DNA of 64,000 bases from Cyclobacteriaceae bacterium (GTDB lineage: Bacteria; Bacteroidota; Bacteroidia; Cytophagales; Cyclobacteriaceae): assembly GCA_016787645.1 (NCBI GenBank), contig JAEUUF010000013.1, forward strand, positions 744,001 through 808,000, given 5' to 3'. This document shows, piece by piece, positions 1 to 64,000 of the stretch. How positions within the stretch are numbered: position 1 is the stretch's first letter; every line of letters starts with the position of its first letter. The position numbers and the translations under genes were made by a program. The notes under the pieces are model-generated. The model did no database searches. It was not told where the DNA came from and saw only the letters and a list, made by a program, of their open reading frames with translations.

Positions 1-1005
1 CTCCTCAGCCTGCTTTCGCGCGACAGCCTGCTCATAGCCAATGAAGCTATCCGTGGTCGTGTAGGCATGCTGTCTGAAAACATTGAGAAGTGGGGATACG
101 AAAATGTCATAGTCACGCATAATGATCCGGGGGACTTTGCGCGAATACCCGAATTCGCGGACTTAGTATTAGTGGACGCGCCGTGCTCCGGAGAAGGTTT
201 GTTTCGCAAGGATCCTGACGCGGTGAAGGAATGGTCTCCCCACCACGTTGAGCTGTGTTCATTGCGGCAACGCCGAATTGTCTCAGACGCCTGGGCATTC
301 CTAAAGCCAGGCGGGACGCTGATCTACTCAACCTGCAACTATAACCACCAGGAGAACCTCGGCAACCTAAGCTGGCTGGCCAGCAACTATGAACTTGAAT
401 TTGAATCTATCCTCATGAATCCGAGTTGGGGAGTTCAGGAAATACGGGAAGGGAATTGCATGGGTTATCAGTGTTTTCCCCATCGCGTTCGTGGTGAAGG
501 CTACTTCCTATCCGCCATCCGAAAGCTTGGGACGTCAAAGGCCAGGGGAAATCGGGCCAGGCACAAATTAAGGCATCCCTCAGAAAAGGAACTTGGTGCG
601 GCCCGGGAATGGATTACTCAACCGGAGGACATGTTGTTTTTCCTGCATGGACAACAAGTCCGGTTTCTACCCTCGCAACATGAAAACGATCTGCTGAACA
701 TCCTGGACAACCTTCACGTGATACAAGCTGGTTCAGCCCTTGGAGAAATCATGAAGAACAAAATCGTCCCTGATCATGGTCTTGCTCTGTCGGTATCCCG
801 AAATAAAAATGCATTGCCCATGCTGTCCCTCGATCGCATGCAAGCCCTTGCTTACCTTCGCAAAGAGTCCACCATGCCAGCGGCTGAGAACACCGGATTT
901 CATGTGGTGGAGTTTGAGGGGTTGGGACTGGGGTGGATGAATGTATTGCCCAATCGCATGAATAATCTATATCCTGCTGCCCGCCGTATCCGCATGAGTG
1001 AATAA
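1..1005 (+). CDS. 16S/23S rRNA cytosine-C5 methyltransferase, RsmB/RsmF (NOL1/NOP2/sun) family, 5' end missing
   Basis: The frame is open from the first base, so the N-terminus lies outside the window; 334 codons remain. The Rossmann methyltransferase part has the family motif DAPCSGEG near residue 60 and the second cysteine motif STCNYNHQEN about 50 residues later. In this family the first cysteine helps release the product and the second attacks C6 of the cytosine. A C-terminal half of about 170 residues follows, like the RNA-binding tail of RsmF-type enzymes. The role is SAM-dependent m5C modification of rRNA; the exact target base cannot be read from the sequence. The family call is firm, RsmF rather than RsmB is inference. 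Confidence 0.88.
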   Translation, partial: LLSLLSRDSLLIANEAIRGRVGMLSENIEKWGYENVIVTHNDPGDFARIPEFADLVLVDAPCSGEGLFRKDPDAVKEWSPHHVELCSLRQRRIVSDAWAFLKPGGTLIYSTCNYNHQENLGNLSWLASNYELEFESILMNPSWGVQEIREGNCMGYQCFPHRVRGEGYFLSAIRKLGTSKARGNRARHKLRHPSEKELGAAREWITQPEDMLFFLHGQQVRFLPSQHENDLLNILDNLHVIQAGSALGEIMKNKIVPDHGLALSVSRNKNALPMLSLDRMQALAYLRKESTMPAAENTGFHVVEFEGLGLGWMNVLPNRMNNLYPAARRIRMSE

Positions 1006-1116
1006 CGTCCAACGATTATAGCTTTTTAGCGAACTGACCTTGTGCCTGGGCACGGTTGCCGTTGTTCGAGGGTAGCATTCTTGGCGGGCTATCGCCGGCT
1101 TTTGCCTTCAATTCCT

Positions 1117-1124
1117 TATTTTTG
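1117..1124 (+). promoter_or_regulatory. Bacteroidota -7 promoter element for valS
   Basis: TATTTTTG is an exact match to the TAnnTTTG -7 consensus of Bacteroidota sigma-70-type promoters. It lies 20 bases before the valS ATG, which implies a very short leader. No good TTTG element is seen at the expected upstream spacing. Confidence 0.55.
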
Positions 1125-1144
1125 CCCGCTTTCGCACGACTTTC

Positions 1145-3823
1145 ATGCTCCTCCCCATCAAATACAATCCCGCCGACGTCGAGGGAAAATGGTATGATCA
1201 GTGGATGGCCCACAAGGTTTTCCATGCCCAACCAAACCCTGACAAGGACTCCTATTGCATTGTCATCCCCCCGCCCAACGTCACGGGAGTGCTCCACATG
1301 GGGCATATGCTCAATAATACGATCCAGGATATCCTTATTCGGAAGGCTCGCATGGAAGGCAAGGAAGCCTGCTGGGTGCCCGGCACGGACCACGCCTCCA
1401 TTGCCACAGAAGCGCGCGTGGTGGCTATGCTCCGTGAACGTGGCATCAAAAAATCAGATCTTACCCGCGAGGAGTTTTTGGCCTACGCGTGGGAATGGCG
1501 CACGAAATATGGCGGCATTATCCTGGAACAACTGAAGAAGCTGGGTGCCTCCTGCGATTGGGACCGCACACACTTCACCATGGATGACGGTTACTACAAG
1601 GCGGTCATCCGGGTATTCGTCGACCTCTATCGCAAAGGGTATATCTACCGCGGGCTTCGCATGATCAACTGGGACTGTGAAGCAAAGACTGCTTTGTCCA
1701 ACGAAGAGGTACTTTACAAAGAAGAAGGGGAAAAATCCATCCTTTATTCAGTTCGCTACCAGATTGCGGGAAGCCATGATGAGTGGATCGTCATAGCCAC
1801 GCAGCGACCAGAAACGATCATGGGCGACACGGCCATCGCTGTAAACCCAACAGACGAACGGTACACTCACCTCGTCGGGAAGAAAGTATTGGTTCCGTTT
1901 ATTAACCGGGAAATCCCGGTGATCGCGGATGACTACGTTGATAAGGCCTTTGGTTCCGGCTGCCTGAAAGTAACTCCGGCGCACGACGTGAATGATTATG
2001 AAATTGGATTGCGACACCAATTACCGGTGATTGATACCATCAACGACGATGGCACCCTCAACGAGAAGTGCGAACTTCCCCGTTACGTTGGCAAGGACCG
2101 GTTTGCGGTGCGGAAAGCCCTCGTAAAAGAACTTCGCGAGGCCGGTCATCTCGTTAAGGAAGAAGAATTTGTAACCCGCATCGGCAGATCAGAACGCACC
2201 AACACGGTGGTCGAACCAAAGCTTTCCCTGCAATGGTTCGTGCGCATGAAAGATATCTCCTCCCGCGCGCTGGCTGCGGTTGAAAACGACGAGATCCGGC
2301 TGCATCCCGCCAAGTTCAAGAATACCTACCGGCACTGGATGGAGAACGTCCGCGATTGGTGTATCTCCCGGCAGTTGTGGTGGGGACATCGCATCCCGGC
2401 ATACTATTATGGCCCTGGTGAAAATGATTTTGTGGTGGCAGAAACTCCGGAAGAAGCCCTGCAAGCTGCCTGTGCCAAGTCAGGTAAGACGTTGGCGGCT
2501 TCAGACCTCCGCCAGGACCCGGATGTACTTGACACCTGGGCCTCTTCCTGGCTTTGGCCGATGGCGGTGTTCGATGGCTTTTCTGACGATTGTTTTGATC
2601 GTGAAAAAGGAAAAATTATTCGCGCCAAGCGTCCCGATCTTGATTTCTTCTACCCTACCCGGGTGCTGGTTACCGCACCGGAAATTCTGTTCTTTTGGGT
2701 GGCACGCATGATCATTGCCGGTTACGAGTACCTGGATGAAAAACCTTTCGATGACGTATACCTGACGGGTATTGTCCGTGACAAGCTCGGGCGAAAAATG
2801 TCCAAATCCTTAGGCAACTCTCCCGAACCGCTTGAACTAATCACACAATATGGTGCGGATGGCGTCCGCACCGGCATGCTGTTCAGTTCACCGGCAGGAA
2901 ATGATCTCCTGTTTGATGAAAAACTCTGCGAACAGGGCCGGAACTTTGCCAACAAAATCTGGAATGCCTTCCGTTTGATTAAAGGATGGGAATTGTCTGA
3001 CTCACCCGCCAGTACGGAAAATCGTCATGCAATGACCTGGTTTGAATCGAGGTTCGGGCAGGCGATGGATGAAGTGAATGACCATTTTAGTCGCTTCCGA
3101 ATAAGCGACGCCCTGCTTACCGTTTACAAATTGATCTGGGATGATTTCTGTTCCTGGTATCTCGAAATGATCAAACCGGAATTCGGTAAGCCTATCGACC
3201 GTGAAACCTATGAGCGGACGGCAGAACTCTTCGACGAATTGATGGCACTCCTGCATCCGTTCATGCCCTTCATCACTGAAGAACTTTGGCATGCCCTGCG
3301 CGAACGCCCCAACCATCAGTTCATCGCACAGGCGGCATGGCCGAAAGCAAAACCCATTCACAGCGAAATACTGACCGAGGCGACCATTGCTTTTGATGTT
3401 ATTGGGCAGGTTAGAAACACACGGAACTCGAAGGGCCTGTCTCCGCGGGATACCCTCTCGTTGCAGACCCGCCTCGGACGCGAACAGTTCCCCTTCTTCG
3501 CGGATCTCATTGCGAAATTGGCGAATGTCCGTCACGAAATACGGGCCAACGCACCGTCCCAGGGCGTCACCTTCCTGGCCGGCACGCTCGAGTGTGCAAT
3601 CCCCCTGGAGGGTAAGGTCGATGTCGAAGCCGCGCGCGCCGAATTGCGGAAAGAAATCGAATATCAACAGGGGTTCCTGGCATCAGTTGATAAAAAGCTG
3701 ACTAATGAAAGGTTCATGGCGGGCGCACCGCCCCATGTGATTGAAATGGAAAGGAAAAAGAAAGCGGACGCGGAGTCAAAAATCCGCCTCCTCGAAGAGA
3801 ACCTCGCACGCCTTTCTTCCTGA
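1145..3823 (+). CDS. valS: Valine--tRNA ligase
   Basis: This cytoplasmic class I aminoacyl-tRNA synthetase charges tRNA-Val with valine using ATP. The 892-residue length is normal. The HIGH-type motif is HMGH at residues 51-54 after the typical PPPNVTG. The KMSKS signature is exact at 551-555. The region between holds the CP1 editing domain, with the ATQRPETIMGDTA stretch seen in ValRS editing sites, and the last roughly 70 residues form the coiled-coil arm found in bacterial ValRS. The ATG at 1145 is supported by the promoter just upstream and by direct entry into the conserved N-terminus. It is convergent with ald. Confidence 0.97.
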   Translation: MLLPIKYNPADVEGKWYDQWMAHKVFHAQPNPDKDSYCIVIPPPNVTGVLHMGHMLNNTIQDILIRKARMEGKEACWVPGTDHASIATEARVVAMLRERGIKKSDLTREEFLAYAWEWRTKYGGIILEQLKKLGASCDWDRTHFTMDDGYYKAVIRVFVDLYRKGYIYRGLRMINWDCEAKTALSNEEVLYKEEGEKSILYSVRYQIAGSHDEWIVIATQRPETIMGDTAIAVNPTDERYTHLVGKKVLVPFINREIPVIADDYVDKAFGSGCLKVTPAHDVNDYEIGLRHQLPVIDTINDDGTLNEKCELPRYVGKDRFAVRKALVKELREAGHLVKEEEFVTRIGRSERTNTVVEPKLSLQWFVRMKDISSRALAAVENDEIRLHPAKFKNTYRHWMENVRDWCISRQLWWGHRIPAYYYGPGENDFVVAETPEEALQAACAKSGKTLAASDLRQDPDVLDTWASSWLWPMAVFDGFSDDCFDREKGKIIRAKRPDLDFFYPTRVLVTAPEILFFWVARMIIAGYEYLDEKPFDDVYLTGIVRDKLGRKMSKSLGNSPEPLELITQYGADGVRTGMLFSSPAGNDLLFDEKLCEQGRNFANKIWNAFRLIKGWELSDSPASTENRHAMTWFESRFGQAMDEVNDHFSRFRISDALLTVYKLIWDDFCSWYLEMIKPEFGKPIDRETYERTAELFDELMALLHPFMPFITEELWHALRERPNHQFIAQAAWPKAKPIHSEILTEATIAFDVIGQVRNTRNSKGLSPRDTLSLQTRLGREQFPFFADLIAKLANVRHEIRANAPSQGVTFLAGTLECAIPLEGKVDVEAARAELRKEIEYQQGFLASVDKKLTNERFMAGAPPHVIEMERKKKADAESKIRLLEENLARLSS

Positions 3824-4040
3824 AGAACGAGATGCTGTAGTCAAACAGCCCGATCACGTGTCGCACGAGCGTCAAGTTGTGCTCGTTCACTTTTGACAAA
3901 GAAGTTTATCCTCTTTTTGTGAAACCGCATCAACTTGAGCGTGCTGCTATGGTTCGGAAAGTTCCAGCGCGCCGGTGACTGAGGAGGTGGACTTTGACCA
4001 AGTACACTCCCACAGGGTTATAAAAAGTGAAGGTTGGAAT
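3824..4040. other. Gene-free gap between convergent valS and ald
   Basis: This 217-base stretch has no convincing gene. It holds one imperfect hairpin, ACGAGC at 3865-3870 pairing with GCTCGT at 3881-3886, but no clean T-run follows, so it is not called as a terminator. A short minus-strand reading frame starting at 3899 has no recognisable family and runs into the valS 3' end. Confidence 0.5.
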
Positions 4041-5264
4041 CTAAATACGGGCCGCCATCAAAAGTTCAATATTCTTGAATTTGATGCCAAACTTACGCGC
4101 CACGGTCTCATTGGTCAGTCCCCCCTTATAAGTGTATACACCTTTCATGAACCACTTATGTGTAAATATCATTTGTTCGACCCCACCTTCTTCCGCCGCA
4201 CGCAGAATGGTAGGGGTAAAAATATTACTAAGGGCCGTAGTCGCCGTATGGGCCACCCGCGAAGCCACATTGGGAACACAATAGTGGATGACATCGTACT
4301 TTCTGAATATCGGCTTGGCGTGTGTGGTGATCTCGGAGGTCGCGATGCATCCTCCTTGATCGATGCTCAAGTCAATGATCAGGGAGTTCGCTTTCATGCG
4401 ACTCACCATTTCTTCCGATACTACATGCCGGGCCTTTCCCTTCTCTGCCCTCAACGCACCGATCACGACATCCGCAGTCATCAAGCTGTCGCCTAGGGTA
4501 ATCGTGTCAATCGTGGAGGTATAAAATTGATGACCCAGCGTATGCTTGATCCTGCGGAGTTTGTACAGGTGATTGTCGAACACCTGGATTTCTGCCCCCA
4601 GGCTGAGTGCTGCCCGGGCTGCGTATTCGGCGACCGTACCAGAACCGATAATCACTACTTTCGTTGGAGGAACGCCGGTGATACCCCCGAGGATAATGCC
4701 CTTGCCGTCATGAATAGAACTCAGGTACTCTGCCGCGATGAGCATCACGGTACTTCCGGCAATTTCGCTCATGCTGCGGATGATCGGCATTCCGCCCACT
4801 TTGTCTTCAATGAATTCCCAGGCGAGGGAGGTCACCCGTTTTTGCAGCAGGGCGTCGATAAACGTCTTCTGCAGGTGACCCAGCTGCAGGGCACTGATCA
4901 GAATTTGTCCTGGTTTGAACAGCTCCATCTCGGCCAGCGTAGGCGGTTCGATTTTCAGAATGATGTCCGCCTTATAAACTTCCTGGGGCGAGTACACAAT
5001 CTTGGCACCTGCTTCACTGTATTGCTTGTCAGTAAATTTGGAACCCAGTCCCGCTTTGGTTTCCACCCAGATTTCGTGACCATGATTGACCAGCAGTGCG
5101 ATGGCATCAGGGGTAAGGCAGATTCGGTTCTCCTGGAGGGAGATTTCGCGGGGCAGACCGATCAGGAAGGTATGGTGATCCTTTTTCACCTTCATCAATT
5201 GCTCCTGGGGAGACAGGCTCGCCTGGGCAAGTGTTTCAAAACCGGTTCGTGTCTTCGCTGTCAT
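4041..5264 (-). CDS. ald: Alanine dehydrogenase (long Bacteroidota form)
   Basis: This NAD-dependent enzyme interconverts L-alanine with pyruvate and ammonia. The N-terminal AlaDh/PNT domain begins GLPREISLQENR, and the NAD-binding Rossmann part has the glycine motif VIIGSGTVAEYAA followed by an acidic residue ending strand 2 (VFDN). The late motif DVIHYCVPNVASRV corresponds to the HYCVANMP region of known Ald. At 407 residues it is longer than the roughly 370 of classical enzymes, with about 30 extra residues at the N-terminus. The start at 5264 is chosen because its ATG overlaps the tsaE stop as ATGA; longer starts would run far into tsaE. Last gene of porX-tsaE-ald. Confidence 0.88.
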   Translation of the reverse strand: MTAKTRTGFETLAQASLSPQEQLMKVKKDHHTFLIGLPREISLQENRICLTPDAIALLVNHGHEIWVETKAGLGSKFTDKQYSEAGAKIVYSPQEVYKADIILKIEPPTLAEMELFKPGQILISALQLGHLQKTFIDALLQKRVTSLAWEFIEDKVGGMPIIRSMSEIAGSTVMLIAAEYLSSIHDGKGIILGGITGVPPTKVVIIGSGTVAEYAARAALSLGAEIQVFDNHLYKLRRIKHTLGHQFYTSTIDTITLGDSLMTADVVIGALRAEKGKARHVVSEEMVSRMKANSLIIDLSIDQGGCIATSEITTHAKPIFRKYDVIHYCVPNVASRVAHTATTALSNIFTPTILRAAEEGGVEQMIFTHKWFMKGVYTYKGGLTNETVARKFGIKFKNIELLMAARI

Positions 5265-5701
5265 ACGGCTTGATACTCTATCCTTCGGTGTGAGGTATCG
5301 ATGGGGGTTATCCGCACCTGCAGGGTGTCGGCTGGAAGTAGTCGTCCAAGTTTTTCCGGCCATTCCACGAGGCAATAATTACCTGAATCAAAATATTCCT
5401 CGACTCCAATGTCGATAAGTTCCTGTTCATTTTTCAGCCGGTAGAGATCAAGGTGATAGACGGTGGTCGTGGATGCCCGATACTCATTGACAATGGAAAA
5501 AGTTGGACTGCTCATAGTCTCCTTCACCCCCAACTGTCGAGCAATGGCCTTGATCAGCGTTGTCTTTCCCGAACCCATCTCCCCGTAAAAAAGCAAAACC
5601 GTTCTTTTTCCCGCATGCGCTAATAATTCATTCGCCACCTGCTCCAATCCGGCCAGCGAGACTTCCGACCCCAAGGAGGTCAATCTCCAACCGCTAGGCA
5701 T
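5261..5701 (-). CDS. tsaE: tRNA t6A37 biosynthesis ATPase TsaE
   Basis: TsaE works with TsaB, TsaC and TsaD to make N6-threonylcarbamoyladenosine at position 37 of ANN-decoding tRNAs. The Walker A motif GEMGSGKTT is at residues 40-48. The family stretches SSPTFSIVNEY, HLDLYRL and VEWPEKLG follow in order, and the 146-residue length is typical. The start overlaps the last 8 bases of porX, and the stop overlaps the ald start as ATGA, so translation of all three is probably coupled. Why a tRNA modification gene sits between PorX and alanine dehydrogenase is not evident from the sequence. Confidence 0.93.
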   Translation of the reverse strand: MPSGWRLTSLGSEVSLAGLEQVANELLAHAGKRTVLLFYGEMGSGKTTLIKAIARQLGVKETMSSPTFSIVNEYRASTTTVYHLDLYRLKNEQELIDIGVEEYFDSGNYCLVEWPEKLGRLLPADTLQVRITPIDTSHRRIEYQAV

Positions 5702-7250
5702 TCTTCGAAGATAAGAAAATTAGTGGAATGATCATCTCCTCCATACTCACCCCGCCATGTTGAAAAGTATCTTTATACATGCTCACATAGTGGTTGTAGT
5801 TGTTGGGGTAGGCAAAGAACTGATCTTCGATCGCAAACACATACGTAGTGGATACGTTTCCTTTTGGAAGGAAGAACCGCTCCGGCTTTGACGCAACGAT
5901 GATCTTGTCGCCTTCATAGCCCAGGTTCTTGCCCTGTTTGTAACGGAGGTTTGTATTGACACTCCGGTCGCCCACGATCTTGAATGGTTTCTTCACGCGA
6001 ATGGTGCCGTGATCCGTGGTAATGATGATCCTCGCCTTCCGCTCGGAGATCTTGCGAAGAATTTCATGCAAGGGTGAATGAATGAACCATGATTTGGTGA
6101 TGGACCGGTAAGCCGCTTCGTCCGGGGCAAGTTCCCTCACCATGGCCATATCCGTTCGTGCATGTGAAAGCATGTCGACGAAATTGTAAACAATCACGTT
6201 CAGGTCGTTGCCAAACAAATTGTTAATGGAATCTACCAGTTCGCGACCTTCCTCCAATTTCTTGATCTTGTTATAAGAGAACCTGAAGGAAAGGTTGTTG
6301 CGTTTGATGTGACGGGAAAGGAATTCATCCTCCGCATTATTCTTACCCTCGTCCGTATCTTCACCCACCCACAAGTCGGGATTCACTTTGGCCATTTCTG
6401 ACGGGAGCATGCCGGAGAAGATGGCGTTCCGGGCATAGGCCGTAGTCGTTGGGAGAATTGAATAGTAGGTTTCCTCCTTGTCAATGACAAAGTAATCCAG
6501 CAACTCGGGTTCGATGGCCTTCCACTGGTCATAGCGGAGGTTATCAATCACAAACAGAAACGTGGGCCGTTGCTGATTTACTTCCGGGAATACTTTCTTC
6601 TTGAGCAATTGATGAGACATCAAGGGCTTCTTGCTGTTCGGATCGTTGAGCCAACTTTCATAGTTCTTTTTGACGAACCGGCAGAAATTCAGGTTTGCCT
6701 CAACCTTCTGAGACTCCAATACTTCCATCATGCTCTGGTCACCTTGACCCATCTCCAGTTCCCAGTACACCAATTTCTTGTATAAGTCCGCCCAGGCGTC
6801 ATGGCTGAGGTCATCGAGGAAAGCCATGCTGATTCGCTGAAATTCCTGCTGATAACCGGAGGTTGTCTTTTCACTGACCAACGTCTTCTTGTCGAGGATT
6901 TTCTTGACGGACAACAAGATCTGGCTTGGGTTGAGGGGCTTGATGAGGTAGTCGTCGATACGCGATCCAATAGCCTCTTCCATGATTTGCTCCTCCTCGT
7001 TCTTGGTAATCATGACTACCGGCACATTGGGTTTGGCCGTTTTGATATGCCCCAGCGCTTCCAGTCCCGACATGCCGGGCATGTGCTCATCCAGGAACAC
7101 GACGTCGAAGTTTCGCGACTCGTTCAGTTCCACTGCCTCCGCACCATTGTTCACTGGGGTGATGTCATAACCCCGCTGTTGAAGAAACAGGATATGGGGT
7201 TTCAGCAAATCAATCTCGTCGTCGGCCCACAAAATCGAATATCTTTGCAT
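5694..7250 (-). CDS. porX: PorX: response regulator with PglZ domain, type IX secretion regulator
   Basis: The receiver domain (residues 1-120) has the acidic pair D10-D11, the phosphoacceptor D54 in VVFLDEHMPGMSG, T82 and K104 (LIKPLN). A helical linker follows, then a PglZ (alkaline phosphatase superfamily) domain from about residue 210. That domain shows the metal-site patterns VIDNLRYDQW, LPTTTAYARNAIFSG and TTDHGT. In Porphyromonas and Flavobacterium, PorX acts with the kinase PorY and sigma factor SigP to control type IX secretion, and its PglZ domain is a zinc phosphodiesterase. The 518-residue length is typical. It is first in an overlapping operon with tsaE and ald; no porY or sigma factor gene is nearby. 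Confidence 0.92.
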   Translation of the reverse strand: MQRYSILWADDEIDLLKPHILFLQQRGYDITPVNNGAEAVELNESRNFDVVFLDEHMPGMSGLEALGHIKTAKPNVPVVMITKNEEEQIMEEAIGSRIDDYLIKPLNPSQILLSVKKILDKKTLVSEKTTSGYQQEFQRISMAFLDDLSHDAWADLYKKLVYWELEMGQGDQSMMEVLESQKVEANLNFCRFVKKNYESWLNDPNSKKPLMSHQLLKKKVFPEVNQQRPTFLFVIDNLRYDQWKAIEPELLDYFVIDKEETYYSILPTTTAYARNAIFSGMLPSEMAKVNPDLWVGEDTDEGKNNAEDEFLSRHIKRNNLSFRFSYNKIKKLEEGRELVDSINNLFGNDLNVIVYNFVDMLSHARTDMAMVRELAPDEAAYRSITKSWFIHSPLHEILRKISERKARIIITTDHGTIRVKKPFKIVGDRSVNTNLRYKQGKNLGYEGDKIIVASKPERFFLPKGNVSTTYVFAIEDQFFAYPNNYNHYVSMYKDTFQHGGVSMEEMIIPLIFLSSKNA

Positions 7251-7277
7251 GATTGTTTTTTACAAGGTAACGATAAA

Positions 7278-7303
7278 GGCGGAATCGGTCGGACCGTTCC
7301 GCC
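7278..7303. promoter_or_regulatory. Strong hairpin in the porX/HD-gene divergent spacer
   Basis: GGCGGAATCGGT pairs with ACCGTTCCGCC across a 3-base loop with one bulged T, giving an 11-bp GC-rich stem. It sits 7 bases before the GTG start of the HD hydrolase and inside the only 60-base spacer to porX. It could be a binding site or an RNA structure limiting translation initiation. No T-run follows, so it is not a terminator. Confidence 0.5.
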
Positions 7304-7310
7304 ACGCACC

Positions 7311-8540
7311 GTGAACAAAAATAAGATCATAAACGATCCCGTCTACGGGTTTATCCCGGTGAAGAGCGAAACGATTTTCGATCTCATCGAACATCCGTTT
7401 CTCCAGCGCATGCGGCATATCCGGCAACTTGGGCTGGCGGAACTGGTGTACCCCGGGGCCATCCATACCCGTTTTCATCATGCCCTGGGTGCGCTTCACC
7501 TGATGGGACAAGCCCTGGATATCCTGCGCGCAAAAGGCATTGACATCAACGAGGAGGAGGTGGAAGCCGCCCAGATCGCCATTCTTCTTCATGACATCGG
7601 GCATGGTCCCTTCTCCCACGCTCTCGAAGAAACTCTGCTGCCACAAATCCGGCATGAAAGCCTCTCCTTTCTCCTGATGAAAGAGCTCAACCGGCAATTC
7701 TCCGGAAAACTCGATAAAGCGATTCGGATTTTTCAGAATACCTATTCCAAGAAATTTCTGCATCAACTGGTGAGCTCACAGCTTGATATCGACCGCCTGG
7801 ATTACCTCAATCGGGACAGTTTCTTCACGGGCGTTGTAGAGGGAGCAATCGGCACTGACCGGATCATCGCGATGCTCAATGTGGTGAAAGGACAGATTGT
7901 GATCGAGGAAAAGGGAATTTACAATATTGAGAGCTTCATCAATTCGCGAAGGCTAATGTACTGGCAGGTATACCTTCACAAGACGGCGGTCGGAGCAGAA
8001 AGGTTGCTGGTCAATTGCATCCGTCGCGCACAATACCTCGCCAGCTCGGGTGAAGATATTCCCTGCAGTGAAGCCCTGGCTGTGTTTCTCCACCGAACAT
8101 GGTCATTGGATGACTTTTCCGAGCGCCGGGAATTGCTTCAGGCTTTTGGTAAACTGGACGACTACGATGTATGGGGGGCGTTGAAGTTGTGGCAAACCAA
8201 CCGCGATCCGATACTCTCCCGGTTGTGCCATATGATGCTCAATCGAAATCTTTTCCGCATCCGCCTGTCCTCTGCTCCGATACAAAAAGCAGACGTGGAA
8301 AAAGTGCGAGATGCCATTCATCGTGAATGGAAAGTGACGCGAAATGATGCCTCTTATCTCTTTTCCCACGGTACCGTGTCCAATGAAGCCTACCTCCTGG
8401 AACGCAACTCCATCCAGGTCCTGATGAAGACCGGTGAAATCATCGATGTATCGCAGGCCTCTGACCTCCCCAACATCAAGGCAATGAGCAAAATCGTGAA
8501 AAAAAACTATCTATGCTGGCCTAAAAATCTATCTTTGTAG
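7311..8540 (+). CDS. HD-domain phosphohydrolase (dGTPase-like)
   Basis: This 409-residue cytoplasmic metal-dependent phosphohydrolase shows the HD-superfamily ligand pattern: RFHHALGALH, then LLHDIGHGPFSH, then a later aspartate in QLDIDRLDYLNRDS. This arrangement is shared with dGTP triphosphohydrolases and SAMHD1-like proteins; the substrate is not known. The GTG at 7311 is chosen because the conserved sequence begins right after it (IINDPVYGFIPV) and any earlier start would read through porX coding sequence. It leads the lipid A cluster, a gene order seen in other Bacteroidota. Its last bases contain the lpxD promoter. Confidence 0.82.
   Translation: MNKNKIINDPVYGFIPVKSETIFDLIEHPFLQRMRHIRQLGLAELVYPGAIHTRFHHALGALHLMGQALDILRAKGIDINEEEVEAAQIAILLHDIGHGPFSHALEETLLPQIRHESLSFLLMKELNRQFSGKLDKAIRIFQNTYSKKFLHQLVSSQLDIDRLDYLNRDSFFTGVVEGAIGTDRIIAMLNVVKGQIVIEEKGIYNIESFINSRRLMYWQVYLHKTAVGAERLLVNCIRRAQYLASSGEDIPCSEALAVFLHRTWSLDDFSERRELLQAFGKLDDYDVWGALKLWQTNRDPILSRLCHMMLNRNLFRIRLSSAPIQKADVEKVRDAIHREWKVTRNDASYLFSHGTVSNEAYLLERNSIQVLMKTGEIIDVSQASDLPNIKAMSKIVKKNYLCWPKNLSL
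8530..8537 (+). promoter_or_regulatory. Bacteroidota -7 promoter element for lpxD
   Basis: TATCTTTG matches TAnnTTTG exactly. It ends just before the HD-gene stop codon and 26 bases before the lpxD ATG, so lpxD probably has its own promoter inside the upstream gene. Confidence 0.5.
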
Positions 8541-8563
8541 ATTCAAAAATCTTCCGGTTCCCC

Positions 8564-9640
8564 ATGGAATTTACCCTCAACCAGATTGCCCAAATCCTTC
8601 ATGGAGAAGTGCGTGGTGACGGGAATCAGCAGATCAACATGCTCGCCAAAATACAGGATGCCAAGCGAGGACAAATCGCATTCCTGGCCAATCCCAAGTA
8701 TGAGCAGTACTTATACACGACCCAAGCCAGCGCCGTCATCGTTCATAAAGATTTTCAGCCCAAGAAAGAAATTCAATCAGCCCTCATCCTGGTGGATGAT
8801 CCGTATTCAAGTTTCACGGTGCTCATGGAGCAGTATCACAAAATGATCAGTTTCCAAAAGAGCGGCGTGGAGCAACCCAGCTATTTCAGCGAATCATCGA
8901 CCATTGGCAAGGATGCCTACCGGGGTGCCTTCTCCTACGTTGGAAACAATTCACGCATCGGCGACAATGTCAAAATTTACCCACAGGTATTTATCGGCGA
9001 TAATGTCACCATTGGCGATAACGTGATCCTGCACCCGAATGTGAAGATTTATTCACGCACACGCATCGGCAACAACTGCGTGATTCACGCAGGCACCGTG
9101 ATCGGATCGGACGGCTTTGGTTTTGCTCCCCAGGAAGATGGAACCTACAAGTCCATACCTCAGATGGGCAACGTCGTCATCGAAGATGATGTGACTATCG
9201 GCGCCAACACCGTGGTCGACTGCGCCACCCTGCAAGGCGATTCAACGATCATCCGTCGTGGTGTCAAAATGGACAACCTCATTCAGATTGCGCACAATGT
9301 CGAGGTCGGAAAGAATACCGTCATTGCCGCGCAAGCCGGGATTTCAGGTTCATCCAAAGTGGGCGACAACTGCATGATCGCAGGACAAGTCGGTATCGCC
9401 GGCCACCTCGTCATCGCCAACCAGACGAGCCTGGGGGCCCAGTCGGGTGTATCCAAGTCCATTACCGATGAAGGACAGCGGATGCTGGGCTATCCCGCGA
9501 TCGATATCAAAGATTATTTCCGATCGTACGCCGTGTACAAGAAACTCCCTGATATTGCCCATCGTCTTCGTGACTTGGAAAAGCTGGTGGGGACATCAAG
9601 CCCGCATACGGTTGAAACACCCGATAATGGGCAGAAATAG
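8564..9640 (+). CDS. lpxD: UDP-3-O-(3-hydroxyacyl)glucosamine N-acyltransferase
   Basis: LpxD adds the second hydroxyacyl chain to UDP-acyl-glucosamine in the third step of lipid A synthesis, in the cytoplasm. The N-terminal uridine-binding domain (residues 1-100) is followed by a left-handed beta helix of hexapeptide repeats such as IGDNVTIGDNVILHPN. The probable catalytic histidine is in NLIQIAHNVEVGKN. A C-terminal helix ends the protein. The 358-residue length is near the family norm of about 340. It is followed by lpxC/fabZ and lpxA, so the early lipid A enzymes are encoded together. Confidence 0.95.
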   Translation: MEFTLNQIAQILHGEVRGDGNQQINMLAKIQDAKRGQIAFLANPKYEQYLYTTQASAVIVHKDFQPKKEIQSALILVDDPYSSFTVLMEQYHKMISFQKSGVEQPSYFSESSTIGKDAYRGAFSYVGNNSRIGDNVKIYPQVFIGDNVTIGDNVILHPNVKIYSRTRIGNNCVIHAGTVIGSDGFGFAPQEDGTYKSIPQMGNVVIEDDVTIGANTVVDCATLQGDSTIIRRGVKMDNLIQIAHNVEVGKNTVIAAQAGISGSSKVGDNCMIAGQVGIAGHLVIANQTSLGAQSGVSKSITDEGQRMLGYPAIDIKDYFRSYAVYKKLPDIAHRLRDLEKLVGTSSPHTVETPDNGQK

Positions 9641-9666
9641 GAGACCGGGGGCCTGATTCCTCCGTT

Positions 9667-9698
9667 TTTGGCATACTGCCCTGATCCTCTTAAATTTG
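9667..9698 (+). promoter_or_regulatory. Bacteroidota promoter for lpxC/fabZ (-33 and -7 elements)
   Basis: TTTG at 9667-9670 and TAAATTTG at 9691-9698 are separated by 20 bases, matching the TTTG/TAnnTTTG consensus and spacing. Transcription would start about 10 bases before the ATG at 9716. This supports 9716 over the longer reading frame that begins at 9668. Confidence 0.7.
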
Positions 9699-9715
9699 CG
9701 TCCCTATTTTCACGC

Positions 9716-11113
9716 ATGCTTAATCACAAGCAACGAACCATCAAGAAGTCGGTAACCATCTCTGGCGTCGGCCTACACACCGGCGTGCAGACTACGGTCA
9801 CCTTCCAGCCGGCAAAACCCAACCATGGCATCAAGTTCCAGCGGGTTGATCTGCCCGGTTCCCCCATAATTGATGCGGACTGTGACCGCGTCGTGGATGT
9901 ATCTCGCGGAACTACGATTGAGCAGAGTGGCGCCCGGGTAAGCACCATCGAGCACACCCTGGCCGCACTGGTAGGCCTGGAAATCGACAATGTCATGATC
10001 CAGATCGATGGACCTGAAGCCCCGATCATGGATGGCAGTTCCATTCAGTTTGTGCAAGTACTGAAAGAGGCAGGGACGGAAGAACAAAATGCCCTTCGTG
10101 ATTTCTTCGAGGTGCAAGACAGTATCTTCTACCGTGAAGGTGCTCGTCACGTGGAAATCGCCGCCTTGCCGCTCGATGATTACCGCGTCACGGTAATGAT
10201 CGACTACAACTCTCCCGTGTTGGGCAGCCAACATGCCAGCATTACCAACATCCAGCAGTTTGAAAAGGAAATCGCCTCCTGCCGCACTTTTTGCTTCCTC
10301 CATGAGCTGGAGATGCTCTATAAGAATAACCTAATCAAGGGTGGCGATCTGAATAACGCCATTGTGATTGTTGACCGGGTGGTCGAACCCAGCGAATTGG
10401 ACAACATTGCCCGGATGCTCGGCAAGCCAACCGTCGAGGTAAAAAAAGAAGGCATCCTTAATAACATCGAACTTCGATACAACAACGAACCAGCCCGTCA
10501 TAAACTGCTCGATATCATCGGCGATCTCGCCCTGGCCGGCCGCCCGCTGAAGGCACAAATTCTTGCCGCACGCCCCGGGCACGCCGCGAACGTAGCTTTC
10601 GCCAAGAAGCTGAAGAAGGCCATGGCGGAGTCGGACAAGAAGGGCGTTCCGCGCTATAACCCGGCGCTTCCACCGGTGATGGATATCAACAAAATCACGC
10701 AGACGCTTCCTCACCGTTATCCCTTTCTCCTCATCGACAAGATCATCTATCTTGATAAGGAGACCGTGGCCGGTGTGAAGAACGTGACCATGAATGAGAA
10801 TTTTTTTGCCGGTCACTTCCCGGGCAACCCGGTGATGCCGGGAGTACTCCAGGTGGAAGCCATGGCACAGATTGGCGGTATCCTGGTACTCAACACTGTG
10901 CCAGACCCCGAGAATTACTGGACCTACTTCCTGGGCATTGACGATTTCCGTTTCCGGAAAATGGTGCTCCCGGGCGACACGCTGGTGATTCAGTGTGATC
11001 TCCTGGCCCCGATCAAACGGGGCATAGCCAAAATGTATGGTCGTGGCTACGTGGGAAATACCCTCGTTTGTGAAGGCACCATGACCGCCAGCATTGTCAG
11101 AAAAGATACATGA
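9716..11113 (+). CDS. lpxC: Bifunctional LpxC deacetylase / FabZ dehydratase
   Basis: This 465-residue fusion joins UDP-3-O-acyl-GlcNAc deacetylase (LpxC, residues 1 to about 300), the committed step of lipid A synthesis, to beta-hydroxyacyl-ACP dehydratase (FabZ, about 320-465). The LpxC part shows the zinc-site pattern SIEHTLAAL and GPEAPIMDGSS, then RHKLLDIIGDLAL and the catalytic-histidine stretch ARPGHAAN. The FabZ part has LPHRYPFLLID and FAGHFPGNPVMPGVLQVEAMAQ with the active-site histidine and glutamate. The fusion is typical of Bacteroidota and ties the competing lipid A and fatty-acid routes to one polypeptide. The start at 9716 follows the promoter above. The stop overlaps the lpxA start as ATGA. 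Confidence 0.96.
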   Translation: MLNHKQRTIKKSVTISGVGLHTGVQTTVTFQPAKPNHGIKFQRVDLPGSPIIDADCDRVVDVSRGTTIEQSGARVSTIEHTLAALVGLEIDNVMIQIDGPEAPIMDGSSIQFVQVLKEAGTEEQNALRDFFEVQDSIFYREGARHVEIAALPLDDYRVTVMIDYNSPVLGSQHASITNIQQFEKEIASCRTFCFLHELEMLYKNNLIKGGDLNNAIVIVDRVVEPSELDNIARMLGKPTVEVKKEGILNNIELRYNNEPARHKLLDIIGDLALAGRPLKAQILAARPGHAANVAFAKKLKKAMAESDKKGVPRYNPALPPVMDINKITQTLPHRYPFLLIDKIIYLDKETVAGVKNVTMNENFFAGHFPGNPVMPGVLQVEAMAQIGGILVLNTVPDPENYWTYFLGIDDFRFRKMVLPGDTLVIQCDLLAPIKRGIAKMYGRGYVGNTLVCEGTMTASIVRKDT

Positions 11114-11910
11114 GCAATTACCCTCTAGCCAACGTACATCCCGAGGCCGTTATCGGCAAGAATGTAGTCATTGAACCTTTTGCCACCGTACAGAAAGACG
11201 TCGTGATCGGTGATGGTTGCTGGATAGGACCTAACGCCGTCATTTGCGAAGGTGCCCGCCTGGGCAAAAATGTTAAAGTGTACCCAGGTGCATCCGTTTC
11301 TTCCGTTCCCCAGGACCTGAAGTTCGCCGGGGAGAAGACCGAGACCTTTATCGGGGACAACACGGTGATTCGCGAAAGTGTTACCATCAGCCGTGGAACG
11401 GCCGACAAGCATAAGACGGTTATCGGCAAGAATTGCCTCTTGATGGCTTATGTGCATGTCGCCCACGACTGCATCATTGGTGATCATTGCATTTTCGCCA
11501 ACGCCGTGCAGGTGGCCGGTCACGTAGTCATTGAAGATTGGGCCATCATTGGCGGGGCCAGTGCGCTCCACCAGTTTGTCAAGGTTGGCGCACACGTCAT
11601 GCTCTCCGGCGGATCGCTGGTGCGCAAAGATGTTCCGCCCTACACCAAGGCGGCCCGTGAGCCACTCACCTATGCCGGAGTCAATAGCATCGGGTTGCGT
11701 CGTCGCGGGTTCACTCCTGAGAAGATCAGTGAAATCCAGGAAATCTACCGATACATCTTCCTCAAAGGAATGAACAACAGCAAGGCATTGGACGCGGTCG
11801 AGCGTGACCTTGCACCAAGTGCAGAGCGTGATTACATCGTCAACTTCATCCGCAGTTCAGAACGTGGTGTGATGAAGGGATTCTCCACCAGCCTGGCGTC
11901 GTTTGAATGA
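11110..11910 (+). CDS. lpxA: UDP-N-acetylglucosamine O-acyltransferase
   Basis: LpxA performs the first acylation of lipid A synthesis, moving a 3-hydroxyacyl chain from ACP to UDP-GlcNAc. The left-handed helix of hexapeptide repeats starts at once (VHPEAVIGKNVVIEPF), and the catalytic histidine lies in MAYVHVAHDCIIGDHC. A helical C-terminal domain includes EIYRYIFLKGMNNSKAL. The 266 residues match the usual 262. It is translationally coupled to lpxC/fabZ (ATGA) and to the following ABC ATPase gene (ATGA). Confidence 0.96.
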   Translation: MSNYPLANVHPEAVIGKNVVIEPFATVQKDVVIGDGCWIGPNAVICEGARLGKNVKVYPGASVSSVPQDLKFAGEKTETFIGDNTVIRESVTISRGTADKHKTVIGKNCLLMAYVHVAHDCIIGDHCIFANAVQVAGHVVIEDWAIIGGASALHQFVKVGAHVMLSGGSLVRKDVPPYTKAAREPLTYAGVNSIGLRRRGFTPEKISEIQEIYRYIFLKGMNNSKALDAVERDLAPSAERDYIVNFIRSSERGVMKGFSTSLASFE

Positions 11911-12548
11911 CCATCGCCACCGAAAATCTAAGCAAGCGGTTTAACCGCGAATGGATTTTCAGGGGTTTTACTTTTGCTTTCCCGCCTGGCCACTACGCCA
12001 TCATTGGTCCCAACGGATCGGGCAAGTCCACTTTGCTGCAAGTGCTGTGGGGACAACTGCCCTCCACTTCAGGCGCTATCCGCTACGAATTGGAAGGAGT
12101 TCTTGTTCCGCAAGAACAGGTATTCCGGCACGTGTCCATTGTCGCCCCTTATGTGGACCTGATGGAGGAACTTACGCTCGCCGAAATACTTCACTTTCAT
12201 TTTTCATTTAAGAAGTCAAGGGAAAACCGAACGATACCTGAACTGATGGATCTCATGGAACTTACCTACGCCCGGGATAAACAGGTTGGTCACTTTTCTT
12301 CAGGCATGAAACAGCGTCTAAAACTCGGCCTGGCTCTCTTCTCCGAAGTCCAGTTGCTGTTCCTGGACGAACCGACGATGAACCTGGACAAAGCAGCTAT
12401 TGGATGGTACTGGCGAAATTTCCGGCTATTGCCCCCTGAAACTACGGTACTGATTGGGTCTAATCACGAGGCGGAATACCCTTCAGAAGCCATTAAAATC
12501 TCGATGGCCGATTATAAGGGGTTACAAATCAATCCCAGACCTCATTAA
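11907..12548 (+). CDS. ABC transporter ATP-binding protein, no permease nearby
   Basis: The protein is a single nucleotide-binding domain of 213 residues. The Walker A motif is GPNGSGKST, the signature is HFSSGMKQRLKLG, Walker B is LLFLDEPTMNLD and the switch histidine is in GSNHEAE. It overlaps lpxA by ATGA, so it is expressed with lipid A genes, but no membrane partner is encoded next to it. Its closest resemblance is to short heme-export or Cu-type NBDs, but substrate and partner are unknown. An envelope-related role is inferred only from position. Confidence 0.8.
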   Translation: MTIATENLSKRFNREWIFRGFTFAFPPGHYAIIGPNGSGKSTLLQVLWGQLPSTSGAIRYELEGVLVPQEQVFRHVSIVAPYVDLMEELTLAEILHFHFSFKKSRENRTIPELMDLMELTYARDKQVGHFSSGMKQRLKLGLALFSEVQLLFLDEPTMNLDKAAIGWYWRNFRLLPPETTVLIGSNHEAEYPSEAIKISMADYKGLQINPRPH

Positions 12549-12604
12549 AAAGGCCCATTTCTTAGTTTTTTGGGCGACAATATTCAAAATCAGGGCGATT
12601 TTAG

Positions 12605-12612
12605 TATGTTTG
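12605..12612 (+). promoter_or_regulatory. Bacteroidota -7 promoter element for the following lipoprotein gene
   Basis: TATGTTTG is an exact TAnnTTTG match, 15 bases before the chosen ATG at 12627. It argues that the open frame upstream of 12627 is untranslated. Confidence 0.5.
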
Positions 12613-12626
12613 AACTAACTACGACA

Positions 12627-13103
12627 ATGATGAAAAGAAGCAAGTTTTTGATCATGCTGACCCTGCTCGGGGTTTCAGCCTCTTTCTGGCAGTGCGGCAG
12701 TAGTTCCTCTTCCACCCCCAATCCTCAGGACGAGCAGCTTAAGAAACTTACAAAAACCTGGTATGCGAAAGGATTGCCAGTGACCTTCAATAGTGCGCCG
12801 GTAACCGGGTACGACGGTTTCACTCTCACCATGACCGGGACCAATGGACAGAATACGTTCAACTACACTGCCGCAGGACGGCCTTCCGGTATCAAAACTC
12901 CGTGGAATAGCGCCGGGACTTTTACATTTGGAACTGGATCGAATTTTTCAACACTCCTGACGCGCGATGACAATATCGTGGTGACTTATTCTGTGAGCGA
13001 CACTCAATTGCAGATGACATTTACCTACGTCGGCGCCGGGTATACCGGTCGGACCAGCAACGTCGAGGGAACCTGGGCGTTCACATTCGACCTTGTACCA
13101 TAA
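12627..13103 (+). CDS. Hypothetical secreted lipoprotein
   Basis: I do not recognise a family. The 158-residue product has a hydrophobic signal (FLIMLTLLGVSASFWQC) followed by a cysteine and a serine-rich stretch typical of Bacteroidota lipoproteins, although the residues just before the cysteine (FWQ) fit the lipobox poorly. The mature part is rich in Thr, Gly and aromatic residues with alternating strands, like a small lipocalin or beta-sandwich. The ATG at 12627 (another follows at 12630) is chosen from the promoter and signal peptide rather than the longer frame from 12570. It stands alone and ends at a shared terminator with mutS2. Confidence 0.65.
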   Translation: MMKRSKFLIMLTLLGVSASFWQCGSSSSSTPNPQDEQLKKLTKTWYAKGLPVTFNSAPVTGYDGFTLTMTGTNGQNTFNYTAAGRPSGIKTPWNSAGTFTFGTGSNFSTLLTRDDNIVVTYSVSDTQLQMTFTYVGAGYTGRTSNVEGTWAFTFDLVP

Positions 13104-13124
13104 CTCTTAGACAAGCCTGTAAAC

Positions 13125-13150
13125 AAAGACCCGGACCTCGGGTCTTTTTT
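13125..13150. terminator. Bidirectional intrinsic terminator
   Basis: AAAGACCCG at 13125-13133 pairs perfectly with CGGGTCTTT at 13139-13147 around a 5-base loop, followed by a T-run to 13150. It lies between the convergent lipoprotein gene and mutS2, and the A-rich left flank lets it serve both strands. Confidence 0.85.
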
Positions 13151-13153
13151 GTT

Positions 13154-15505
13154 TCACTTGAGTGCAACAACAGTAATTCCGGCCCCTCCCCGATCTGCGT
13201 GCTCGTCGCGGAAGCCGGCAACTCCCTTCAAGCCCTTGAGGTAATCCCGGACCACGGTTCGCAAAACACCCTCGCCTTTTCCGTGGAGGATACTTATCTC
13301 CGCTACACCAAGTTGAATGGCATCGTCCATATAGCGTGTAAGAACGGGAACTAATTCTTCCACCCGCATACCGCGAACATCCAGTTGCGGTGAAAACTGC
13401 GAGTTGCTCGAAATTCTTAGCGAGGTTTTATTGGGAGCCGGACGAACTTCTGCCTGATCACTTCGCACCAGCCTGTCCACTTTCACGGTTGAGCGCAAAT
13501 CGCCAAACTGTACCATCGCCTTGCTCCCTTCCAACGACAAGATGGTCCCCGTCACCTCCCCTCCTATCATCCTTACCTTGTCACCTTCTTTCAAGGGCCC
13601 CTGGGGTTTCATTGATTTATCCTGAACGGGCTTTACTTTCTTCTGCAGGTCTTTTAATCCTTCCCGTACTTTCCTGGTCTCCTGTTTTTCGGCCTTGTTT
13701 TCCCGAATGTGTCTAATCGTTTTCTCAATCTCCTTGTTGGTCTCTTGCAAAAGCAACGAAGCCTCAGATTTAGCCCGGTTGAGAATCTCCTTCTTTTGAG
13801 TTTCCAGTTTTTCGTTTAGCTCATCATACCGGCGGCGGTCATTGGCCACCTCTCTTTCGCGTGCCGAAAGCTCCTGCTCACGTTGCGTCAACCTGACCTT
13901 TTCCTCAGCCACCTGTTTCATCAACGTCTCCAGGCCGATCAGTTCCTTCCCAATGATTCTACCCGCCGCCTCCAGGGTCTCCTTGGGAAGCCCGGTCTTC
14001 CCTCCAATTTCGAGGGCAAACGAGCTGCCCGGCTGGCCAATCTCCAGTCGAAATAACGGCACCAGCTTATCAGTATCAAACTGCATGGAGGCATTCCTGA
14101 TTCCCGGGGTATGGCTCGCGAAGACTTTCAGGTTGTAATAGTGGGTGGTTGCCAATCCCCACGATTGCTTTCTTAAAAGTTGCTCAAGAATCGCCTGTGC
14201 AATGCCTCCGCCAAAATTTGGATCGGTACCTGAACCCAGTTCATCCATCAGGATCAGCGAACGCGAGCCTGCCTCACGAAGAAAGTTGGCCATATTACGC
14301 AAGTGCGAACTGTAAGTACTCAGGTCACTTTCGATCGACTGTTGGTCGCCAATGTCCAGGAAGATGGCATCGAAGACCCCAACCACCGAATCAGGATTCA
14401 TGGGGACCAACAGGCCACACTGCACCATGTACTGGATCAGTCCTACCGTTTTCAGACAAACGGATTTTCCGCCGGCGTTGGGACCCGACACCAGCAAGAA
14501 GCGATCCTGATCCGTGAGTGAGATGGTCAACGGCACCAAAGGTCGCTTGTTTCTCAGCGATACGAACAACAGCGGATGACGAGCCTCGGACCATTGCAAG
14601 CAAGGTGATGGGCTGAGTGCGGGCATAACTGCCTGCAGGTCACGTGCCATTCTTGCCTTGGCCCGTATGAAATCCAATTCAGCAAGGAGTGCATACCCCG
14701 CTGAGATTTCGCCAAGGTTTTCACGAAGAAACCCGGTCACCTCCCGAAGAATGCGGATCACTTCATTCCGTTCTTCCAGGACGAGGTCGCGAAGGTCATT
14801 GTTCGCCTCCAGTACATCCGCCGGCTCCAGGAACACTGTCTGCCCGGTCGATGATTGATCGACGAGATATCCCTTGATCTTTCTTTTGTGTTCGGCCAGC
14901 AAGGGAATCACGAGCCGGCCATCGCGTATCGTAGGATTGGCCCCTTCCGGACACCAACCTTTTTCCAATGCCTGTCGCATAATCTGGTCGGCCACACGCC
15001 GTGCCTTGAGCTCCTCTTCCCGAAGTCGCTTGCGTATCCTTGACAACTCGTGTGACGCGTGATCCCGGATTTTTCCTTCATCATCCATCACGGTACGTAA
15101 CCGCGTGAGTAACTTTTTTCCCGCCGAAGCCGGCAACGAAAGGCGTGACAGCGCGGGATAGGCTGTGGCATCCTTCCCCAAGAACGCATTAGCTGCAACA
15201 ATCATTTGGAGGGCCGCCATCAATGCCGCCAGATCTTCAACTTCCAGGTAGCCTCCTTCTACCTCCAGCATGGCCTGCCAGGGTTCCGGGTCCGCATACG
15301 GGCCAATTGGAAAGTCCTCACCCTGTGAATGGAGGTATGCCGTCTCCTGGGTCAGGACCAAAAGGGCGCGGATTGATTCGGGTTCGGTCAGAAAGCCTAG
15401 TTCGTTCACTTTCCTTCTTCCCGGCTCCCCGAGGCACCCCATTCTCAACCGATCGCGCAACTGATCGAATCCAAGGCGCTGTTCGAAATCAGAAGGGAAT
15501 ACCAT
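13154..15505 (-). CDS. mutS2: Endonuclease MutS2
   Basis: MutS2 proteins bind branched DNA and restrain recombination, and in some bacteria rescue collided ribosomes. The 783-residue product has the MutS core and clamp region, the ATPase Walker A motif GPNAGGKS near residue 340 and the DELGSGTDP Walker B region. A long charged coiled coil of roughly residues 515-630 follows, then a C-terminal Smr nuclease domain with LDVRGMRVEE and LHGKGEGVLR. Length and order are typical. It starts 5 bases after the upstream DUF4296 lipoprotein gene and ends at the shared terminator. Confidence 0.95.
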   Translation of the reverse strand: MVFPSDFEQRLGFDQLRDRLRMGCLGEPGRRKVNELGFLTEPESIRALLVLTQETAYLHSQGEDFPIGPYADPEPWQAMLEVEGGYLEVEDLAALMAALQMIVAANAFLGKDATAYPALSRLSLPASAGKKLLTRLRTVMDDEGKIRDHASHELSRIRKRLREEELKARRVADQIMRQALEKGWCPEGANPTIRDGRLVIPLLAEHKRKIKGYLVDQSSTGQTVFLEPADVLEANNDLRDLVLEERNEVIRILREVTGFLRENLGEISAGYALLAELDFIRAKARMARDLQAVMPALSPSPCLQWSEARHPLLFVSLRNKRPLVPLTISLTDQDRFLLVSGPNAGGKSVCLKTVGLIQYMVQCGLLVPMNPDSVVGVFDAIFLDIGDQQSIESDLSTYSSHLRNMANFLREAGSRSLILMDELGSGTDPNFGGGIAQAILEQLLRKQSWGLATTHYYNLKVFASHTPGIRNASMQFDTDKLVPLFRLEIGQPGSSFALEIGGKTGLPKETLEAAGRIIGKELIGLETLMKQVAEEKVRLTQREQELSAREREVANDRRRYDELNEKLETQKKEILNRAKSEASLLLQETNKEIEKTIRHIRENKAEKQETRKVREGLKDLQKKVKPVQDKSMKPQGPLKEGDKVRMIGGEVTGTILSLEGSKAMVQFGDLRSTVKVDRLVRSDQAEVRPAPNKTSLRISSNSQFSPQLDVRGMRVEELVPVLTRYMDDAIQLGVAEISILHGKGEGVLRTVVRDYLKGLKGVAGFRDEHADRGGAGITVVALK

Positions 15506-15510
15506 GGAGA

Positions 15511-15879
15511 TTAATGACGAATGGGAATGGTTCGCTGGAGTTGCTCCCGAAGGCTGAGGGAGTCAATGATGGCATCGTAAATCTTCTCCAGTTCATCCGG
15601 GTGCCGGAGGTAGTAGTCATAGGCTTTCCGCAGGGTAGAGTCAGCCACACCACGGTGGCGCAGCACGGAATCCTGGTAAGGAATAAAAAGACGGTAGGCC
15701 GAATCCTTGCTCACCGGGGTAATGGACATTCTGGCCTCCCCCAGGTAGATTTCCATCATCAGTCCGGCCATTTCATCCCGGGAGAGTGGAGGCCGTTCCT
15801 CTTTCTCCTTCTTGCAGGAGGCCATGCCGGCCAGCACCAGCAGAAACCAAACAACCCGGAGTCGCATGAATAAAAACAT
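15511..15879 (-). CDS. DUF4296 lipoprotein
   Basis: The product, about 122 residues, has a signal peptide ending in LAGMASC, a lipobox-type cysteine, followed by KKEKEERPP. The mature part carries the DUF4296 pattern (MAGLMMEIYLGEARM, then YQDSVLRHRGVADSTLRKAYDYYL). This family is confined mainly to Bacteroidota and has no known function. A start at 15879 gives a compact signal peptide; 15867 and 15903 are also possible. A near-consensus -7 element, GTAATTTG, lies just upstream on the minus strand and favours a start inside the longer frame. It is probably co-transcribed with mutS2. Confidence 0.75.
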   Translation of the reverse strand: MFLFMRLRVVWFLLVLAGMASCKKEKEERPPLSRDEMAGLMMEIYLGEARMSITPVSKDSAYRLFIPYQDSVLRHRGVADSTLRKAYDYYLRHPDELEKIYDAIIDSLSLREQLQRTIPIRH

Positions 15880-15997
15880 TCTTTTGGGTGGCAAATTACT
15901 CATATTTTAGCGCCCTGTCTGCGCAGTCCGGATTTCGTTCAGGTACATAACCACTGCATTCCCGGGGCGCCCCAGACAACACGAAAATGATGCCAAG

Positions 15998-16876
15998 GTG
16001 AGAGAACTGCTGAAGAAGCTTCGTCGGTACGAGATCCAGATTCGCAAGGCCATTAATAGCCAGATGCAGGGGGATTTCCACTCCATCTTTAAAGGTACCG
16101 GCCTGGAATTTGACGATGTTCGACCCTACCAATATGGTGACGACATCCGCACCATCGACTGGCACGTGTCTGCAAAGGGTCATGGCACGTTTGTCAAAAC
16201 ATTTAAGGAAGAGAAGGAACAGACCATCTTCTTCATCCTTGACGTGAGCGCCTCGCAGGAGATCGGAAGTCCGGGGCAGACAAAATTTGACGTTGGCATG
16301 GAGATTTGCGGGGTACTTGCGCTTTCCGGAGCCAAGGAATCCAGCCAGGTAGGCCTCATTGGGTATTCCGATGAGCGCGAATTATACATCAAACCGAAAA
16401 AGGGCGTCGGGCAGGCGTACCAGATCATCGGCGGTCTTGAACGGCTGCAGCCCAAGTCAACGAAGACGAATTTGGCCAAAGCCATTTCATTTGCCCTCAA
16501 TGCGATCCGTCGACGCAGTGTAGTGATCATGATCTCCGATTTTATCGATACCGGTTACCTTCGCAACCTGCAATCTCTTGCGCGCAAGCATGACCTGGTG
16601 GTCATTCATATTTCAGACAAGCGCGAAACCAGTCTGCCCAGCCTCGGCATCATCCCGGTATTGGAGAAGGAGTCTAAGCGAACGCTCTGGATCAACACTT
16701 CCTTCGGAGAATTTCGAAATCAGCTTTCGAGGGCACACGTCCAACGCCAGGAAGAACTCAGGAAGTTTTGTCGAAGGCACCAAATCAACTACGTCAGCAT
16801 TTCGACCGATGAGGACTTTGTGCCCAAGTTGCTGCGACTTTTCAAAGTCAGAAACAAAACCGTCAAGAGCACGTAA
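15998..16876 (+). CDS. DUF58 domain protein (Bat locus)
   Basis: DUF58 proteins are von Willebrand-fold partners of MoxR ATPases and Bat proteins in Bacteroidota aerotolerance loci. The 292-residue product has the diagnostic GLEFDDVRPYQYGDDIRTIDW stretch split over residues 36-56, and a VWA-like core with FILDVSASQEIG. The GTG at 15998 is used because upstream ATGs are out of frame and stop at once. Usually a moxR gene precedes this gene; here the neighbour is the divergent DUF4296 gene, so the ATPase must be elsewhere or absent. A small membrane protein gene and batA follow. Confidence 0.87.
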   Translation: MRELLKKLRRYEIQIRKAINSQMQGDFHSIFKGTGLEFDDVRPYQYGDDIRTIDWHVSAKGHGTFVKTFKEEKEQTIFFILDVSASQEIGSPGQTKFDVGMEICGVLALSGAKESSQVGLIGYSDERELYIKPKKGVGQAYQIIGGLERLQPKSTKTNLAKAISFALNAIRRRSVVIMISDFIDTGYLRNLQSLARKHDLVVIHISDKRETSLPSLGIIPVLEKESKRTLWINTSFGEFRNQLSRAHVQRQEELRKFCRRHQINYVSISTDEDFVPKLLRLFKVRNKTVKST

Positions 16877-16888
16877 TCATCCAAGGCA

Positions 16889-17794
16889 ATGAGGAGGTTG
16901 AGGTATTTGTCGGTGATCCTGGGGTGGACCGTTCTTTCGGGGCCTTGCGCCGCCCAGGGAATCCGCGTTCATGGGCATTTCAGGGCTGATACCGCTGCAA
17001 TCGGCGAGGTGGTTCCTTACGTACTTACTGCATCCTATCCCCGGGAAACCCAAGTACTGTTCCCCGACTCCACTTTCGCATTCGCTCCATTTGAATTCGC
17101 CCGGAAGCAATCCTTTCCCACACGAACTTCAGGTGCGGTGAGCTACGATAGTGCAGTCTATTTCCTCAGCACATTTGAAATTGATTCCCTGCAGAAATTA
17201 CGGTTGCCTGTATTTGTGGTTCAGCCGTTGGATTGCGTGGCTGTATTTGCCACAGCGGACACCTTAAGGCTGAACTATCGCGTAACCATTCCCCTGGATT
17301 CGATCGCCGTAGAAAAACTCCCATTGAAAACAAATACGGCCTACCAGCGGGTCAAATGGATATTCAATTATCCGGTCTTGCTTATTCTCGCCGGAATTCT
17401 GCTGGTGGCCGCAGTAGCAGTATGGGTAATTTTTGGCAAGCAAATTCGCCGTTTCTTTGCGTTACGGAGACTCCGACGTGGTTACGAAAACTTTCAGACG
17501 CAATATCTTCGCGCGATCGACAGACTGAACGCGGACGCATCCAGCCGAAAGGCAGAAGATGCGTTGCTGCTATGGAAGCGATACATGGAAGAACTCGAGG
17601 CTTATCCGTTTACGAAGTCCACCTCCCGCGAAATCCTCAGGAAGTTTGCCAACGACGGATTGGGAAATGCATTGCGCTCCATCGATCGTACCATCTATGG
17701 GGGATATGGCGCCAACCGGGATCCTTTCCTTTACTTGCAGACCTATTCACAACAGCAATTTGAAAAACGTCAAGCCGAGTTAAGGAATGGATAA
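16889..17794 (+). CDS. Bat-locus membrane protein of unknown function
   Basis: The 301-residue product has an N-terminal signal peptide (LSVILGWTVLSGPCAAQG), a periplasmic beta-rich domain to about residue 155, one transmembrane helix (VLLILAGILLVAAVAVWVIF), and a helical cytoplasmic tail of about 110 residues. Proteins of this layout stand between DUF58 and BatA in many Bacteroidota. The function is unknown, probably a membrane partner of the VWA proteins. It begins 12 bases after the DUF58 stop and overlaps batA by 8 bases. Confidence 0.75.
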   Translation: MRRLRYLSVILGWTVLSGPCAAQGIRVHGHFRADTAAIGEVVPYVLTASYPRETQVLFPDSTFAFAPFEFARKQSFPTRTSGAVSYDSAVYFLSTFEIDSLQKLRLPVFVVQPLDCVAVFATADTLRLNYRVTIPLDSIAVEKLPLKTNTAYQRVKWIFNYPVLLILAGILLVAAVAVWVIFGKQIRRFFALRRLRRGYENFQTQYLRAIDRLNADASSRKAEDALLLWKRYMEELEAYPFTKSTSREILRKFANDGLGNALRSIDRTIYGGYGANRDPFLYLQTYSQQQFEKRQAELRNG

Positions 17795-18824
17795 TCTGAA
17801 CACCTGGTCACTGGAGTGGTTCTCCCTATCCACCTTACGTTCCTTCACGTGGACGAACAGTCTTTTCTTGTACTTGCTCGCTGCCGTGCCCCTGGTGTTC
17901 GCCGCGCGATGGGTCTGGCACTATTTCTTCAACCAGAAGCTGCCGGTTGCGTTTGCCCGCCAGGAGGTGCGTTCATCTCCACTGGCGATGGTTCGCCTGG
18001 TACCTGAACTCCTGCTGGCCTTGGTGACTATTCTCGTATTGCTGGGGCTTGCCCGGCCACAACGGAGCAATGAGAAAGTAGAGCAATGGACAGAAGGCAT
18101 TGACATCATGCTTGCCATTGATATCTCGCAGTCAATGCAGATTGAAGATTTCACTCCCAACCGTCTCGAGGCTGCCAAAAACGTTGCTCGGGATTTTATC
18201 AAGGGAAGAATACAGGATCGCATTGGGCTCGTTGTTTTTGCCGGAGATGCCTTCTCCATGGCCCCCCTGACCACCGACTATGCCTTGTTGAATTCTTACC
18301 TCGATGAGCTCACCTTCGATATGATTGAAACCCGGGGAACTGCGATCGGCAGTGCAGTCGCGGTGGTGACCAATCGCATGCGGGAATCGGAGTCCAAGTC
18401 GAAGGTTTGCATACTCCTGAGTGACGGCGACAACACCGCGGGAAATATTGACCCCCTGACGGCAGCAGAACTTTCTGCGGCCTACGGGATCAAAACCTAC
18501 ACCATCCTGGTAGGCAAAGAGGGACTGGTGCCATATGGAAAAGATTTCTTCGGAAGGCCCAACATGGTGGAGAATACTGTTGACGAAACCACGTTGCGGA
18601 AGATTGCAGAAATCGGGTCGGGAGAATTCTTTCGGGTAACGGATCAGCAGGCCCTGGGCCAGGTATTCCGCAAAATTGACCAGTTGGAGAAAGCCGAAAT
18701 CAAGGAGACCCGTTTTAAGGATACCAGCGATTTCTATTTTATTTATGTGCGCTGGGCCATTGTACTGTTCCTGCTGTGGTTGCTGTTAAAGTCAACCTTC
18801 CTCAGCAACGTGCTGCAGGACTAA
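17787..18824 (+). CDS. batA: BatA: membrane-anchored von Willebrand factor A protein
   Basis: The 345-residue protein has an N-terminal membrane region (residues 20-90, two hydrophobic segments), a VWA domain and a C-terminal transmembrane helix (YVRWAIVLFLLWLLLKS). The metal-ion adhesion site is seen as MLAIDISQSM (DxSxS), with T in TRGTAIG and D in LLSDGDNTAG. BatA is the first Bat protein of aerotolerance operons. Here it is the last gene of the cluster: batB, batC and batD do not follow, because a convergent lysE-type gene overlaps its stop by 4 bases. Confidence 0.88.
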   Translation: MDNLNTWSLEWFSLSTLRSFTWTNSLFLYLLAAVPLVFAARWVWHYFFNQKLPVAFARQEVRSSPLAMVRLVPELLLALVTILVLLGLARPQRSNEKVEQWTEGIDIMLAIDISQSMQIEDFTPNRLEAAKNVARDFIKGRIQDRIGLVVFAGDAFSMAPLTTDYALLNSYLDELTFDMIETRGTAIGSAVAVVTNRMRESESKSKVCILLSDGDNTAGNIDPLTAAELSAAYGIKTYTILVGKEGLVPYGKDFFGRPNMVENTVDETTLRKIAEIGSGEFFRVTDQQALGQVFRKIDQLEKAEIKETRFKDTSDFYFIYVRWAIVLFLLWLLLKSTFLSNVLQD

Positions 18825-19447
18825 CCCTGCATCGCCGCCAGGAGAAGGCGTCCTCCGAAAACAATGAGGGCGATGCCAACCACAACGTTCATGATCATGA
18901 GGAAGCGGTGGGTGATCAATTCGCGAATGCGGCCCGCTACATAAGCCTTTCCGATGTCCGTGGCGAGTGCTGTGCCGAGTACGCCTACAAAAAAGAGAAC
19001 GAAATGGCTGGAGCGGGTATACCCGAGATCAATAGTGGCGATTCCCGCAAGGCCTATCCAGAACAAGGGCACGAGTGGACTCATGGTATTGATGAGGAAT
19101 CCCTTTCCAAAGTACATGATTGGCCTGCGTTCCCGTACGACACCCGGATTGGTAATATCCTTTCGGCGGCTTTTGATCAATACATGGTATGCCCCAAAGG
19201 CGATCAGGATTACTCCGCCGGCCAGGCCCATGTAGAGTTTGACCCCGGGGCGAGTTACGAAAGTCGACAGACCATAATAACAAATCACCACATAGAGTAA
19301 ATCACTCAAGGACACTCCGAGGGCGACAAGGACGCCCACCCAGAATCCCTTTTCGATGCTCGCCTGAAGGATGGTGAAAAAAACCGGCCCGACCAGGAAG
19401 GCCAGGATAATGCCAAATTTTATGCCGCTAAAAACTATTTCAATCAC
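18821..19447 (-). CDS. LysE-family amino-acid/metabolite exporter
   Basis: This inner-membrane protein of 208 residues has six hydrophobic segments and the LysE start pattern GIILAFLVGPVFFTILQASIEKG. LysE/RhtB proteins export amino acids; the substrate here is unknown. The GTG at 19447 is chosen because it overlaps the stop of the upstream GH3-like gene as GTGA. The longer frame starts with another GTG at 19468 that would overlap that gene by 25 bases. The two are therefore likely coupled. The 3' end overlaps batA head-on. Confidence 0.82.
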   Translation of the reverse strand: MIEIVFSGIKFGIILAFLVGPVFFTILQASIEKGFWVGVLVALGVSLSDLLYVVICYYGLSTFVTRPGVKLYMGLAGGVILIAFGAYHVLIKSRRKDITNPGVVRERRPIMYFGKGFLINTMSPLVPLFWIGLAGIATIDLGYTRSSHFVLFFVGVLGTALATDIGKAYVAGRIRELITHRFLMIMNVVVGIALIVFGGRLLLAAMQG

Positions 19448-20976
19448 TTCCCAAGAAACGTTTTCCACTCTTCGAATTGCGCGTTCTTCATGACCCTCGG
19501 AAACTTGTGTTGGCCTCCTGATTTCCCTTTCGACTCGAGCCAGGCATAAAATGTTTTGGTCGGCAGCACTTCCACAACAATCTCCCGCAGCGCCGCACTC
19601 CGTTCCACCGCATAGTCGTCATTCAACTGCTTGAGTTGGGCATCGATCATCTGTTTCAATTGTCTCGCATCCACAGGCTGATCCGTTCCGATGTACCAAT
19701 GATGTGAAAACAAGGTGCCATGGGGAACGCCGGCAACGGTGAACTCCTTAATATCAATATTGAGCTCATTGGCCACGACCTCAACGGCCTTATTCATATT
19801 ATCCACAGAAAGATGCTCGCCGCACAAACTCAGGAAATGCTTTGTCCGTCCGGTGATCACAATTTCCGATTCATCCACGGAGGTGAACTTGATGACATCG
19901 CCGATGAGGTACCGCCAGGCACCAGCACACGTGGATAGCAGAAGCGCATATTCTTTTCCTTCCTGGACCTCGTCAATAAGCAGGGTGCGGGCATGGGCTG
20001 CGGGTTCACCGGAAGGAAGAAAGTTTTCATCATCAAACGGGATGAATTCATAGAATATGCCATTGTCGAGTACCAGTTTCATTGGCCCGTGGCGGGGAGA
20101 GGCCTGGTAGGCAATGAACCCCTCCGAAGCCAGGTAGGTCTCGATGTAATGAATGGGATGGCCCAGGAGTCTTTCGAATCCCTTCCGGTACGGATCGAAT
20201 GCAACGCCGCCATGCACGTAGACCTGCAGGTTGGGCCAAACCTCGTGGATGTTCTTCACTTTATGATACTCGATAATCTTCTCGAGGAGTATCTGAATCC
20301 ATGCCGGCACGCCGACAATGATACCAATGTTCCACCGCTTTGCTTTTTTGGTGATCTCATCGAGCTTGGCGCTCCACTTGCGGGTCTTGGCTATTTTTTT
20401 CCCCGGTTTGTAAAAATGCTGAAACCAAAAGGGCAGGCGAGCGGCCTGAATGCCACTGAGGTCGCCCTCATAGTAAGTACCCCGTTTGCTGAGGTTGGTG
20501 CTACCCCCAACCATCAGAATTCCTGTTTCGAAAAACTTGCTGGGCAAATCGTACTTGGCCAGCGAAAGTATCTGCCTTATGCTGGTCTTCTGGATGGCCT
20601 TCGTCATCTCCTTGGTGATTGGAAGGTATTTCGAGGCCGCCTCGGATGTGCCCGAGCTCAACGCGAAATACTTGATCCTTCCTGGCCAGCACACGTTTTT
20701 TACACCCTTGAGTGAAAGCTGCCACCAGTCCTTGTGCATCTTGTTGTAATCGTGAAGCGGAATCTGCTGGAAGTGGCGATAAAACTCCTTTGGACCTTTC
20801 CGGAATTGCCTCAGGATTCCGGTAAAATCATAGTATTTGCCAAACTCGGTGCCCGAGGCCATAACCAGCAGATCCTTCAGCACATTCTTCTGAAGTTCAA
20901 AAGGTGAGGAGTACTCTTGCTCGAGGTTCTCCCGAAGTTTTATGCTTCTTTTCAACAACGTACCGAGGATCGCCAT
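19444..20976 (-). CDS. GH3 auxin-responsive promoter family protein (acyl-acid amido synthetase fold)
   Basis: The 510-residue protein belongs to the GH3 branch of ANL adenylating enzymes, which in plants join amino acids to hormone acids. The ATP-binding stretch is FALSSGTSEAASKYLP, followed by HGGVAFDPYR and the later YLIGDVIKFTS and VITGRTKHFLSLCGEHLS motifs. Bacterial members are common in Bacteroidota and their substrates are unknown. Its coupling to a LysE exporter invites the guess that the conjugated amino-acid product is exported. A near-consensus -7 element TATCTTTA lies at 21021-21028 on the minus strand. Confidence 0.87.
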   Translation of the reverse strand: MAILGTLLKRSIKLRENLEQEYSSPFELQKNVLKDLLVMASGTEFGKYYDFTGILRQFRKGPKEFYRHFQQIPLHDYNKMHKDWWQLSLKGVKNVCWPGRIKYFALSSGTSEAASKYLPITKEMTKAIQKTSIRQILSLAKYDLPSKFFETGILMVGGSTNLSKRGTYYEGDLSGIQAARLPFWFQHFYKPGKKIAKTRKWSAKLDEITKKAKRWNIGIIVGVPAWIQILLEKIIEYHKVKNIHEVWPNLQVYVHGGVAFDPYRKGFERLLGHPIHYIETYLASEGFIAYQASPRHGPMKLVLDNGIFYEFIPFDDENFLPSGEPAAHARTLLIDEVQEGKEYALLLSTCAGAWRYLIGDVIKFTSVDESEIVITGRTKHFLSLCGEHLSVDNMNKAVEVVANELNIDIKEFTVAGVPHGTLFSHHWYIGTDQPVDARQLKQMIDAQLKQLNDDYAVERSAALREIVVEVLPTKTFYAWLESKGKSGGQHKFPRVMKNAQFEEWKTFLGK

Positions 20977-20983
20977 ATTTTTG
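20976..20983 (+). promoter_or_regulatory. Bacteroidota -7 promoter element for yggS
   Basis: TATTTTTG matches TAnnTTTG and overlaps the start codon of the divergent GH3-like gene. It predicts a leader of about 40 bases for the gene starting at 21031. Confidence 0.45.
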
Positions 20984-21030
20984 CGAGGGTATGACCGGGA
21001 GTGGGTGGTGACCCAAGGACTAAAGATAGA

Positions 21031-21711
21031 ATGGGAATCAAGAATAACATAGCGAAATTCTCCACACTCCTCGCCTCGCGAGGTGCCCGGTTAGTCGCCG
21101 TTTCCAAGACCCATTCGGTCGAACGAATTAAAGAAGCGTATGAGGCTGGTCAGCGGATCTTTGGAGAAAACAAAGTGCAGGAGATGACCGAAAAGCAGCC
21201 TCAGCTGCCCCCCGATATTGAATGGCACCTCATTGGCCACCTGCAACGAAACAAAGTCAAATATGTCGCCCCGTTTGTCGCGTTGATTCACGCCGTTGAC
21301 AGCTTACGACTCCTCGAGGAAATCAACAAGCAAGGCGAGAAATGCGGACGTATCATTCCATGCCTGCTCCAGGTGTATATTGCCTCGGAAGAAACAAAGT
21401 TTGGCATGGATGCCGATGAAGTCCGTGCCCTCATCGCGTCGGGTTTGGTGGAGAAATTGACGCACGTTCGCATCGATGGACTTATGGGCATGGCCTCACT
21501 CACGGATAATCAATCCAAGGTGCGCACCGAGTTTAAAAGCCTGAAGAGTCTTTTTGATGAATTGAATCAACGATCGCTTCCACCCAATGTGCAGATGAAG
21601 GAACTTTCGATGGGTATGAGTTCAGATTATGCCCTTGCACTTGAAGAGGGCAGTACCCTGGTACGAATCGGTACGGCTATCTTTGGTGAACGTCCACCCT
21701 TACCACGCTGA
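21031..21711 (+). CDS. yggS: PLP-binding protein of the YggS/PROSC family
   Basis: YggS-type proteins carry pyridoxal phosphate on a lysine and keep PLP and amino-acid pools balanced, without known catalysis. The PLP lysine is in LVAVSKTH. The family motifs FGENKVQE, WHLIGHLQRNK, GLMGMA and LSMGMSSDY all appear in order. The 226-residue length is typical. The ATG at 21031 is preferred over an upstream in-frame GTG because homology begins there. It ends 4 bases before a DUF423 gene. Confidence 0.93.
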   Translation: MGIKNNIAKFSTLLASRGARLVAVSKTHSVERIKEAYEAGQRIFGENKVQEMTEKQPQLPPDIEWHLIGHLQRNKVKYVAPFVALIHAVDSLRLLEEINKQGEKCGRIIPCLLQVYIASEETKFGMDADEVRALIASGLVEKLTHVRIDGLMGMASLTDNQSKVRTEFKSLKSLFDELNQRSLPPNVQMKELSMGMSSDYALALEEGSTLVRIGTAIFGERPPLPR

Positions 21712-21715
21712 AACC

Positions 21716-22102
21716 ATGAAAAGAGAAAGACTCATCCTGCTGACGGGCATGCTGCTCATGGCCTTCAGTGTCGCCATGGGCGCCTTTGGTGCGCACGCCT
21801 GGAAAGTAAAACTGGCTGAGACAGGGCGGACGGATACCTATGAGTTGGGTATTCGCTACCTGATGTTTCACGCCTTGGCCTTAATCCTGCTTGGGTTGTT
21901 GATAGAACGCTTCCCCAGGCTTTTTCTGGCAGTCGTGTTCCTGGTTCTTGGGATTCTGTTCTTCAGCGGAAGCCTCATGGTTTTGGCACTGGCCAATGAA
22001 GGTCGTTGGGGCGCGGTGGCCCCGGTTGGTGGAACTTTATTGATTCTGGGTTGGCTTACCGCCGCGTGGACAGTCTACCGCTCAGGGAAAGCTGATCACT
22101 AA
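21716..22102 (+). CDS. DUF423 small membrane protein
   Basis: The 128-residue product has four hydrophobic segments and the DUF423 opening: a first helix followed by GAFGAHAWK, then YELGIRYLMFHALALILLG. The function is unknown; homologues such as YgdD are widespread. The ATG at 21716 starts the first helix directly and follows yggS closely, so both are probably one transcript. Its 3' end overlaps the convergent DUF1573 gene by 4 bases. Confidence 0.88.
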   Translation: MKRERLILLTGMLLMAFSVAMGAFGAHAWKVKLAETGRTDTYELGIRYLMFHALALILLGLLIERFPRLFLAVVFLVLGILFFSGSLMVLALANEGRWGAVAPVGGTLLILGWLTAAWTVYRSGKADH

Positions 22103-22491
22103 GGTGTTTTTTTCTCGACGACGTTTGCTGAAAATAGTACCTGCGAGCCCTCCGGGTTGATCGCGTTGGAAACAACCGTTACCACCTTTTCCTGCCGGCC
22201 ATATTTGCCTGAAGAGTTAAAGCTTATGGTCAGTTCGCTTGACTGACCTGGAAGAATCGGGTCCCTGTCCCAGCCCTTCGGGGTTGTACAGCCGCAGGTT
22301 ACCTGCACATTGGTGATCACCAACGGGGCATTCCCTGAATTCCTGAACTTGAAGGTATGCTCCACTTTTTCCCCCTGAACGATATCCCCAAAATCGAAGG
22401 CTGATTTCTCCCAGGTGATCACCGGACCTGTGGCCTGCGCACCTGCCATTGCGCAGGGCAAGAATAGCAGCCAGAGGAGAAGCTTCTTCAT
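22099..22491 (-). CDS. DUF1573 secreted protein
   Basis: The 130-residue product has a signal peptide (LLLWLLFLPCAMAGAQA) and one immunoglobulin-like DUF1573 domain with FDFGDIVQGEKVEHTFKFRN and the conserved VTCGCTTPKG. These are periplasmic or surface proteins of unknown function, abundant in Bacteroidota. The start at 22491 is set by the signal peptide and by the promoter directly upstream; a start at 22509 would fall at the promoter itself. Confidence 0.88.
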   Translation of the reverse strand: MKKLLLWLLFLPCAMAGAQATGPVITWEKSAFDFGDIVQGEKVEHTFKFRNSGNAPLVITNVQVTCGCTTPKGWDRDPILPGQSSELTISFNSSGKYGRQEKVVTVVSNAINPEGSQVLFSANVVEKKTP

Positions 22492-22506
22492 AACCGTGAC
22501 TTTTAC

Positions 22507-22540
22507 CAAATTTAGGGATTCAGTTGACTAAGAAACAAAA
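22507..22540 (-). promoter_or_regulatory. Bacteroidota promoter for the DUF1573 gene
   Basis: On the minus strand, TTTTG (22540-22536) and TAAATTTG (22514-22507) are 21 bases apart, close to the TTTG/TAnnTTTG consensus. The start of transcription would be near 22500, nine bases before the chosen ATG. The promoter overlaps the start of the divergent Nudix gene. Confidence 0.6.
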
Positions 22541-23024
22541 TTACCGCTTGGATCAATCTGTTCATGAGAAGTACGGCGACAGACTACGCGTCAGGGTGTG
22601 CGGGCTGTGCTATTCGGAGCATGGACTGCTGATGGTCAATCATCGGGGTTTGCGAACCGGCCCATTTTGGGCTCCCCCCGGTGGCGGATTGGAATTCGGT
22701 AGTTCGGCAAAGGATAAACTGGTACAGGAGTTCAAGGAAGAAACCGGGCTGGACATCCAGGTTGGAGACCAGTTATTCGTGACTGAATACATTCACCCAC
22801 CCCTGCATGCCCTGGAAGTATTCTTTGAGGTGACGGTCCTGGGTGGTTCACTTCGTACAGGTCATGATCCAGAAATGGCGGGGGCAGAACAGCTCATTCA
22901 GGATGTGCGGTTTTTGCCATTTGACGAAATCGATGCCTTGCGGGCGGAGGAGAAGCATGGCGCCTTCGGGCTGGTGGGGCGGGCGGGCGAAATTGGGGGG
23001 CTAAACGGTTATTTCAGGATTTGA
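22524..23024 (+). CDS. Nudix hydrolase with altered Nudix box
   Basis: The 166-residue Nudix-fold protein has a box reading GGLEFGSSAKDKLVQEFKEE, then TGL. The metal-binding EFKEE glutamates are kept. The first conserved glutamate of the GX5E part is serine and the arginine of REUxEE is glutamine; these two normally form a salt bridge, so they changed together. The substrate is unknown, possibly a nucleoside diphosphate derivative. No in-frame ATG lies near the conserved start, so TTG at 22524 is assumed; this is the least certain point. Confidence 0.8.
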   Translation: MTKKQNYRLDQSVHEKYGDRLRVRVCGLCYSEHGLLMVNHRGLRTGPFWAPPGGGLEFGSSAKDKLVQEFKEETGLDIQVGDQLFVTEYIHPPLHALEVFFEVTVLGGSLRTGHDPEMAGAEQLIQDVRFLPFDEIDALRAEEKHGAFGLVGRAGEIGGLNGYFRI

Positions 23025-23117
23025 ACGAATTGGCCGAAAACCCTTCAAAAAACTGGAAATGGGGCATAAAAATCTCAAAAAACGAACTTATAATTGCAGG
23101 CTAAACCTGAACCACCA

Positions 23118-23927
23118 ATGAACCTGACTAAAATCCTGACCGTTGTATTCACGCTGATTAGCTTATACCTGGCTTACTTTCTCTACAACAGCGTGCAGTC
23201 GGTTATTGATACCCGCGAAATGATCTCCACTACTGAAAAGGCCGTAATCGAGCGCCTTAAGTTGATCCGGGAAGCCGAGATTGTATTCCAGGAGCGGAAT
23301 GGACGCTACACCGCGAACTGGGATTCACTTTCCAACTTTATTGAAAATGGTAAAGTGCCGATCCTCCAGCGTCGCGAAATTATTACGCAAAAAGCCTATG
23401 GCGGTGAGGAGGTCAAAATCGAGGTGGATACCCTGGGCTTCATTTCGGCAAAAGAGCGCATTTTCAAAAAGAATTATACCCTGGGAGCTTCTGACAACGG
23501 TGTATTTGTTGGTTTCAAGGTGAAGGTGGGCGATCAGATTATCAAAAACCAAAAAGCCTATACGATCCGGGTGGGCACAGAAGAAAAAGAGCCTCCTTTC
23601 CAGGAAAAAGGTACCATCGTGGGCCTTGCCGATATTAAGCCTGGTGATCCGGTGACCAAGGGCAAGATTCTTGTCAATTACAGCGACTACATCTTCAACC
23701 CGAATATTGACCTCAAGAAACTGAATGAGGTGCCGGGAAGTCCTGGTGTCCAGTTTGAAATCTTCGCCGGTAAGGTGGATAAGAACGGTCTCATGGTTGA
23801 TGTGGTTGAGGTTAAAGATCCCAAACCGATTAACCCGGCCCGCAAGGAAAGCAACGAGCAAAAAGCTCGCAAACCCCTGCGCTTCGGTTCTCGTTTGGAT
23901 GTGTCGACAGCCGGTAACTGGGAATAA
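23118..23927 (+). CDS. Conserved Bacteroidota membrane-anchored protein
   Basis: The 269-residue protein has one N-terminal transmembrane helix (ILTVVFTLISLYLAYFLYNSV), then a helix resembling the pseudopilin-like stretch ERLKLIREAEIVFQERNGRY. A beta-rich domain of about 200 residues follows and is presumably outside the cytoplasmic membrane. I cannot name a family with a known function. It precedes DUF3822 and coaD, an order repeated in related genomes. The ATG at 23118 is chosen over 23094 because it directly precedes the hydrophobic helix. Confidence 0.7.
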   Translation: MNLTKILTVVFTLISLYLAYFLYNSVQSVIDTREMISTTEKAVIERLKLIREAEIVFQERNGRYTANWDSLSNFIENGKVPILQRREIITQKAYGGEEVKIEVDTLGFISAKERIFKKNYTLGASDNGVFVGFKVKVGDQIIKNQKAYTIRVGTEEKEPPFQEKGTIVGLADIKPGDPVTKGKILVNYSDYIFNPNIDLKKLNEVPGSPGVQFEIFAGKVDKNGLMVDVVEVKDPKPINPARKESNEQKARKPLRFGSRLDVSTAGNWE

Positions 23928-23936
23928 CCAATTGCC

Positions 23937-24827
23937 TTGTCTGCCACTGCCATACGTCATAAGCTGATCAAAAGGATCAAAGACGAGAAGTTTGATGAAG
24001 AAAAACTTCAGCATTACACACTATTAGCGCAGGTTGGCGCAAAAGATGTTCAGACGGCCGTTGTCGATAGCGACGACGACCGTCTGATTTTTTTTGAGGA
24101 TTACGTATTGAGTGACGTCAATTCTCCCGAGGAACAAACGGCGGCAGTGATCACGCTATTTGAATCTCACGAAAACCTGATGGCAGGATTTTGGAAGGAA
24201 GTAAAGTTATCCATCAAGAACAACAAGTTCATCCAGGTTCCGGCTTCACTTTATCTTGACCATGCGGCTGCCGAATACCTATCCTTCAATGCGGCTTTTG
24301 ACCCTGCCAAGGAATCAACACTGACTTGCCGCAACCACCGGACAGATGCCGTTACCGTATTTGCGGCACAAAACAACTTTCTGACATTTGCGTCAAAGAC
24401 TTACGCCAGTTCCCGGGTCAACTTCTTCCATCAGTCTGCCGCGCTTATCGAAGGAGTGATGGCCTCGGAGGAAGTAAAGGGTGCTGAACCCTTATACGTT
24501 TACGTGGATCGGTTCAAACTTCATATACTCTGGTTGAAGAATGGGAAGTTGTGCTACTACAACCAGTTCCTGATCAAGCAGTTCGCTGATTACGCCAAGT
24601 CCATTATGCTGGTTATGAATGCCATGGGGTTGAATCAGGAAACCACGCCAGTGGTGCTCTGGGGGTATATTGGAAAGAATTCACCTCACTACCAGGAGTT
24701 CATCAAATACATCCGTAACGTCAGTTTTGGTGAGCGTCCGAAGCACCTCAAGTATGGTTACCTGTTTGACGAAGTCCAGGATCACCATTTCTTTGATTTA
24801 TTCTCCCTTCACCGCCTCACCGCATGA
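23937..24827 (+). CDS. DUF3822 family protein
   Basis: The 296-residue soluble protein matches the DUF3822 family, which is restricted to Bacteroidota and normally lies just upstream of coaD. The family is thought to have an actin/hexokinase-like fold resembling type IV pilus assembly ATPase PilM-like proteins; its role is unknown. The stretch PLYVYVDRFKLHILWLKNGKLCYYNQF resembles the second half of such folds. A TTG start at 23937 is used because no in-frame ATG is suitably placed. The stop overlaps coaD as ATGA. Confidence 0.8.
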   Translation: MSATAIRHKLIKRIKDEKFDEEKLQHYTLLAQVGAKDVQTAVVDSDDDRLIFFEDYVLSDVNSPEEQTAAVITLFESHENLMAGFWKEVKLSIKNNKFIQVPASLYLDHAAAEYLSFNAAFDPAKESTLTCRNHRTDAVTVFAAQNNFLTFASKTYASSRVNFFHQSAALIEGVMASEEVKGAEPLYVYVDRFKLHILWLKNGKLCYYNQFLIKQFADYAKSIMLVMNAMGLNQETTPVVLWGYIGKNSPHYQEFIKYIRNVSFGERPKHLKYGYLFDEVQDHHFFDLFSLHRLTA

Positions 24828-25282
24828 AACGAATCGCCCTCTTCCCCGGGTCGTTTGATCCCTTCACGAAAGGGCACCAGGACATCGTGCTCCGCGGCCT
24901 TCGCCTCTTTGACGAGATCATCATCGCCATCGGGTACAACAGCCAGAAAGACCAGCGCTACTTCAAGATCGATTTCATGATTGAGAAAATCCAGGAGACC
25001 TTTGCTCAGTATCCCCAAATCAAAGTAATTACTTACTCCCAACTCACCGCCGATTTGGCCAAGCAATATGACGCCAAGTACCTGCTTAGGGGATTGAGGA
25101 ACACTACAGATTTTGAATACGAGAACAGCATTGCCCAGGTGAACCGACACTTGAATAACGAACTGGAATCTGTATTTCTGATTACTTCTCCCCCACTTGC
25201 CGCCATCAGCTCTTCGATCATCCGCGAAGTCCACCGCTATGGCGGGGACGTTTCGGTGATGTTGCCCTATTCGCTGAAGTAG
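24824..25282 (+). CDS. coaD: Phosphopantetheine adenylyltransferase
   Basis: CoaD makes dephospho-CoA from 4'-phosphopantetheine and ATP, the next-to-last step of CoA synthesis. It has the nucleotidyltransferase motif GSFDPFTKGHQD (TxGH), the YLLRGLRNTTDFEYEN substrate loop and the ISSSIIREV motif. The 152 residues are typical. It is translationally coupled to DUF3822 and ends one base short of the convergent Nudix gene. Confidence 0.97.
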   Translation: MKRIALFPGSFDPFTKGHQDIVLRGLRLFDEIIIAIGYNSQKDQRYFKIDFMIEKIQETFAQYPQIKVITYSQLTADLAKQYDAKYLLRGLRNTTDFEYENSIAQVNRHLNNELESVFLITSPPLAAISSSIIREVHRYGGDVSVMLPYSLK

Positions 25283-25283
25283 T

Positions 25284-25970
25284 TCAGCGCAAGTCGGCCT
25301 TTTCAGTCATTTTATAATACTCTTGCAGCACGAAGCGTACCGATTTGTAGGAGTTTTCGAGGGCGTGGTACATTTCTTTCTGGGTCATCCACCGCAATTC
25401 CTCAATATCTTCCTCCAGGCTGGGTTTCATCTTTGAATCATCCACGAGATCCATGAGATACCAACGCGTCTTCTTGAGCATACTGCTGCGGTTCATGGTA
25501 TAGGTATGCCAGGTGGTGCATATCTTCTTACCCACCTTCACATCAATATTGCACTCCTCCTCCACCTCCCGCTCAGCTGTTTGCCGGTATTTCTCTCCGC
25601 TTTCCTTCTTTCCTTTCGGCAGGTCCCACTTCTTCATGCGATAGATCATGAGATAGCGATCTTTTTTCTTGATCAACCCGCCTGCCGCCTTGACAATCTT
25701 GTATTTCTCCCGGAGAAAATTTTTGACGGCCTCATAATCCATCACGGACACATCCAGTGAAAGGAGGTTGAGGGGCACTTTGCTGTTCACATGGTCGAGA
25801 ATATCATTCAGGTGAACCAGGCTGGCCTGCCGGACATAGACATGGTGCAGGAGTTTGGCCTTGGTGATTGGCTCACGGTTGGCATTGATCTCGGTATTGA
25901 AGCTGCCCTCTTCCGGTTTTTCCTCTGGGGCCCAAATCCGAATGGGGATGTCGTTAACGAATAGGTGCAT
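25284..25970 (-). CDS. Nudix hydrolase with N-terminal extension
   Basis: The 228-residue protein has about 90 N-terminal residues of unknown fold, then a Nudix domain with WDLPKGKKESGEK and REVEEECNI. The glutamates are intact, but the usual glycine near the end of the box is asparagine. Substrate preference is unknown. It sits between coaD and pyrE as in other Bacteroidota, which hints at CoA or nucleotide housekeeping. It is divergent from pyrE across 118 bases. Confidence 0.85.
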   Translation of the reverse strand: MHLFVNDIPIRIWAPEEKPEEGSFNTEINANREPITKAKLLHHVYVRQASLVHLNDILDHVNSKVPLNLLSLDVSVMDYEAVKNFLREKYKIVKAAGGLIKKKDRYLMIYRMKKWDLPKGKKESGEKYRQTAEREVEEECNIDVKVGKKICTTWHTYTMNRSSMLKKTRWYLMDLVDDSKMKPSLEEDIEELRWMTQKEMYHALENSYKSVRFVLQEYYKMTEKADLR

Positions 25971-26051
25971 GGATGCTTAGCACTGCAAAAACATGAATAT
26001 TTCTCAAACTGCCAACGTCAATTTAACGTCTTTTTCGAAAGGTCCCAATGC

Positions 26052-26080
26052 TTGGTCTGAAGGCAATTCTGGATAAATTG
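26052..26080 (+). promoter_or_regulatory. Possible promoter for pyrE
   Basis: TTG at 26052-26054 and TAAATTG at 26074-26080 are 19 bases apart. The second element lacks one T of the TAnnTTTG consensus, so this is a weaker match. It ends nine bases before the pyrE ATG. Confidence 0.4.
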
Positions 26081-26088
26081 CAGAAGCT

Positions 26089-26733
26089 ATGTCTGTTATG
26101 ATCATGGGGTCAACGGCCGGGTCTGTTGCCTCCAAACTGATGGAAATCGGGGCCATTAAACTGAGTCACGAGAAGCCTTTTACCTGGAGCAGCGGCTGGA
26201 AGTCCCCGATCTACTGCGATAACCGTCTAAGTCTCTCGTATCCCCACATTCGTTCCTACATCAAGCGGTGCCTGGTGGAGGCTATCCGGGAGCACTTTCC
26301 GGATGCCCAGGCCATTGCTGGTGTCGCCACGGCAGGGATTCCGCAAGGCGCCCTGGTAGCTGAGGCGATGGAACTGCCCTTCCTTTACGTTCGTCCAAAA
26401 CCCAAAGATCACGGGCTCGAAAACCTCATCGAAGGAAAGCTTGAAAAGGGGCAACGGGTAGTCCTGGTGGAAGACCTCATCTCTACCGGGGGCAGTTCAC
26501 TCAAGGCCGCCGCCGCCCTTCGTGATGGCGGGGCCAACGTGCGTGGCATGGTGGCTATTTTCACTTATGGCTTCGAAGCGGCTGTAAAGAATTTCGAAAC
26601 CGAGGGCATTGACCTGGTGTGCCTGAGCGATTTTCAACACCTCCTGCAGGAGGCCCTGCGAAACAAATTCATCGATTCATCCCAGCTTACGCACATCAAG
26701 GCGTGGCGGCTGGATCCTGCTAACTGGAAATAA
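26089..26733 (+). CDS. pyrE: Orotate phosphoribosyltransferase
   Basis: PyrE joins orotate to PRPP to form OMP in pyrimidine synthesis. The 214-residue protein has the PRPP loop VVLVEDLISTGGS, the orotate-side motif GWKSPIYCDNR and YVRPKPKDHG with its catalytic lysine. ATG codons at 26089, 26098 and 26104 are all possible; the first is given. pfkA follows after 5 bases, which suggests co-transcription with glycolysis genes. Confidence 0.95.
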   Translation: MSVMIMGSTAGSVASKLMEIGAIKLSHEKPFTWSSGWKSPIYCDNRLSLSYPHIRSYIKRCLVEAIREHFPDAQAIAGVATAGIPQGALVAEAMELPFLYVRPKPKDHGLENLIEGKLEKGQRVVLVEDLISTGGSSLKAAAALRDGGANVRGMVAIFTYGFEAAVKNFETEGIDLVCLSDFQHLLQEALRNKFIDSSQLTHIKAWRLDPANWK

Positions 26734-26738
26734 AACTT

Positions 26739-27839
26739 ATGGAAAAGAAGAAAAAGCTGTTGGTGCTGACGGGCGGAGGAGACTGCCCCGGCCTTAACGC
26801 TGTGATCCGCGGCATTGCCAAACGGGCCCGGCGTGAAAAAGATTGGGAAGTGTATGGCTCTATCGAAGCCTTCAATGGAGTATTTCGCGACCCTGTCGAA
26901 ATCATCAAACTCACACGCAAAATAACCGGGGGCATCCACGTGCGCGGTGGCACGATCCTCAAGACCACAAACAAGGGCAACCCCATCAACTACCCTATGC
27001 CTCAGTCCGATGGGACCATCAAGATGGTGGATCGAAGCGAAGAACTGGTCAAGAAAATTCACTCCCTCGGCTTCGACGCGGTGATTAATATTGGCGGCGA
27101 TGGTTCCCAGCGAATATCCCAGGTGTTGCATAAGCGAGGCCTCAACATCATCGGCGTACCAAAAACGATCGACAACGATTTGGCGGCTACTGACCTGACC
27201 TTTGGTTTTCAAACCGCAGTGCAGATTGCCACAGACAGTTTCGACAAGTTGGTGACCACCGCGGAAAGTCACCATCGGGTGATGATCATGGAAGTCATGG
27301 GACGTGACGCCGGTTGGATTGCGCTTCACACCGCTATCGCCGGCGGTGCGGAAGTTTGCATCATACCCGAAATTCCCTATGACATCAATAAGATTGTGGA
27401 CCGCATTCACCGTCGGTATAAAGGCGGCCGGGGTTTTGTCAATATTGTGATCTCCGAAGGTGCCAAACCCAAAGATGGCACGGTTACCTCCTCCACAGGC
27501 GAAAAAGGTTCTGAGCACGTCAGGCTGGGAGGAGTTGCTTATACACTTAGCAAGCAGTTGAAAGAAGCTGGCTGCACCGCGGAGATCCGGGAGACCGTAC
27601 TTGGACACATTCAGCGGGGCGGCAGTCCCATTGCCTTTGACCGTGTCCTGGCATCCCTGTTTGGCGTTCATGCCTTTGAATTGGTGATCCAGCAGAAATT
27701 CGGGCGGATGGTATCCTATCGCAACAACGACATCACCTCGGTGCCGCTGGAGGAAGCTACCAAGGCACCCAGTTTCGTGAAACGCGATTCGCACCTGGTA
27801 CGGGCGGCCAAAGGCCTGGGTATTTCTTTCGGAGACTAA
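26739..27839 (+). CDS. pfkA: 6-phosphofructokinase, ATP-type by GGDGS motif
   Basis: This enzyme phosphorylates fructose 6-phosphate. The 366-residue protein has LTGGGDCPGLNAVIRG, GGDGS at 119-123 and PKTIDND at 141-147 with the catalytic aspartate. Glycine at 122 (E. coli Gly104) argues for ATP as donor, since PPi enzymes carry aspartate there. Lysine at 142, where E. coli has Gly124, is typical of PPi and group III enzymes, so the signature is mixed. Donor specificity should be treated as predicted. It is clustered with pyrE upstream and pgk downstream. Confidence 0.92.
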   Translation: MEKKKKLLVLTGGGDCPGLNAVIRGIAKRARREKDWEVYGSIEAFNGVFRDPVEIIKLTRKITGGIHVRGGTILKTTNKGNPINYPMPQSDGTIKMVDRSEELVKKIHSLGFDAVINIGGDGSQRISQVLHKRGLNIIGVPKTIDNDLAATDLTFGFQTAVQIATDSFDKLVTTAESHHRVMIMEVMGRDAGWIALHTAIAGGAEVCIIPEIPYDINKIVDRIHRRYKGGRGFVNIVISEGAKPKDGTVTSSTGEKGSEHVRLGGVAYTLSKQLKEAGCTAEIRETVLGHIQRGGSPIAFDRVLASLFGVHAFELVIQQKFGRMVSYRNNDITSVPLEEATKAPSFVKRDSHLVRAAKGLGISFGD

Positions 27840-27869
27840 GTTTTGAATTTCACATTTTGGTTCTATATC

Positions 27870-29054
27870 ATGAAAACGATCAACGACATCAATTTCAAAA
27901 ACAGGCGCGCGCTTATCCGCGTGGATTTCAATGTGCCGCTTGACAAGTCTTTCCATGTAACTGACGACAACCGCATCCGGGCTACCATTCCCACCCTGAA
28001 GAAAATCCTGCAGGACGGAGGAAGCTGTATCCTGATGTCTCACCTGGGTCGGCCTAAAGGCGGACCAGAAGAAAAGTACTCCCTCAAGCACACGATATCG
28101 ACGGTGCAATCGCTGTTGGGAAGACCCGTTCAGTTTGCCCCGGATTGTATCGGTGCCGAAGCCGTCTCCAAAGCAGCCGCCCTGAAACCCGGCGAGGTAT
28201 TACTGCTGGAGAATCTTCGCTTCTATAAAGAAGAGGAAAAGGGGGATGTTGAATTTTCCAAAAAGCTCGCTGCGCTGGGAGACATTTATGTCAATGATGC
28301 CTTTGGCACCGCGCATCGCGCTCATGCTTCCACGACGATCGCTGCCCAATTTCTGAAAGAAAAGTGTGCCGGCCTGGTGATGGCCGCTGAACTCGACAAC
28401 GCTCGGAAAGTCCTTGAACACGCTGAGAAACCCTTCACGGCCATCATGGGTGGCGCAAAGATTTCCGACAAGATTCTGATCATCGAAAAACTGCTCGACC
28501 GGGTCAACCACCTGATCATCGGAGGCGGCATGGCCTACACGTTCTTCAAAGCCCTCGGCGGGAAGATCGGGACTTCGCTCTGCGAGGAAGACAAGCTGGA
28601 TCTCGCCAAGGACCTGATTCAAAAAGCCAAGGCCAAAGGTGTCGAATTGCATCTTCCCATTGATTCGATCGCCGGCGACAAGTTTGAGGCAGGCGCCAAT
28701 ACCCAGGTGGTCAACAACCTGGCCATTCCAGACGGGTGGATGGGTATGGATATTGGGCCACAGGCTCAGCAGGTGATGGCCAAAGTGATTGAAGGTTCGA
28801 AGACCATCCTATGGAACGGGCCGATGGGTGTATTTGAAATGCCGAAGTTCGCTACAGGCACAAAGACCATTGCCGAGGCCGTGGTTCGTGCTACCGGGAA
28901 GGGAGCATTCTCCCTCATTGGCGGCGGTGACTCTGCGGCAGCCGTTGCTCAATTTGGTTTCAGTGATAAAGTGAGCTACGTATCCACTGGTGGCGGTGCG
29001 CTCCTCGAATACTTTGAAGGCAAAGTACTCCCTGGCGTAAAGGCGCTGGAATAG
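27870..29054 (+). CDS. pgk: Phosphoglycerate kinase
   Basis: Pgk transfers phosphate from 1,3-bisphosphoglycerate to ADP in glycolysis. The 394-residue protein begins [23 protein letters not shown], and has [10 protein letters not shown], the MGGAKISDK motif and the C-terminal GGGDSAAAV nucleotide site. The ATG at 27870 is preferred over an in-frame TTG at 27843, which would add nine hydrophobic residues. It lies 30 bases after pfkA. Confidence 0.97.
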
Positions 29055-29055
29055 C

Positions 29056-29520
29056 ATGCGGCTGATTCTGCTCCTGGGTATTTTGGGGGTAATGAGTTGT
29101 ACGAAGAAGGAAAAGGAGACAACTACCAACCTTCGCAAAATGTCCTGGCTACTGGGCGACTGGACCCGCGTCAACAACAAGCCCGGACGCACCGGTTGGG
29201 AATCCTGGGCGCAAGTCAGTGAATCTGAATGGCGAGGCGAGAGCGGGACGCTGCAAGGGACCGACACTGTTTTTCACGAAGTCACCAGAATCATCGTGGA
29301 GAACGACAAGCTGTATTTCATTGCCGATGTTCCTGAAAACACGTCTCCTGTGCGGTTTGAAATCACGGGGGTAACTGACAGCTCGTTTACCTGCGAGAAT
29401 CCGAAGCATGATTTTCCGCAGAAGATATTTTACCACTTTGACGGAACCAGGATACACGCGAGGGTTTCAGCCGGCGAGGAGGGGATTGATTTTGAGTTTG
29501 ATAGGATCACCTCCAGGTAG
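29056..29520 (+). CDS. DUF6265-type lipoprotein
   Basis: The 154-residue product has a short signal peptide with lipobox LGVMSC at the start, then KKEKETTTN. The mature part opens with the lipocalin-like pattern MSWLLGDWTR, and ends with CENPKHDFPQKIFYHFDG, seen in DUF6265 proteins. The function is unknown. It starts one base after the pgk stop, so it is read with the glycolysis genes, and it is convergent with recQ. Confidence 0.78.
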   Translation: MRLILLLGILGVMSCTKKEKETTTNLRKMSWLLGDWTRVNNKPGRTGWESWAQVSESEWRGESGTLQGTDTVFHEVTRIIVENDKLYFIADVPENTSPVRFEITGVTDSSFTCENPKHDFPQKIFYHFDGTRIHARVSAGEEGIDFEFDRITSR

Positions 29521-29532
29521 TCTCAAGGTTGG

Positions 29533-31446
29533 TTACCCCACCCTCCTCAACACCCACGATGCATCGTAGATGAGGAGCCCCTGCTCCACCAGATCACGGA
29601 CCACCTCTACAAACAAGTCCTTGTCTTGCGGGTCGGCCGCGGTTTCCAACTCATCTACTGACATGGGGCGTTGTGCGATGAGGTATAAAATCTGCTCGCG
29701 GTAGTCCTTGAAAGAGCCTGCGCTGTCCGTCTTCTTTTTACTGATGCACACATCACAGGCGCCGCACGTCGCAAACGACTCCTCCCCAAAGTAATCCATG
29801 ACCACCTGCATCCGGCACCGCTGATCTTGCTCCACAAAATTGATCATCGCCTCCGCTTTCCTCACGGCCAGGTCGCGGCGATGACTGAGCCGGCGAACAT
29901 CGACGGGGAGATGTTCCGCATCCTGTCGCGGCAGCAGGAAGGTGATTTCCGGCTTCTCGGAAGCGCGCTCGTACTCCAGTAATTGAAGCTTTGACAACTG
30001 TTCCAGTGCGGCTACGACTTCTCCTTCTGCGACCTTGAGGCTGCTGGCGAGTGCCCGCTCCGTGATCGGTACAAAGTCGTTAAACAACTCGGCGCCATAC
30101 AGCCGCAGCAACGACTTGATCACCGGGTCAAAGTGTGCGTTGGCCACCTGGAACTCATACAACCTTGATTTATCCGCCGCCACGTGCACCCTGGAAGGTC
30201 GATAAAAACTTTCGCTGAGCTGCAGAAGGCCCTCTTCTTCCAGTTTCTTCAATCCGGCAAAAGCCGATGATCCCCTGAAGCTGAACCGCTTGCAGAACTC
30301 ATCAAGATCAAACTCGAAACTCTCCCCTTCCGCGGCACCTTCGGCCAGTTGGTAGAAGTTAGACAGCGCCTGGTACACGCGCTTCAGGTAATCCAATGAC
30401 GGATGCGACTGCTGGACATTGGCTCTCAGATGCTGAACATCCGATTCGTGGTATACCACCGCCGCATAGGCACGCTTCTCATCCCGACCAGCCCGGCCCG
30501 CCTCCTGGAAATAAGCTTCCAGGTTCTCCGGCAAGTCGAGGTGAACCACCACCCTTACGTTGGGCTTGTCGATACCCATCCCAAAAGCATTGGTAGCCAC
30601 CATCACCCGGCATTCATCCTCGATCCAGTCTTTTTGCCGACGCGCACGTTCTTCGTGATTCAGTCCCCCGTGGTAGAACGTGGCTGAAATCTTTTCCCGG
30701 CTTAGCCATTTGCTCAATTCTACCGTGGCCTTTCGTGAACGAACATACACGATGCCTGGACCAGGCACTTTGCGAAGGATCTCCAGCAGTTTGTGCTCTT
30801 TGTTCTCTGTCTTTCGCACCACAAGGGAAAGGTTGGTGCGCGCAAAACTTTTCTGCAATACGACCGGAAGCCGAAGGGCCAGCTTGGTGAGGATGTCTTC
30901 TTTCACTTCCGGCGTGGCTGTCGCTGTGAGTGCGAGAAACTGAAGATCAGGTTTGAGTTCGCGCAAGTTGGCCAGCTCGAGATAGGGTGGCCGAAAATCA
31001 TATCCCCACTGGCTGATGCAATGTGCTTCATCCACGGCCACGAAGGAAACATTCATGCGATTGAAGCGCTCCAGGAAAATATCCGTCTTCAGTCGCTCCG
31101 GTGATACATAAAGGAATTTGTACTTGCCATACACCGCGTTGTCCAAGGCAATGTCGATTTCTGTACGGCGCATACCGGAGTGGATGGCCAGCGCCGCTAC
31201 ACCTTTTTTCTTCAGTTGTTGCACCTGGTCCTGCATGAGCGCGATAAGCGGGCTAACCACGATTGTAATGCCATCAAGAAGCAGGCCGGGTACCTGGAAG
31301 CAAACGGACTTTCCACCCCCCGTAGGGAGCAGGGCCAGTGTATCCTTTCGCTCCAAAACTGCCTGGACAATCTCCCGTTGCAAGGGACGAAAATGATCGT
31401 GCCCCCAGTATTTTTTCAGGATGCTTTCGGGTGTCTCGGCGGACAT
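29533..31446 (-). CDS. recQ: ATP-dependent DNA helicase RecQ
   Basis: This 3'-5' DNA helicase acts in recombination and repair. The 637-residue protein has motif I LLPTGGGKSVCFQVP, the DEAH box VDEAHCISQWG, motif III ALTATAT and motif VI QEAGRAGRD. A zinc module has cysteines in RCRMQ and TCGACDVC, and a winged-helix region follows. No HRDC domain is seen after it, as in several shorter RecQ forms of Bacteroidota. It is the last gene of comEC-crotonase-recQ, 12 bases after its neighbour. Confidence 0.95.
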   Translation of the reverse strand: MSAETPESILKKYWGHDHFRPLQREIVQAVLERKDTLALLPTGGGKSVCFQVPGLLLDGITIVVSPLIALMQDQVQQLKKKGVAALAIHSGMRRTEIDIALDNAVYGKYKFLYVSPERLKTDIFLERFNRMNVSFVAVDEAHCISQWGYDFRPPYLELANLRELKPDLQFLALTATATPEVKEDILTKLALRLPVVLQKSFARTNLSLVVRKTENKEHKLLEILRKVPGPGIVYVRSRKATVELSKWLSREKISATFYHGGLNHEERARRQKDWIEDECRVMVATNAFGMGIDKPNVRVVVHLDLPENLEAYFQEAGRAGRDEKRAYAAVVYHESDVQHLRANVQQSHPSLDYLKRVYQALSNFYQLAEGAAEGESFEFDLDEFCKRFSFRGSSAFAGLKKLEEEGLLQLSESFYRPSRVHVAADKSRLYEFQVANAHFDPVIKSLLRLYGAELFNDFVPITERALASSLKVAEGEVVAALEQLSKLQLLEYERASEKPEITFLLPRQDAEHLPVDVRRLSHRRDLAVRKAEAMINFVEQDQRCRMQVVMDYFGEESFATCGACDVCISKKKTDSAGSFKDYREQILYLIAQRPMSVDELETAADPQDKDLFVEVVRDLVEQGLLIYDASWVLRRVG

Positions 31447-31458
31447 CTAAGAAATGGG

Positions 31459-32238
31459 TTACCAGTTCAGGTCCTTCTTTTGGAGGAAAGCCTCAATTCC
31501 CTTTCGGCAATCGTCGGTGGCGCGGGCATTCGCATTCTCGCGGGCAGCGGTCTCCAACGCCTCGGTGAGCGAGAGTCCCTGGACTTTGTCGATCAGCGCT
31601 TTCGTGGCTGCCAGCGATTGGGCGGATGCCGTTTTCACCAACTGTTGGGTAAAATCATTTACTTCTTTTTCGATGGAAGCCTTATCTACCACCTTGTTGA
31701 TCATTCCCAGGCTGGCCGCTTCGGGAGCCTGGATCAGGCGGCCGCTCAGCAACAGGTCTTTGGCTTTGCCTTCACCCAGTTTACGAATCAAGAAGACGGA
31801 AACGAGGGCTGGAATAAAACCAATGCGCACTTCCGTGTAACCGAACTTCGCTTCGGGGACGGCGTAGGCAAAATCACAAACCGTTACCAAACCCGATCCG
31901 CCCGCGAGCGCATGCCCTTCCACCTGGGCAATCACCACTTTCGGCAACGTGTAGATTTTCCGGTAGAGATTCATCAGGTTATGTGAATCCGCCAGGTTCT
32001 CCTCGAAGGTGAACTTCTGTAGTTGCTGCAAGTAAGCCAGGTCAGCCCCGGCACAAAATGCTTCACCGCGGGCCCGGAGCACGATGATTTTGGCGAGCGG
32101 GTCTTCGGCAGCCGTAGAAAAAGCAGCCCGCAGTGCATCGACCATCTCCTGGTTCAAGGCATTTCTTTTCTCCGGGCGATTGAGGGTAATGTAGCCGACC
32201 CGGTTGCTTTGCGAATACTCGACAAGTGATTGGTTCAT
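31459..32238 (-). CDS. Enoyl-CoA hydratase/isomerase (crotonase) family protein
   Basis: The 259-residue crotonase-fold protein has the two oxyanion-hole stretches AFCAGADLAYL and HALAGGSGL. Of the two catalytic glutamates of true enoyl-CoA hydratase, the first is replaced by glycine (GGSGL instead of GGCEL) and the second is kept (GYTEVRIG). It may therefore act as an isomerase or a specialised hydratase such as methylglutaconyl-CoA hydratase; the substrate cannot be read. The ATG at 32238 overlaps the comEC stop as ATGA, which settles the start against 32280. Confidence 0.87.
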   Translation of the reverse strand: MNQSLVEYSQSNRVGYITLNRPEKRNALNQEMVDALRAAFSTAAEDPLAKIIVLRARGEAFCAGADLAYLQQLQKFTFEENLADSHNLMNLYRKIYTLPKVVIAQVEGHALAGGSGLVTVCDFAYAVPEAKFGYTEVRIGFIPALVSVFLIRKLGEGKAKDLLLSGRLIQAPEAASLGMINKVVDKASIEKEVNDFTQQLVKTASAQSLAATKALIDKVQGLSLTEALETAARENANARATDDCRKGIEAFLQKKDLNW

Positions 32239-34301
32239 AGGTTTAAGATGAAGGCCCCGTCTGTGAGTACGGAATGACAACCCTTCCCAAGCCCGGAGGC
32301 CTCCGATTTGATTTTCTCCGCATACCGGTAGGAGTTGCTGCCGTCCAATACAACGTAGTCAAAATTAACGGTTCGAATGAAGGTTTCGAGGGATTTAACG
32401 CTGTTACCACTGATGACTACACAATGCACCCTGAGTCCGGGCTGAGGAACAAAAGAGTCGCGTCCTACCCAAAGAAAGCTCGTGCCCCGGAAATCATAGA
32501 GCCGGGCACCCATTTGATTGCCGACAATCACGGAAGATTTTACATTGACAATTCGCCGCACCACGCGATTTGGTTCAAGGTGATACCCGATTTTTCCGGG
32601 GTCATTGGCGAGGTTGGAATCAAGCAGCCGGACTGCTCCCTGATCGCTGGTCCACTCCATTGCGGAACCCCGGGTTACACGATACACGATAAACTGGGCC
32701 TGGGTGGAAGAAAATCTCCAATCTTCCCAAGCGAACACCATCGCCACTGTAGCCAGAAAAAGTACCCACCGAAATTTCCTAAACCGAAATAAAGAATATC
32801 CGCCCATGACCAGCATCCCCAGGCAAAGAGCCTGAACCAAAGTGATGGGTATCGGATAGATCACACTATGGGGCAGTTGCTGAATAAGGAAGAGACCTTC
32901 ATTGAGCAAATAGACCATTACTTCGAGAAGCCGGGCCAGCCATTCAGCGACGACGGGCAGTGGGCTAAGTATCAGCAGCAATATCCCACCCAACAAGATG
33001 ATCGTAGAGGCGGGTATGACAAACAGGTTGGCCAACAGGAAGTACAGGGGAAACTGGTGAAAATAATACAGGGTCACCGGCAGCGTTGCGATTTGGGCCG
33101 CGATAGAAACGCAAGTGATTTGCCAGATCCAGTCGGCCCATGCCCACCGCATTTCAGCGAGATTGTAGATGGGCCGATAAAGCAATACAATGCCGATGAC
33201 GGCGAGATAGGAAAGCTGGAAGCCTGCGGACAGAATCAGATACGGATCATAGAGCAGGAGAAAGAACGCCGACGACGCCAGCGTGTTGAGGATGCTGGTC
33301 GTTCGCCCCAGCGGCTTGGCCAAGGCCACAAAAGAGAACATGGCCACTGCCCTCAAGACGGAGGGTGACAGCCCGGTAATGAATGCATACATCCAAAGAA
33401 GCGTAATGCTCGTCATGGCAATTGTCCACGGGCCGCCCCTTTTCTTTTCCAGGGGCTTGAACATGAGCAGCAACACACCATACAGGATGCTTACGTGCAT
33501 GCCTGATACCGCTAGCGCATGCATGGCACCGCCCGCCGCATAAGCCTGCCGCAACTCATCATCGATGCCTGAGGTCACGCCGATGACAAATGCGCTGACA
33601 ATTGCGCTCGCGCGATCATTCGCTATCAGTCGATCGATTTCCCCTATCGTCCATGCGCGGGCTTTGATGGCGAAGTACATAGGTCCAAATTCCCTCGAAG
33701 TCTCCGTACGGACCCAGGCTCCCGGCTTCACATGGTGTTGATGAAAAATATTTTGCCGTGCAAGAAATTGGCGGTAGTCGAACTCACCGGGATTCTGCGG
33801 GCCTTCAATTGGCTGAGGGTTTCCTTTTACCAGGATTTGATCGCCGTAAACGAGGGTATCGGCCCGCTCGGACAATGGCCAGTAGAGAAGTATTTTACCT
33901 GAACCTACCATCCAGCCATTTCCCGAGTTGATGCTTTCCACCTCCCCGGTTAGTCGCCAGCTATGTTCGCGTTTGTCCGCGGCGGAAATAAGTCGAACGC
34001 GAAAGGCTTGAACAGGCTGAGGATGATGACTCAACGCATCCTCCCGGTGTGATTCATCCCGAAGCCAGACGACACCATAGCCCGCCAACCAGATGAAGCT
34101 GATTCCAACAGCACCAGACACCACTCGCAATGCCACTGTGCGAATCAGTACCAGATGCACAATCCCATAAACCAGGCTCAAAATCACCAGGAAAACCGTC
34201 AGCGATTCAGGCCGGATTAGTGACGGAAAATAAATCCCTGCAAGAATCCCGGCGACCAAAACCGCCGTGATGCGCACCATAACGAAGGGAGCCCATTGCA
34301 T
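32235..34301 (-). CDS. comEC: ComEC/Rec2 family DNA-uptake membrane protein
   Basis: ComEC forms the inner-membrane channel for single-stranded DNA in natural transformation. The 688-residue product has N-terminal membrane helices, an OB-like DUF4131 domain (about residues 90-200) and the competence domain with VSGMHVSILYG and FITGLSPSVLRA. At least eight further hydrophobic segments follow. The last 170 residues show no HxHxDH motif, so an active metallo-beta-lactamase nuclease domain is not evident. It starts a minus-strand operon with the crotonase and recQ genes. Confidence 0.9.
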   Translation of the reverse strand: MQWAPFVMVRITAVLVAGILAGIYFPSLIRPESLTVFLVILSLVYGIVHLVLIRTVALRVVSGAVGISFIWLAGYGVVWLRDESHREDALSHHPQPVQAFRVRLISAADKREHSWRLTGEVESINSGNGWMVGSGKILLYWPLSERADTLVYGDQILVKGNPQPIEGPQNPGEFDYRQFLARQNIFHQHHVKPGAWVRTETSREFGPMYFAIKARAWTIGEIDRLIANDRASAIVSAFVIGVTSGIDDELRQAYAAGGAMHALAVSGMHVSILYGVLLLMFKPLEKKRGGPWTIAMTSITLLWMYAFITGLSPSVLRAVAMFSFVALAKPLGRTTSILNTLASSAFFLLLYDPYLILSAGFQLSYLAVIGIVLLYRPIYNLAEMRWAWADWIWQITCVSIAAQIATLPVTLYYFHQFPLYFLLANLFVIPASTIILLGGILLLILSPLPVVAEWLARLLEVMVYLLNEGLFLIQQLPHSVIYPIPITLVQALCLGMLVMGGYSLFRFRKFRWVLFLATVAMVFAWEDWRFSSTQAQFIVYRVTRGSAMEWTSDQGAVRLLDSNLANDPGKIGYHLEPNRVVRRIVNVKSSVIVGNQMGARLYDFRGTSFLWVGRDSFVPQPGLRVHCVVISGNSVKSLETFIRTVNFDYVVLDGSNSYRYAEKIKSEASGLGKGCHSVLTDGAFILNL

Positions 34302-34366
34302 AAAGGAATATATTGAGAGAGAGGCAGCAGGGCAAATGGGCTTGCCGCCGTAGCTTCAGCGAATGC

Positions 34367-34392
34367 GGGGGTCAGGGTTTAGGGGTCAGGGG
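34367..34392 (+). repeat. G-tract array, copy A
   Basis: Four G-tracts of 5, 3, 4 and 4 are separated by TCA, TTTA and TCA, a sequence able to form a G-quadruplex. The TAGGGGTC core recurs at three other intergenic sites in the window (near 42.48, 44.42 and 44.96 kb). Confidence 0.8.
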
Positions 34393-34420
34393 TCAGTGTG
34401 AGTGGTCAGGGACCTGCGCT

Positions 34421-34458
34421 GCTTTCAGCTAAAGGCCTTTAGCTAAAAGCTAATAGCC
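34421..34458. repeat. 38-base palindromic dispersed repeat, copy A
   Basis: This tract matches 42515-42552 at 36 of 38 positions. It contains a perfect 18-base palindrome, AGCTAAAGG/CCTTTAGCT (34427-34444), and a second hairpin TTAGCT-AAA-AGCTAA. Both copies follow a G-tract array and lie between two minus-strand genes. Confidence 0.85.
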
Positions 34459-34492
34459 TAAAGCCAATTGCTTGCCGCAGTCGCAAATAACT

Positions 34493-36847
34493 TCAGGGCT
34501 TTGCAAGTACCTCAAAGGTCCTGGTGAGGTACTGACCCGATTCATCCACTACACTGACGGTGTGTTTTCCCGCGGCAGGAGCCAGCAGCATTTTGTGAGA
34601 TCCGCGGGTACTACCTAAATATCTTCCATCGAGGTGCCAGAAAATCTGTGTTCGGGGTATCCGATGGGCCACTTCAAATACGGCACTGCCTCCCTTCCCA
34701 TCCAGTTCGCGGGGAACAAAGATTCTCGCATTGGGTCGTGGATAAACCAAGTCCATGGCAGCGACAGATGCCGGATCGGGGCAGTCGCCTCGATACGGCG
34801 GAAGAGATTTGTAGGTGATGTTCTTTGACTTGTAATAGTATTCTTGAACAGGGGGAAGCACAAACCAACGATGCGGCACCCGTTCATCGGTTGCCGCACA
34901 AGATGCATTGACCCGGTACCGACCATTAGTTGACAGGTAGACGACTTTGTGAAACCTGCATGGCACGGAGCGAAGGGCGGCACGGGTGACCCATGTGCTG
35001 TCAATTTCGAGACAATGTTCGCCTGGCCTATTCCCGCTACGACGGCAGACTGCCACGTATTCCATTTCATCCAATGGCTCACGAAACCAATCATGACCTG
35101 GTAACTGGGCAAATAGTTCGAAAAGAATTGGTGCGGCCGTCTCCGTGCCCACCAGTCCAGGCCTGCCTTCTCCATCCGCGTTACCAGTCCACACGCCCAC
35201 CACATAGCGTGGAGTGACGCCAACCGCCCATCCATCCCTAAACCCAAAACTTGTACCTGTCTTCCAGGCTATTGGCTTTGAACTGCTGAAACTCTTCCAT
35301 CCCATCTCTTCCCCGGGACGGTAAAGTTCTTTGAGGGATTCAAAAGTCAGCCAGGTTGCTGCGGCGCTGACGGGGGCCATAAACCGGGCGCTCCTTATTA
35401 CGGTATCCTGCAGGTAACTAAGCTTGAAAGGGACTCCTGGATTTCGGCGTGCCAGCGGAAGACTATTATGCTTATTTAATTGATCAGCGAGGGCGGCATA
35501 ACTGCCGGTCACTTCCCACAGGGTAGCCTCCGCTCCTCCCAGGATAAGGGAAAGACCATAATGATCTGCTGGTTGGGATAAAGTCGTAAGCCCCGTTTTT
35601 TTCAACAGCCCGTAGAATTTTTCGTAGCGGTATTCCCGCAAGGCATGAACAAACGGGATGTTCAGTGAGCGGATCAACGCCTGGTTGATGGGTACGGCAC
35701 CATCGTACGTATGTGAAAAGTTACGGGGAGCAAATCCATTGATCGATGTAGGGATATCAGGCATTAAGGTCTTTGGCAATAACGCTCCCTCATCCAGCAG
35801 GGCGGCAAACAAGAACGGTTTAAGAATGCTGCCGGTACTTCGCGGTGCACGAAGGATGTCCACCTGTTCATGGTTAGCGGAACCGGACTGGGTGTTGCCC
35901 ACGTAGGCCAGAGTTTTACCCGTTTGAACATCAATGATGATGGCGGCGGCATTGTTGATTTGGTTGCCCCGCAGCCGGTCATAATGGCGGGCTACAATAT
36001 CCAGTGCCCGCTGTTGCAGTGATACGTCAAGGGAAGAACGGACACGCGTTTGAGCCAAACCTTCCTGCATGGCGCGATCGAGCAGGTGCGGAGCCAACCG
36101 CGGTAATGCAAGCGGTTGCCCTGGAATTGACTCCTCCATCGACAGGGCCAGCGAAGTTTGATCCAGGTAACCCAGATCAGCTAGCTTGCGAAGCAAACGG
36201 TCACGTTTCGCTTTGAGCTTTTGCTGATTCTTTCCCGGGTGAAGCAGCGAGGGATTGTTGGGCAAGACGGCTAGCAATGCTGCCTCCGCCCAACTCAGGT
36301 TTTCCGTCCTACGGCCGAAATAACGCCAGCCAGCCGCCTCTATGCCGACGACGTTTCCACCAAAGGGAGCATGGGCTGCATAAAGGTTGAAGATTTCATC
36401 TTTGGACAAAGCAAGCTCCAGCCGGGTAGCCATCAATATCTCGATCACCTTTTCGAGGTAAGTGCGTGGTTTGCCTTTTCGCGAAAGCTTGATCACCTGC
36501 ATGGTCAGGGTACTCCCGCCGCTGATCACTTTCCCCGCTTTGAGGTTTTGGTGGACCGACCGGCCGAGCGCAAGGAAGTCTACGCCGAAGTGTTCTTCAA
36601 AACGCCGGTCTTCATACGCCAATACTGCCGCACGGTACTTTGAAGGCAAGGAGTCCATCAGCGGAAATCGCCACTGCCCATCAGCGGCGATCGACGCCCC
36701 GAGCAGGTTTCCATCCCGGTCTTCCAGCACGGTTGAGTAGGGATCCTTGAACATAGGATCCGGAAGCAAAAGCAACAACCAATAGAGCAGCATCCCGCTC
36801 AGGAGAGCTGCTCCATACAATATGCTCCGCTTCCGGCCTGCCGTCAT
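34493..36847 (-). CDS. pbpC: Penicillin-binding protein 1C
   Basis: PBP1C is a class A enzyme that polymerises and cross-links peptidoglycan at the outer face of the inner membrane. The 784-residue protein has one N-terminal transmembrane helix and a GT51 glycosyltransferase domain with EDRRF at 79-83. The transpeptidase has SILK (Ser340, Lys343), SLN and KTGTS motifs. A C-terminal BiPBP_C domain (from about 690) ends with HTVSVVDESGQYLTR. It lies 5 bases after the alpha-2-macroglobulin gene, the usual partner of pbpC in Gram-negative bacteria. Confidence 0.95.
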   Translation of the reverse strand: MTAGRKRSILYGAALLSGMLLYWLLLLLPDPMFKDPYSTVLEDRDGNLLGASIAADGQWRFPLMDSLPSKYRAAVLAYEDRRFEEHFGVDFLALGRSVHQNLKAGKVISGGSTLTMQVIKLSRKGKPRTYLEKVIEILMATRLELALSKDEIFNLYAAHAPFGGNVVGIEAAGWRYFGRRTENLSWAEAALLAVLPNNPSLLHPGKNQQKLKAKRDRLLRKLADLGYLDQTSLALSMEESIPGQPLALPRLAPHLLDRAMQEGLAQTRVRSSLDVSLQQRALDIVARHYDRLRGNQINNAAAIIIDVQTGKTLAYVGNTQSGSANHEQVDILRAPRSTGSILKPFLFAALLDEGALLPKTLMPDIPTSINGFAPRNFSHTYDGAVPINQALIRSLNIPFVHALREYRYEKFYGLLKKTGLTTLSQPADHYGLSLILGGAEATLWEVTGSYAALADQLNKHNSLPLARRNPGVPFKLSYLQDTVIRSARFMAPVSAAATWLTFESLKELYRPGEEMGWKSFSSSKPIAWKTGTSFGFRDGWAVGVTPRYVVGVWTGNADGEGRPGLVGTETAAPILFELFAQLPGHDWFREPLDEMEYVAVCRRSGNRPGEHCLEIDSTWVTRAALRSVPCRFHKVVYLSTNGRYRVNASCAATDERVPHRWFVLPPVQEYYYKSKNITYKSLPPYRGDCPDPASVAAMDLVYPRPNARIFVPRELDGKGGSAVFEVAHRIPRTQIFWHLDGRYLGSTRGSHKMLLAPAAGKHTVSVVDESGQYLTRTFEVLAKP

Positions 36848-36852
36848 GCTGG

Positions 36853-39800
36853 TCAGGGGTTCGCTCCTTTGCGTACTACGTCAACTTCCTGGCCCTTGGT
36901 GCGCGCCGAGATAGAATGGTCGTACATGGCCTCCGCACTCACTGCCGGCAAGTAATATCTTCCCGCGAAACTGGCGGTTACCAGGTATCGGAAAGTCTTC
37001 TTCTGACTAGGCGCCAGGTCAAAATACGTGTACACACGGTCGTCTCGGATATCCTGGTACGCAAAGGCATCTGATTTCAGCGCATCATCCGAGTCGGCCA
37101 GGCGAAGGTTGTTCACCTCCCACCCGGACGGAAACACATGATGCAGGGCGATGTTCTTGTACGTGCCGCGCACACCCGGATTGCCTACTGTGACTGAAAC
37201 AACGAAGCTTGTACCCTGCTCGAGCGAGGCAGGGTTTATGGGTGTACCCTTCTTGTCCCAATAGGCAACATTCAGCGTGAGATTCTGTTCGATCGCTTCA
37301 TCCTGCGACCGTGATGGAATTCCTTCGCTAATGGTGCGGACAAACAAGGTACCATTGGTCTTGCTCGTAATTTTCAGTGATCCATCACCTTTCTCCTCAA
37401 CGGGCAGCGTGATTTGTGCAAAGGGTTGATCACTCTGTATCGATTCTTCCTTCCCCTTGTAGGAATAGGTGAACCCAAACGGTCCTGAGCCACTGGCACC
37501 TGCATAGGAGGTGATCGCTTTCAAACACCACGCCAATGTCTGTGTACTGTACCAGGCGCTGGTATTGCTCAGGTTATTCGAAATATCCTTGACCAAATCA
37601 ATTCCCCGTTTGCGGTCATCCAGCAAGACCAGCGTCTCGAGGATCATGGCCTTGTCGCGCAAGTCAGACCCAAAGGTGTTGCCCAACTCGTTATACGGTT
37701 TTATTATGGTCGAAAGGTTGGCGATGTACTGCAGGGCTACTTCGCGTTGCCCGGCCTTTGCGTAGGCTGCCGCCAGCATCCACGCGGCAGCTGGCTGAAG
37801 CCCCGTCATCTCGCGCATGCGATTCATAGCACCCATGTCCGGGTCTCCGGCATTGGCCAAGGTATACAAGCGATACGCCTGTATGAGGTCGGAGTTGTAG
37901 ATCGATTCTGAACGCCGCCAGTTCTGTGCTTTCGTACGCTGGTGCGACTTCCATCGGCGCATGAGGTCTTGCGGAACAAAATAACCTTTAGCCTCCGCCT
38001 CGACGAGGAAGTGCCCTCCATATGACGTTCCCCAACTGTCGGAGTCATCACCTCCGGGCCAGTAGGCGAATCCACCATCTGCCGTCTGGAAGGACTTTAT
38101 GCGTTGCACGCCGGCGGTGATGTTGGCACTCATGGTTGCCTTTTCGCCTACGTTCAAGGATTTAATCCGGTCGAGGTACAATTGCGGAAATACCGATGAG
38201 GTGGTTTGTTCGATACAGCCGTACGGGTACTGGATCAGGTAGCGGAGGCGCTGACCGAGGTTGATCGGCGGCATAGTCGACAGCTCCAGCACGGCGACAT
38301 TGCTCCCGGTCAGTCCAACGGGAGTGACCGAGCCGCTCCACGACTGGTTTTGCTCTACGATGCCATCCGTCACCCGCGTGAGAACGGGGTTAGGGTTTCT
38401 GATTTCGATATCAATCACATCTCCGGCGCTGGCTTTGCCGGAGGATGCCTTAATGGTGACTTTGCCCGACCCGGTTTGTGCCTTCACTGTCAGGTCAAAC
38501 TCGGTCGTAAGGTCATCACCGTCCATGACCACGTTCTGAACCGCCGGACCCTGGAGCGTGAGGGCACCTTCAACGGCGATTTCCACTTTGACATTGCGTA
38601 TCCCGGGCTCCATGCGGAACAGGGTTACCGGAAGTTTCAATTTTTCTTCCGGTCCCAGCACCCGTGGCAGGGTGGCGAGTACCATCAACGGCTTTCGTAC
38701 GGGTGTTGTCTTCTCTGCTTTACCATAAGCTCCTGCATAGCCGGCCACCACCATCGTGCGTACCGAGCCAACATAGTTGGGCATAGTGAACGTGTGCTCA
38801 TTCGTTCCTCCCTTGAGGGTGAAAGGACCGAGGAACTTGACGACCGGCTTGAAGCGATTATTCTTCTTCTCCGAATCCTTGCCCGCGATCTCATTATCAC
38901 CGCCGATGGCCATAAGTCGCTCGATCTTTCCGCCGAACGCGCCCATCACCTCGTTGTAAAGGTCCCATGTCTTGACGCCGAGTGCCTCGCGGGAGTAGAA
39001 ATAATTCCACGCATCGGGTGTCTTGAACCGGGTCAGGTCCAGGAGACCATCTTCAACGATGGCGAGCGTATACGTCATCGTTTTGTTATTCGTCTCACCC
39101 ACTTGCACAGTTACCGATTGCCCGGGTTCGAGTACATCGGGCATGGCCAGTGTCGGATGGAGATGGGTTTCCGGATCCTCCACGCGAACAGGTATAACAC
39201 CATACATACGCATGGGGAGATCGTTCGTGGTTTGTGCGTGGGGCTGAAGGAGGGTGACATAGACGAAGCAGTTGGGCGTCATGGCGGGGGTGGCCTCCAG
39301 CGTGATGGTGTTCAATCCCGCCTGGGTCTCCACCCAACGGGAGTCGATCACCTGGCTGCCATTCTCGAGTGTAATCAGTGCTCGTCCGCCCGCACTTCCA
39401 GGCACGGAGAGATTTATTTTCTCGCCGGTATTGTATGATTCTTTATCGGAAGAGAAACTCAGCAAGGTGGCTCCGTCGCGACCGTCGGGACCGTTGCCTG
39501 ACCAACTGACATAGATGAGTTTTCCTGTGGTGTGACCCGACACCGGGTCTCGTGCCCTCAACAGGTATCGACCCCATTCGTTCACGCGCATCGTCCAGGT
39601 CCCTTTTCCGTCAACCGTCTTGATTTTTCCTGTCAATACGGTGGATTCCAGTCGGCTCTGCATGTACTCGGCATTCATCGATTCTTCCGAATCCCACCAC
39701 CATTGCCAGTCCAGCTTATGCAGTGACATTTCAATCTTATCCCGTGATACACCCTTGCCTTCCGCGTCGACGGTGACGACGTCAATCTTGTGATCCTGGT

Positions 39801-42420
39801 CGATCGCAAGCATACCCATATACTTATCGCCAACAGGAACACGGATGCCCGTGAAGGAGGAATACGGATAATACGGCAGTGTGAAACGATCAAGGCTGTA
39901 GTTACCGCCCTCTTCAAATACCTTTCCGCGGAAGGTGGCCCGTAATACGCCCGGAGCATCGCCTTCAAGATCAATCGAGAATCTAAGCGTTGCCTTACCC
40001 TCACTGTCCGTTTCGCCTTCAAAAATGCGCTGGTCTTCTGCCGTAAATTCATTGAACGGATTATCGAACGTGTAATTTGGGTACTTATCAAACTTTGTTT
40101 CGCCCCTGGAAAGCAGCAAGTCAAATTCTGCCTTGAGATTCCTGCCGGGATTACCCTGCAGCCAATCGACCTTCAGGTTCCCCGTGATGGTCTCATCCTC
40201 CACGGTAAGTTTCTCTTTGCCGAAATCCAGGTTGATCTTTAACCGGTTGGGTTTCACGGTTTCAATGCGGACCCGTTGGGTAAATGTAGCCTGACCCACT
40301 TTGGCGCGGGCCGTCCAGTTGCCCGTGGGTGCATCAGCGTCTGTCCGTGTGGGGAAAGTGTAGAATCCATTTACCGAACTGGACCTGACCATTCTCGAGG
40401 TTACCTGGCCCTCCGGGTTTTCGAGTTCGAAAAGTACCGGGTGGTTATCGGGCAAATTTTTGGTTTTGCTCTCCAGGATAAAACTGAGATACAATGAATC
40501 GCCCGGGCGCCAGACACCGCGCTCGCCATAGAGGAAGCCTTTGAGACCGTCTTTGATGCGTTCACCCGAGATGTTGAAGTTGCTTAGCGAGAGCGACTCG
40601 CCATCGCTGACTTTCAGATATCCGCGTTGAGGGCCGGACTTGGCAATCACGAACGCGGGTGCTTCGCTGGTATTTACCACCGCCTTGCCATCGGATGCCG
40701 TCGTGCCCTTGCCGATGACCTGCTGCTGGTAATCGTACAATTCAATTTCGACGCCAGACATCGGGCTGGTGTTGCGGAGGTCGTTGACAAAGACCACGGT
40801 GTTGCCATCACTGCCACGCTTGGCCAGGAGGCCCAGGTCGGAGGCGAGCAGGTTTCGACGGATCATTCGACCGCGATTGTAGTAAGAACTTTTGCACGGA
40901 TTCTCCCGGTCATTCCATGAATATTCCTCATCGTAATAATCGTAGCCACCTTCATCATACTCATCCCAATAACCCCCGTTGCGATCGGGTGCACCCCAGG
41001 TTTCCGTATCAAACACACTTCCACGATCCGTAATTTGCAAAGTGTCTCCGCACGGGTAAGCCATATACTGCTGCCGCATCGAGAGCTTTACCTGGTAGAT
41101 AGCTCCAGGCTCCGCTTTGATCATCTTCCCCAGGTCAAGGGTAAACCGGTTCCATTTGCCCAGGTCCGCAATTCCAGAGTTGTCCAGCCGGACCACTTGA
41201 GCGTGGACGGGCTTACCTACCCGCCGGATTTCATAGTTCCCATCCAGGCTGTTGACCTGGAGAAACTGAAGGACATTGGATTCAAAGACGCGAATGATTT
41301 GGACGTCAACGGCCCTGAGATTCACTGCTTCAAACGGCAAGACCATGCCATCGGTACTCGGCAACACCGTGCCAGTGTTAGTGAAGCGAACGGCGGGTTT
41401 GATGGGTTCAAAGAGAAGTTCGTAACGCAAGCCTTCCTTGAGCTTGTACTTCAGTACGTTTTCAATTCCCGCCTCAATCCGCACCGTCTTGGTGCCGGCT
41501 TGCTTGGCGGGGAGATAGACATGCAGGAGGTTATCGCTGATTTCAAAGTCGAGCGACTGCAGATCACCAACGCCAATCAACCCGGTAAGTACCTGTTTCT
41601 CGTTGAGCGGGTCAGAGAATTGGATGACCACATGCTGGGTAGCCCCTTGTTCAATTCTCACCTGGGTGACTTTGAAATCGCTCAGGGAAGGGATGTCCAC
41701 TTGCTGATCATCGGTCCGGTCAATTCCGAGCGGCGCCCCGGAAGTGGAAATCATGACGGTGTTTGACTTATCGAGGCGGGCAACTTCCTCGACAATAAAA
41801 TCATGTTGCTTGCCGTCGGCGGCGTGGGCCCAGGTAATCTTCAATGGCTTTTTGTCCTGCTGAGCGGATACCATCTTCTCTGCGGCTTCATTTTCTACGA
41901 AGTCTGCGGTGGTCAATGTGCCTTCAATGCGCTGACGGGTGAGATCCGTCTTTACATAGGGCTTGACGTTATTGATCGTCACTTCAAAGTTCTGTGGGAT
42001 GGTCTGAATGCTGTAGGTGAATTCGCTGAGTTTACCTGGCACAGTTATTACCTTCCCCAAGTGGAATGTGATCTCGTAGGTGACGCCGGACTTAAAGCGG
42101 CCATCCGGCTTGAAGCGTATCGTACGGCGATCCTGCCATATTGCGGAACCTTTGACAGCGGGTGAGAAATTGAACAGCGAGGCATCTGCCGCCTGTCCTA
42201 CTGCGGAGAAATCAACTACATCTTTCGAAAGGCTGATGGTTACCGGTGAGCCCGAGCTGATCACTCCTGCGGTATAGGCGGAGATGAACTCGTTGTAGGC
42301 CGGGTCGATGGCTTCCCTCGGAGTAGCTCCCTGCTCGCCGTTGCGGGAATAAGTAAAGTAAAGGATCAGGGCTGCGATAACGGCAACCGCCACTGCGATT
42401 TTTGGCCAGTGTTTTGTCAT
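36853..42420 (-). CDS. Bacterial alpha-2-macroglobulin family protein
   Basis: The 1855-residue periplasmic protease trap has an N-terminal transmembrane helix (IAVAVAVIAALILYFTY) rather than a lipobox. Repeated MG immunoglobulin-like domains are followed by the A2M core and the thioester site CIEQ, with Cys1402 and Gln1405, inside a TED alpha-barrel (about 1380-1660). A C-terminal MG10-like domain ends it. A2M proteins capture attacking proteases through the thioester; with PBP1C, a role in protecting and repairing the cell wall has been proposed. The gene runs directly into pbpC. Confidence 0.93.
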   Translation of the reverse strand: MTKHWPKIAVAVAVIAALILYFTYSRNGEQGATPREAIDPAYNEFISAYTAGVISSGSPVTISLSKDVVDFSAVGQAADASLFNFSPAVKGSAIWQDRRTIRFKPDGRFKSGVTYEITFHLGKVITVPGKLSEFTYSIQTIPQNFEVTINNVKPYVKTDLTRQRIEGTLTTADFVENEAAEKMVSAQQDKKPLKITWAHAADGKQHDFIVEEVARLDKSNTVMISTSGAPLGIDRTDDQQVDIPSLSDFKVTQVRIEQGATQHVVIQFSDPLNEKQVLTGLIGVGDLQSLDFEISDNLLHVYLPAKQAGTKTVRIEAGIENVLKYKLKEGLRYELLFEPIKPAVRFTNTGTVLPSTDGMVLPFEAVNLRAVDVQIIRVFESNVLQFLQVNSLDGNYEIRRVGKPVHAQVVRLDNSGIADLGKWNRFTLDLGKMIKAEPGAIYQVKLSMRQQYMAYPCGDTLQITDRGSVFDTETWGAPDRNGGYWDEYDEGGYDYYDEEYSWNDRENPCKSSYYNRGRMIRRNLLASDLGLLAKRGSDGNTVVFVNDLRNTSPMSGVEIELYDYQQQVIGKGTTASDGKAVVNTSEAPAFVIAKSGPQRGYLKVSDGESLSLSNFNISGERIKDGLKGFLYGERGVWRPGDSLYLSFILESKTKNLPDNHPVLFELENPEGQVTSRMVRSSSVNGFYTFPTRTDADAPTGNWTARAKVGQATFTQRVRIETVKPNRLKINLDFGKEKLTVEDETITGNLKVDWLQGNPGRNLKAEFDLLLSRGETKFDKYPNYTFDNPFNEFTAEDQRIFEGETDSEGKATLRFSIDLEGDAPGVLRATFRGKVFEEGGNYSLDRFTLPYYPYSSFTGIRVPVGDKYMGMLAIDQDHKIDVVTVDAEGKGVSRDKIEMSLHKLDWQWWWDSEESMNAEYMQSRLESTVLTGKIKTVDGKGTWTMRVNEWGRYLLRARDPVSGHTTGKLIYVSWSGNGPDGRDGATLLSFSSDKESYNTGEKINLSVPGSAGGRALITLENGSQVIDSRWVETQAGLNTITLEATPAMTPNCFVYVTLLQPHAQTTNDLPMRMYGVIPVRVEDPETHLHPTLAMPDVLEPGQSVTVQVGETNNKTMTYTLAIVEDGLLDLTRFKTPDAWNYFYSREALGVKTWDLYNEVMGAFGGKIERLMAIGGDNEIAGKDSEKKNNRFKPVVKFLGPFTLKGGTNEHTFTMPNYVGSVRTMVVAGYAGAYGKAEKTTPVRKPLMVLATLPRVLGPEEKLKLPVTLFRMEPGIRNVKVEIAVEGALTLQGPAVQNVVMDGDDLTTEFDLTVKAQTGSGKVTIKASSGKASAGDVIDIEIRNPNPVLTRVTDGIVEQNQSWSGSVTPVGLTGSNVAVLELSTMPPINLGQRLRYLIQYPYGCIEQTTSSVFPQLYLDRIKSLNVGEKATMSANITAGVQRIKSFQTADGGFAYWPGGDDSDSWGTSYGGHFLVEAEAKGYFVPQDLMRRWKSHQRTKAQNWRRSESIYNSDLIQAYRLYTLANAGDPDMGAMNRMREMTGLQPAAAWMLAAAYAKAGQREVALQYIANLSTIIKPYNELGNTFGSDLRDKAMILETLVLLDDRKRGIDLVKDISNNLSNTSAWYSTQTLAWCLKAITSYAGASGSGPFGFTYSYKGKEESIQSDQPFAQITLPVEEKGDGSLKITSKTNGTLFVRTISEGIPSRSQDEAIEQNLTLNVAYWDKKGTPINPASLEQGTSFVVSVTVGNPGVRGTYKNIALHHVFPSGWEVNNLRLADSDDALKSDAFAYQDIRDDRVYTYFDLAPSQKKTFRYLVTASFAGRYYLPAVSAEAMYDHSISARTKGQEVDVVRKGANP

Positions 42421-42482
42421 GGTGGGTAAGAATTATTACTCCATCAAGATAAATATTTAATTGCTTTCGGCGCCGCGATTTA

Positions 42483-42506
42483 GGGGTCTGGGTCGAGGGG
42501 TCAGGG
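42483..42506 (+). repeat. G-tract array, copy B
   Basis: G-tracts of 4, 3, 4 and 3 are separated by TCT, TCGA and TCA, which is compatible with a G-quadruplex. It begins with the same TAGGGGTC core as copies A, C and D. Confidence 0.75.
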
Positions 42507-42514
42507 ATTGTCCT

Positions 42515-42552
42515 GCTTTCAGCTAAAAGCCTTTAGCCAAAAGCTAATAGCC
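42515..42552. repeat. 38-base palindromic dispersed repeat, copy B
   Basis: It is identical to copy A (34421-34458) except for two substitutions, both of which damage the palindromes (AAAGGCC to AAAAGCC, and TTAGCT to TTAGCC). Copy A therefore looks closer to an intact form. Confidence 0.85.
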
Positions 42553-42589
42553 AATCGCCTGCCGTGGGAACCAGAGGCTGAAGGACTAC

Positions 42590-43549
42590 TTACTCTCGCT
42601 CCTTCGGTTTGAGATGTTTCTGGTAGGCATCGACGATGTCGCGCACCAGTTTGTGGCGTACAACGTCCTTCTCGGTGAGTTCGACGAACCCGATGCCTTT
42701 TACATTGGACAGGATCTTCACTGCTTCATTAAGGCCGGAGCGCTGGTTGGGTGGCAGATCGATCTGGGTGGCATCACCGGTGACAATCATCTTGGAGTCG
42801 GGGCCCATGCGGGTGAGAAACATTTTCATCTGCATGGGCGTGGTGTTCTGGGCCTCGTCAAGCAGGATGAAGGCGTTGTTCAGGGTACGACCGCGCATGT
42901 AGGCCAAAGGCGCAATCTCAATGATCTCGCGCTCCATATAGTACTGGAGCTTCTCGAAGGGGATCATGTCGTTGAGCGCGTCGTAGATAGGGCGTAGATA
43001 TGGATCGATTTTCTCTTTCAGGTCGCCAGGCAGGAAGCCGAGGTTCTCCCCTGCCTCCACGGCCGGCCGGGTGATGATGATCTTCTTGACGTGCTTGTTC
43101 TTGAGCGCTTTAACTGCCATCGCCACCGAGACGTACGTCTTGCCCGTTCCCGCCGGCCCCAGCGCGAAGACGAGGTCATTGTCCATCACCGCCTGCACCA
43201 GCCGGCGTTGGTTGGCCGTCTTCATCTTGATGGGCGTACCCTTGGTCCCGTAGAGCACTATTCCCTCGGGTGAATCATCCGGCACGTATTCCTGCTTCTC
43301 CTGGGTGACATACCCCCGCACGTTTTCCTCGGTCACTTTACCGAACTGGTGAAAATGATCGATGAGGGAGTTCAGGATGTCGGTGATCTGGTTGATCTCA
43401 GCAGTATCTCCCTTGATAAGAATTTCGTTGCCCCGGGAAACGATGCGGCTTTTGGGAAACGCGGATGCCAGTTCGTCGATGTTGCGGTTGCCCGCCCCGA
43501 GGAACTCCAGCAGGGAGACATTGTCCAGCGTAATGGTCTTCTCGATCAA
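42590..43549 (-). CDS. phoH: PhoH-family ATPase
   Basis: PhoH-like proteins are P-loop ATPases related to superfamily 1 helicases and are linked to RNA metabolism or phosphate stress. The protein has an N-terminal KH-like stretch (RIVSRGNEILIKGD), Walker A GPAGTGKT, the ITRPAVEAGENLGFLPGD motif, Walker B ILLDEAQN and TGDATQIDLP. A TTG start at 43549 gives 319 residues beginning IEKTITLDNVSLLEF, the normal family length. The longer frame would run through the promoter and into the divergent gene. No ybeY gene is next to it. Confidence 0.88.
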   Translation of the reverse strand: MIEKTITLDNVSLLEFLGAGNRNIDELASAFPKSRIVSRGNEILIKGDTAEINQITDILNSLIDHFHQFGKVTEENVRGYVTQEKQEYVPDDSPEGIVLYGTKGTPIKMKTANQRRLVQAVMDNDLVFALGPAGTGKTYVSVAMAVKALKNKHVKKIIITRPAVEAGENLGFLPGDLKEKIDPYLRPIYDALNDMIPFEKLQYYMEREIIEIAPLAYMRGRTLNNAFILLDEAQNTTPMQMKMFLTRMGPDSKMIVTGDATQIDLPPNQRSGLNEAVKILSNVKGIGFVELTEKDVVRHKLVRDIVDAYQKHLKPKERE

Positions 43550-43581
43550 TCGGATTTGCTTAAAATGAATTAATTTCGTGA

Positions 43582-43589
43582 CAAAATTA
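43582..43589 (-). promoter_or_regulatory. Bacteroidota -7 promoter element for phoH
   Basis: On the minus strand TAATTTTG is an exact TAnnTTTG match, with a CTTG 21 bases upstream (43614-43611). The implied transcript start near 43575 lies after the earlier codons of the long frame, supporting the TTG start. Confidence 0.55.
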
Positions 43590-43645
43590 ACGATTCCCGG
43601 ACTCACGGACCAAGCCCGGGAAGATCGACCCAATACCCAGCCGCA

Positions 43646-44419
43646 ATGGCCATCGTCACCCTGCTCACCGACTCCGGAGAAAGCGACCATTACGTGGCGG
43701 CCATCAAGGCGAAGATTCTCAGCACCAATCCCGGCCTTACCCTTGTCGACATCAGTCACCAGGTTGAACCCTGCGACATTGCCCACGGCGCCTATGTACT
43801 CAAGTCAGTATTTCGCGATTTCCCGAAAGGCAGCGTCCATCTCGTGGCCGTTCATTCGACGGGTGAACCCGAAAGCGCCTACCTCGCCATCCAATTGGAG
43901 GATCATTATTTTGTGGGGATCGACAATGGACTGCTCGGACTGATCTCCGACAAGCCACACCAGAACCTTGTTGAGCTCAACTCGATCAATTCCATCAGCA
44001 CCTCCTTCCCGGAGCGGGATATCCTGGCACAGGCCGCCGCCCGGCTTGCCAGCGGTGTCACCATCACCTCCCTGGGCAAGCCACTGGATGATTACCGCAA
44101 ACTGGTTGCCCGCCTGGTGAAAGCCACCAAGCGGCAAATTCTCGGGCACGTCATTCGTGTTGACCGATTCGGCAACCTCATCACCAACATCGACAAGTCC
44201 GACTTCGACATTCTCAGCAAAGGCAAGCTGTTCACTGTCCAGTTCGGCGGCGAGAAATTCCGCCGCATCCACACCAGCTACCACCAGGCCGACCAGGGAG
44301 ATTGCTTCCTTCTTTTCAACAGCGCGGGACTACTGGAGATTGGGATTTACAAGGGGAATGCGAGTGAGTTGTTGGGGTTGTCGTATGATAGTCCGGTCAA
44401 TATCCTCTTTGAAGAGTAG
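43646..44419 (+). CDS. SAM hydrolase/SAM-dependent halogenase family protein (DUF62)
   Basis: The 257-residue protein matches the S-adenosyl-L-methionine hydroxide adenosyltransferase family, which splits SAM to adenosine and methionine with water. The N-terminal motif LLTDSGESDHYVAAIK carries the conserved aspartate, VHSTGEPES matches the second conserved loop and RVDRFGNLITNI marks the C-terminal domain. Housekeeping members probably remove excess SAM. It is divergent from phoH. G-rich repeats begin at its stop codon. Confidence 0.9.
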   Translation: MAIVTLLTDSGESDHYVAAIKAKILSTNPGLTLVDISHQVEPCDIAHGAYVLKSVFRDFPKGSVHLVAVHSTGEPESAYLAIQLEDHYFVGIDNGLLGLISDKPHQNLVELNSINSISTSFPERDILAQAAARLASGVTITSLGKPLDDYRKLVARLVKATKRQILGHVIRVDRFGNLITNIDKSDFDILSKGKLFTVQFGGEKFRRIHTSYHQADQGDCFLLFNSAGLLEIGIYKGNASELLGLSYDSPVNILFEE

Positions 44420-44462
44420 GGGTCGAGGGTCGGGGTCAGGGGCGAGGGGTTAGGGTTAGGGG
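44418..44462 (+). repeat. G-tract array, copy C (left end of the four-helix-bundle element)
   Basis: Seven or more G-tracts (GGGG, GGG, GGGG, GGGG, GGGG, GGG, GGGG) are separated by 2-4 bases, including the telomere-like GGGTTAGGGTTAGGG. The array starts inside the stop codon of the SAM hydrolase gene. It is the strongest G-quadruplex candidate in the window. Confidence 0.85.
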
Positions 44463-44463
44463 A

Positions 44464-44471
44464 TAGGTTTG
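44464..44471 (+). promoter_or_regulatory. Possible -7 promoter element for the four-helix-bundle gene
   Basis: TAGGTTTG matches TAnnTTTG and overlaps the inner end of the left inverted repeat, so the element may carry its own promoter. No -33 element is evident. Confidence 0.4.
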
Positions 44472-44534
44472 GACACTCGTCAATTAGTCAGGAAAACCGT
44501 CAATGACTTACTTGGCAGTTGCCCTTGTTGATTC

Positions 44535-44560
44535 TTGATTGGATTCGGTAATCCAATCAA
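44535..44560. repeat. Perfect 11-bp hairpin before the four-helix-bundle start codon
   Basis: TTGATTGGATT and AATCCAATCAA are perfectly complementary around the loop CGGT, and the right arm ends two bases before the ATG at 44563. In mRNA it would cover the initiation region; in DNA it would make a good operator. Confidence 0.8.
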
Positions 44561-44562
44561 TT

Positions 44563-44925
44563 ATGAGTTCAATAAAGAGTTATCAGGATCTGATCGTTTG
44601 GCAGAAAGCAATGGAACTGGTGGAGAAGATCTATCTGGAAACCATCCGCTTTCCGAGAACTGAAGTATTCGGTATTACGGCGCAGATGAGGCGTTCTGCT
44701 GCCTCTATTCCCTCCAATATCGCAGAGGGTCATGCGAGGAATGGTACAGGTGAATTCAGGCACTTTCTTGGCATATCAAAAGGATCCCTCGCGGAACTAG
44801 AGACTCTTATCATTTTATCCGGGAAACTGAATTATCTTAACGCAACAATTTGTGAATCATTGATGAGCAAGTGCTCAGAGGTAAACAAACTCATTAACGG
44901 CCTTCTACGATCCCTTTCAAAATAA
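44563..44925 (+). CDS. Four-helix-bundle protein (23S rRNA intervening-sequence protein/S23 family)
   Basis: The 120-residue helical protein has the family signature RRSAASIPSNIAEG, then FRHFLGISKGSLAELET. Members are found as ORFs inside 23S rRNA intervening sequences and as free genes scattered through Bacteroidota, and they resemble the Avd protein of diversity-generating retroelements. The molecular function is unknown, probably nucleic acid binding as an oligomer. The sequence is visibly richer in A and T than its neighbours. The ATG at 44563 starts the conserved SIKSYQDLIVWQKAMEL region. The right inverted repeat begins at its stop codon. Confidence 0.85.
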   Translation: MSSIKSYQDLIVWQKAMELVEKIYLETIRFPRTEVFGITAQMRRSAASIPSNIAEGHARNGTGEFRHFLGISKGSLAELETLIILSGKLNYLNATICESLMSKCSEVNKLINGLLRSLSK

Positions 44926-44934
44926 CCGATCACT

Positions 44935-44961
44935 TGACCCTGACCCCTCGCCCCTGACCCC
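44935..44961 (-). repeat. G-tract array, copy D (right end, opposite strand)
   Basis: Read on the minus strand this is TAGGGGTC-type sequence matching the left copy at 25 of 27 positions. It ends one base before the ATG of the next gene, so it occupies the place where that gene's promoter or leader would be. Confidence 0.85.
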
Positions 44962-44962
44962 T

Positions 44963-45256
44963 ATGTACATCCGGATTGTACGCATGCATTTTACCGAAGC
45001 CGGGATCGACGAGTTCCTGGAGATCTTCAACGCACACAAGGTGGCCATTCGGAATTTTCCCGGCTGTACCCATCTTCAGTTGCTGAAAGATCCCGACGAC
45101 CCGATGTGTTATACGACATTGAGTCATTGGAACCGTCTCGAGGACCTGGAGAACTACCGCAAGTCGGAATTGTTTGGCAGTGTCTGGGGCAGGGTGAAGA
45201 CCCTGTTCTCCGAAAGGACGCAGGCATTTACGTTGGAGCGGTTTATTGAGGTGTAG
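44963..45256 (+). CDS. Antibiotic biosynthesis monooxygenase (ABM) domain protein
   Basis: The 97-residue protein is a single dimeric alpha/beta-barrel ABM domain, with RIVRMHFTEAGIDEFLEIF at the start and the FPGCTHLQLLKD and YTTLSHWNRLEDLENYRKSE stretches. Such proteins include small monooxygenases and heme or quinone enzymes; function cannot be assigned. The start lies directly after the right repeat of the four-helix-bundle element, so expression probably depends on the upstream genes or on the element. Confidence 0.85.
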   Translation: MYIRIVRMHFTEAGIDEFLEIFNAHKVAIRNFPGCTHLQLLKDPDDPMCYTTLSHWNRLEDLENYRKSELFGSVWGRVKTLFSERTQAFTLERFIEV

Positions 45257-45470
45257 AGTTTGGAGAATGTCTTCGCGCCTGCCTGCCAAGGCGCTTTGGC
45301 GCAGGCAGGGTTTCGGACGTCGCGGCCGAATACCGCGAGCTTCGCACCCTTTAGTTACGTACACCCTGGGCGAGACTCACAGAATTAATTGAGTGAATCT
45401 TCAAAGAATGCACTTCATCGGATAATGCGTAGTTCGCGGCACGCAAGACGCGGCCGTGAAGACAGACGGA
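45257..45470. other. Gene-free gap between the ABM gene and araA
   Basis: This 214-base space between convergent genes contains the palindromic repeat at 45278-45309 and otherwise no recognisable feature or clear terminator. Confidence 0.5.
45278..45309. repeat. Palindromic CCTGCC-type dispersed repeat
   Basis: The 32-base tract starts CCTGCCTGCC and ends GGCGCAGGCAGG, forming an imperfect hairpin with CCTGCCTGC opposite GCAGGCAGG. A related sequence, in reverse orientation, lies in the broken tRNA at 59308-59335 (shared CCTGCCYGCCRARGCG). Confidence 0.65.
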
Positions 45471-46964
45471 TCAACTCTGCAGAGCTGACTCATTCCATCT
45501 CAATTCATTCTTCACTGAACGGATCGTGGTGCCCTCCCCAATCCGGATCATCTCGATGTTCGCCATCTCGGCAAAATCTTCCAGGTGTTCGGTGGTGAGG
45601 TTCTGGCTGTAGCACGTGTGGTGGGCGCCACCGGCGTAGATCCACGCCGCGCAGGCCGTGGCCATGTCGGGAAGTGGTTTCCAGAGGACACGTGCCACAG
45701 GCAATTTGGGAAGCGGCTTCTCAGGGGTCACCGCGGTAACTTCATTCACCACCAGCCGGAATCGATGACCGAGATCGACCAGGGTTGCGTTGAGGGCAGG
45801 ACCTGCCGCGGAGTTAAAGACCAGCCTAACGGGGTCAGCCTTTCCCCCGATACTCAGCGGATGGATCTCGCACGAAGGTTTTCCATCGGCAATCGACGAG
45901 CATATCTCCAGCATGTGCGCGCCGAGAACCTGGTTGTTGCCTGGCGCGAAGTGATAGGTGTAATCTTCCATGAATGAATTGCCGCCGGGCAATCCGCTTG
46001 CCATCACTTTCATCGCGCGAACCAGCGCCGCGGTCTTCCAGTCTCCTTCGGCACCATAGCCGTAGCCGTCGGCCATAAGTCGCTGGATGCCAATGCCGGG
46101 CAAGTGCTTCAACCCATGGAGGTCTTCGAACGTGGTGGTTAACCCTTTGAACCCGCCCGCCTCGAGAAAATGCCGGATGCCCAGTTCCAGGCGTGCCGCA
46201 TCAAGGAGAGAACCCCGGCTCGCTCCATCTTTTCTAAGTGCGGGAGCCATTGTGTATTGCGCTTCGTACTCCTCCAAGAGGCTGTTAACCTCGCGGTCGC
46301 TGACCTCGTTAATCACCTTTGCCAGGTCGCCCACGCCATAGCCATTCACGGAATAGCCAAACTTGATCTGGGCTTCCACTTTGTCGCCTTCCGTTACCGC
46401 CACCTGCCGCATGTTGTCACCGAAGCGGCAGAACTTCGCACCCTGCCAATCGTGCCAGGCCATCGCGGCACGCACCCACGTGCTGATGCGGGCGGCAACT
46501 CCCGGATCGCTCCAGTGGCCGACCACTACTTTCCGGTTGATGCGCATGCGGGACATGATATAGCCGAACTCCCGGTCCCCGTGTGCAGACTGGTTGAGGT
46601 TCATGAAGTTCATGTCGATTTCACCCCAGGGGATGTCGCGGTTGTATTGGGTATGTAAATGAAGCATCGGGCGACTGAGCGCCTTCAGTCCGCCGATCCA
46701 CATCCTGGCCGGCGAGAAGGTGTGCATCCAGGCGATAATACCGATGCAGTCTGGCTGCGCGTTGGCTTCACGGCACACCTGGAGAATTTCCTCCGGGGTG
46801 GTCAGCACCGGTTTGCAGATCACCTTGACAGGAAGCCGGAGGGATGCCTCAAGGGCTTTGGAGATTTCAGCGGAATGGGCGGCTACCTGGCGTAGCGTTT
46901 CATCGCCATACAGGTGCTGACTTCCCGTGAGGAACCAGAGTTGGAGAGGCTGTTGATTGGTCAT
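45471..46964 (-). CDS. araA: L-arabinose isomerase
   Basis: AraA converts L-arabinose to L-ribulose. The 497-residue protein starts [18 protein letters not shown] and has the family stretches [25 protein letters not shown] and [21 protein letters not shown], which hold metal-binding residues. The ATG at 46964 is preferred over an upstream ORF start at 47015 because homology begins there. It is the last gene of the arabinose operon, separated from araD by 174 bases with hairpin and direct repeats. Confidence 0.96.
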
Positions 46965-47081
46965 GGTTGACAAATTATGAAGCGCCGATGAGTGGAGTGC
47001 CAGTAAATATAACACGCGGTTGGTTTGTTTTTGGGCTCCGACAGGGGTTGATCCAATTCACTCTTGAAAGCTGCCAACTCT

Positions 47082-47108
47082 CGGTGGCTTCGGGAGCCTC
47101 AGCCACCG
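47082..47108. repeat. Hairpin in the araD-araA spacer
   Basis: CGGTGGCT (47082-47089) and AGCCACCG (47101-47108) are perfect 8-bp arms around an 11-base loop. A direct repeat, ACTAGTCAC at 47120-47128 and 47134-47142, follows and enters the araD stop. The structure could give different araD and araA mRNA levels. Confidence 0.6.
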
Positions 47109-47138
47109 GGCTTCGCAAAACTAGTCACGAGCCACTAG

Positions 47139-47837
47139 TCACTGCCCATAATACGCATCCGGCCCGTGCTTGCGCGTGTAGTGCTTTTTAACCAGCGCAT
47201 TGCTCAGCGGAGGCGCTGCCGGGTTGATCTGCAGGGTGAGGGTGGCCATGCGGGCGATCTCTTCGAGGATGGCAGCGTTGTAGATGGCTTTGGCCGAATC
47301 CTTTCCCCAGCAAAACGGGGCGTGACTGCCGACGAGCATCATTTCCACCTGGCGGTAATCCAGTTTGCGGTCGGTGAAGCATTGCGTGATCTGCTTGCCT
47401 GTCTCCAGTTCGTAGTTGCCTTTCACCATCTCCGGGCTCATGGGCAGCGCGCAGGGAATATTTCCTGCGACATGATCCGCATGGGTGGTGCCCAGGATGG
47501 GTATATCGCGCTGCGCCTGCGCCCAGGCGGTGGCATGGGTGGAATGCGTATGAACAATAGCACCAATCTCACTCCACGACTTGTACAAGTATGCGTGCGT
47601 CAAGGTATCGGAGGATGGACGAAGTTCTCCTTCGATGGTGTTGCCGTCAATATCAACTATGACCATCATATCGGCTTCGAGTTCGCTGTAATGCACACCG
47701 CTCGGTTTGATCGCGAAGGCACCCAGCTTGCGATCACACACGCTGACATTGCCGAATGTGAAGATGACCAGGCCGAGTTCAGGTAATTTCAGGTTAGCCT
47801 CCAGGGCGGCCTGCCGGATGGAATCATACTTGCTCAT
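47139..47837 (-). CDS. araD: L-ribulose-5-phosphate 4-epimerase
   Basis: AraD turns L-ribulose 5-phosphate into D-xylulose 5-phosphate, which enters the pentose phosphate pathway. The 232-residue class II aldolase-like protein has the zinc histidines in IVHTHSTHAT and a third in LVGSHAPFCWGK. The substrate motif GNVSVCD is near the start. Its ATG overlaps the araB stop as ATGA. Confidence 0.96.
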   Translation of the reverse strand: MSKYDSIRQAALEANLKLPELGLVIFTFGNVSVCDRKLGAFAIKPSGVHYSELEADMMVIVDIDGNTIEGELRPSSDTLTHAYLYKSWSEIGAIVHTHSTHATAWAQAQRDIPILGTTHADHVAGNIPCALPMSPEMVKGNYELETGKQITQCFTDRKLDYRQVEMMLVGSHAPFCWGKDSAKAIYNAAILEEIARMATLTLQINPAAPPLSNALVKKHYTRKHGPDAYYGQ

Positions 47838-49477
47838 ACGTGCGCGGTTGAATGGAACTGTGCCAACTGATGATAGCGTGCATAACGCCGGTCATAAAGG
47901 TCGCGATTTGCCGCGTTTGGTGCATAGGTCTTTTCGAATCCCCGGCCCATCGCACCCATGGCGGTCTCCACGTTCGGGTAAATGCCGGCTACGGTGGCGG
48001 CGAACATGGCGGCACCGGCCGCGCACGTCTGGTCCGACGCATGAATCCGCAACGGCATGCCCATCACATCGGCCATCACCTGCATGACGTAAGGAGATTT
48101 TCTCGCCACACCACCCATGCCGATCAGTCCCTTCACCGGAATACCTTCCTCCTCAAATCGTTCCACAATCGCGCGGGCACCAAAGCAGGTTCCTTCCACC
48201 AATGACTTGAACATCGCTGGCGCGTCAGTCGCTAGACTCATGCCGTCGATGGCGGCCTTCACTTCCTGGTTCGCATCCGGAGTACGACGCCCGTTGAGCC
48301 AGTCGAGTGAGATGGGATCGCTCTCCAGTAACGGCAGTTGTTGCGCCTGGCGGGTCAGCTCGGGGATGAGTTTGCTGATCACTGTTTTCGCCAACTCAGG
48401 TTGATCACCCAGCAAAGCCTTCATCGGCCACGCGAGCATGCTCCTGAACCACGCATACGTGTCGCCGAACGCGGACTGGCCCGCTTCCAGCCCGATCATG
48501 CCGGGAATGATGGAGCCATCTACCTGTCCGCAAATGCCGCGCACGAGTTTGCCTTGCATGTCGGCACGCGGTGCGACCAGCATGTCGCAGGTGGAGGTGC
48601 CCATTACTTTGCTGAGGTGGTAAGGTTCAATCTGCCCGCCAACAGCACCCATATGCGCATCGAAAGCGCCGACTCCGACGAGAACATCTTCTGACAGTCC
48701 CAGTTTGTGGGCCCAATCGGCCGACAGCCGACCGGCGGATTGATCAGCGGTGTATGTCTTTTCAAAAAGTTGCTTACGAAATCCTTTCAGCCGCGGATCA
48801 AGCGACACGAAGAACTCCTCCTGCGGCAGGCCACCAAACTCCTCCGCCCAAAGCGCCTTGTGTCCCGCCGAGCACACACCACGCTTCATCCGGTGCACGT
48901 CGGTTCCTCCCGTCAGCACAAACGGAATCCAGTCGCAATGCTCCACCCACGAGTAGCACGCCTTCCTCACCGCTTCATCTTCCCGTAGAATGTGCAACAG
49001 TTTTGCCCAGAACCACTCAGAAGAATAGATGCCTCCCACGTACTTCAGGAAGTCCGTACTGAACTTCTTCGCATGCGCGTTGATCTCGGCCGCCTCCTTG
49101 GTGGACGTGTGATCCTTCCACAGCACAAACATCGCGTTGGGATTCTCCGCAAACGCGGCGTGCATCGAGAGCGGTAAACCATTCCGGTCGACCGCGATGG
49201 GTGTTGAGCCGGTGGTGTCCACCGAAATGGCCTTGACGGACTTTGCTCCCGCCGGGCCCGCAGACTGGATACATTCTTGCACGGCTGCTTCCAGTGTCTC
49301 GAGGTAGTCGAGCGGATGTTGACGAAAGCGGTTGGTCGCGGGTTCGCAATAACGGCCGTCTTTCCAGCGGGGATATTCCCGGACGGCGGCGGCCACTTCA
49401 TGACCATTTGCTGTGTCGATGAGAACGGCCCGGACTGAATCGGTACCGAAGTCGATGCCAATAACCGATGCTTTCAT
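47834..49477 (-). CDS. araB: L-ribulokinase
   Basis: AraB phosphorylates L-ribulose with ATP. The 547-residue FGGY kinase has the phosphate loop GIDFGTDSVRAVLID, AISVDTTGSTPI, the acceptor region GAFDAHMGAVGG with the catalytic aspartate and the C-terminal IGMGGVARKSPYVMQVMADVM. Length and order are typical. It follows the GH146 gene by 7 bases and overlaps araD. Confidence 0.96.
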   Translation of the reverse strand: MKASVIGIDFGTDSVRAVLIDTANGHEVAAAVREYPRWKDGRYCEPATNRFRQHPLDYLETLEAAVQECIQSAGPAGAKSVKAISVDTTGSTPIAVDRNGLPLSMHAAFAENPNAMFVLWKDHTSTKEAAEINAHAKKFSTDFLKYVGGIYSSEWFWAKLLHILREDEAVRKACYSWVEHCDWIPFVLTGGTDVHRMKRGVCSAGHKALWAEEFGGLPQEEFFVSLDPRLKGFRKQLFEKTYTADQSAGRLSADWAHKLGLSEDVLVGVGAFDAHMGAVGGQIEPYHLSKVMGTSTCDMLVAPRADMQGKLVRGICGQVDGSIIPGMIGLEAGQSAFGDTYAWFRSMLAWPMKALLGDQPELAKTVISKLIPELTRQAQQLPLLESDPISLDWLNGRRTPDANQEVKAAIDGMSLATDAPAMFKSLVEGTCFGARAIVERFEEEGIPVKGLIGMGGVARKSPYVMQVMADVMGMPLRIHASDQTCAAGAAMFAATVAGIYPNVETAMGAMGRGFEKTYAPNAANRDLYDRRYARYHQLAQFHSTAHV

Positions 49478-49484
49478 GAGCGTG

Positions 49485-51833
49485 TCAGTTTCGAATGATG
49501 CGGCAACCGAAGACGCGGCCGGCGGTCTTGCCGGGATGACCCTGGATCTTCACTTCCACTTTCGACTTGCCTTTCAACAACTCATTCGGAATCGGGTAAG
49601 TGACATCGAAGAACCTGCCGGTAGCGCTGCCCTTCAGTTCCTGGGTACCGATCTTCACGCCGTCGACGAGCAAATCAAAGGAGCGGTTCTGATCATCGCC
49701 GATGTAAGAACAAAGAAGACTGCTGGGCGTGTCGGCGAGCACGGTCATGTCAAAGGAAAAGAACCCGCCATTGCGAGCCTCCCGTCCATTGCGACCGAAG
49801 GCATCGCTTGTGTAGGATTTTTCACTGGCTTTGAGATTGTGATCGCGCTCGGGCTGCATCTCGCCGAGCCGCATGATGTCGATGGTCCGCTCGGCGATAT
49901 CTGCCTCGTACTTGCGCTGCGCCTGGTAATCCCCTTCCCGCTTTTGCCACTGGTCGGTGGTGAAATAGTCCCAATACACATTATAATACTGATCCACCGT
50001 CTTGTAAAAAGGAATCAGGGTGACCGATGAAGGTTTTGAAACATCTGTCTGAAACGTCAAAGGGGCACCGGTCGGTTTTGCCCACTCATTGATATTGTGG
50101 TTGTCCGTGAGTAATACGGTTGTGCCAAAGATCGGATCAGGCATCTCATTTCCAAGCTGGCCGGCCATCACCACAGGTCCGTACAACAAGGCAATCCGGT
50201 TGGGGTTGTCGGGCATGCTTTCGGAATAGAGGTTCATGGGTGTCACAACTTCCAACTTATCCTTGTCTTTCCACGTGCGGTCGATGGTCCAGTAGCCGTT
50301 CGCATCACGATTCATCTTAACTGGCTTTCCATTTACCGCGATGGCGAGATCTTTTGCCGCCCATTTCGGCTGACGGACTTTCAGTGTGAGCCTGGAGGGT
50401 TTCTTTGCCTGGAAGGAGAACGTAATGCGATTGTCCTCCGGAAATTTCGATTCCTGGCGGATGACCACACCCTTGTCGCGCCAGTTCAACTCGGAGGGAA
50501 TGAAGAGGTTCACCAGCAGGCCCCCATCCTTGGCTTCATAGTAAATGCCTTCCGTGTACTTGGAGTGGTTTTCAATGCCGCTGCCCACGCAGCAGGTAAA
50601 TGTGTTGAATGGCTCGCTAAAGTGTTTTTTCGTTCCCATGCGCAGCGGCACGAAGTAACACATCATGCCGTCGCTGGGGTTCTGTGAAGCGAGGATGTGA
50701 TTATACAATGCCCGCTCATAGTAATCCGCATACGAAGCCTTGGGATCCCACGAATACAGGAACCGGGTCAGCTTGAGCATGTTGTACGTATTGCATGTCT
50801 CGCACGTGTTGTCGCTGATCCGGTCATTGAGCTTGTCGGGCTCACCGAGGTATTCGTAGTTGCTGTTGCCGCCGATGACGTAGGTGTAATGCCCCACGAT
50901 CGTATCCCAGAAAAAATTGGCGATGGTCCTGTCGGAGGCAGATCCGGTCAACTCATGGCGGCGGGCACAACCGATGGCTTTGGGTACGTTGGTATTGGAA
51001 TGCTTGCCTTGCAGGGCATCGATCTTCTTCTCCAGTTGCCCCAATACGAACTGGTCATGAAACTTGTAGGAAAGGTCCAGGTATTTCTTCTCGCCCGTGA
51101 GTTCGTAGGTGTGCACGAGGATATCATTCATACCGCCGTACTCACATTTGCGCATCAGTTCCAACTGGTCTTCATTGAGATCTTTCAGTATCCAGCCCGT
51201 CCAGTCGGCCATGCCCGTCAGGATGGTTAGCGCTTGCGCATTGTCGCAGAGCAAATACGCGTCTGCCAGGCCGGCCATGACTTTGTGTACGGTGTACCAG
51301 GGCGACCAACCGCCGTTCAGGTCAAAGCCGGCCGTCTTGATAATGCCGTGCTGCACTTTCCAGAAGATGCTGTCCTCTTTGGGGATGGCGCCAACGTATC
51401 CCGTCTTGCGCGCTTTCTGGCAGCGGTCCAGTTCGGAGATCACATAGTCCACCTTCTCCTTGAACCGCGCATCACCGGTAGAGGCATACATCATCGCGCA
51501 GGCAGACAGATAATGGCCAAGGGTATGCCCGGAAAGTCCATCGCTCTCCCAGCCGCCGTAGACTTGTGCTTTAGCAGGCAGCCCGGCATTGGCATGAAAG
51601 CGATGCAGCAAGCGATCTGGTTCGAGGGTCAGCAGATAGGCGGCGTCCTTGTCCATCGCGTTTTTGAACGGGCTTCCATCGAGGAGCCTGACATCGCGAA
51701 GGTTAAACGCATATGCGCTGACGTCAACCGCCGGCTTCACTTTGATTTTGCTGTTGTTCTTTTCCGGAAGGTAACCTTGGCCGAAAGAAGGTACAGCGAA
51801 CAATCCAGCCACCATGAATGAGATGATCCTCAT
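49485..51833 (-). CDS. Secreted beta-L-arabinofuranosidase, GH146/GH127-like (DUF1680)
   Basis: The 782-residue protein has a signal peptide (IISFMVAGLFAVPSFGQG). Its alpha/alpha-barrel has YGGWESDGLSGHTLGHYLSA, the cysteine sets NTCETCNTYNML and FTCCVGSGIEN, then a beta-sandwich and a C-terminal domain ending in GKTAGRVFGCRIIRN. In GH127/GH146 a cysteine is the nucleophile and zinc is bound by Glu and Cys residues; those positions are present. The longer architecture suits GH146, which trims beta-linked arabinofuranose from plant glycans. It starts 1 base after the next GH127 gene. Confidence 0.88.
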   Translation of the reverse strand: MRIISFMVAGLFAVPSFGQGYLPEKNNSKIKVKPAVDVSAYAFNLRDVRLLDGSPFKNAMDKDAAYLLTLEPDRLLHRFHANAGLPAKAQVYGGWESDGLSGHTLGHYLSACAMMYASTGDARFKEKVDYVISELDRCQKARKTGYVGAIPKEDSIFWKVQHGIIKTAGFDLNGGWSPWYTVHKVMAGLADAYLLCDNAQALTILTGMADWTGWILKDLNEDQLELMRKCEYGGMNDILVHTYELTGEKKYLDLSYKFHDQFVLGQLEKKIDALQGKHSNTNVPKAIGCARRHELTGSASDRTIANFFWDTIVGHYTYVIGGNSNYEYLGEPDKLNDRISDNTCETCNTYNMLKLTRFLYSWDPKASYADYYERALYNHILASQNPSDGMMCYFVPLRMGTKKHFSEPFNTFTCCVGSGIENHSKYTEGIYYEAKDGGLLVNLFIPSELNWRDKGVVIRQESKFPEDNRITFSFQAKKPSRLTLKVRQPKWAAKDLAIAVNGKPVKMNRDANGYWTIDRTWKDKDKLEVVTPMNLYSESMPDNPNRIALLYGPVVMAGQLGNEMPDPIFGTTVLLTDNHNINEWAKPTGAPLTFQTDVSKPSSVTLIPFYKTVDQYYNVYWDYFTTDQWQKREGDYQAQRKYEADIAERTIDIMRLGEMQPERDHNLKASEKSYTSDAFGRNGREARNGGFFSFDMTVLADTPSSLLCSYIGDDQNRSFDLLVDGVKIGTQELKGSATGRFFDVTYPIPNELLKGKSKVEVKIQGHPGKTAGRVFGCRIIRN

Positions 51834-51834
51834 A

Positions 51835-53793
51835 CTAGTAATTGATCTTGATGTCCTTGATTTTTCGCGGCAACCACACCTGCATGGAATTTTGCCCGCG
51901 GTTGCACCAGCTGTAATAGGGAATGGCGGTGACCGTTTTCATCTCGGTGGTTACCGAAGTTCCATCTGTCGTCACCTGCAGCACCGGTGACTGAAAATGG
52001 ATCGTCGTGATTCCCTCGAGCAGATCGGGGTTGTAGGTCGTTGTGAACGATGTCTTCTCCGGCACGATGATATTCCATGCCTGGTTGTTATTGTCCGCAC
52101 CTTCCACACAGTACACCAGCGGTCCTCGCTGGAGGGCCACGCGATCCTGGTCTTGCGATACTTCCCCTCGCGCGACAACCTGTTTCACATCCATCGGCAG
52201 GTGGAGGTGCAACACGTCATCCTTCTTCCATTCGCGGTTCACCATGGCATACCCTTTTTCCATTTTATACTCGACGGGCTTTCCATTCAGTGTTAGCAAG
52301 AACGGCTTAGCGGATTTATCGACAAACTGGTACAGCCCGCCGGGGACGGCCTCGCCTGTTGCCCAACCTGGAATGCGGACGTACATGATGAACCTGGTCT
52401 TTGCCTTAGGCTGAACTGTAATTCGAACCGACCCTTCCCAGGGGTAGTTTGTCTCCATTTGAAGGGGCACTTCATTCTTACCGAATTTCAAATTGGTTTG
52501 ACTTCCGATGAACAAGTTGACCCACACTCCGTCGGGTGATACACTGTATATATAGTCACCCACGGAGGCCACCAGCCGGGCAATGTTTGCGGGACAGCAC
52601 GCGGTGCCAAACCACTCACGGCGAAAGTGCTGTCCACGCGAGGCCAGCGGGTTTCCATAGAAGAAGCGATCGCCGGTGAGCGAAAGTCCATCGCGGGCAC
52701 CGTTGTAAAGACTTCGCTCCAGTACATCCACAAATTTGCTATCGCCGGTCATCAGGTTCATGCGCTGGTTCCAGAAGACCATACCGACTGATGCGCAGGT
52801 CTCGCAGTAGGCCTGTTCATTCGGCAAGTCATAGTCGACGCTGAATCCTTCGTTGCTGCCGGAGGACCCGATGCCGCCTGTGAGAAACATGTTGCGATAG
52901 ACCACATCTTCCCACACGGTATTCATCGCTTTCATGTAGCCCTCGTCGCCCGTCAGCGCGGCCACATCAGCGGCACCAGTATAGAGATACATGGCACGGA
53001 CGGCATGGCCTGTTATTTCCTTTTGGTCACGCACCGGAACCACATCCTGCGCATAGGCGGTGTCTTTCCAATCCGTCCAGGTGTATCCTTTTGCGTACTT
53101 GTGTCCACGTTCCTCGAGTAGCCAGTGCGAGAGGGCGAGATATTTCTTGTCCTGGGTAACCGTGTACAATTTTACGAGTGCAAGCTCCAGCTCCTGGTGC
53201 CCGGTGACCCAATGGCGTTTGCCCGGCCCAAAGAGGTCGTTGAAATGATTCGCAAAGCGGATGGCCACATCGAGGAGTTTTCGTTTGCCCGTGGCGTTGT
53301 AGTAAGCGACAGCCGCCTCGATCAAATGGCCGCCATTGTAATCCTCGTGCATGCTCATGTCGGTCCATCGTTGGTCAAAATCACCGAGGGTGTAATAAGT
53401 GCCAATATATCCGTCAGGCAGTTGGGCCGCGGCGATTTTGTCGATCCATTCGTCGGCTGTCTTTTCAATGGCTGCATCGGGATGGTTCTTCAGTGAATAG
53501 GCGATTGCTTCCAGGGCTTTGTAGACATCCGAGTCATCGTAAAAGATTCCTTCATGCTTCTCTCCTTTTTTGCGGGCCACCTTCTCAAAATTCCGGATGC
53601 GGGGTGTTTTCACTTCCGTCTGGAGAATACAGGCCTGGAGGGTAGCAGTAGCCACCTTGTCCATCGTCGGTTTCCAGAATTTGTCGTTGATGGTTACCTG
53701 CGAGAAGTTCACCGGCTGCATTTTGCGGACCGGAGCCTGGGCGAAAAGTTGCCCGGAGGACAAAAGAATCAGGAACAGGAATGGTTTCTTCAT
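51835..53793 (-). CDS. Secreted beta-L-arabinofuranosidase, GH127
   Basis: The 652-residue protein has a signal peptide (FLFLILLSSGQLFAQA) and the GH127 fold. NEQAYCETCASVGMVFWNQRMN and WFGTACCPANIARL carry the zinc-site glutamate and cysteines and the nucleophile cysteine known from the HypBA1 enzyme, whose length (about 658) is similar. It cuts beta-1,2-linked arabinofuranose, as on hydroxyproline-rich plant proteins. The ATG at 53793 is set by the signal peptide, with 44 unconserved codons upstream rejected. Confidence 0.9.
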   Translation of the reverse strand: MKKPFLFLILLSSGQLFAQAPVRKMQPVNFSQVTINDKFWKPTMDKVATATLQACILQTEVKTPRIRNFEKVARKKGEKHEGIFYDDSDVYKALEAIAYSLKNHPDAAIEKTADEWIDKIAAAQLPDGYIGTYYTLGDFDQRWTDMSMHEDYNGGHLIEAAVAYYNATGKRKLLDVAIRFANHFNDLFGPGKRHWVTGHQELELALVKLYTVTQDKKYLALSHWLLEERGHKYAKGYTWTDWKDTAYAQDVVPVRDQKEITGHAVRAMYLYTGAADVAALTGDEGYMKAMNTVWEDVVYRNMFLTGGIGSSGSNEGFSVDYDLPNEQAYCETCASVGMVFWNQRMNLMTGDSKFVDVLERSLYNGARDGLSLTGDRFFYGNPLASRGQHFRREWFGTACCPANIARLVASVGDYIYSVSPDGVWVNLFIGSQTNLKFGKNEVPLQMETNYPWEGSVRITVQPKAKTRFIMYVRIPGWATGEAVPGGLYQFVDKSAKPFLLTLNGKPVEYKMEKGYAMVNREWKKDDVLHLHLPMDVKQVVARGEVSQDQDRVALQRGPLVYCVEGADNNNQAWNIIVPEKTSFTTTYNPDLLEGITTIHFQSPVLQVTTDGTSVTTEMKTVTAIPYYSWCNRGQNSMQVWLPRKIKDIKINY

Positions 53794-53800
53794 GGATCGT

Positions 53801-55324
53801 TCAGTTAATCTTAATTCGAAGTTGAGTAAAAGAGTGGGCGGGAAACGTATAGTTAAACCCATCCCCGGCCACAGTGATCTCCCGGCTAACGCCTTTGACT
53901 TTCTGTTCGCGCTCGTTGTTCTCATCCGTAAGCGAGCCCGAATTGACCTCGGTCACCACGGCTTTGCCCGTCAGCTTGCGCGCCTGGTTGACAATGGACG
54001 TCTCAATGGCCTTGTCCTTGTGCCGGTTTACGACGTTCAGGATCAGTTCGCCGGTTTTTTCGTTATGAACCGCGGTGACATCGAGGTAAGGCACTGATTT
54101 GAAATCACCTGCATCATATCGGTCGCATTCTACCCATGCCGCGAGGTTTTGGCCATGACAGTTCTGGGCAAACAATTGCAGCGGGTAATAGATCGGCTGT
54201 TTCCAGAGTTTGCCGTTGGTGATCATCATCGGCGCAATCACGTTCACCAGCTGAGCCATGTTCGCCATCTTCACAATATGGGCATTGCGCACAAACACAT
54301 TCATATATAAAGCCACCACCAGCGCATCTTGCATATTGTAATGCTCTTCCAACTTTCCTTCGTTGAAAGTTCGATACCAGACATTGTACTCATCGAAGGC
54401 GATGTAGATCGGTTTTTTCATCTTGTACTTGCTGCGCACTTCGTTGATAATTCCTTCTGTGATACGAATGGAATTTTCCACCTGCGTTGTCCGTGCCATG
54501 AACGTGTTGTGATCCTTGTCATAGTTGCCCGCATAGTGATGGAGCGAAATGTAGTCGATGTAATCATGGAGTTTGTTCAGCACGGTCCGGTTCCATTCGG
54601 CCCAGTCACGCACATAATTGCTGGATCCTGATGCGATCAGTTTGATGGAGTCATCCGACCACTTCATCAGTTTGGCCGCCTCGAGCGCATACTTGCTATA
54701 GTCTTCGGCATTCTTGTGGCCCATCTGCCACTCGCCGTCCATTTCATTGCCGAGGCCCCAGTACTTTACCATGTAGGGTTCGGGATGTCCATTCTTCGCT
54801 CTGAGGTCAGAATAATAAAGACCCGTCTTTGCATTACAGTACTCCACCCAGTTGCGTGCTTCATCCAGCGAGCCCGTACCCATGTTGACGCAGATGTAGG
54901 GTTCGGCCCCTGCAGCCTTCGTGAATCGCAGCCATTCATCCGTGCCGACGATATTGGGCTCCACGTCACCCCATGCAAGATCCTTTCGCCGTGGACGTTT
55001 GTCGACCGGCCCGATGCCGTCTTCCCAATGGTAGCCTGAAACAAAATTTCCACCCGGCCACCGGATCACACTGACCCCAAGGTCACGGGTAGCCTGGATG
55101 ACGTCCTTGCGAAAACCGTCGCTGTTGGCTTCTGGTGACTGCGGATCATAAATACCGCCGTAGATGCACCGGCCGAGGTGTTCGGTAAAATTACCGTACA
55201 GCATGCGGTCTAACTCGCCGGTCTTGCGGTCTAGATCAACCTTGATCTTCGCTTTGAGGTTCTGGGGCCAGGCATTGACCGATAACAGGAGGAGCAGGAA
55301 CCACAGCAGCAGGTGTTTCTTCAT
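53801..55324 (-). CDS. abfA: Secreted alpha-L-arabinofuranosidase, GH51
   Basis: The 507-residue protein has a signal peptide (LLLWFLLLLLSVNAWPQN), then a GH51 TIM barrel with YGNFTEHLGRCIYGG, the acid/base glutamate in YWGLGNEMDGEWQ and the nucleophile in YIAFDEYNVWYR. A C-terminal beta domain follows. It releases alpha-linked arabinofuranose from arabinan or arabinoxylan. It is the first gene of the arabinose operon, and the start at 55324 places the signal peptide at the N-terminus. It is divergent from mobA; no clear promoter or AraR site was found in the spacer. Confidence 0.93.
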   Translation of the reverse strand: MKKHLLLWFLLLLLSVNAWPQNLKAKIKVDLDRKTGELDRMLYGNFTEHLGRCIYGGIYDPQSPEANSDGFRKDVIQATRDLGVSVIRWPGGNFVSGYHWEDGIGPVDKRPRRKDLAWGDVEPNIVGTDEWLRFTKAAGAEPYICVNMGTGSLDEARNWVEYCNAKTGLYYSDLRAKNGHPEPYMVKYWGLGNEMDGEWQMGHKNAEDYSKYALEAAKLMKWSDDSIKLIASGSSNYVRDWAEWNRTVLNKLHDYIDYISLHHYAGNYDKDHNTFMARTTQVENSIRITEGIINEVRSKYKMKKPIYIAFDEYNVWYRTFNEGKLEEHYNMQDALVVALYMNVFVRNAHIVKMANMAQLVNVIAPMMITNGKLWKQPIYYPLQLFAQNCHGQNLAAWVECDRYDAGDFKSVPYLDVTAVHNEKTGELILNVVNRHKDKAIETSIVNQARKLTGKAVVTEVNSGSLTDENNEREQKVKGVSREITVAGDGFNYTFPAHSFTQLRIKIN

Positions 55325-55413
55325 GATCGGCCAGGTTAGGGGAAACAATATAGGAAGCAAATGAGGCAAAAGACATCAAAAAATACATCACCGGCCTGGA
55401 CTACCTTTACCTG

Positions 55414-56031
55414 ATGGAACAGCCGGTTGGATTAGTGCTTTGTGGTGGGAAAAGTTCCCGCCTCCGGCAAGACAAGAGTCAGATAAACTACCATGGCGCT
55501 CCGCAATGGCAGTTTCTCGCGGGGATGCTCAGCGAGCTTTGTCCAAAAGTCATTATCAGTTGCTCCTATTCCCAGGCTGCCCAGTACTCCAGGGAAGTTG
55601 AAGGCACCCATCTGGCTAACCTTTTCTTTTGTGTGGATCAACCTGCTTTGGCCGATAGTGGGCCTGTGAGCGGAGTGCTCAGCGCATTCGAGACAGTTCC
55701 GGCGACCGATCTGCTCAACATCGGGTGTGACTATCCATTGATAAAGAAGGAGGATCTTGAATTCTTGCTTTCATCCCGGAAACCCGGGACGGATGCAGTT
55801 TGCTACCACCTGGAAAAAGAAAACCTCGACCTGCCGTTCCCTGCCATTTACGAGCGAAGCATCCAGAAGATACTGCTGAACCTTTTCCATCAAGGCAAAT
55901 ACTCATTGCGGGAAGGTTTGCGAGAGGGAAATGTGCTACGACTTACTCCCCCACATCCCGAGCGCCTGATTTCCGCGAATACACCGGAAGAGGTGGAACG
56001 GATGAAGGCCAGGATAAGTCAGCAGGCGTAA
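55414..56031 (+). CDS. mobA: Molybdenum cofactor guanylyltransferase
   Basis: MobA links GMP to molybdopterin to form the MGD cofactor. The 205-residue protein opens with GLVLCGGKSSRLRQDKS, the nucleotide-binding motif of the family, and has NIGCDYPLIKKEDLEFLL, the region of the metal-binding aspartate. Its neighbours fdhD and fdhF encode the maturation factor and the user of bis-MGD, so the three form a unit. Confidence 0.92.
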   Translation: MEQPVGLVLCGGKSSRLRQDKSQINYHGAPQWQFLAGMLSELCPKVIISCSYSQAAQYSREVEGTHLANLFFCVDQPALADSGPVSGVLSAFETVPATDLLNIGCDYPLIKKEDLEFLLSSRKPGTDAVCYHLEKENLDLPFPAIYERSIQKILLNLFHQGKYSLREGLREGNVLRLTPPHPERLISANTPEEVERMKARISQQA

Positions 56032-56046
56032 GCTCAAAACTTTGAA

Positions 56047-56054
56047 TAAATTTG
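56047..56054 (+). promoter_or_regulatory. -7-like element immediately before fdhD
   Basis: TAAATTTG matches TAnnTTTG exactly but lies only 3 bases before the fdhD ATG. If used, the transcript would be leaderless or nearly so; it may instead be chance, with fdhD read from mobA. Confidence 0.3.
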
Positions 56055-56057
56055 GCA

Positions 56058-56870
56058 ATGGCCACACCTTCTGCCGTTTCCTTTTCTGTCCGCAAGGTTA
56101 CACCGACCAACACCTTGGAAGAGAAAAACTTCCTGGCTGTAGAAGAGCCGTTGGAAATACGCATCGCCACTGGTTCCGCTCAAGCTGATTCACCGGTTTC
56201 AATCTCGATGCGCACACCGGGGCATGACGAAGAACTGGCTATCGGTTTTCTGTTTACGGAAGGGCTGATCAGGGATCGTCGCGATGTGAACGCGGTTGAA
56301 ACACAAGAAAACAGTACAAGGGTTGTGCTTCGCCCTGACTTAGTACCCGATATAAAAAAACTTGATCGCAATTTCTACACCACTTCCAGTTGTGGTGTTT
56401 GCGGCAAGGCTTCGTTGGATGCCGTCAGCACAAAATCAGCATTCGGTCCTGCAGAAAATACTTTCACCGTTTCCTCCACGGTATTGAATTCCCTTCAAGA
56501 GAAACTCAGCGGCCACCAAAAGATATTCAACATGACCGGTGGTCTGCACGCATCGGCCCTATTTAACAAGGATGGAAGCCTCCTGCTGGTTAGGGAGGAT
56601 GTGGGTCGTCACAATGCGCTGGACAAAGTTATCGGTGCCTCGTTGATGAACCAGCAACTCCCGTTGAGTGATTCTATCCTCCTGTTGAGCGGACGTATCA
56701 GTTTTGAGTTGGTGCAGAAAGCGTGCATGGCAGGAATCCCGTTCATTGCGGCCATTGGAGCACCTTCCTCCCTCGCCGTTACGCTGGCTGAAGAGAACAA
56801 TGTAACGCTGGTCGGTTTTCTTCGCGATAACCGGTATACGATATATAGTGGAGTGCAGCGGATAGCCTGA
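56058..56870 (+). CDS. fdhD: Formate dehydrogenase accessory sulfurtransferase FdhD
   Basis: FdhD carries sulfur from a cysteine desulfurase to bis-MGD, which formate dehydrogenase-type enzymes need. The 270-residue protein has EEPLEIRIATG, HDEELAIGFLFTEGLI, the redox pair in TTSSCGVCGKAS, and the VREDVGRHNALDKVIG motif. The ATG at 56058 is preferred over an in-frame TTG two codons earlier. fdhF begins 4 bases after its stop. Confidence 0.94.
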   Translation: MATPSAVSFSVRKVTPTNTLEEKNFLAVEEPLEIRIATGSAQADSPVSISMRTPGHDEELAIGFLFTEGLIRDRRDVNAVETQENSTRVVLRPDLVPDIKKLDRNFYTTSSCGVCGKASLDAVSTKSAFGPAENTFTVSSTVLNSLQEKLSGHQKIFNMTGGLHASALFNKDGSLLLVREDVGRHNALDKVIGASLMNQQLPLSDSILLLSGRISFELVQKACMAGIPFIAAIGAPSSLAVTLAEENNVTLVGFLRDNRYTIYSGVQRIA

Positions 56871-56874
56871 TGGT

Positions 56875-59178
56875 ATGAAAGAAAATACCCGACCCGATTC
56901 AAATCCGGAAAACCCGGAAGAGCTGCTGAACCTGCGGCAGTCAGCACCATCCGATGCGGCGGCAGGGATGACGGCCATCTTCTCCGGCGCGAAGCACTTG
57001 CTGGAAGAAATGAACGTGGGCCGCGGCATCAAGGCCCTGCGGAAGCTCAATCAAAAGGACGGCTTTGATTGCCCGGGATGCGCCTGGCCAGACCCCGACG
57101 GCGATCGCTCCCAACTTGGGGAGTTCTGCGAAAACGGAGTCAAAGCCATCGCCGAGGAGGCCACGACGAAAAAACTCAACGCTGAATTTTTTCGCCAACA
57201 TTCCGTCACCGAACTAGCAGAACTCAATGACTATGAGATCGGCAAGAAGGGACGCGTGGCCGAACCAGTTTATTTGGCACCCGGTGCTACCCATTACACG
57301 CCCATTTCCTGGGACGATGCCTTCGCCAAGATTGCAGGTCATCTCAATGGATTGGCATCTCCTGACGAAGCGATCTTCTACACTTCAGGCCGCACCAGCA
57401 ATGAGGCCGCTTTCCTGTACCAATTGTTCGTACGGGAATTTGGCACTAACAATCTTCCGGATTGTTCCAACATGTGCCACGAATCCAGTGGCGTTGCACT
57501 CCTGGAAACCCTGGGCACCGGGAAAGGAAGCGTCACGCTGGATGATTTCAACAAAGCCGAAGTCATCCTGATCCTTGGTCAAAACCCTGGGACGAACCAT
57601 CCGCGGATGCTGACAGCACTTCAGAAAGCGAAGAAAAACGGTGCCAAAATCATCTCCATCAACCCGCTTCCGGAAACCGGCTTGATCAGCTTTCGCAACC
57701 CACAGACCGTTGCGGGGGCATTGGGTATCAAAGCAGCGCTCACCGATCTTTTTCTCCCGGTGAAAATCAACGGTGACATGGCACTCCTACGCGGCATTGA
57801 AAAAATCTTGCTGGAAGAAGAGCTGCAACAACCGGGCTCGGTGTTTGACCGGGAGTTCATCCAACAGCACACGACCGGCTACGAGGACTTGGTTCGCGAT
57901 CTTAAGGATCAGTCACTCGACCACCTGTCCAAAGTCAGCGGTATCACCCAGTCGCAAATAAGGGAGGCGGCAGACATGCTCAAGAACAAGTCGCGCATCA
58001 TCGCCTGCTGGGCCATGGGACTTACCCAACACAAGAATGCTGTCGCCACCATCCAGGAAATTGTCAACCTCCTTTTGTTGAAGGGTAGCATCGGCAAAGA
58101 AGGTGCAGGCGTGTGCCCTGTGCGGGGTCACAGCAATGTGCAAGGCGATCGCACCATGGGCATCAACGAGCGCCCACCTGCCACGTTTCTCGACCGGCTC
58201 GACACGGCGATGGGCATCACTTCGCCGCGCAAAGATGGGCTGGATGTGGTGGATAGCATCAAGGCGATGCATGATGGCAGGGCCAAATTATTCATCGCGC
58301 TGGGCGGAAATTTTCTTTCCGCGACCCCTGACACGCTTTTTACAGCTGAAGCGCTCCGCAACTGCTCGCTGACGGTTCAAGTTTCCACCAAGTTGAATCG
58401 CAGTCACCTGGTGCATGGCCGTGAAGCACTGATCCTCCCCTGCCTGGGTCGCAGCGACAAGGATATTCAAAACGGCACGGAGCAATTTGTTTCCTGCGAA
58501 AATTCCATGAGTGTGGTCCAGTTGTCGAAAGGAAATCTTCATCCGATTTCCGGCTCATTACTGTCTGAACCTGTGATTGTTTGCCGCCTGGCCAAGGCCA
58601 CGTTGGGCGGCCGGTCGAAGATTCATTGGGACAAATACTTGAATCATTATGATCATATCCGGGAAGACATTGAGAAGGCAATTCCAGGATTTGAACAGTA
58701 CAACAAGCGTGTTCGGGAGCCTGGCGGGTTCTACTTACGCAATGCGGCCCGGGAACGTGAGTTCAGGACCCTGAGCCAGAAAGCCCACTTCACGGTATCG
58801 CCCATCACCGAGCATGTATTAAAGGAGAACGAGTACCTGATGATGACCATCCGGAGTCACGATCAGTTCAATACAACCATTTACGGGTTAAACGACCGTT
58901 ACCGCGGCATCCACCAGGAGCGTCGGGTCATTTTCATGAATGAAAAAGACATGGCCCGTGAGGGATTGGAATCGGGCACGATCGTGGATCTGCACAATCA
59001 TTTTGGGGGTAACCACCGGCAAGCCCGGAAGTTCATCGTGGTACCTTACGCGATCCCTGAAAAGTGTACCGCCACCTACTTCCCCGAGGCCAATGTGCTG
59101 GTGCCCATTGACAGCACGGCCGACAAGAGCAATACGCCTACGTCGAAGACGGTGGTGATTACGCTCAGCCGTCATTGA
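56875..59178 (+). CDS. FdhF/YdeP-family molybdopterin oxidoreductase
   Basis: The 767-residue protein belongs to the YdeP branch of the DMSO reductase superfamily. It has an N-terminal FDCPGCAWPDPDGDRS with one CxxC and a later cysteine (GEFCENG), less than the four-cysteine cluster site of true FdhF. The metal-site stretch is LPDCSNMCHESSG, then ILILGQNPGTNHPRM and the C-terminal cofactor domain with ATYFPEANVLVP. No Tat signal is seen, so it is probably cytoplasmic. The substrate is unknown; formate dehydrogenase activity is not assured. It is the last gene of mobA-fdhD-fdhF. Confidence 0.88.
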   Translation: MKENTRPDSNPENPEELLNLRQSAPSDAAAGMTAIFSGAKHLLEEMNVGRGIKALRKLNQKDGFDCPGCAWPDPDGDRSQLGEFCENGVKAIAEEATTKKLNAEFFRQHSVTELAELNDYEIGKKGRVAEPVYLAPGATHYTPISWDDAFAKIAGHLNGLASPDEAIFYTSGRTSNEAAFLYQLFVREFGTNNLPDCSNMCHESSGVALLETLGTGKGSVTLDDFNKAEVILILGQNPGTNHPRMLTALQKAKKNGAKIISINPLPETGLISFRNPQTVAGALGIKAALTDLFLPVKINGDMALLRGIEKILLEEELQQPGSVFDREFIQQHTTGYEDLVRDLKDQSLDHLSKVSGITQSQIREAADMLKNKSRIIACWAMGLTQHKNAVATIQEIVNLLLLKGSIGKEGAGVCPVRGHSNVQGDRTMGINERPPATFLDRLDTAMGITSPRKDGLDVVDSIKAMHDGRAKLFIALGGNFLSATPDTLFTAEALRNCSLTVQVSTKLNRSHLVHGREALILPCLGRSDKDIQNGTEQFVSCENSMSVVQLSKGNLHPISGSLLSEPVIVCRLAKATLGGRSKIHWDKYLNHYDHIREDIEKAIPGFEQYNKRVREPGGFYLRNAAREREFRTLSQKAHFTVSPITEHVLKENEYLMMTIRSHDQFNTTIYGLNDRYRGIHQERRVIFMNEKDMAREGLESGTIVDLHNHFGGNHRQARKFIVVPYAIPEKCTATYFPEANVLVPIDSTADKSNTPTSKTVVITLSRH

Positions 59179-59241
59179 GCACTAAACTTTAACCCCGACA
59201 GACAAGAAAAAAAGGCTGGAAATCAGCAATGACAAGGTCTT

Positions 59242-59273
59242 CTTGTGGAGAAATCAAAGTTTATTCATCTTTG
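59242..59273 (+). promoter_or_regulatory. Promoter of the tRNA-Leu locus
   Basis: CTTG (59242-59245) and CATCTTTG (59266-59273) are 20 bases apart, one mismatch from TAnnTTTG. The start of transcription would lie just before the broken tRNA copy at 59285. Confidence 0.55.
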
Positions 59274-59284
59274 CGGTCCTTAAC

Positions 59285-59307
59285 CCAAAGTGGCGGAACT
59301 GGTAGAC
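59285..59307 (+). pseudogene. Truncated tRNA-Leu fragment
   Basis: These 23 bases are identical to positions 2-24 (acceptor strand and D arm) of the intact tRNA-Leu at 59372. The match stops abruptly after GGTAGAC, where a palindromic repeat begins. No anticodon or T arm remains, so this is not functional. Confidence 0.85.
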
Positions 59308-59335
59308 CCTCCTCCGCTACGCTTCGGCGGGCAGG
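59308..59335. repeat. CCTGCC-type dispersed repeat joined to the tRNA fragment
   Basis: The reverse strand reads CCTGCCCGCCGAAGCG, then TAGCGGAGG, and is related to the repeat at 45278-45309. Its left edge coincides with the break in the tRNA copy. Confidence 0.6.
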
Positions 59336-59371
59336 CGCGCAACACGCCTTCGAAAAATAAGTTGCCCACTA

Positions 59372-59453
59372 GCCAAAGTGGCGGAACTGGTAGACGCGCA
59401 CGACTCAAAATCGTGTACCTTCGGGTGTGCGGGTTCGATTCCCGCCTTTGGTA
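59372..59453 (+). tRNA. tRNA-Leu (anticodon CAA)
   Basis: The 82-base class II tRNA folds completely. The acceptor GCCAAAG pairs with CTTTGGT (one G-U), and the D arm has GGCGGAACTGGTAGAC. The anticodon stem CACGA/TCGTG encloses CTCAAAA with anticodon CAA. A long variable arm has a TTCG loop, and the T arm GCGGG/CCCGC holds TTCGATT. The discriminator is A, as for leucine, and CCA is not encoded. It reads UUG codons. Confidence 0.95.
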
Positions 59454-59455
59454 CG

Positions 59456-59482
59456 AAAGCAGGCAAGAATGCCTGCTTTTTT
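59456..59482 (+). terminator. Intrinsic terminator after tRNA-Leu
   Basis: AAAGCAGGCA and TGCCTGCTTT form a perfect 10-bp stem with loop AGAA, followed by a T-run. It begins three bases after the tRNA end. Confidence 0.9.
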
Positions 59483-59510
59483 GTTTTTATGGCAACAGTT
59501 ACCCGCCCTC

Positions 59511-60902
59511 CTAAAATGCCTCGTCTCCATCTTTTTGATAGAGGTCCGGATAGATCATCAGCTTGCCACCCCTCACCTCCGCGGTAAAATACCGCACATA
59601 AATAGGGATGGGCTCTGACAGGCGCAGCACATGCTTCTCCTGCTTCATTAGCAACTCGGTCAATTTCTTTGACTTCTCGTTTAGGTTTCCGGTCACTAGG
59701 TAGTGGGCCAAGGCTTCCGCTTTCTCCATCCGGATGCACCCGTGACTGAATGCCCTGACGGATTGTTGGAATAATTTGCGCGCATTGGTGTCGTGCAGAA
59801 AGACTGCGTAAGGATTGCTGAACTCAAACTTGATCACCCCGAGCGCATTCTCCCTTCCTTCCCGCTGGCGGAGGGATACCGGAAAATAATCGGGGGTGTA
59901 AGAAGACCAGGGCACGCTGTCAGGATTGAGCAATCGGCCCTGGCGATCGAGCACATCGAAGTTGTTCCTCTTGAGTATGGAAGTGTCCTGCTGAATCGCA
60001 GGCAGGTATTCTTTCACCGCGATCTTGCGCGGCACGTGCCAGTACGGGTAAGTCACCAACCGGGTGATGCGGCTGCTGAGTTCAGGCGTTGGTGTTTGGG
60101 TCTCCCCCACAATTATCCTTGACGCCAGTACCACGTTATCGTCTTGCATCACGTAAAGCATGAACGATGGAACGTTAACGAGGATGTACCGGCCATGAAA
60201 TGACAAACGCTCCTGCCGCCACCGATCCAGGTTGGCTTCGATATGAGCGATCCTTGCGGTGGTGTCCTTATGTTGAAGGACGCTCAAGCGCTGCGATGGT
60301 TCGAGGGAATCAATCACATGGCGGAGGGCTAGTCGAAGTTCCCTGTACCCGGAATAAGGAGGCTGACAGAGCCGGAGGTATTCAACGGCCTGCTCCGATC
60401 CCCTTGATTGAACCAGCGCCTTCAAACGGATCGAGTCCTCCTTCACACTTTTCACGGGATTCCTCGTTCCATAGCGGAGGTCATGGGCCAATGACAGGAA
60501 CGCATCGGTCAGCAATACATCGGTACGTGACCGGGAAGTTGTGGCATCAAGGAGTTCATCGATATGATAGTCCTTCGGCGCCAGCCCGTAATACCGGGCC
60601 TGTTGAATGAACCCCAAGAGAGAATCGCAGGAAGTCGAAGTACGTTGCCCCTCCACCCAAGAGGCGCGAAAATCGGTTTGCTGGTAATACTGTATGACCA
60701 GCTCCGGGTTTGTCAGGCCCAGGAATATGGAATCCTGTATGCCCGTTGCGATTCGCGGAGCGGCTGTTGCCTCCTCCGTTACCTCACTAACAGAAGGGAC
60801 GACTACCTTCTGCTGGCATCCGGAGGAGATCAAGAGCAACGCAATCCCAATAAGAAAAGGAAATCTTACTCGCCTTATTGCATATCGAACTATCGAGGCC
60901 AT
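59511..60902 (-). CDS. L,D-transpeptidase lipoprotein (YcbB/LdtD-like, YkuD domain)
   Basis: This enzyme makes 3-3 peptidoglycan cross-links or attaches proteins to peptidoglycan. The 463-residue protein has a lipobox LISSGC with Cys29, so it is membrane-anchored. A scaffold and peptidoglycan-binding-like region follows (about 60-230). The YkuD domain (about 250-420) has VNVPSFMLYVMQDD and the catalytic SHGCIRM with His387 and Cys389. The layout resembles E. coli YcbB. It is transcribed toward the tRNA-Leu. Confidence 0.9.
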   Translation of the reverse strand: MASIVRYAIRRVRFPFLIGIALLLISSGCQQKVVVPSVSEVTEEATAAPRIATGIQDSIFLGLTNPELVIQYYQQTDFRASWVEGQRTSTSCDSLLGFIQQARYYGLAPKDYHIDELLDATTSRSRTDVLLTDAFLSLAHDLRYGTRNPVKSVKEDSIRLKALVQSRGSEQAVEYLRLCQPPYSGYRELRLALRHVIDSLEPSQRLSVLQHKDTTARIAHIEANLDRWRQERLSFHGRYILVNVPSFMLYVMQDDNVVLASRIIVGETQTPTPELSSRITRLVTYPYWHVPRKIAVKEYLPAIQQDTSILKRNNFDVLDRQGRLLNPDSVPWSSYTPDYFPVSLRQREGRENALGVIKFEFSNPYAVFLHDTNARKLFQQSVRAFSHGCIRMEKAEALAHYLVTGNLNEKSKKLTELLMKQEKHVLRLSEPIPIYVRYFTAEVRGGKLMIYPDLYQKDGDEAF

Positions 60903-60937
60903 ACCTGCATGTGACGCCTCGTCTTCAAGGGCGCCAA

Positions 60938-61201
60938 CTATTCCGGAATCTCCTCCGGAATTGGTCCATCGTGTGCGTCGGCCGGAAAAGCCGGTTCAGA
61001 TTCCTCTTTCAGCAACGAACCCTTATCGTCAAATTCAAACGTGTATACCACATCATCCTTTGACACCTCTATGGTATAGTGCCACCGGTCACCCACTTGT
61101 TTGCGCTCCTTCAGGTCGAAGAGAAAATCTTCGCGAAACCGGTCAATTACATACTCGGAAATCGCGTAAGGCAGTTTTTGATTCCCTGTGGTCGTTTTCA
61201 T
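60938..61201 (-). CDS. Small hypothetical protein coupled to a PEBP gene
   Basis: I recognise no family. The 87-residue product is soluble, with a helix-like first half (YAISEYVIDRFREDFLFDLKE), a strand-rich middle (WHYTIEVSKDDVVYTFEFDDKG) and an acidic proline tail. This layout resembles small PepSY-like domains. The ATG at 61201 overlaps the PEBP stop as ATGA, which sets the start and implies coupled translation. Confidence 0.6.
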   Translation of the reverse strand: MKTTTGNQKLPYAISEYVIDRFREDFLFDLKERKQVGDRWHYTIEVSKDDVVYTFEFDDKGSLLKEESEPAFPADAHDGPIPEEIPE

Positions 61202-61677
61202 GATTCCCATTGTTTGGTTCGTTTATACAACCCAACTAATTCCCCGTACGCCAGCACGTGGCCGCGCATGGCCGCTTCCAACTGTTTTCTTCCCGCTCCC
61301 TGGGCAAGGCCAATTGGATTATCCAAGGCAAAGACCTTGAAGAAATACCGGTGTGCGCCCGAGGGTGGGCATGGCCCTCCATAATTAAGTTGACCGAAAT
61401 CGTTTATTCCCTGCGTACCCGGAATACTATTTTCTTTCAGGTAATCCTTGATCGGAATATCCCAGACCAGCCAGTGCAACCAAATGCCGCGCGCAGCGTC
61501 CGGGTCATCTACAATTATCGCCAGGCACTTTGCTCCGTCGGGAATACCATGGATGGCCAGTGGTGGATTGATATTGATGCCATCACAGGTGTACTTGCCT
61601 GGGATGAGTCCGTTGTTGGCAAACGCTTCGCTTTGAACCGTCAACGTCTTTTGGTCCATTTGGGTCACCACGTTCAT
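61198..61677 (-). CDS. YbhB/YbcL family PEBP (Raf kinase inhibitor-like) protein
   Basis: The 159-residue protein has the PEBP ligand-site motifs SLAIIVDDPDA-like (CLAIIVDDPDA), IWLHWLVWDIP, NYGGPCPPSGAHRYFF and a helical tail. Bacterial members are small cytoplasmic or periplasmic proteins of unclear function. No signal peptide is seen with starts at 61677 (given) or 61659. It is followed directly by a coupled 87-residue protein gene. Confidence 0.88.
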   Translation of the reverse strand: MNVVTQMDQKTLTVQSEAFANNGLIPGKYTCDGININPPLAIHGIPDGAKCLAIIVDDPDAARGIWLHWLVWDIPIKDYLKENSIPGTQGINDFGQLNYGGPCPPSGAHRYFFKVFALDNPIGLAQGAGRKQLEAAMRGHVLAYGELVGLYKRTKQWES

Positions 61678-61753
61678 ACCGGCGCTGCTTCTTGGCACTA
61701 TAAAATGAGCAGGAAACAGCCGTCTTACCAATGATTTTCGTCACTGCAACTGG

Positions 61754-61773
61754 AAAAACAAGAAGGCCTTGTT
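61754..61773 (-). terminator. Possible terminator of the upstream membrane protein gene
   Basis: On the minus strand AACAAG, a 5-base loop and CTTGTT are followed by a T-run, 11 bases after the stop codon at 61784. The stem is short (6 bp), so confidence is moderate. Confidence 0.45.
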
Positions 61774-61783
61774 GGGTGTAATT

Positions 61784-62848
61784 TCAGTGTGCCAGGGTGC
61801 GAAAAGAGCGTATTGTGACAACGATCATCAGCACAAAATATAACAGGATCGATCCCATGGTAATCCAACCACTCCATGCCCGGTACGTCAAGGAGATTAA
61901 TCCACCATCAGCTGCCAGTCGTAGCGCTAGGGATGCCCACAAGGCAGTAACCGGCAAGTAAAGCGCAACATGGTAAGGCTTAACCGACAGTCCCAGCACG
62001 CCCGGAAGAATAATCGGGCCATGCGCGAAAATCATGGAGAAGACAAAGCCCAGGAAGAACGTATGCACAATCATGTCGTAAGCGAAGGGCTGATCTCGAA
62101 GTGCCACCAGTAAAACGCCTTCGATAACCAGGGCGATGTACCCGCACAATAACGACACCGCCGTGAATCGCGCCAACCCCTCTTTGTGCAACGTAATACG
62201 AATGAGGTCATACCGTAACAGCCATGCGCTCGTGAAGACCAATGAAAAACCAGCCAGAAACTTTCCCACGATATGAAAGGGAATGAGCAGCGACACCACA
62301 AAGACAACCAGGAAGCCGTAGAGCCAACGGCGGTTGGCGGCAGTGACCGGCAAGAAGCGACTGAGTTCAAGGCGTTCAGAAACGATCGTAAAAAGCAGGA
62401 AGCCCATCCACCAGGGCAACACCATCGGGTAGAATTGTTTCCAGAAGAGCAGCACCGTGCCGACTAACCAACAGGCCACACCCGCCAGCGCGAGCAGGAG
62501 CAACTCGCTGAACTGCACCTTAAGGTAAGTGACGTAAACGGCTGCAAAAATTAGCCCGGCCACAACCAGCATAGCCACGGCAAAATGGAAGTCGCCGAAC
62601 AGAAAGACAACGATACTGGAAGCACTCAGGAGCGGGCCTGCGTAAAAGTAGATCCGTTTGAGTGGAATCACTTTCTCAAGAGCGATAAGGCTGCCCAGGA
62701 ACCCACCTACCATAATGGCACCGTGATGGGCATAGGCTTCCGGGATGGGAACTGCCCAGCCGAGGCGACCAAGCCCTGATAACATTCCTGTAACCAGGTT
62801 GATTAGGGCAAATACCAACAAAGCAGGTTTGAGAAAACGCATCATCAA
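61784..62848 (-). CDS. Polytopic membrane protein, possibly NnrS-like
   Basis: The 354-residue protein is nearly all hydrophobic, with about 10-12 membrane segments. Conserved-looking polar spots are AYAHHGAIMVGGF near the start and MIVHTFFLGFVFSMIFAHGPIILP later; these histidines could bind heme or metal. The pattern is like NnrS-type nitric oxide response proteins, but similarity is weak and the family is uncertain. A putative Crp/Fnr-type operator in the divergent spacer fits a low-oxygen or nitrosative role. Confidence 0.6.
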   Translation of the reverse strand: MMMRFLKPALLVFALINLVTGMLSGLGRLGWAVPIPEAYAHHGAIMVGGFLGSLIALEKVIPLKRIYFYAGPLLSASSIVVFLFGDFHFAVAMLVVAGLIFAAVYVTYLKVQFSELLLLALAGVACWLVGTVLLFWKQFYPMVLPWWMGFLLFTIVSERLELSRFLPVTAANRRWLYGFLVVFVVSLLIPFHIVGKFLAGFSLVFTSAWLLRYDLIRITLHKEGLARFTAVSLLCGYIALVIEGVLLVALRDQPFAYDMIVHTFFLGFVFSMIFAHGPIILPGVLGLSVKPYHVALYLPVTALWASLALRLAADGGLISLTYRAWSGWITMGSILLYFVLMIVVTIRSFRTLAH

Positions 62849-62908
62849 GCCATTTGATCAGTAATTACCACGTCAGTTTACGATGAACCAAAGAAATATT
62901 CCAACCTA

Positions 62909-62924
62909 GTGCCCTTGTGGGCAC
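62909..62924. repeat. Hairpin GTGCCC-TTGT-GGGCAC
   Basis: A perfect 6-bp stem with a 4-base loop lies 7 bases before the putative Crp/Fnr-type site, in the divergent spacer 62849-63019. No T-run follows. Confidence 0.5.
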
Positions 62925-62931
62925 CAAACTA

Positions 62932-62943
62932 TGACGCAGGTCA
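62932..62943. promoter_or_regulatory. Putative Crp/Fnr-type (HcpR-like) operator
   Basis: TGACGCAGGTCA is a perfect inverted repeat TGAC-N4-GTCA. HcpR-type regulators of nitrosative stress bind TTGAC-N4-GTCAA-like sites. It lies between the polytopic membrane protein gene and the phosphoribosyltransferase gene and could control either or both. Confidence 0.5.
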
Positions 62944-63019
62944 GTAATCCAACTTGGAGGAATCATTGAGGAATTGAGCGCATTCTCGCACCTTGAACAC
63001 CTGATTTTACCACACCCTC

Positions 63020-63670
63020 ATGTTTTTAAATCGAAAAGATGCGGGAGAGAAATTGGGGCGGGCGCTCGAACGTTATCGCCATCAAGGGGTCCTCGTGCTG
63101 GGTATTCCGAGAGGTGGAGTGGAAACGGCGTATTATGTCGCGGACTACCTGGATGCTGAACTTTCGGTGGTGATATGCCGAAAACTCGGCTACCCGATCA
63201 ATCCTGAAGCAGCCTTCGGCGCGCTGGCAGAAGACGGGAGCCTGTACCTCGATGCGATGGCGCTGGAATACCTGACGGATGCGGAGTTTCAAAGAGTATT
63301 GGACGATCAGCAGCGGGAAATTCAGCGAAGGGTTATAACATTCAGGCAGGGAAAGCCTTTGCCCCGGATGAAAGGAAGAACAGTAATTATTGTGGATGAC
63401 GGTGTCGCTACCGGCGCGACTTTGTTTGCCGCAATCAAGCTGTGTAAGAAAAGTGAGGTTGGAAAATTGGTGGTGGCTGCTCCCCTATCCGGGAGCGCCA
63501 TGGTGCATACCCTTCACAAAATGGTCGATGACGTTGTCATTTTGGAAAACCCCTACGACTTTCATGCTGTTTCACAAGGATATGCGGAATTCAATAACCT
63601 CACCGATGAAGAAGCGCTCTTGTTCCTTAGTCGATGGCATGAGCACCACAAGACAACGCTTGAGAACTAA
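63020..63670 (+). CDS. Phosphoribosyltransferase family protein
   Basis: The 216-residue type I PRTase has the PRPP-binding loop VIIVDDGVATGAT and an N-terminal loop LGIPRGGVETAYYVADYL. Relatives of this kind are found in stress and hypoxia gene groups beside universal stress proteins, rather than in purine salvage. The base substrate is unknown. It is divergent from the polytopic membrane protein gene and may share its operator. Confidence 0.85.
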   Translation: MFLNRKDAGEKLGRALERYRHQGVLVLGIPRGGVETAYYVADYLDAELSVVICRKLGYPINPEAAFGALAEDGSLYLDAMALEYLTDAEFQRVLDDQQREIQRRVITFRQGKPLPRMKGRTVIIVDDGVATGATLFAAIKLCKKSEVGKLVVAAPLSGSAMVHTLHKMVDDVVILENPYDFHAVSQGYAEFNNLTDEEALLFLSRWHEHHKTTLEN

Positions 63671-63772
63671 CTCTGGACGGTATCCGACAAAGCGTCCACC
63701 GATCACCAAAGAGTCGTTGATTTTTTACAGGCCCTTGGATGAAATTGTTACCTTGCCGCAAATATTGATATC

Positions 63773-64000
63773 ATGAAAATCACCAAACACACCGTCGCAG
63801 CGATCCATTATACGCTTACCGACAACAGCGGAAATATACTGGACAGCAGCGCCGGCCGCGATCCACTCTACTACCTCCATGGCGAGGGTAACCTCATCCC
63901 GGGAATGGAAGAAGGGCTGGAAGGCCAGGAAAAAGGAAACAAACTCAAACTGAAGATAAGCCCCGAAAAAGGATATGGTGTTCGCGATGAGCGGCTCATC
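63773..64000 (+). CDS. SlyD-like FKBP peptidyl-prolyl cis-trans isomerase, 3' end missing
   Basis: The first 76 codons are present before the window ends. The start MKITKHTVAAIHYTLTDNSG, the FKBP motif LIPGMEEGLEGQEKG and PEKGYGVRDE match SlyD-type proteins, which fold proteins and often bind nickel. The histidine-rich tail, if any, is outside the window. Confidence 0.92.
   Translation, partial: MKITKHTVAAIHYTLTDNSGNILDSSAGRDPLYYLHGEGNLIPGMEEGLEGQEKGNKLKLKISPEKGYGVRDERLI

What the first reader, a model, noticed from the sequence alone, without database searches (positions are those of the whole stretch)
44432..44961. A four-helix-bundle (S23/IVP-type) gene packaged between 38-base inverted repeats
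The left arm (44432-44469) and right arm (44924-44961) agree at 33 of 38 positions, the outer 19 perfectly. They enclose only one 120-residue S23-family gene and its hairpin. The unit fits tightly between two coding regions: G-rich sequence starts in the stop codon of the SAM hydrolase gene and the right arm ends 1 base before the next ATG. In some bacteria the same protein family is encoded inside 23S rRNA intervening sequences that also have complementary ends. A free copy with its own terminal repeats suggests a small mobile or RNA-processed element using this protein, perhaps moved in trans. Mobility itself is inference.
Basis: partly seen in the sequence, partly recalled or inferred. Interest (0 to 1): 0.78.

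Follow-up and report, generated by a model that had tools for sequence, protein, structure and literature searches.

The report
Gene boxed by mirrored heptamer arrays
A small gene of unknown function sits between two mirrored stretches of a repeated seven-letter DNA word; many genes of this family in other bacteria are boxed the same way, each with its own word, and appear to be small inserted elements with matching repeats scattered through the genome.

Summary
In detail: 33 of 38 paired bases, outer 19 perfect, 0 of 2000 shuffles as good. The arms are not a conserved terminal repeat but arrays of a degenerate 7-nt unit, mirrored around the gene. All 7 S23/IVP (PF05635) genes of this genome have such arms, against 2 of 88 control genes, each with a different unit. 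Many copies in other phyla do too. Gene and arms behave as one inserted unit: 9 of 9 cyanobacterial plasmid sites compared have an S23-free counterpart, and 13 of 13 colinear SAM hydrolase-ABM junctions in same-genus relatives lack the gene. Gene-less heptamer arrays scattered in the genome match the units of its own S23 genes, in two genomes and a hold-out. The unit follows protein relatedness. Best reading: a RAYT/REPIN-like two-part system without a tyrosine transposase, which would also link heptamer repeats reported in Nostoc and Xanthomonas and the 23S rRNA intervening sequence. That S23 drives movement is inferred. Against: most genus sites look vertically inherited; no G-U bias between arms.

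The parts
43646..44419 (+). upstream neighbour, SAM hydrolase/hydroxide adenosyltransferase; the left array begins at its TAG stop codon
   Evidence: PF01887/PF20257; sequence
44419..44469 (+). left array: degenerate 7-nt units (GGGGTCA, GGGGCGA, GGGGTTA); pairing arm 44432-44469
44535..44560 (+). short hairpin (11-bp stem, CGGT loop) just upstream of the S23 start
   Evidence: sequence, fold
44563..44925 (+). S23/IVP four-helix-bundle gene, 120 aa
   Evidence: PF05635 129 bits, TIGR02436; AlphaFold pLDDT 97; Foldseek 2gsc E 1.3e-8
44924..44961 (-). right array: the same unit read on the minus strand; overlaps the S23 stop codon
44963..45256 (+). downstream neighbour, ABM-domain protein; its start lies 1 nt after the right arm
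   Evidence: PF03992; sequence

Best explanation
The unit 44417-44962 is one copy of a widespread small insertion element: an S23/IVP gene between mirrored arrays of a 7-nt (less often 8-nt) unit, with the C-poor strand reading into the gene from both sides. SHOWN: the architecture; presence or absence of gene and arrays together in short gaps between genes; different units for different S23 lineages; dispersed gene-less arrays in the same genome with the units of its own S23 genes. INFERRED: the S23 pentamer recognises its cognate arrays as element ends (as DNA or single strands), and elements and gene-less derivatives spread by that recognition, as a RAYT is thought to act on its REPINs; slippage and arm-to-arm copying keep the two arms alike while units drift between lineages. 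UNKNOWN: the enzyme that cuts and joins. S23 has no recognised catalytic motif; its closest structural relative of known role, Avd, is the partner of a reverse transcriptase, so an RNA/cDNA step is possible.
For: Own genome: 7 of 7 S23 genes have arm score >=22 against 2 of 88 control genes, Fisher p 3e-9. Broad set (best 80 of at least 584 relatives): 52 of 77 usable loci score >=18 against 6.8% of swapped pairs; 42 of those 52 have period-7/8 units in both paired segments. Period scan 4-15 nt: 172 of 340 flanks have an array, mostly period 7 and its double 14, then 8; 0 of 340 shuffled. Insertion: S23-free counterparts at 9 of 9 plasmid sites compared; one element family at three loci. Cognate dispersed arrays: own genome 18.3 against null maxima 13.0 and 14.4; hold-out 17.8 against 14.6 and 17.4 (the second a narrow margin), genome G024 23.6 against 16.5 and 13.3 on 6 arrays. 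Unit follows protein: Mantel rho 0.139, p 0.002. GGGAWT arrays are found in 7 of 7 genomes whose S23 has GGGAWT arms against 8 of 34 others; without G415, which was picked for its arrays, 6 of 6, p 0.0008. Polarity: left-arm GC skew positive in 98 of 106.
Against: Within the genus S23 sites are mostly single clades: 14 site changes against a minimum of 12, so movement is rare there. At the window's own junction two relatives (L092, L093) have gene-less arrays of another unit, and L300 is an S23-free array pair at a site filled in L109: arrays without S23 at S23 sites do occur. No clean target duplication: one plausible 4-5 bp case (site G), others ambiguous. Six of 25 S23-less genomes of the GGGAATC family still carry arrays. 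Arrays are not rare in gaps of this genome: 10 of 48 ORF-free gaps. Another gene family, GxxExxY, is boxed in similar short-unit repeats, so arrays are not proof of S23 action. No excision intermediate or transposition was observed. Five fetched, near-identical S23 copies in Calothrix look like passengers of a larger repeat.
Confidence: 0.6

Rival explanations
1. RNA-level intervening sequence: the arms pair in the operon mRNA, RNase III cuts the stem and releases the S23 segment, as in 23S rRNA IVSs; the element survives because it is processed out.
For: Coxiella IVS is a 428-nt S23 element excised by RNase III, with tandem heptamers GACAGAT before S23 (PMC4990558 passages); S23 is codirectional in 110 of 126 gaps between codirectional neighbours.
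Against: No G-U excess between arms (166 against 154, p 0.54); selection against disrupting operons explains the orientation as well.
Confidence: 0.2
2. S23 is cargo: arrays and their contents are moved by another enzyme (a nuclease of the GxxExxY/PDDEXK_3 type, a reverse transcriptase, or replication errors) and S23 only rides.
For: GxxExxY genes (PF13366) in the same genus and order are flanked by mirrored short-unit repeats, 21 of 25 at score >=18 against 13% of swapped pairs; S23 has no known catalytic motif; Calothrix copies appear carried inside a larger repeat.
Against: Unit follows S23 relatedness; several relatives have S23 but no GxxExxY match: G002, G008, G028, G030; periods differ.
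Confidence: 0.2
3. S23 genes insert into, or persist in, pre-existing heptamer arrays that arise by slippage.
For: Dispersed arrays are common (37 segments in 400 kb); gene-less arrays occur at the window's junction in L092 and L093 and at site F in L300; heptamer slippage is a published proposal (cited in PMC4679880).
Against: At sites A to H at least one S23-free counterpart per site shows no array by eye; the L092/L093 units (TAGTACT-like) differ from the window's; mirrored polarity on both sides.
Confidence: 0.08
4. An ordinary vertically inherited operon gene with chance inverted repeats.
For: Many sites in the genus are single clades.
Against: Gene absent at 13 of 13 colinear same-genus junctions; arms not chance.
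Confidence: 0.02

Closest known systems
23S rRNA intervening sequences encoding S23p (Coxiella, Leptospira; PMC4990558)
   Same: Same protein family, similar size (428 nt there; 546 nt here; net 428 at Trichormus site G), tandem heptamers before the gene in Coxiella (passages).
   Different: Free-standing, in protein operons; mirrored arrays on both sides with lineage-specific units; dispersed cognate arrays; RNase III excision not tested.
RAYT/REPIN systems (PMC3116915)
   Same: Distinct gene per family beside inverted repeats, with many gene-less hairpins of the same sequence elsewhere; each paralogue has its own repeat family (passages).
   Different: No tyrosine transposase; the repeat is a short tandem unit rather than a palindromic REP.
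Heptameric intergenic repeats: GGGAATC in Xanthomonas, GGGGA(C/T)T in Nostoc (PMC4692102), TAACTGA in Beggiatoaceae (PMC4679880), cyanobacterial STRR
   Same: 7-nt degenerate tandem units, intergenic, often inverted pairs in Xanthomonas; GGGAATC/GGGATTC-type arrays flank S23 genes in 7 of 17 loci of one unnamed gammaproteobacterial family.
   Different: Those two papers do not mention S23 (0 hits in main text).
Avd of diversity-generating retroelements (4dwl, 8ub7)
   Same: Same fold, TM about 0.8, Foldseek E 0.009-0.1; PF05635 noted as Avd-like in PMC10053308 (passages).
   Different: About 10% identity; reverse transcriptase, template and variable repeats were not searched for.
GxxExxY (TIGR04256, PDDEXK_3) genes
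   Same: Small gene boxed in mirrored short-unit repeats in the same genomes.
   Different: Nuclease-superfamily protein; other units and periods.

Membership tests
23S rRNA IVS | S23-family ORF | tested here: met
   PF05635 129 bits
23S rRNA IVS | located inside a 23S rRNA gene | tested here: not met
   Rfam at gathering score finds only one tRNA in the window; flanked by protein genes
23S rRNA IVS | complementary ends | tested here: met
23S rRNA IVS | excision by RNase III | not testable with these tools
   needs RNA; arms show no G-U excess
RAYT/REPIN | tyrosine transposase | tested here: not met
   PF05635 and weak bAvd only; fold 2gsc/2rld/Avd
RAYT/REPIN | cognate dispersed gene-less repeats | tested here: met
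RAYT/REPIN | mobility of the gene-less repeats | tested here: inconclusive
   gene-less palindromic arrays at the same junction in L092 and L093 (0 and 1 of 200 shuffles; L080 weak, 10 of 200); L300 against L291; no intermediate seen
Classical IS/MITE | conserved terminal inverted repeat | tested here: not met
   units differ between copies
Classical IS/MITE | target-site duplication | tested here: inconclusive
   GTAA(T) at site G; sites B and C ambiguous
DGR Avd | adjacent reverse transcriptase, template repeat and variable repeat | not tested
   no search made; the window copy lies between SAM hydrolase and ABM genes; the Avd models score below cut-off

The most novel reading that the evidence does not exclude
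S23/IVP proteins are the dedicated mobility factor of a class of insertion element bounded by mirrored heptamer arrays. The heptamer repeats described in cyanobacteria and xanthomonads would be their gene-less progeny, and the rRNA intervening sequence one such element lodged in rRNA. No known transposase is involved, and GxxExxY genes would be a second, independent system of the same design.
Probability: 0.45. Interest if true: 0.93.

Novelty: categorically new. Interest (0 to 1): 0.85.

Why it matters
It gives a testable role to a large protein family annotated only as four-helix bundle or 23S rRNA intervening-sequence protein, and a testable origin for heptameric intergenic repeats. It would also be a mobile element whose ends are not a fixed sequence but a mirrored short-unit array specific to each lineage, which finders that look for a shared end sequence could miss. 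Copies lie in cas, nrd and conjugation gene clusters of plasmids.

Tried and rejected
Rejected: a conserved terminal repeat shared by S23 genes (units differ). RNA-level pairing as the force that keeps the arms alike: no wobble asymmetry. Calothrix PCC 7103 near-identical S23 copies as proof of self-mobility: in the five fetched, the identity extends beyond the S23 unit into what looks by eye like a transposase gene (not tested). L107 against L289 as a clean empty site: S23 is absent but a different insert is there. An rRNA context in the broad set: 20 of 80 loci scanned, none. S23 in phages: no tblastn match of the window protein in 50,697 records at E 1e-3. Overall S23 against GGGAWT-array co-occurrence is borderline (9 of 16 against 6 of 25, p 0.05); only the cognate-unit split is strong.

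Dropped or biased rows: 92 S23 hits in genus and order loci were reduced to 81 distinct with enough flank, six of the 81 being the window genome's own. 3 of 80 broad loci skipped for short flanks, and 10 of the 52 that pass score 18 have no period-7/8 run in both paired segments. 12 of 39 plasmid records fetched for S23, plus L296 and L302; 9 sites compared, the other fetched loci not. 13 of the 18 SAM hydrolase loci L078-L095 have a colinear ABM gene; the other five (L078 inverted ABM; L079, L087, L088, L094 no ABM hit) say nothing about the junction. One search used arms pre-filtered for period 7/8 (102 elements); the period scan did not. In one search some high scores come from coding sequence, not arrays. 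The Mantel test masks same-locus pairs only within the genus set. Neighbour directions rest on longest-ORF picks. GxxExxY: 27 of 30 fetched loci entered, 25 used. One search concatenated some non-contiguous pieces for its random windows.

Recalled, from no call: the name STRR and its discoverers, and the view that the Calothrix ORF looks like an ISL3-type transposase. The Lin 2006 structure paper was seen only as cited. PMC8700078 was looked at by passages and adds nothing.

Full report
OBSERVATION. They enclose one gene, an S23/IVP protein (PF05635, 129 bits), and a short hairpin. The unit starts in the stop codon of a SAM hydrolase gene and ends one base before an ABM gene.

THE ARMS ARE ARRAYS. 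The genome holds seven PF05635 matches, six over the family's cut-off. All seven are flanked by mirrored arrays of a short degenerate unit, but the unit differs: GGGGTCA for the window copy, then GGCTAAA, GTGATCA, GTATCTGA, GGTTCCAA, AATTCGGT, AATATCGA. Arm-pairing scores are 22 or more in 7 of 7, against 2 of 88 control genes of similar size from 740 kb of the same genome (Fisher p 3e-9).

HOW WIDESPREAD. Of 39 genomes (the window's own and 38 relatives) 33 carry the family. Of 81 distinct genus and order copies, 28 exceed the 99th percentile of swapped flank pairs. Of the 77 with enough flank, 52 score 18 or more against 6.8% of swapped pairs, and 32 score 22 or more against 1.0%. In 42 of those 52 both paired segments have a period-7/8 run; in 10 they do not. 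In plasmids 39 records match, mostly cyanobacterial. I fetched 12; by eye 11 show the same unit on both sides (L113's right side is only about two units), L107 on the left only. In one gammaproteobacterial family, chosen because a member carries GGGAATC arrays, 16 of 41 genomes have S23; 14 of 17 loci have period-7 arrays on both sides (score 9 or more), seven of them GGGAATC/GGGATTC-type.

COMMON RULES. With no period filter, 172 of 340 flanks carry an array (score 14 or more), none of 340 shuffled. Periods are 7 (108) or its double 14 (30), 8 (20), 9 (7), 15 (6), 10 (1). Over 128 arms of period 7 or 8 the median is 4.9 units. Random windows of this genome reach that score in 28 of 2000, ORF-free gaps in 10 of 48. 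The left arm is C-poor (9% C) with positive GC skew in 98 of 106, so the polarity is fixed relative to the gene. Mismatches between arms are symmetric, 166 G-U-compatible and 154 A-C (p 0.54), so there is no sign of selection for RNA pairing. S23 is codirectional in 110 of 126 gaps between codirectional neighbours; 19 more lie in other gaps.

INSERTION. At the window's own site, 13 of 13 colinear SAM hydrolase-ABM junctions in same-genus relatives lack S23. Two of them, L092 and L093, hold a gene-less palindromic period-7 array of another unit (0 and 1 of 200 shuffles); L080 is weak, 10 of 200. In named cyanobacterial plasmids I compared nine S23 sites with homologous S23-free records. At one (cas6/cas4, L107) a different insert occupies the counterpart. 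The other eight, A to H, are nrdB/nrdA, two neighbouring gaps in Nostoc ATCC 53789 plasmids, an integrase cluster, Cmr2/Cmr3, two conjugation clusters, and Aulosira. The cleanest is Trichormus plasmid C against Tolypothrix PCC 7601 at 97.7% identity. At each of the eight, at least one S23-free counterpart shows no array by eye, so gene and arrays seem to come or go together; at site H the flanks are too diverged to place the ends exactly. The exception is L300, an S23-free pair of inverted arrays at the site filled in L109. Three homologous elements sit at three different loci (L112, L117, L302). L292 looks like a truncated S23 (by eye). A target duplication is plausible at one site (GTAA or GTAAT) and ambiguous elsewhere.

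COGNATE DISPERSED ARRAYS. In 400 kb of this genome 37 period-7/8 segments were found, 0 in three shuffled controls. The 33 not near an S23 gene match the units of the genome's own seven S23 genes (mean 18.3) better than any of 20 random seven-gene sets from the genus and order (maximum 13.0) or of 20 from the broad set (maximum 14.4). A second 400 kb gave 17.8 on 23 arrays, against maxima of 14.6 and 17.4 of 40 sets each, the second a narrow margin. Another genome, G024, gave 23.6 against 16.5 and 13.3, on only 6 arrays. Some dispersed units match no S23 of the genome. In the GGGAATC family, GGGAWT arrays occur in 7 of 7 genomes whose S23 has that unit, 2 of 9 whose S23 has another, and 6 of 25 without S23 (7 of 7 against 8 of 34, p 0.0003). 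One of the seven, G415, was picked for its arrays; without it 6 of 6, p 0.0008. At most 4 matches per genome lie within the 1.3 kb around its S23 gene. Across 118 elements unit similarity follows protein similarity (rho 0.139, Mantel p 0.002). Of 8 pairs with 70% or more protein identity, 75% have similar arrays, against about 1% below 40%.

THE PROTEIN. The model (pLDDT 97) is a four-helix bundle, closest to 2gsc of Xanthomonas campestris, published as a homopentamer (PMC4990558 passage), and 2rld, then to Avd in diversity-generating retroelement complexes. Q41 is conserved in 170 of 170, E55 and E78 in 169, S48 in 168. E34, Q41, S48 and E55 lie seven apart on helix 2. This is strong polar conservation for a protein with no known activity. 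Whether it is a binding, structural or catalytic site is open.

WHAT SPEAKS AGAINST. The genus tree needs 14 site changes against a minimum of 12, so most sites look old and vertical. Two thiolase-operon gaps need three changes each, though well-supported branches force only one. Arrays persist in some S23-less genomes. A second family, GxxExxY (PDDEXK_3), shows mirrored short-unit repeats too, 21 of 25 at score 18 or more against 13% of swapped pairs, so the arrays may come from a more general process.

PRIOR WORK. Nine searches of the held library were made; of the listings (capped at 15 to 40 rows) and passages that I saw, none links S23 genes to heptamer arrays outside rRNA. Passages read: PMC4990558 describes heptamers GACAGAT before S23p in the Coxiella rRNA intervening sequence and variation in their number between strains. 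PMC4692102 and PMC4679880 describe heptamer repeats without S23. PMC3116915 describes RAYT/REPIN, PMC10053308 the Avd likeness. Most subscription papers, and preprints, are not held.

VERDICT. A real and general association that I found nowhere described. Presence and absence as a unit and cognate dispersed arrays are shown; the role of S23 in movement is inferred, and the chemistry is unknown.

Noticed in passing
G000:C15:179563-179910, 185811-186161, 648012-648350 (L207, L208, L231): GxxExxY (PF13366 PDDEXK_3) genes flanked by mirrored short-unit repeats (CACAGATTA, CGCAAAGG, GTGATT-type); 21 of 25 loci in the genus and order score 18 or more, against 13% of swapped pairs.
   Followed up: partly
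G045 (Calothrix PCC 7103), L272, L277, L280, L284, L288: Five near-identical S23 copies appear carried inside a larger multi-copy repeat whose upstream ORF looks transposase-like by eye.
   Followed up: no
L107, L108, L113, L114, L115 (plasmids): S23 genes sit in type I-D and III-B cas clusters, between ribonucleotide reductase genes and between secretion/ABC-transporter genes; L289 has a different insert at the cas6-cas4 gap.
   Followed up: partly
L038, L041, L057, L074 (genus relatives): Some genomes carry two or more S23 genes within a few kb, in adjacent gaps of a thiolase-containing cluster, with different S23 clades at the same gap in different species (gene names there are my reading).
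   Followed up: partly
L095 (G024) and L099/L105 (G019): The SAM hydrolase gene next to the site is in broken pieces in two relatives.
   Followed up: no
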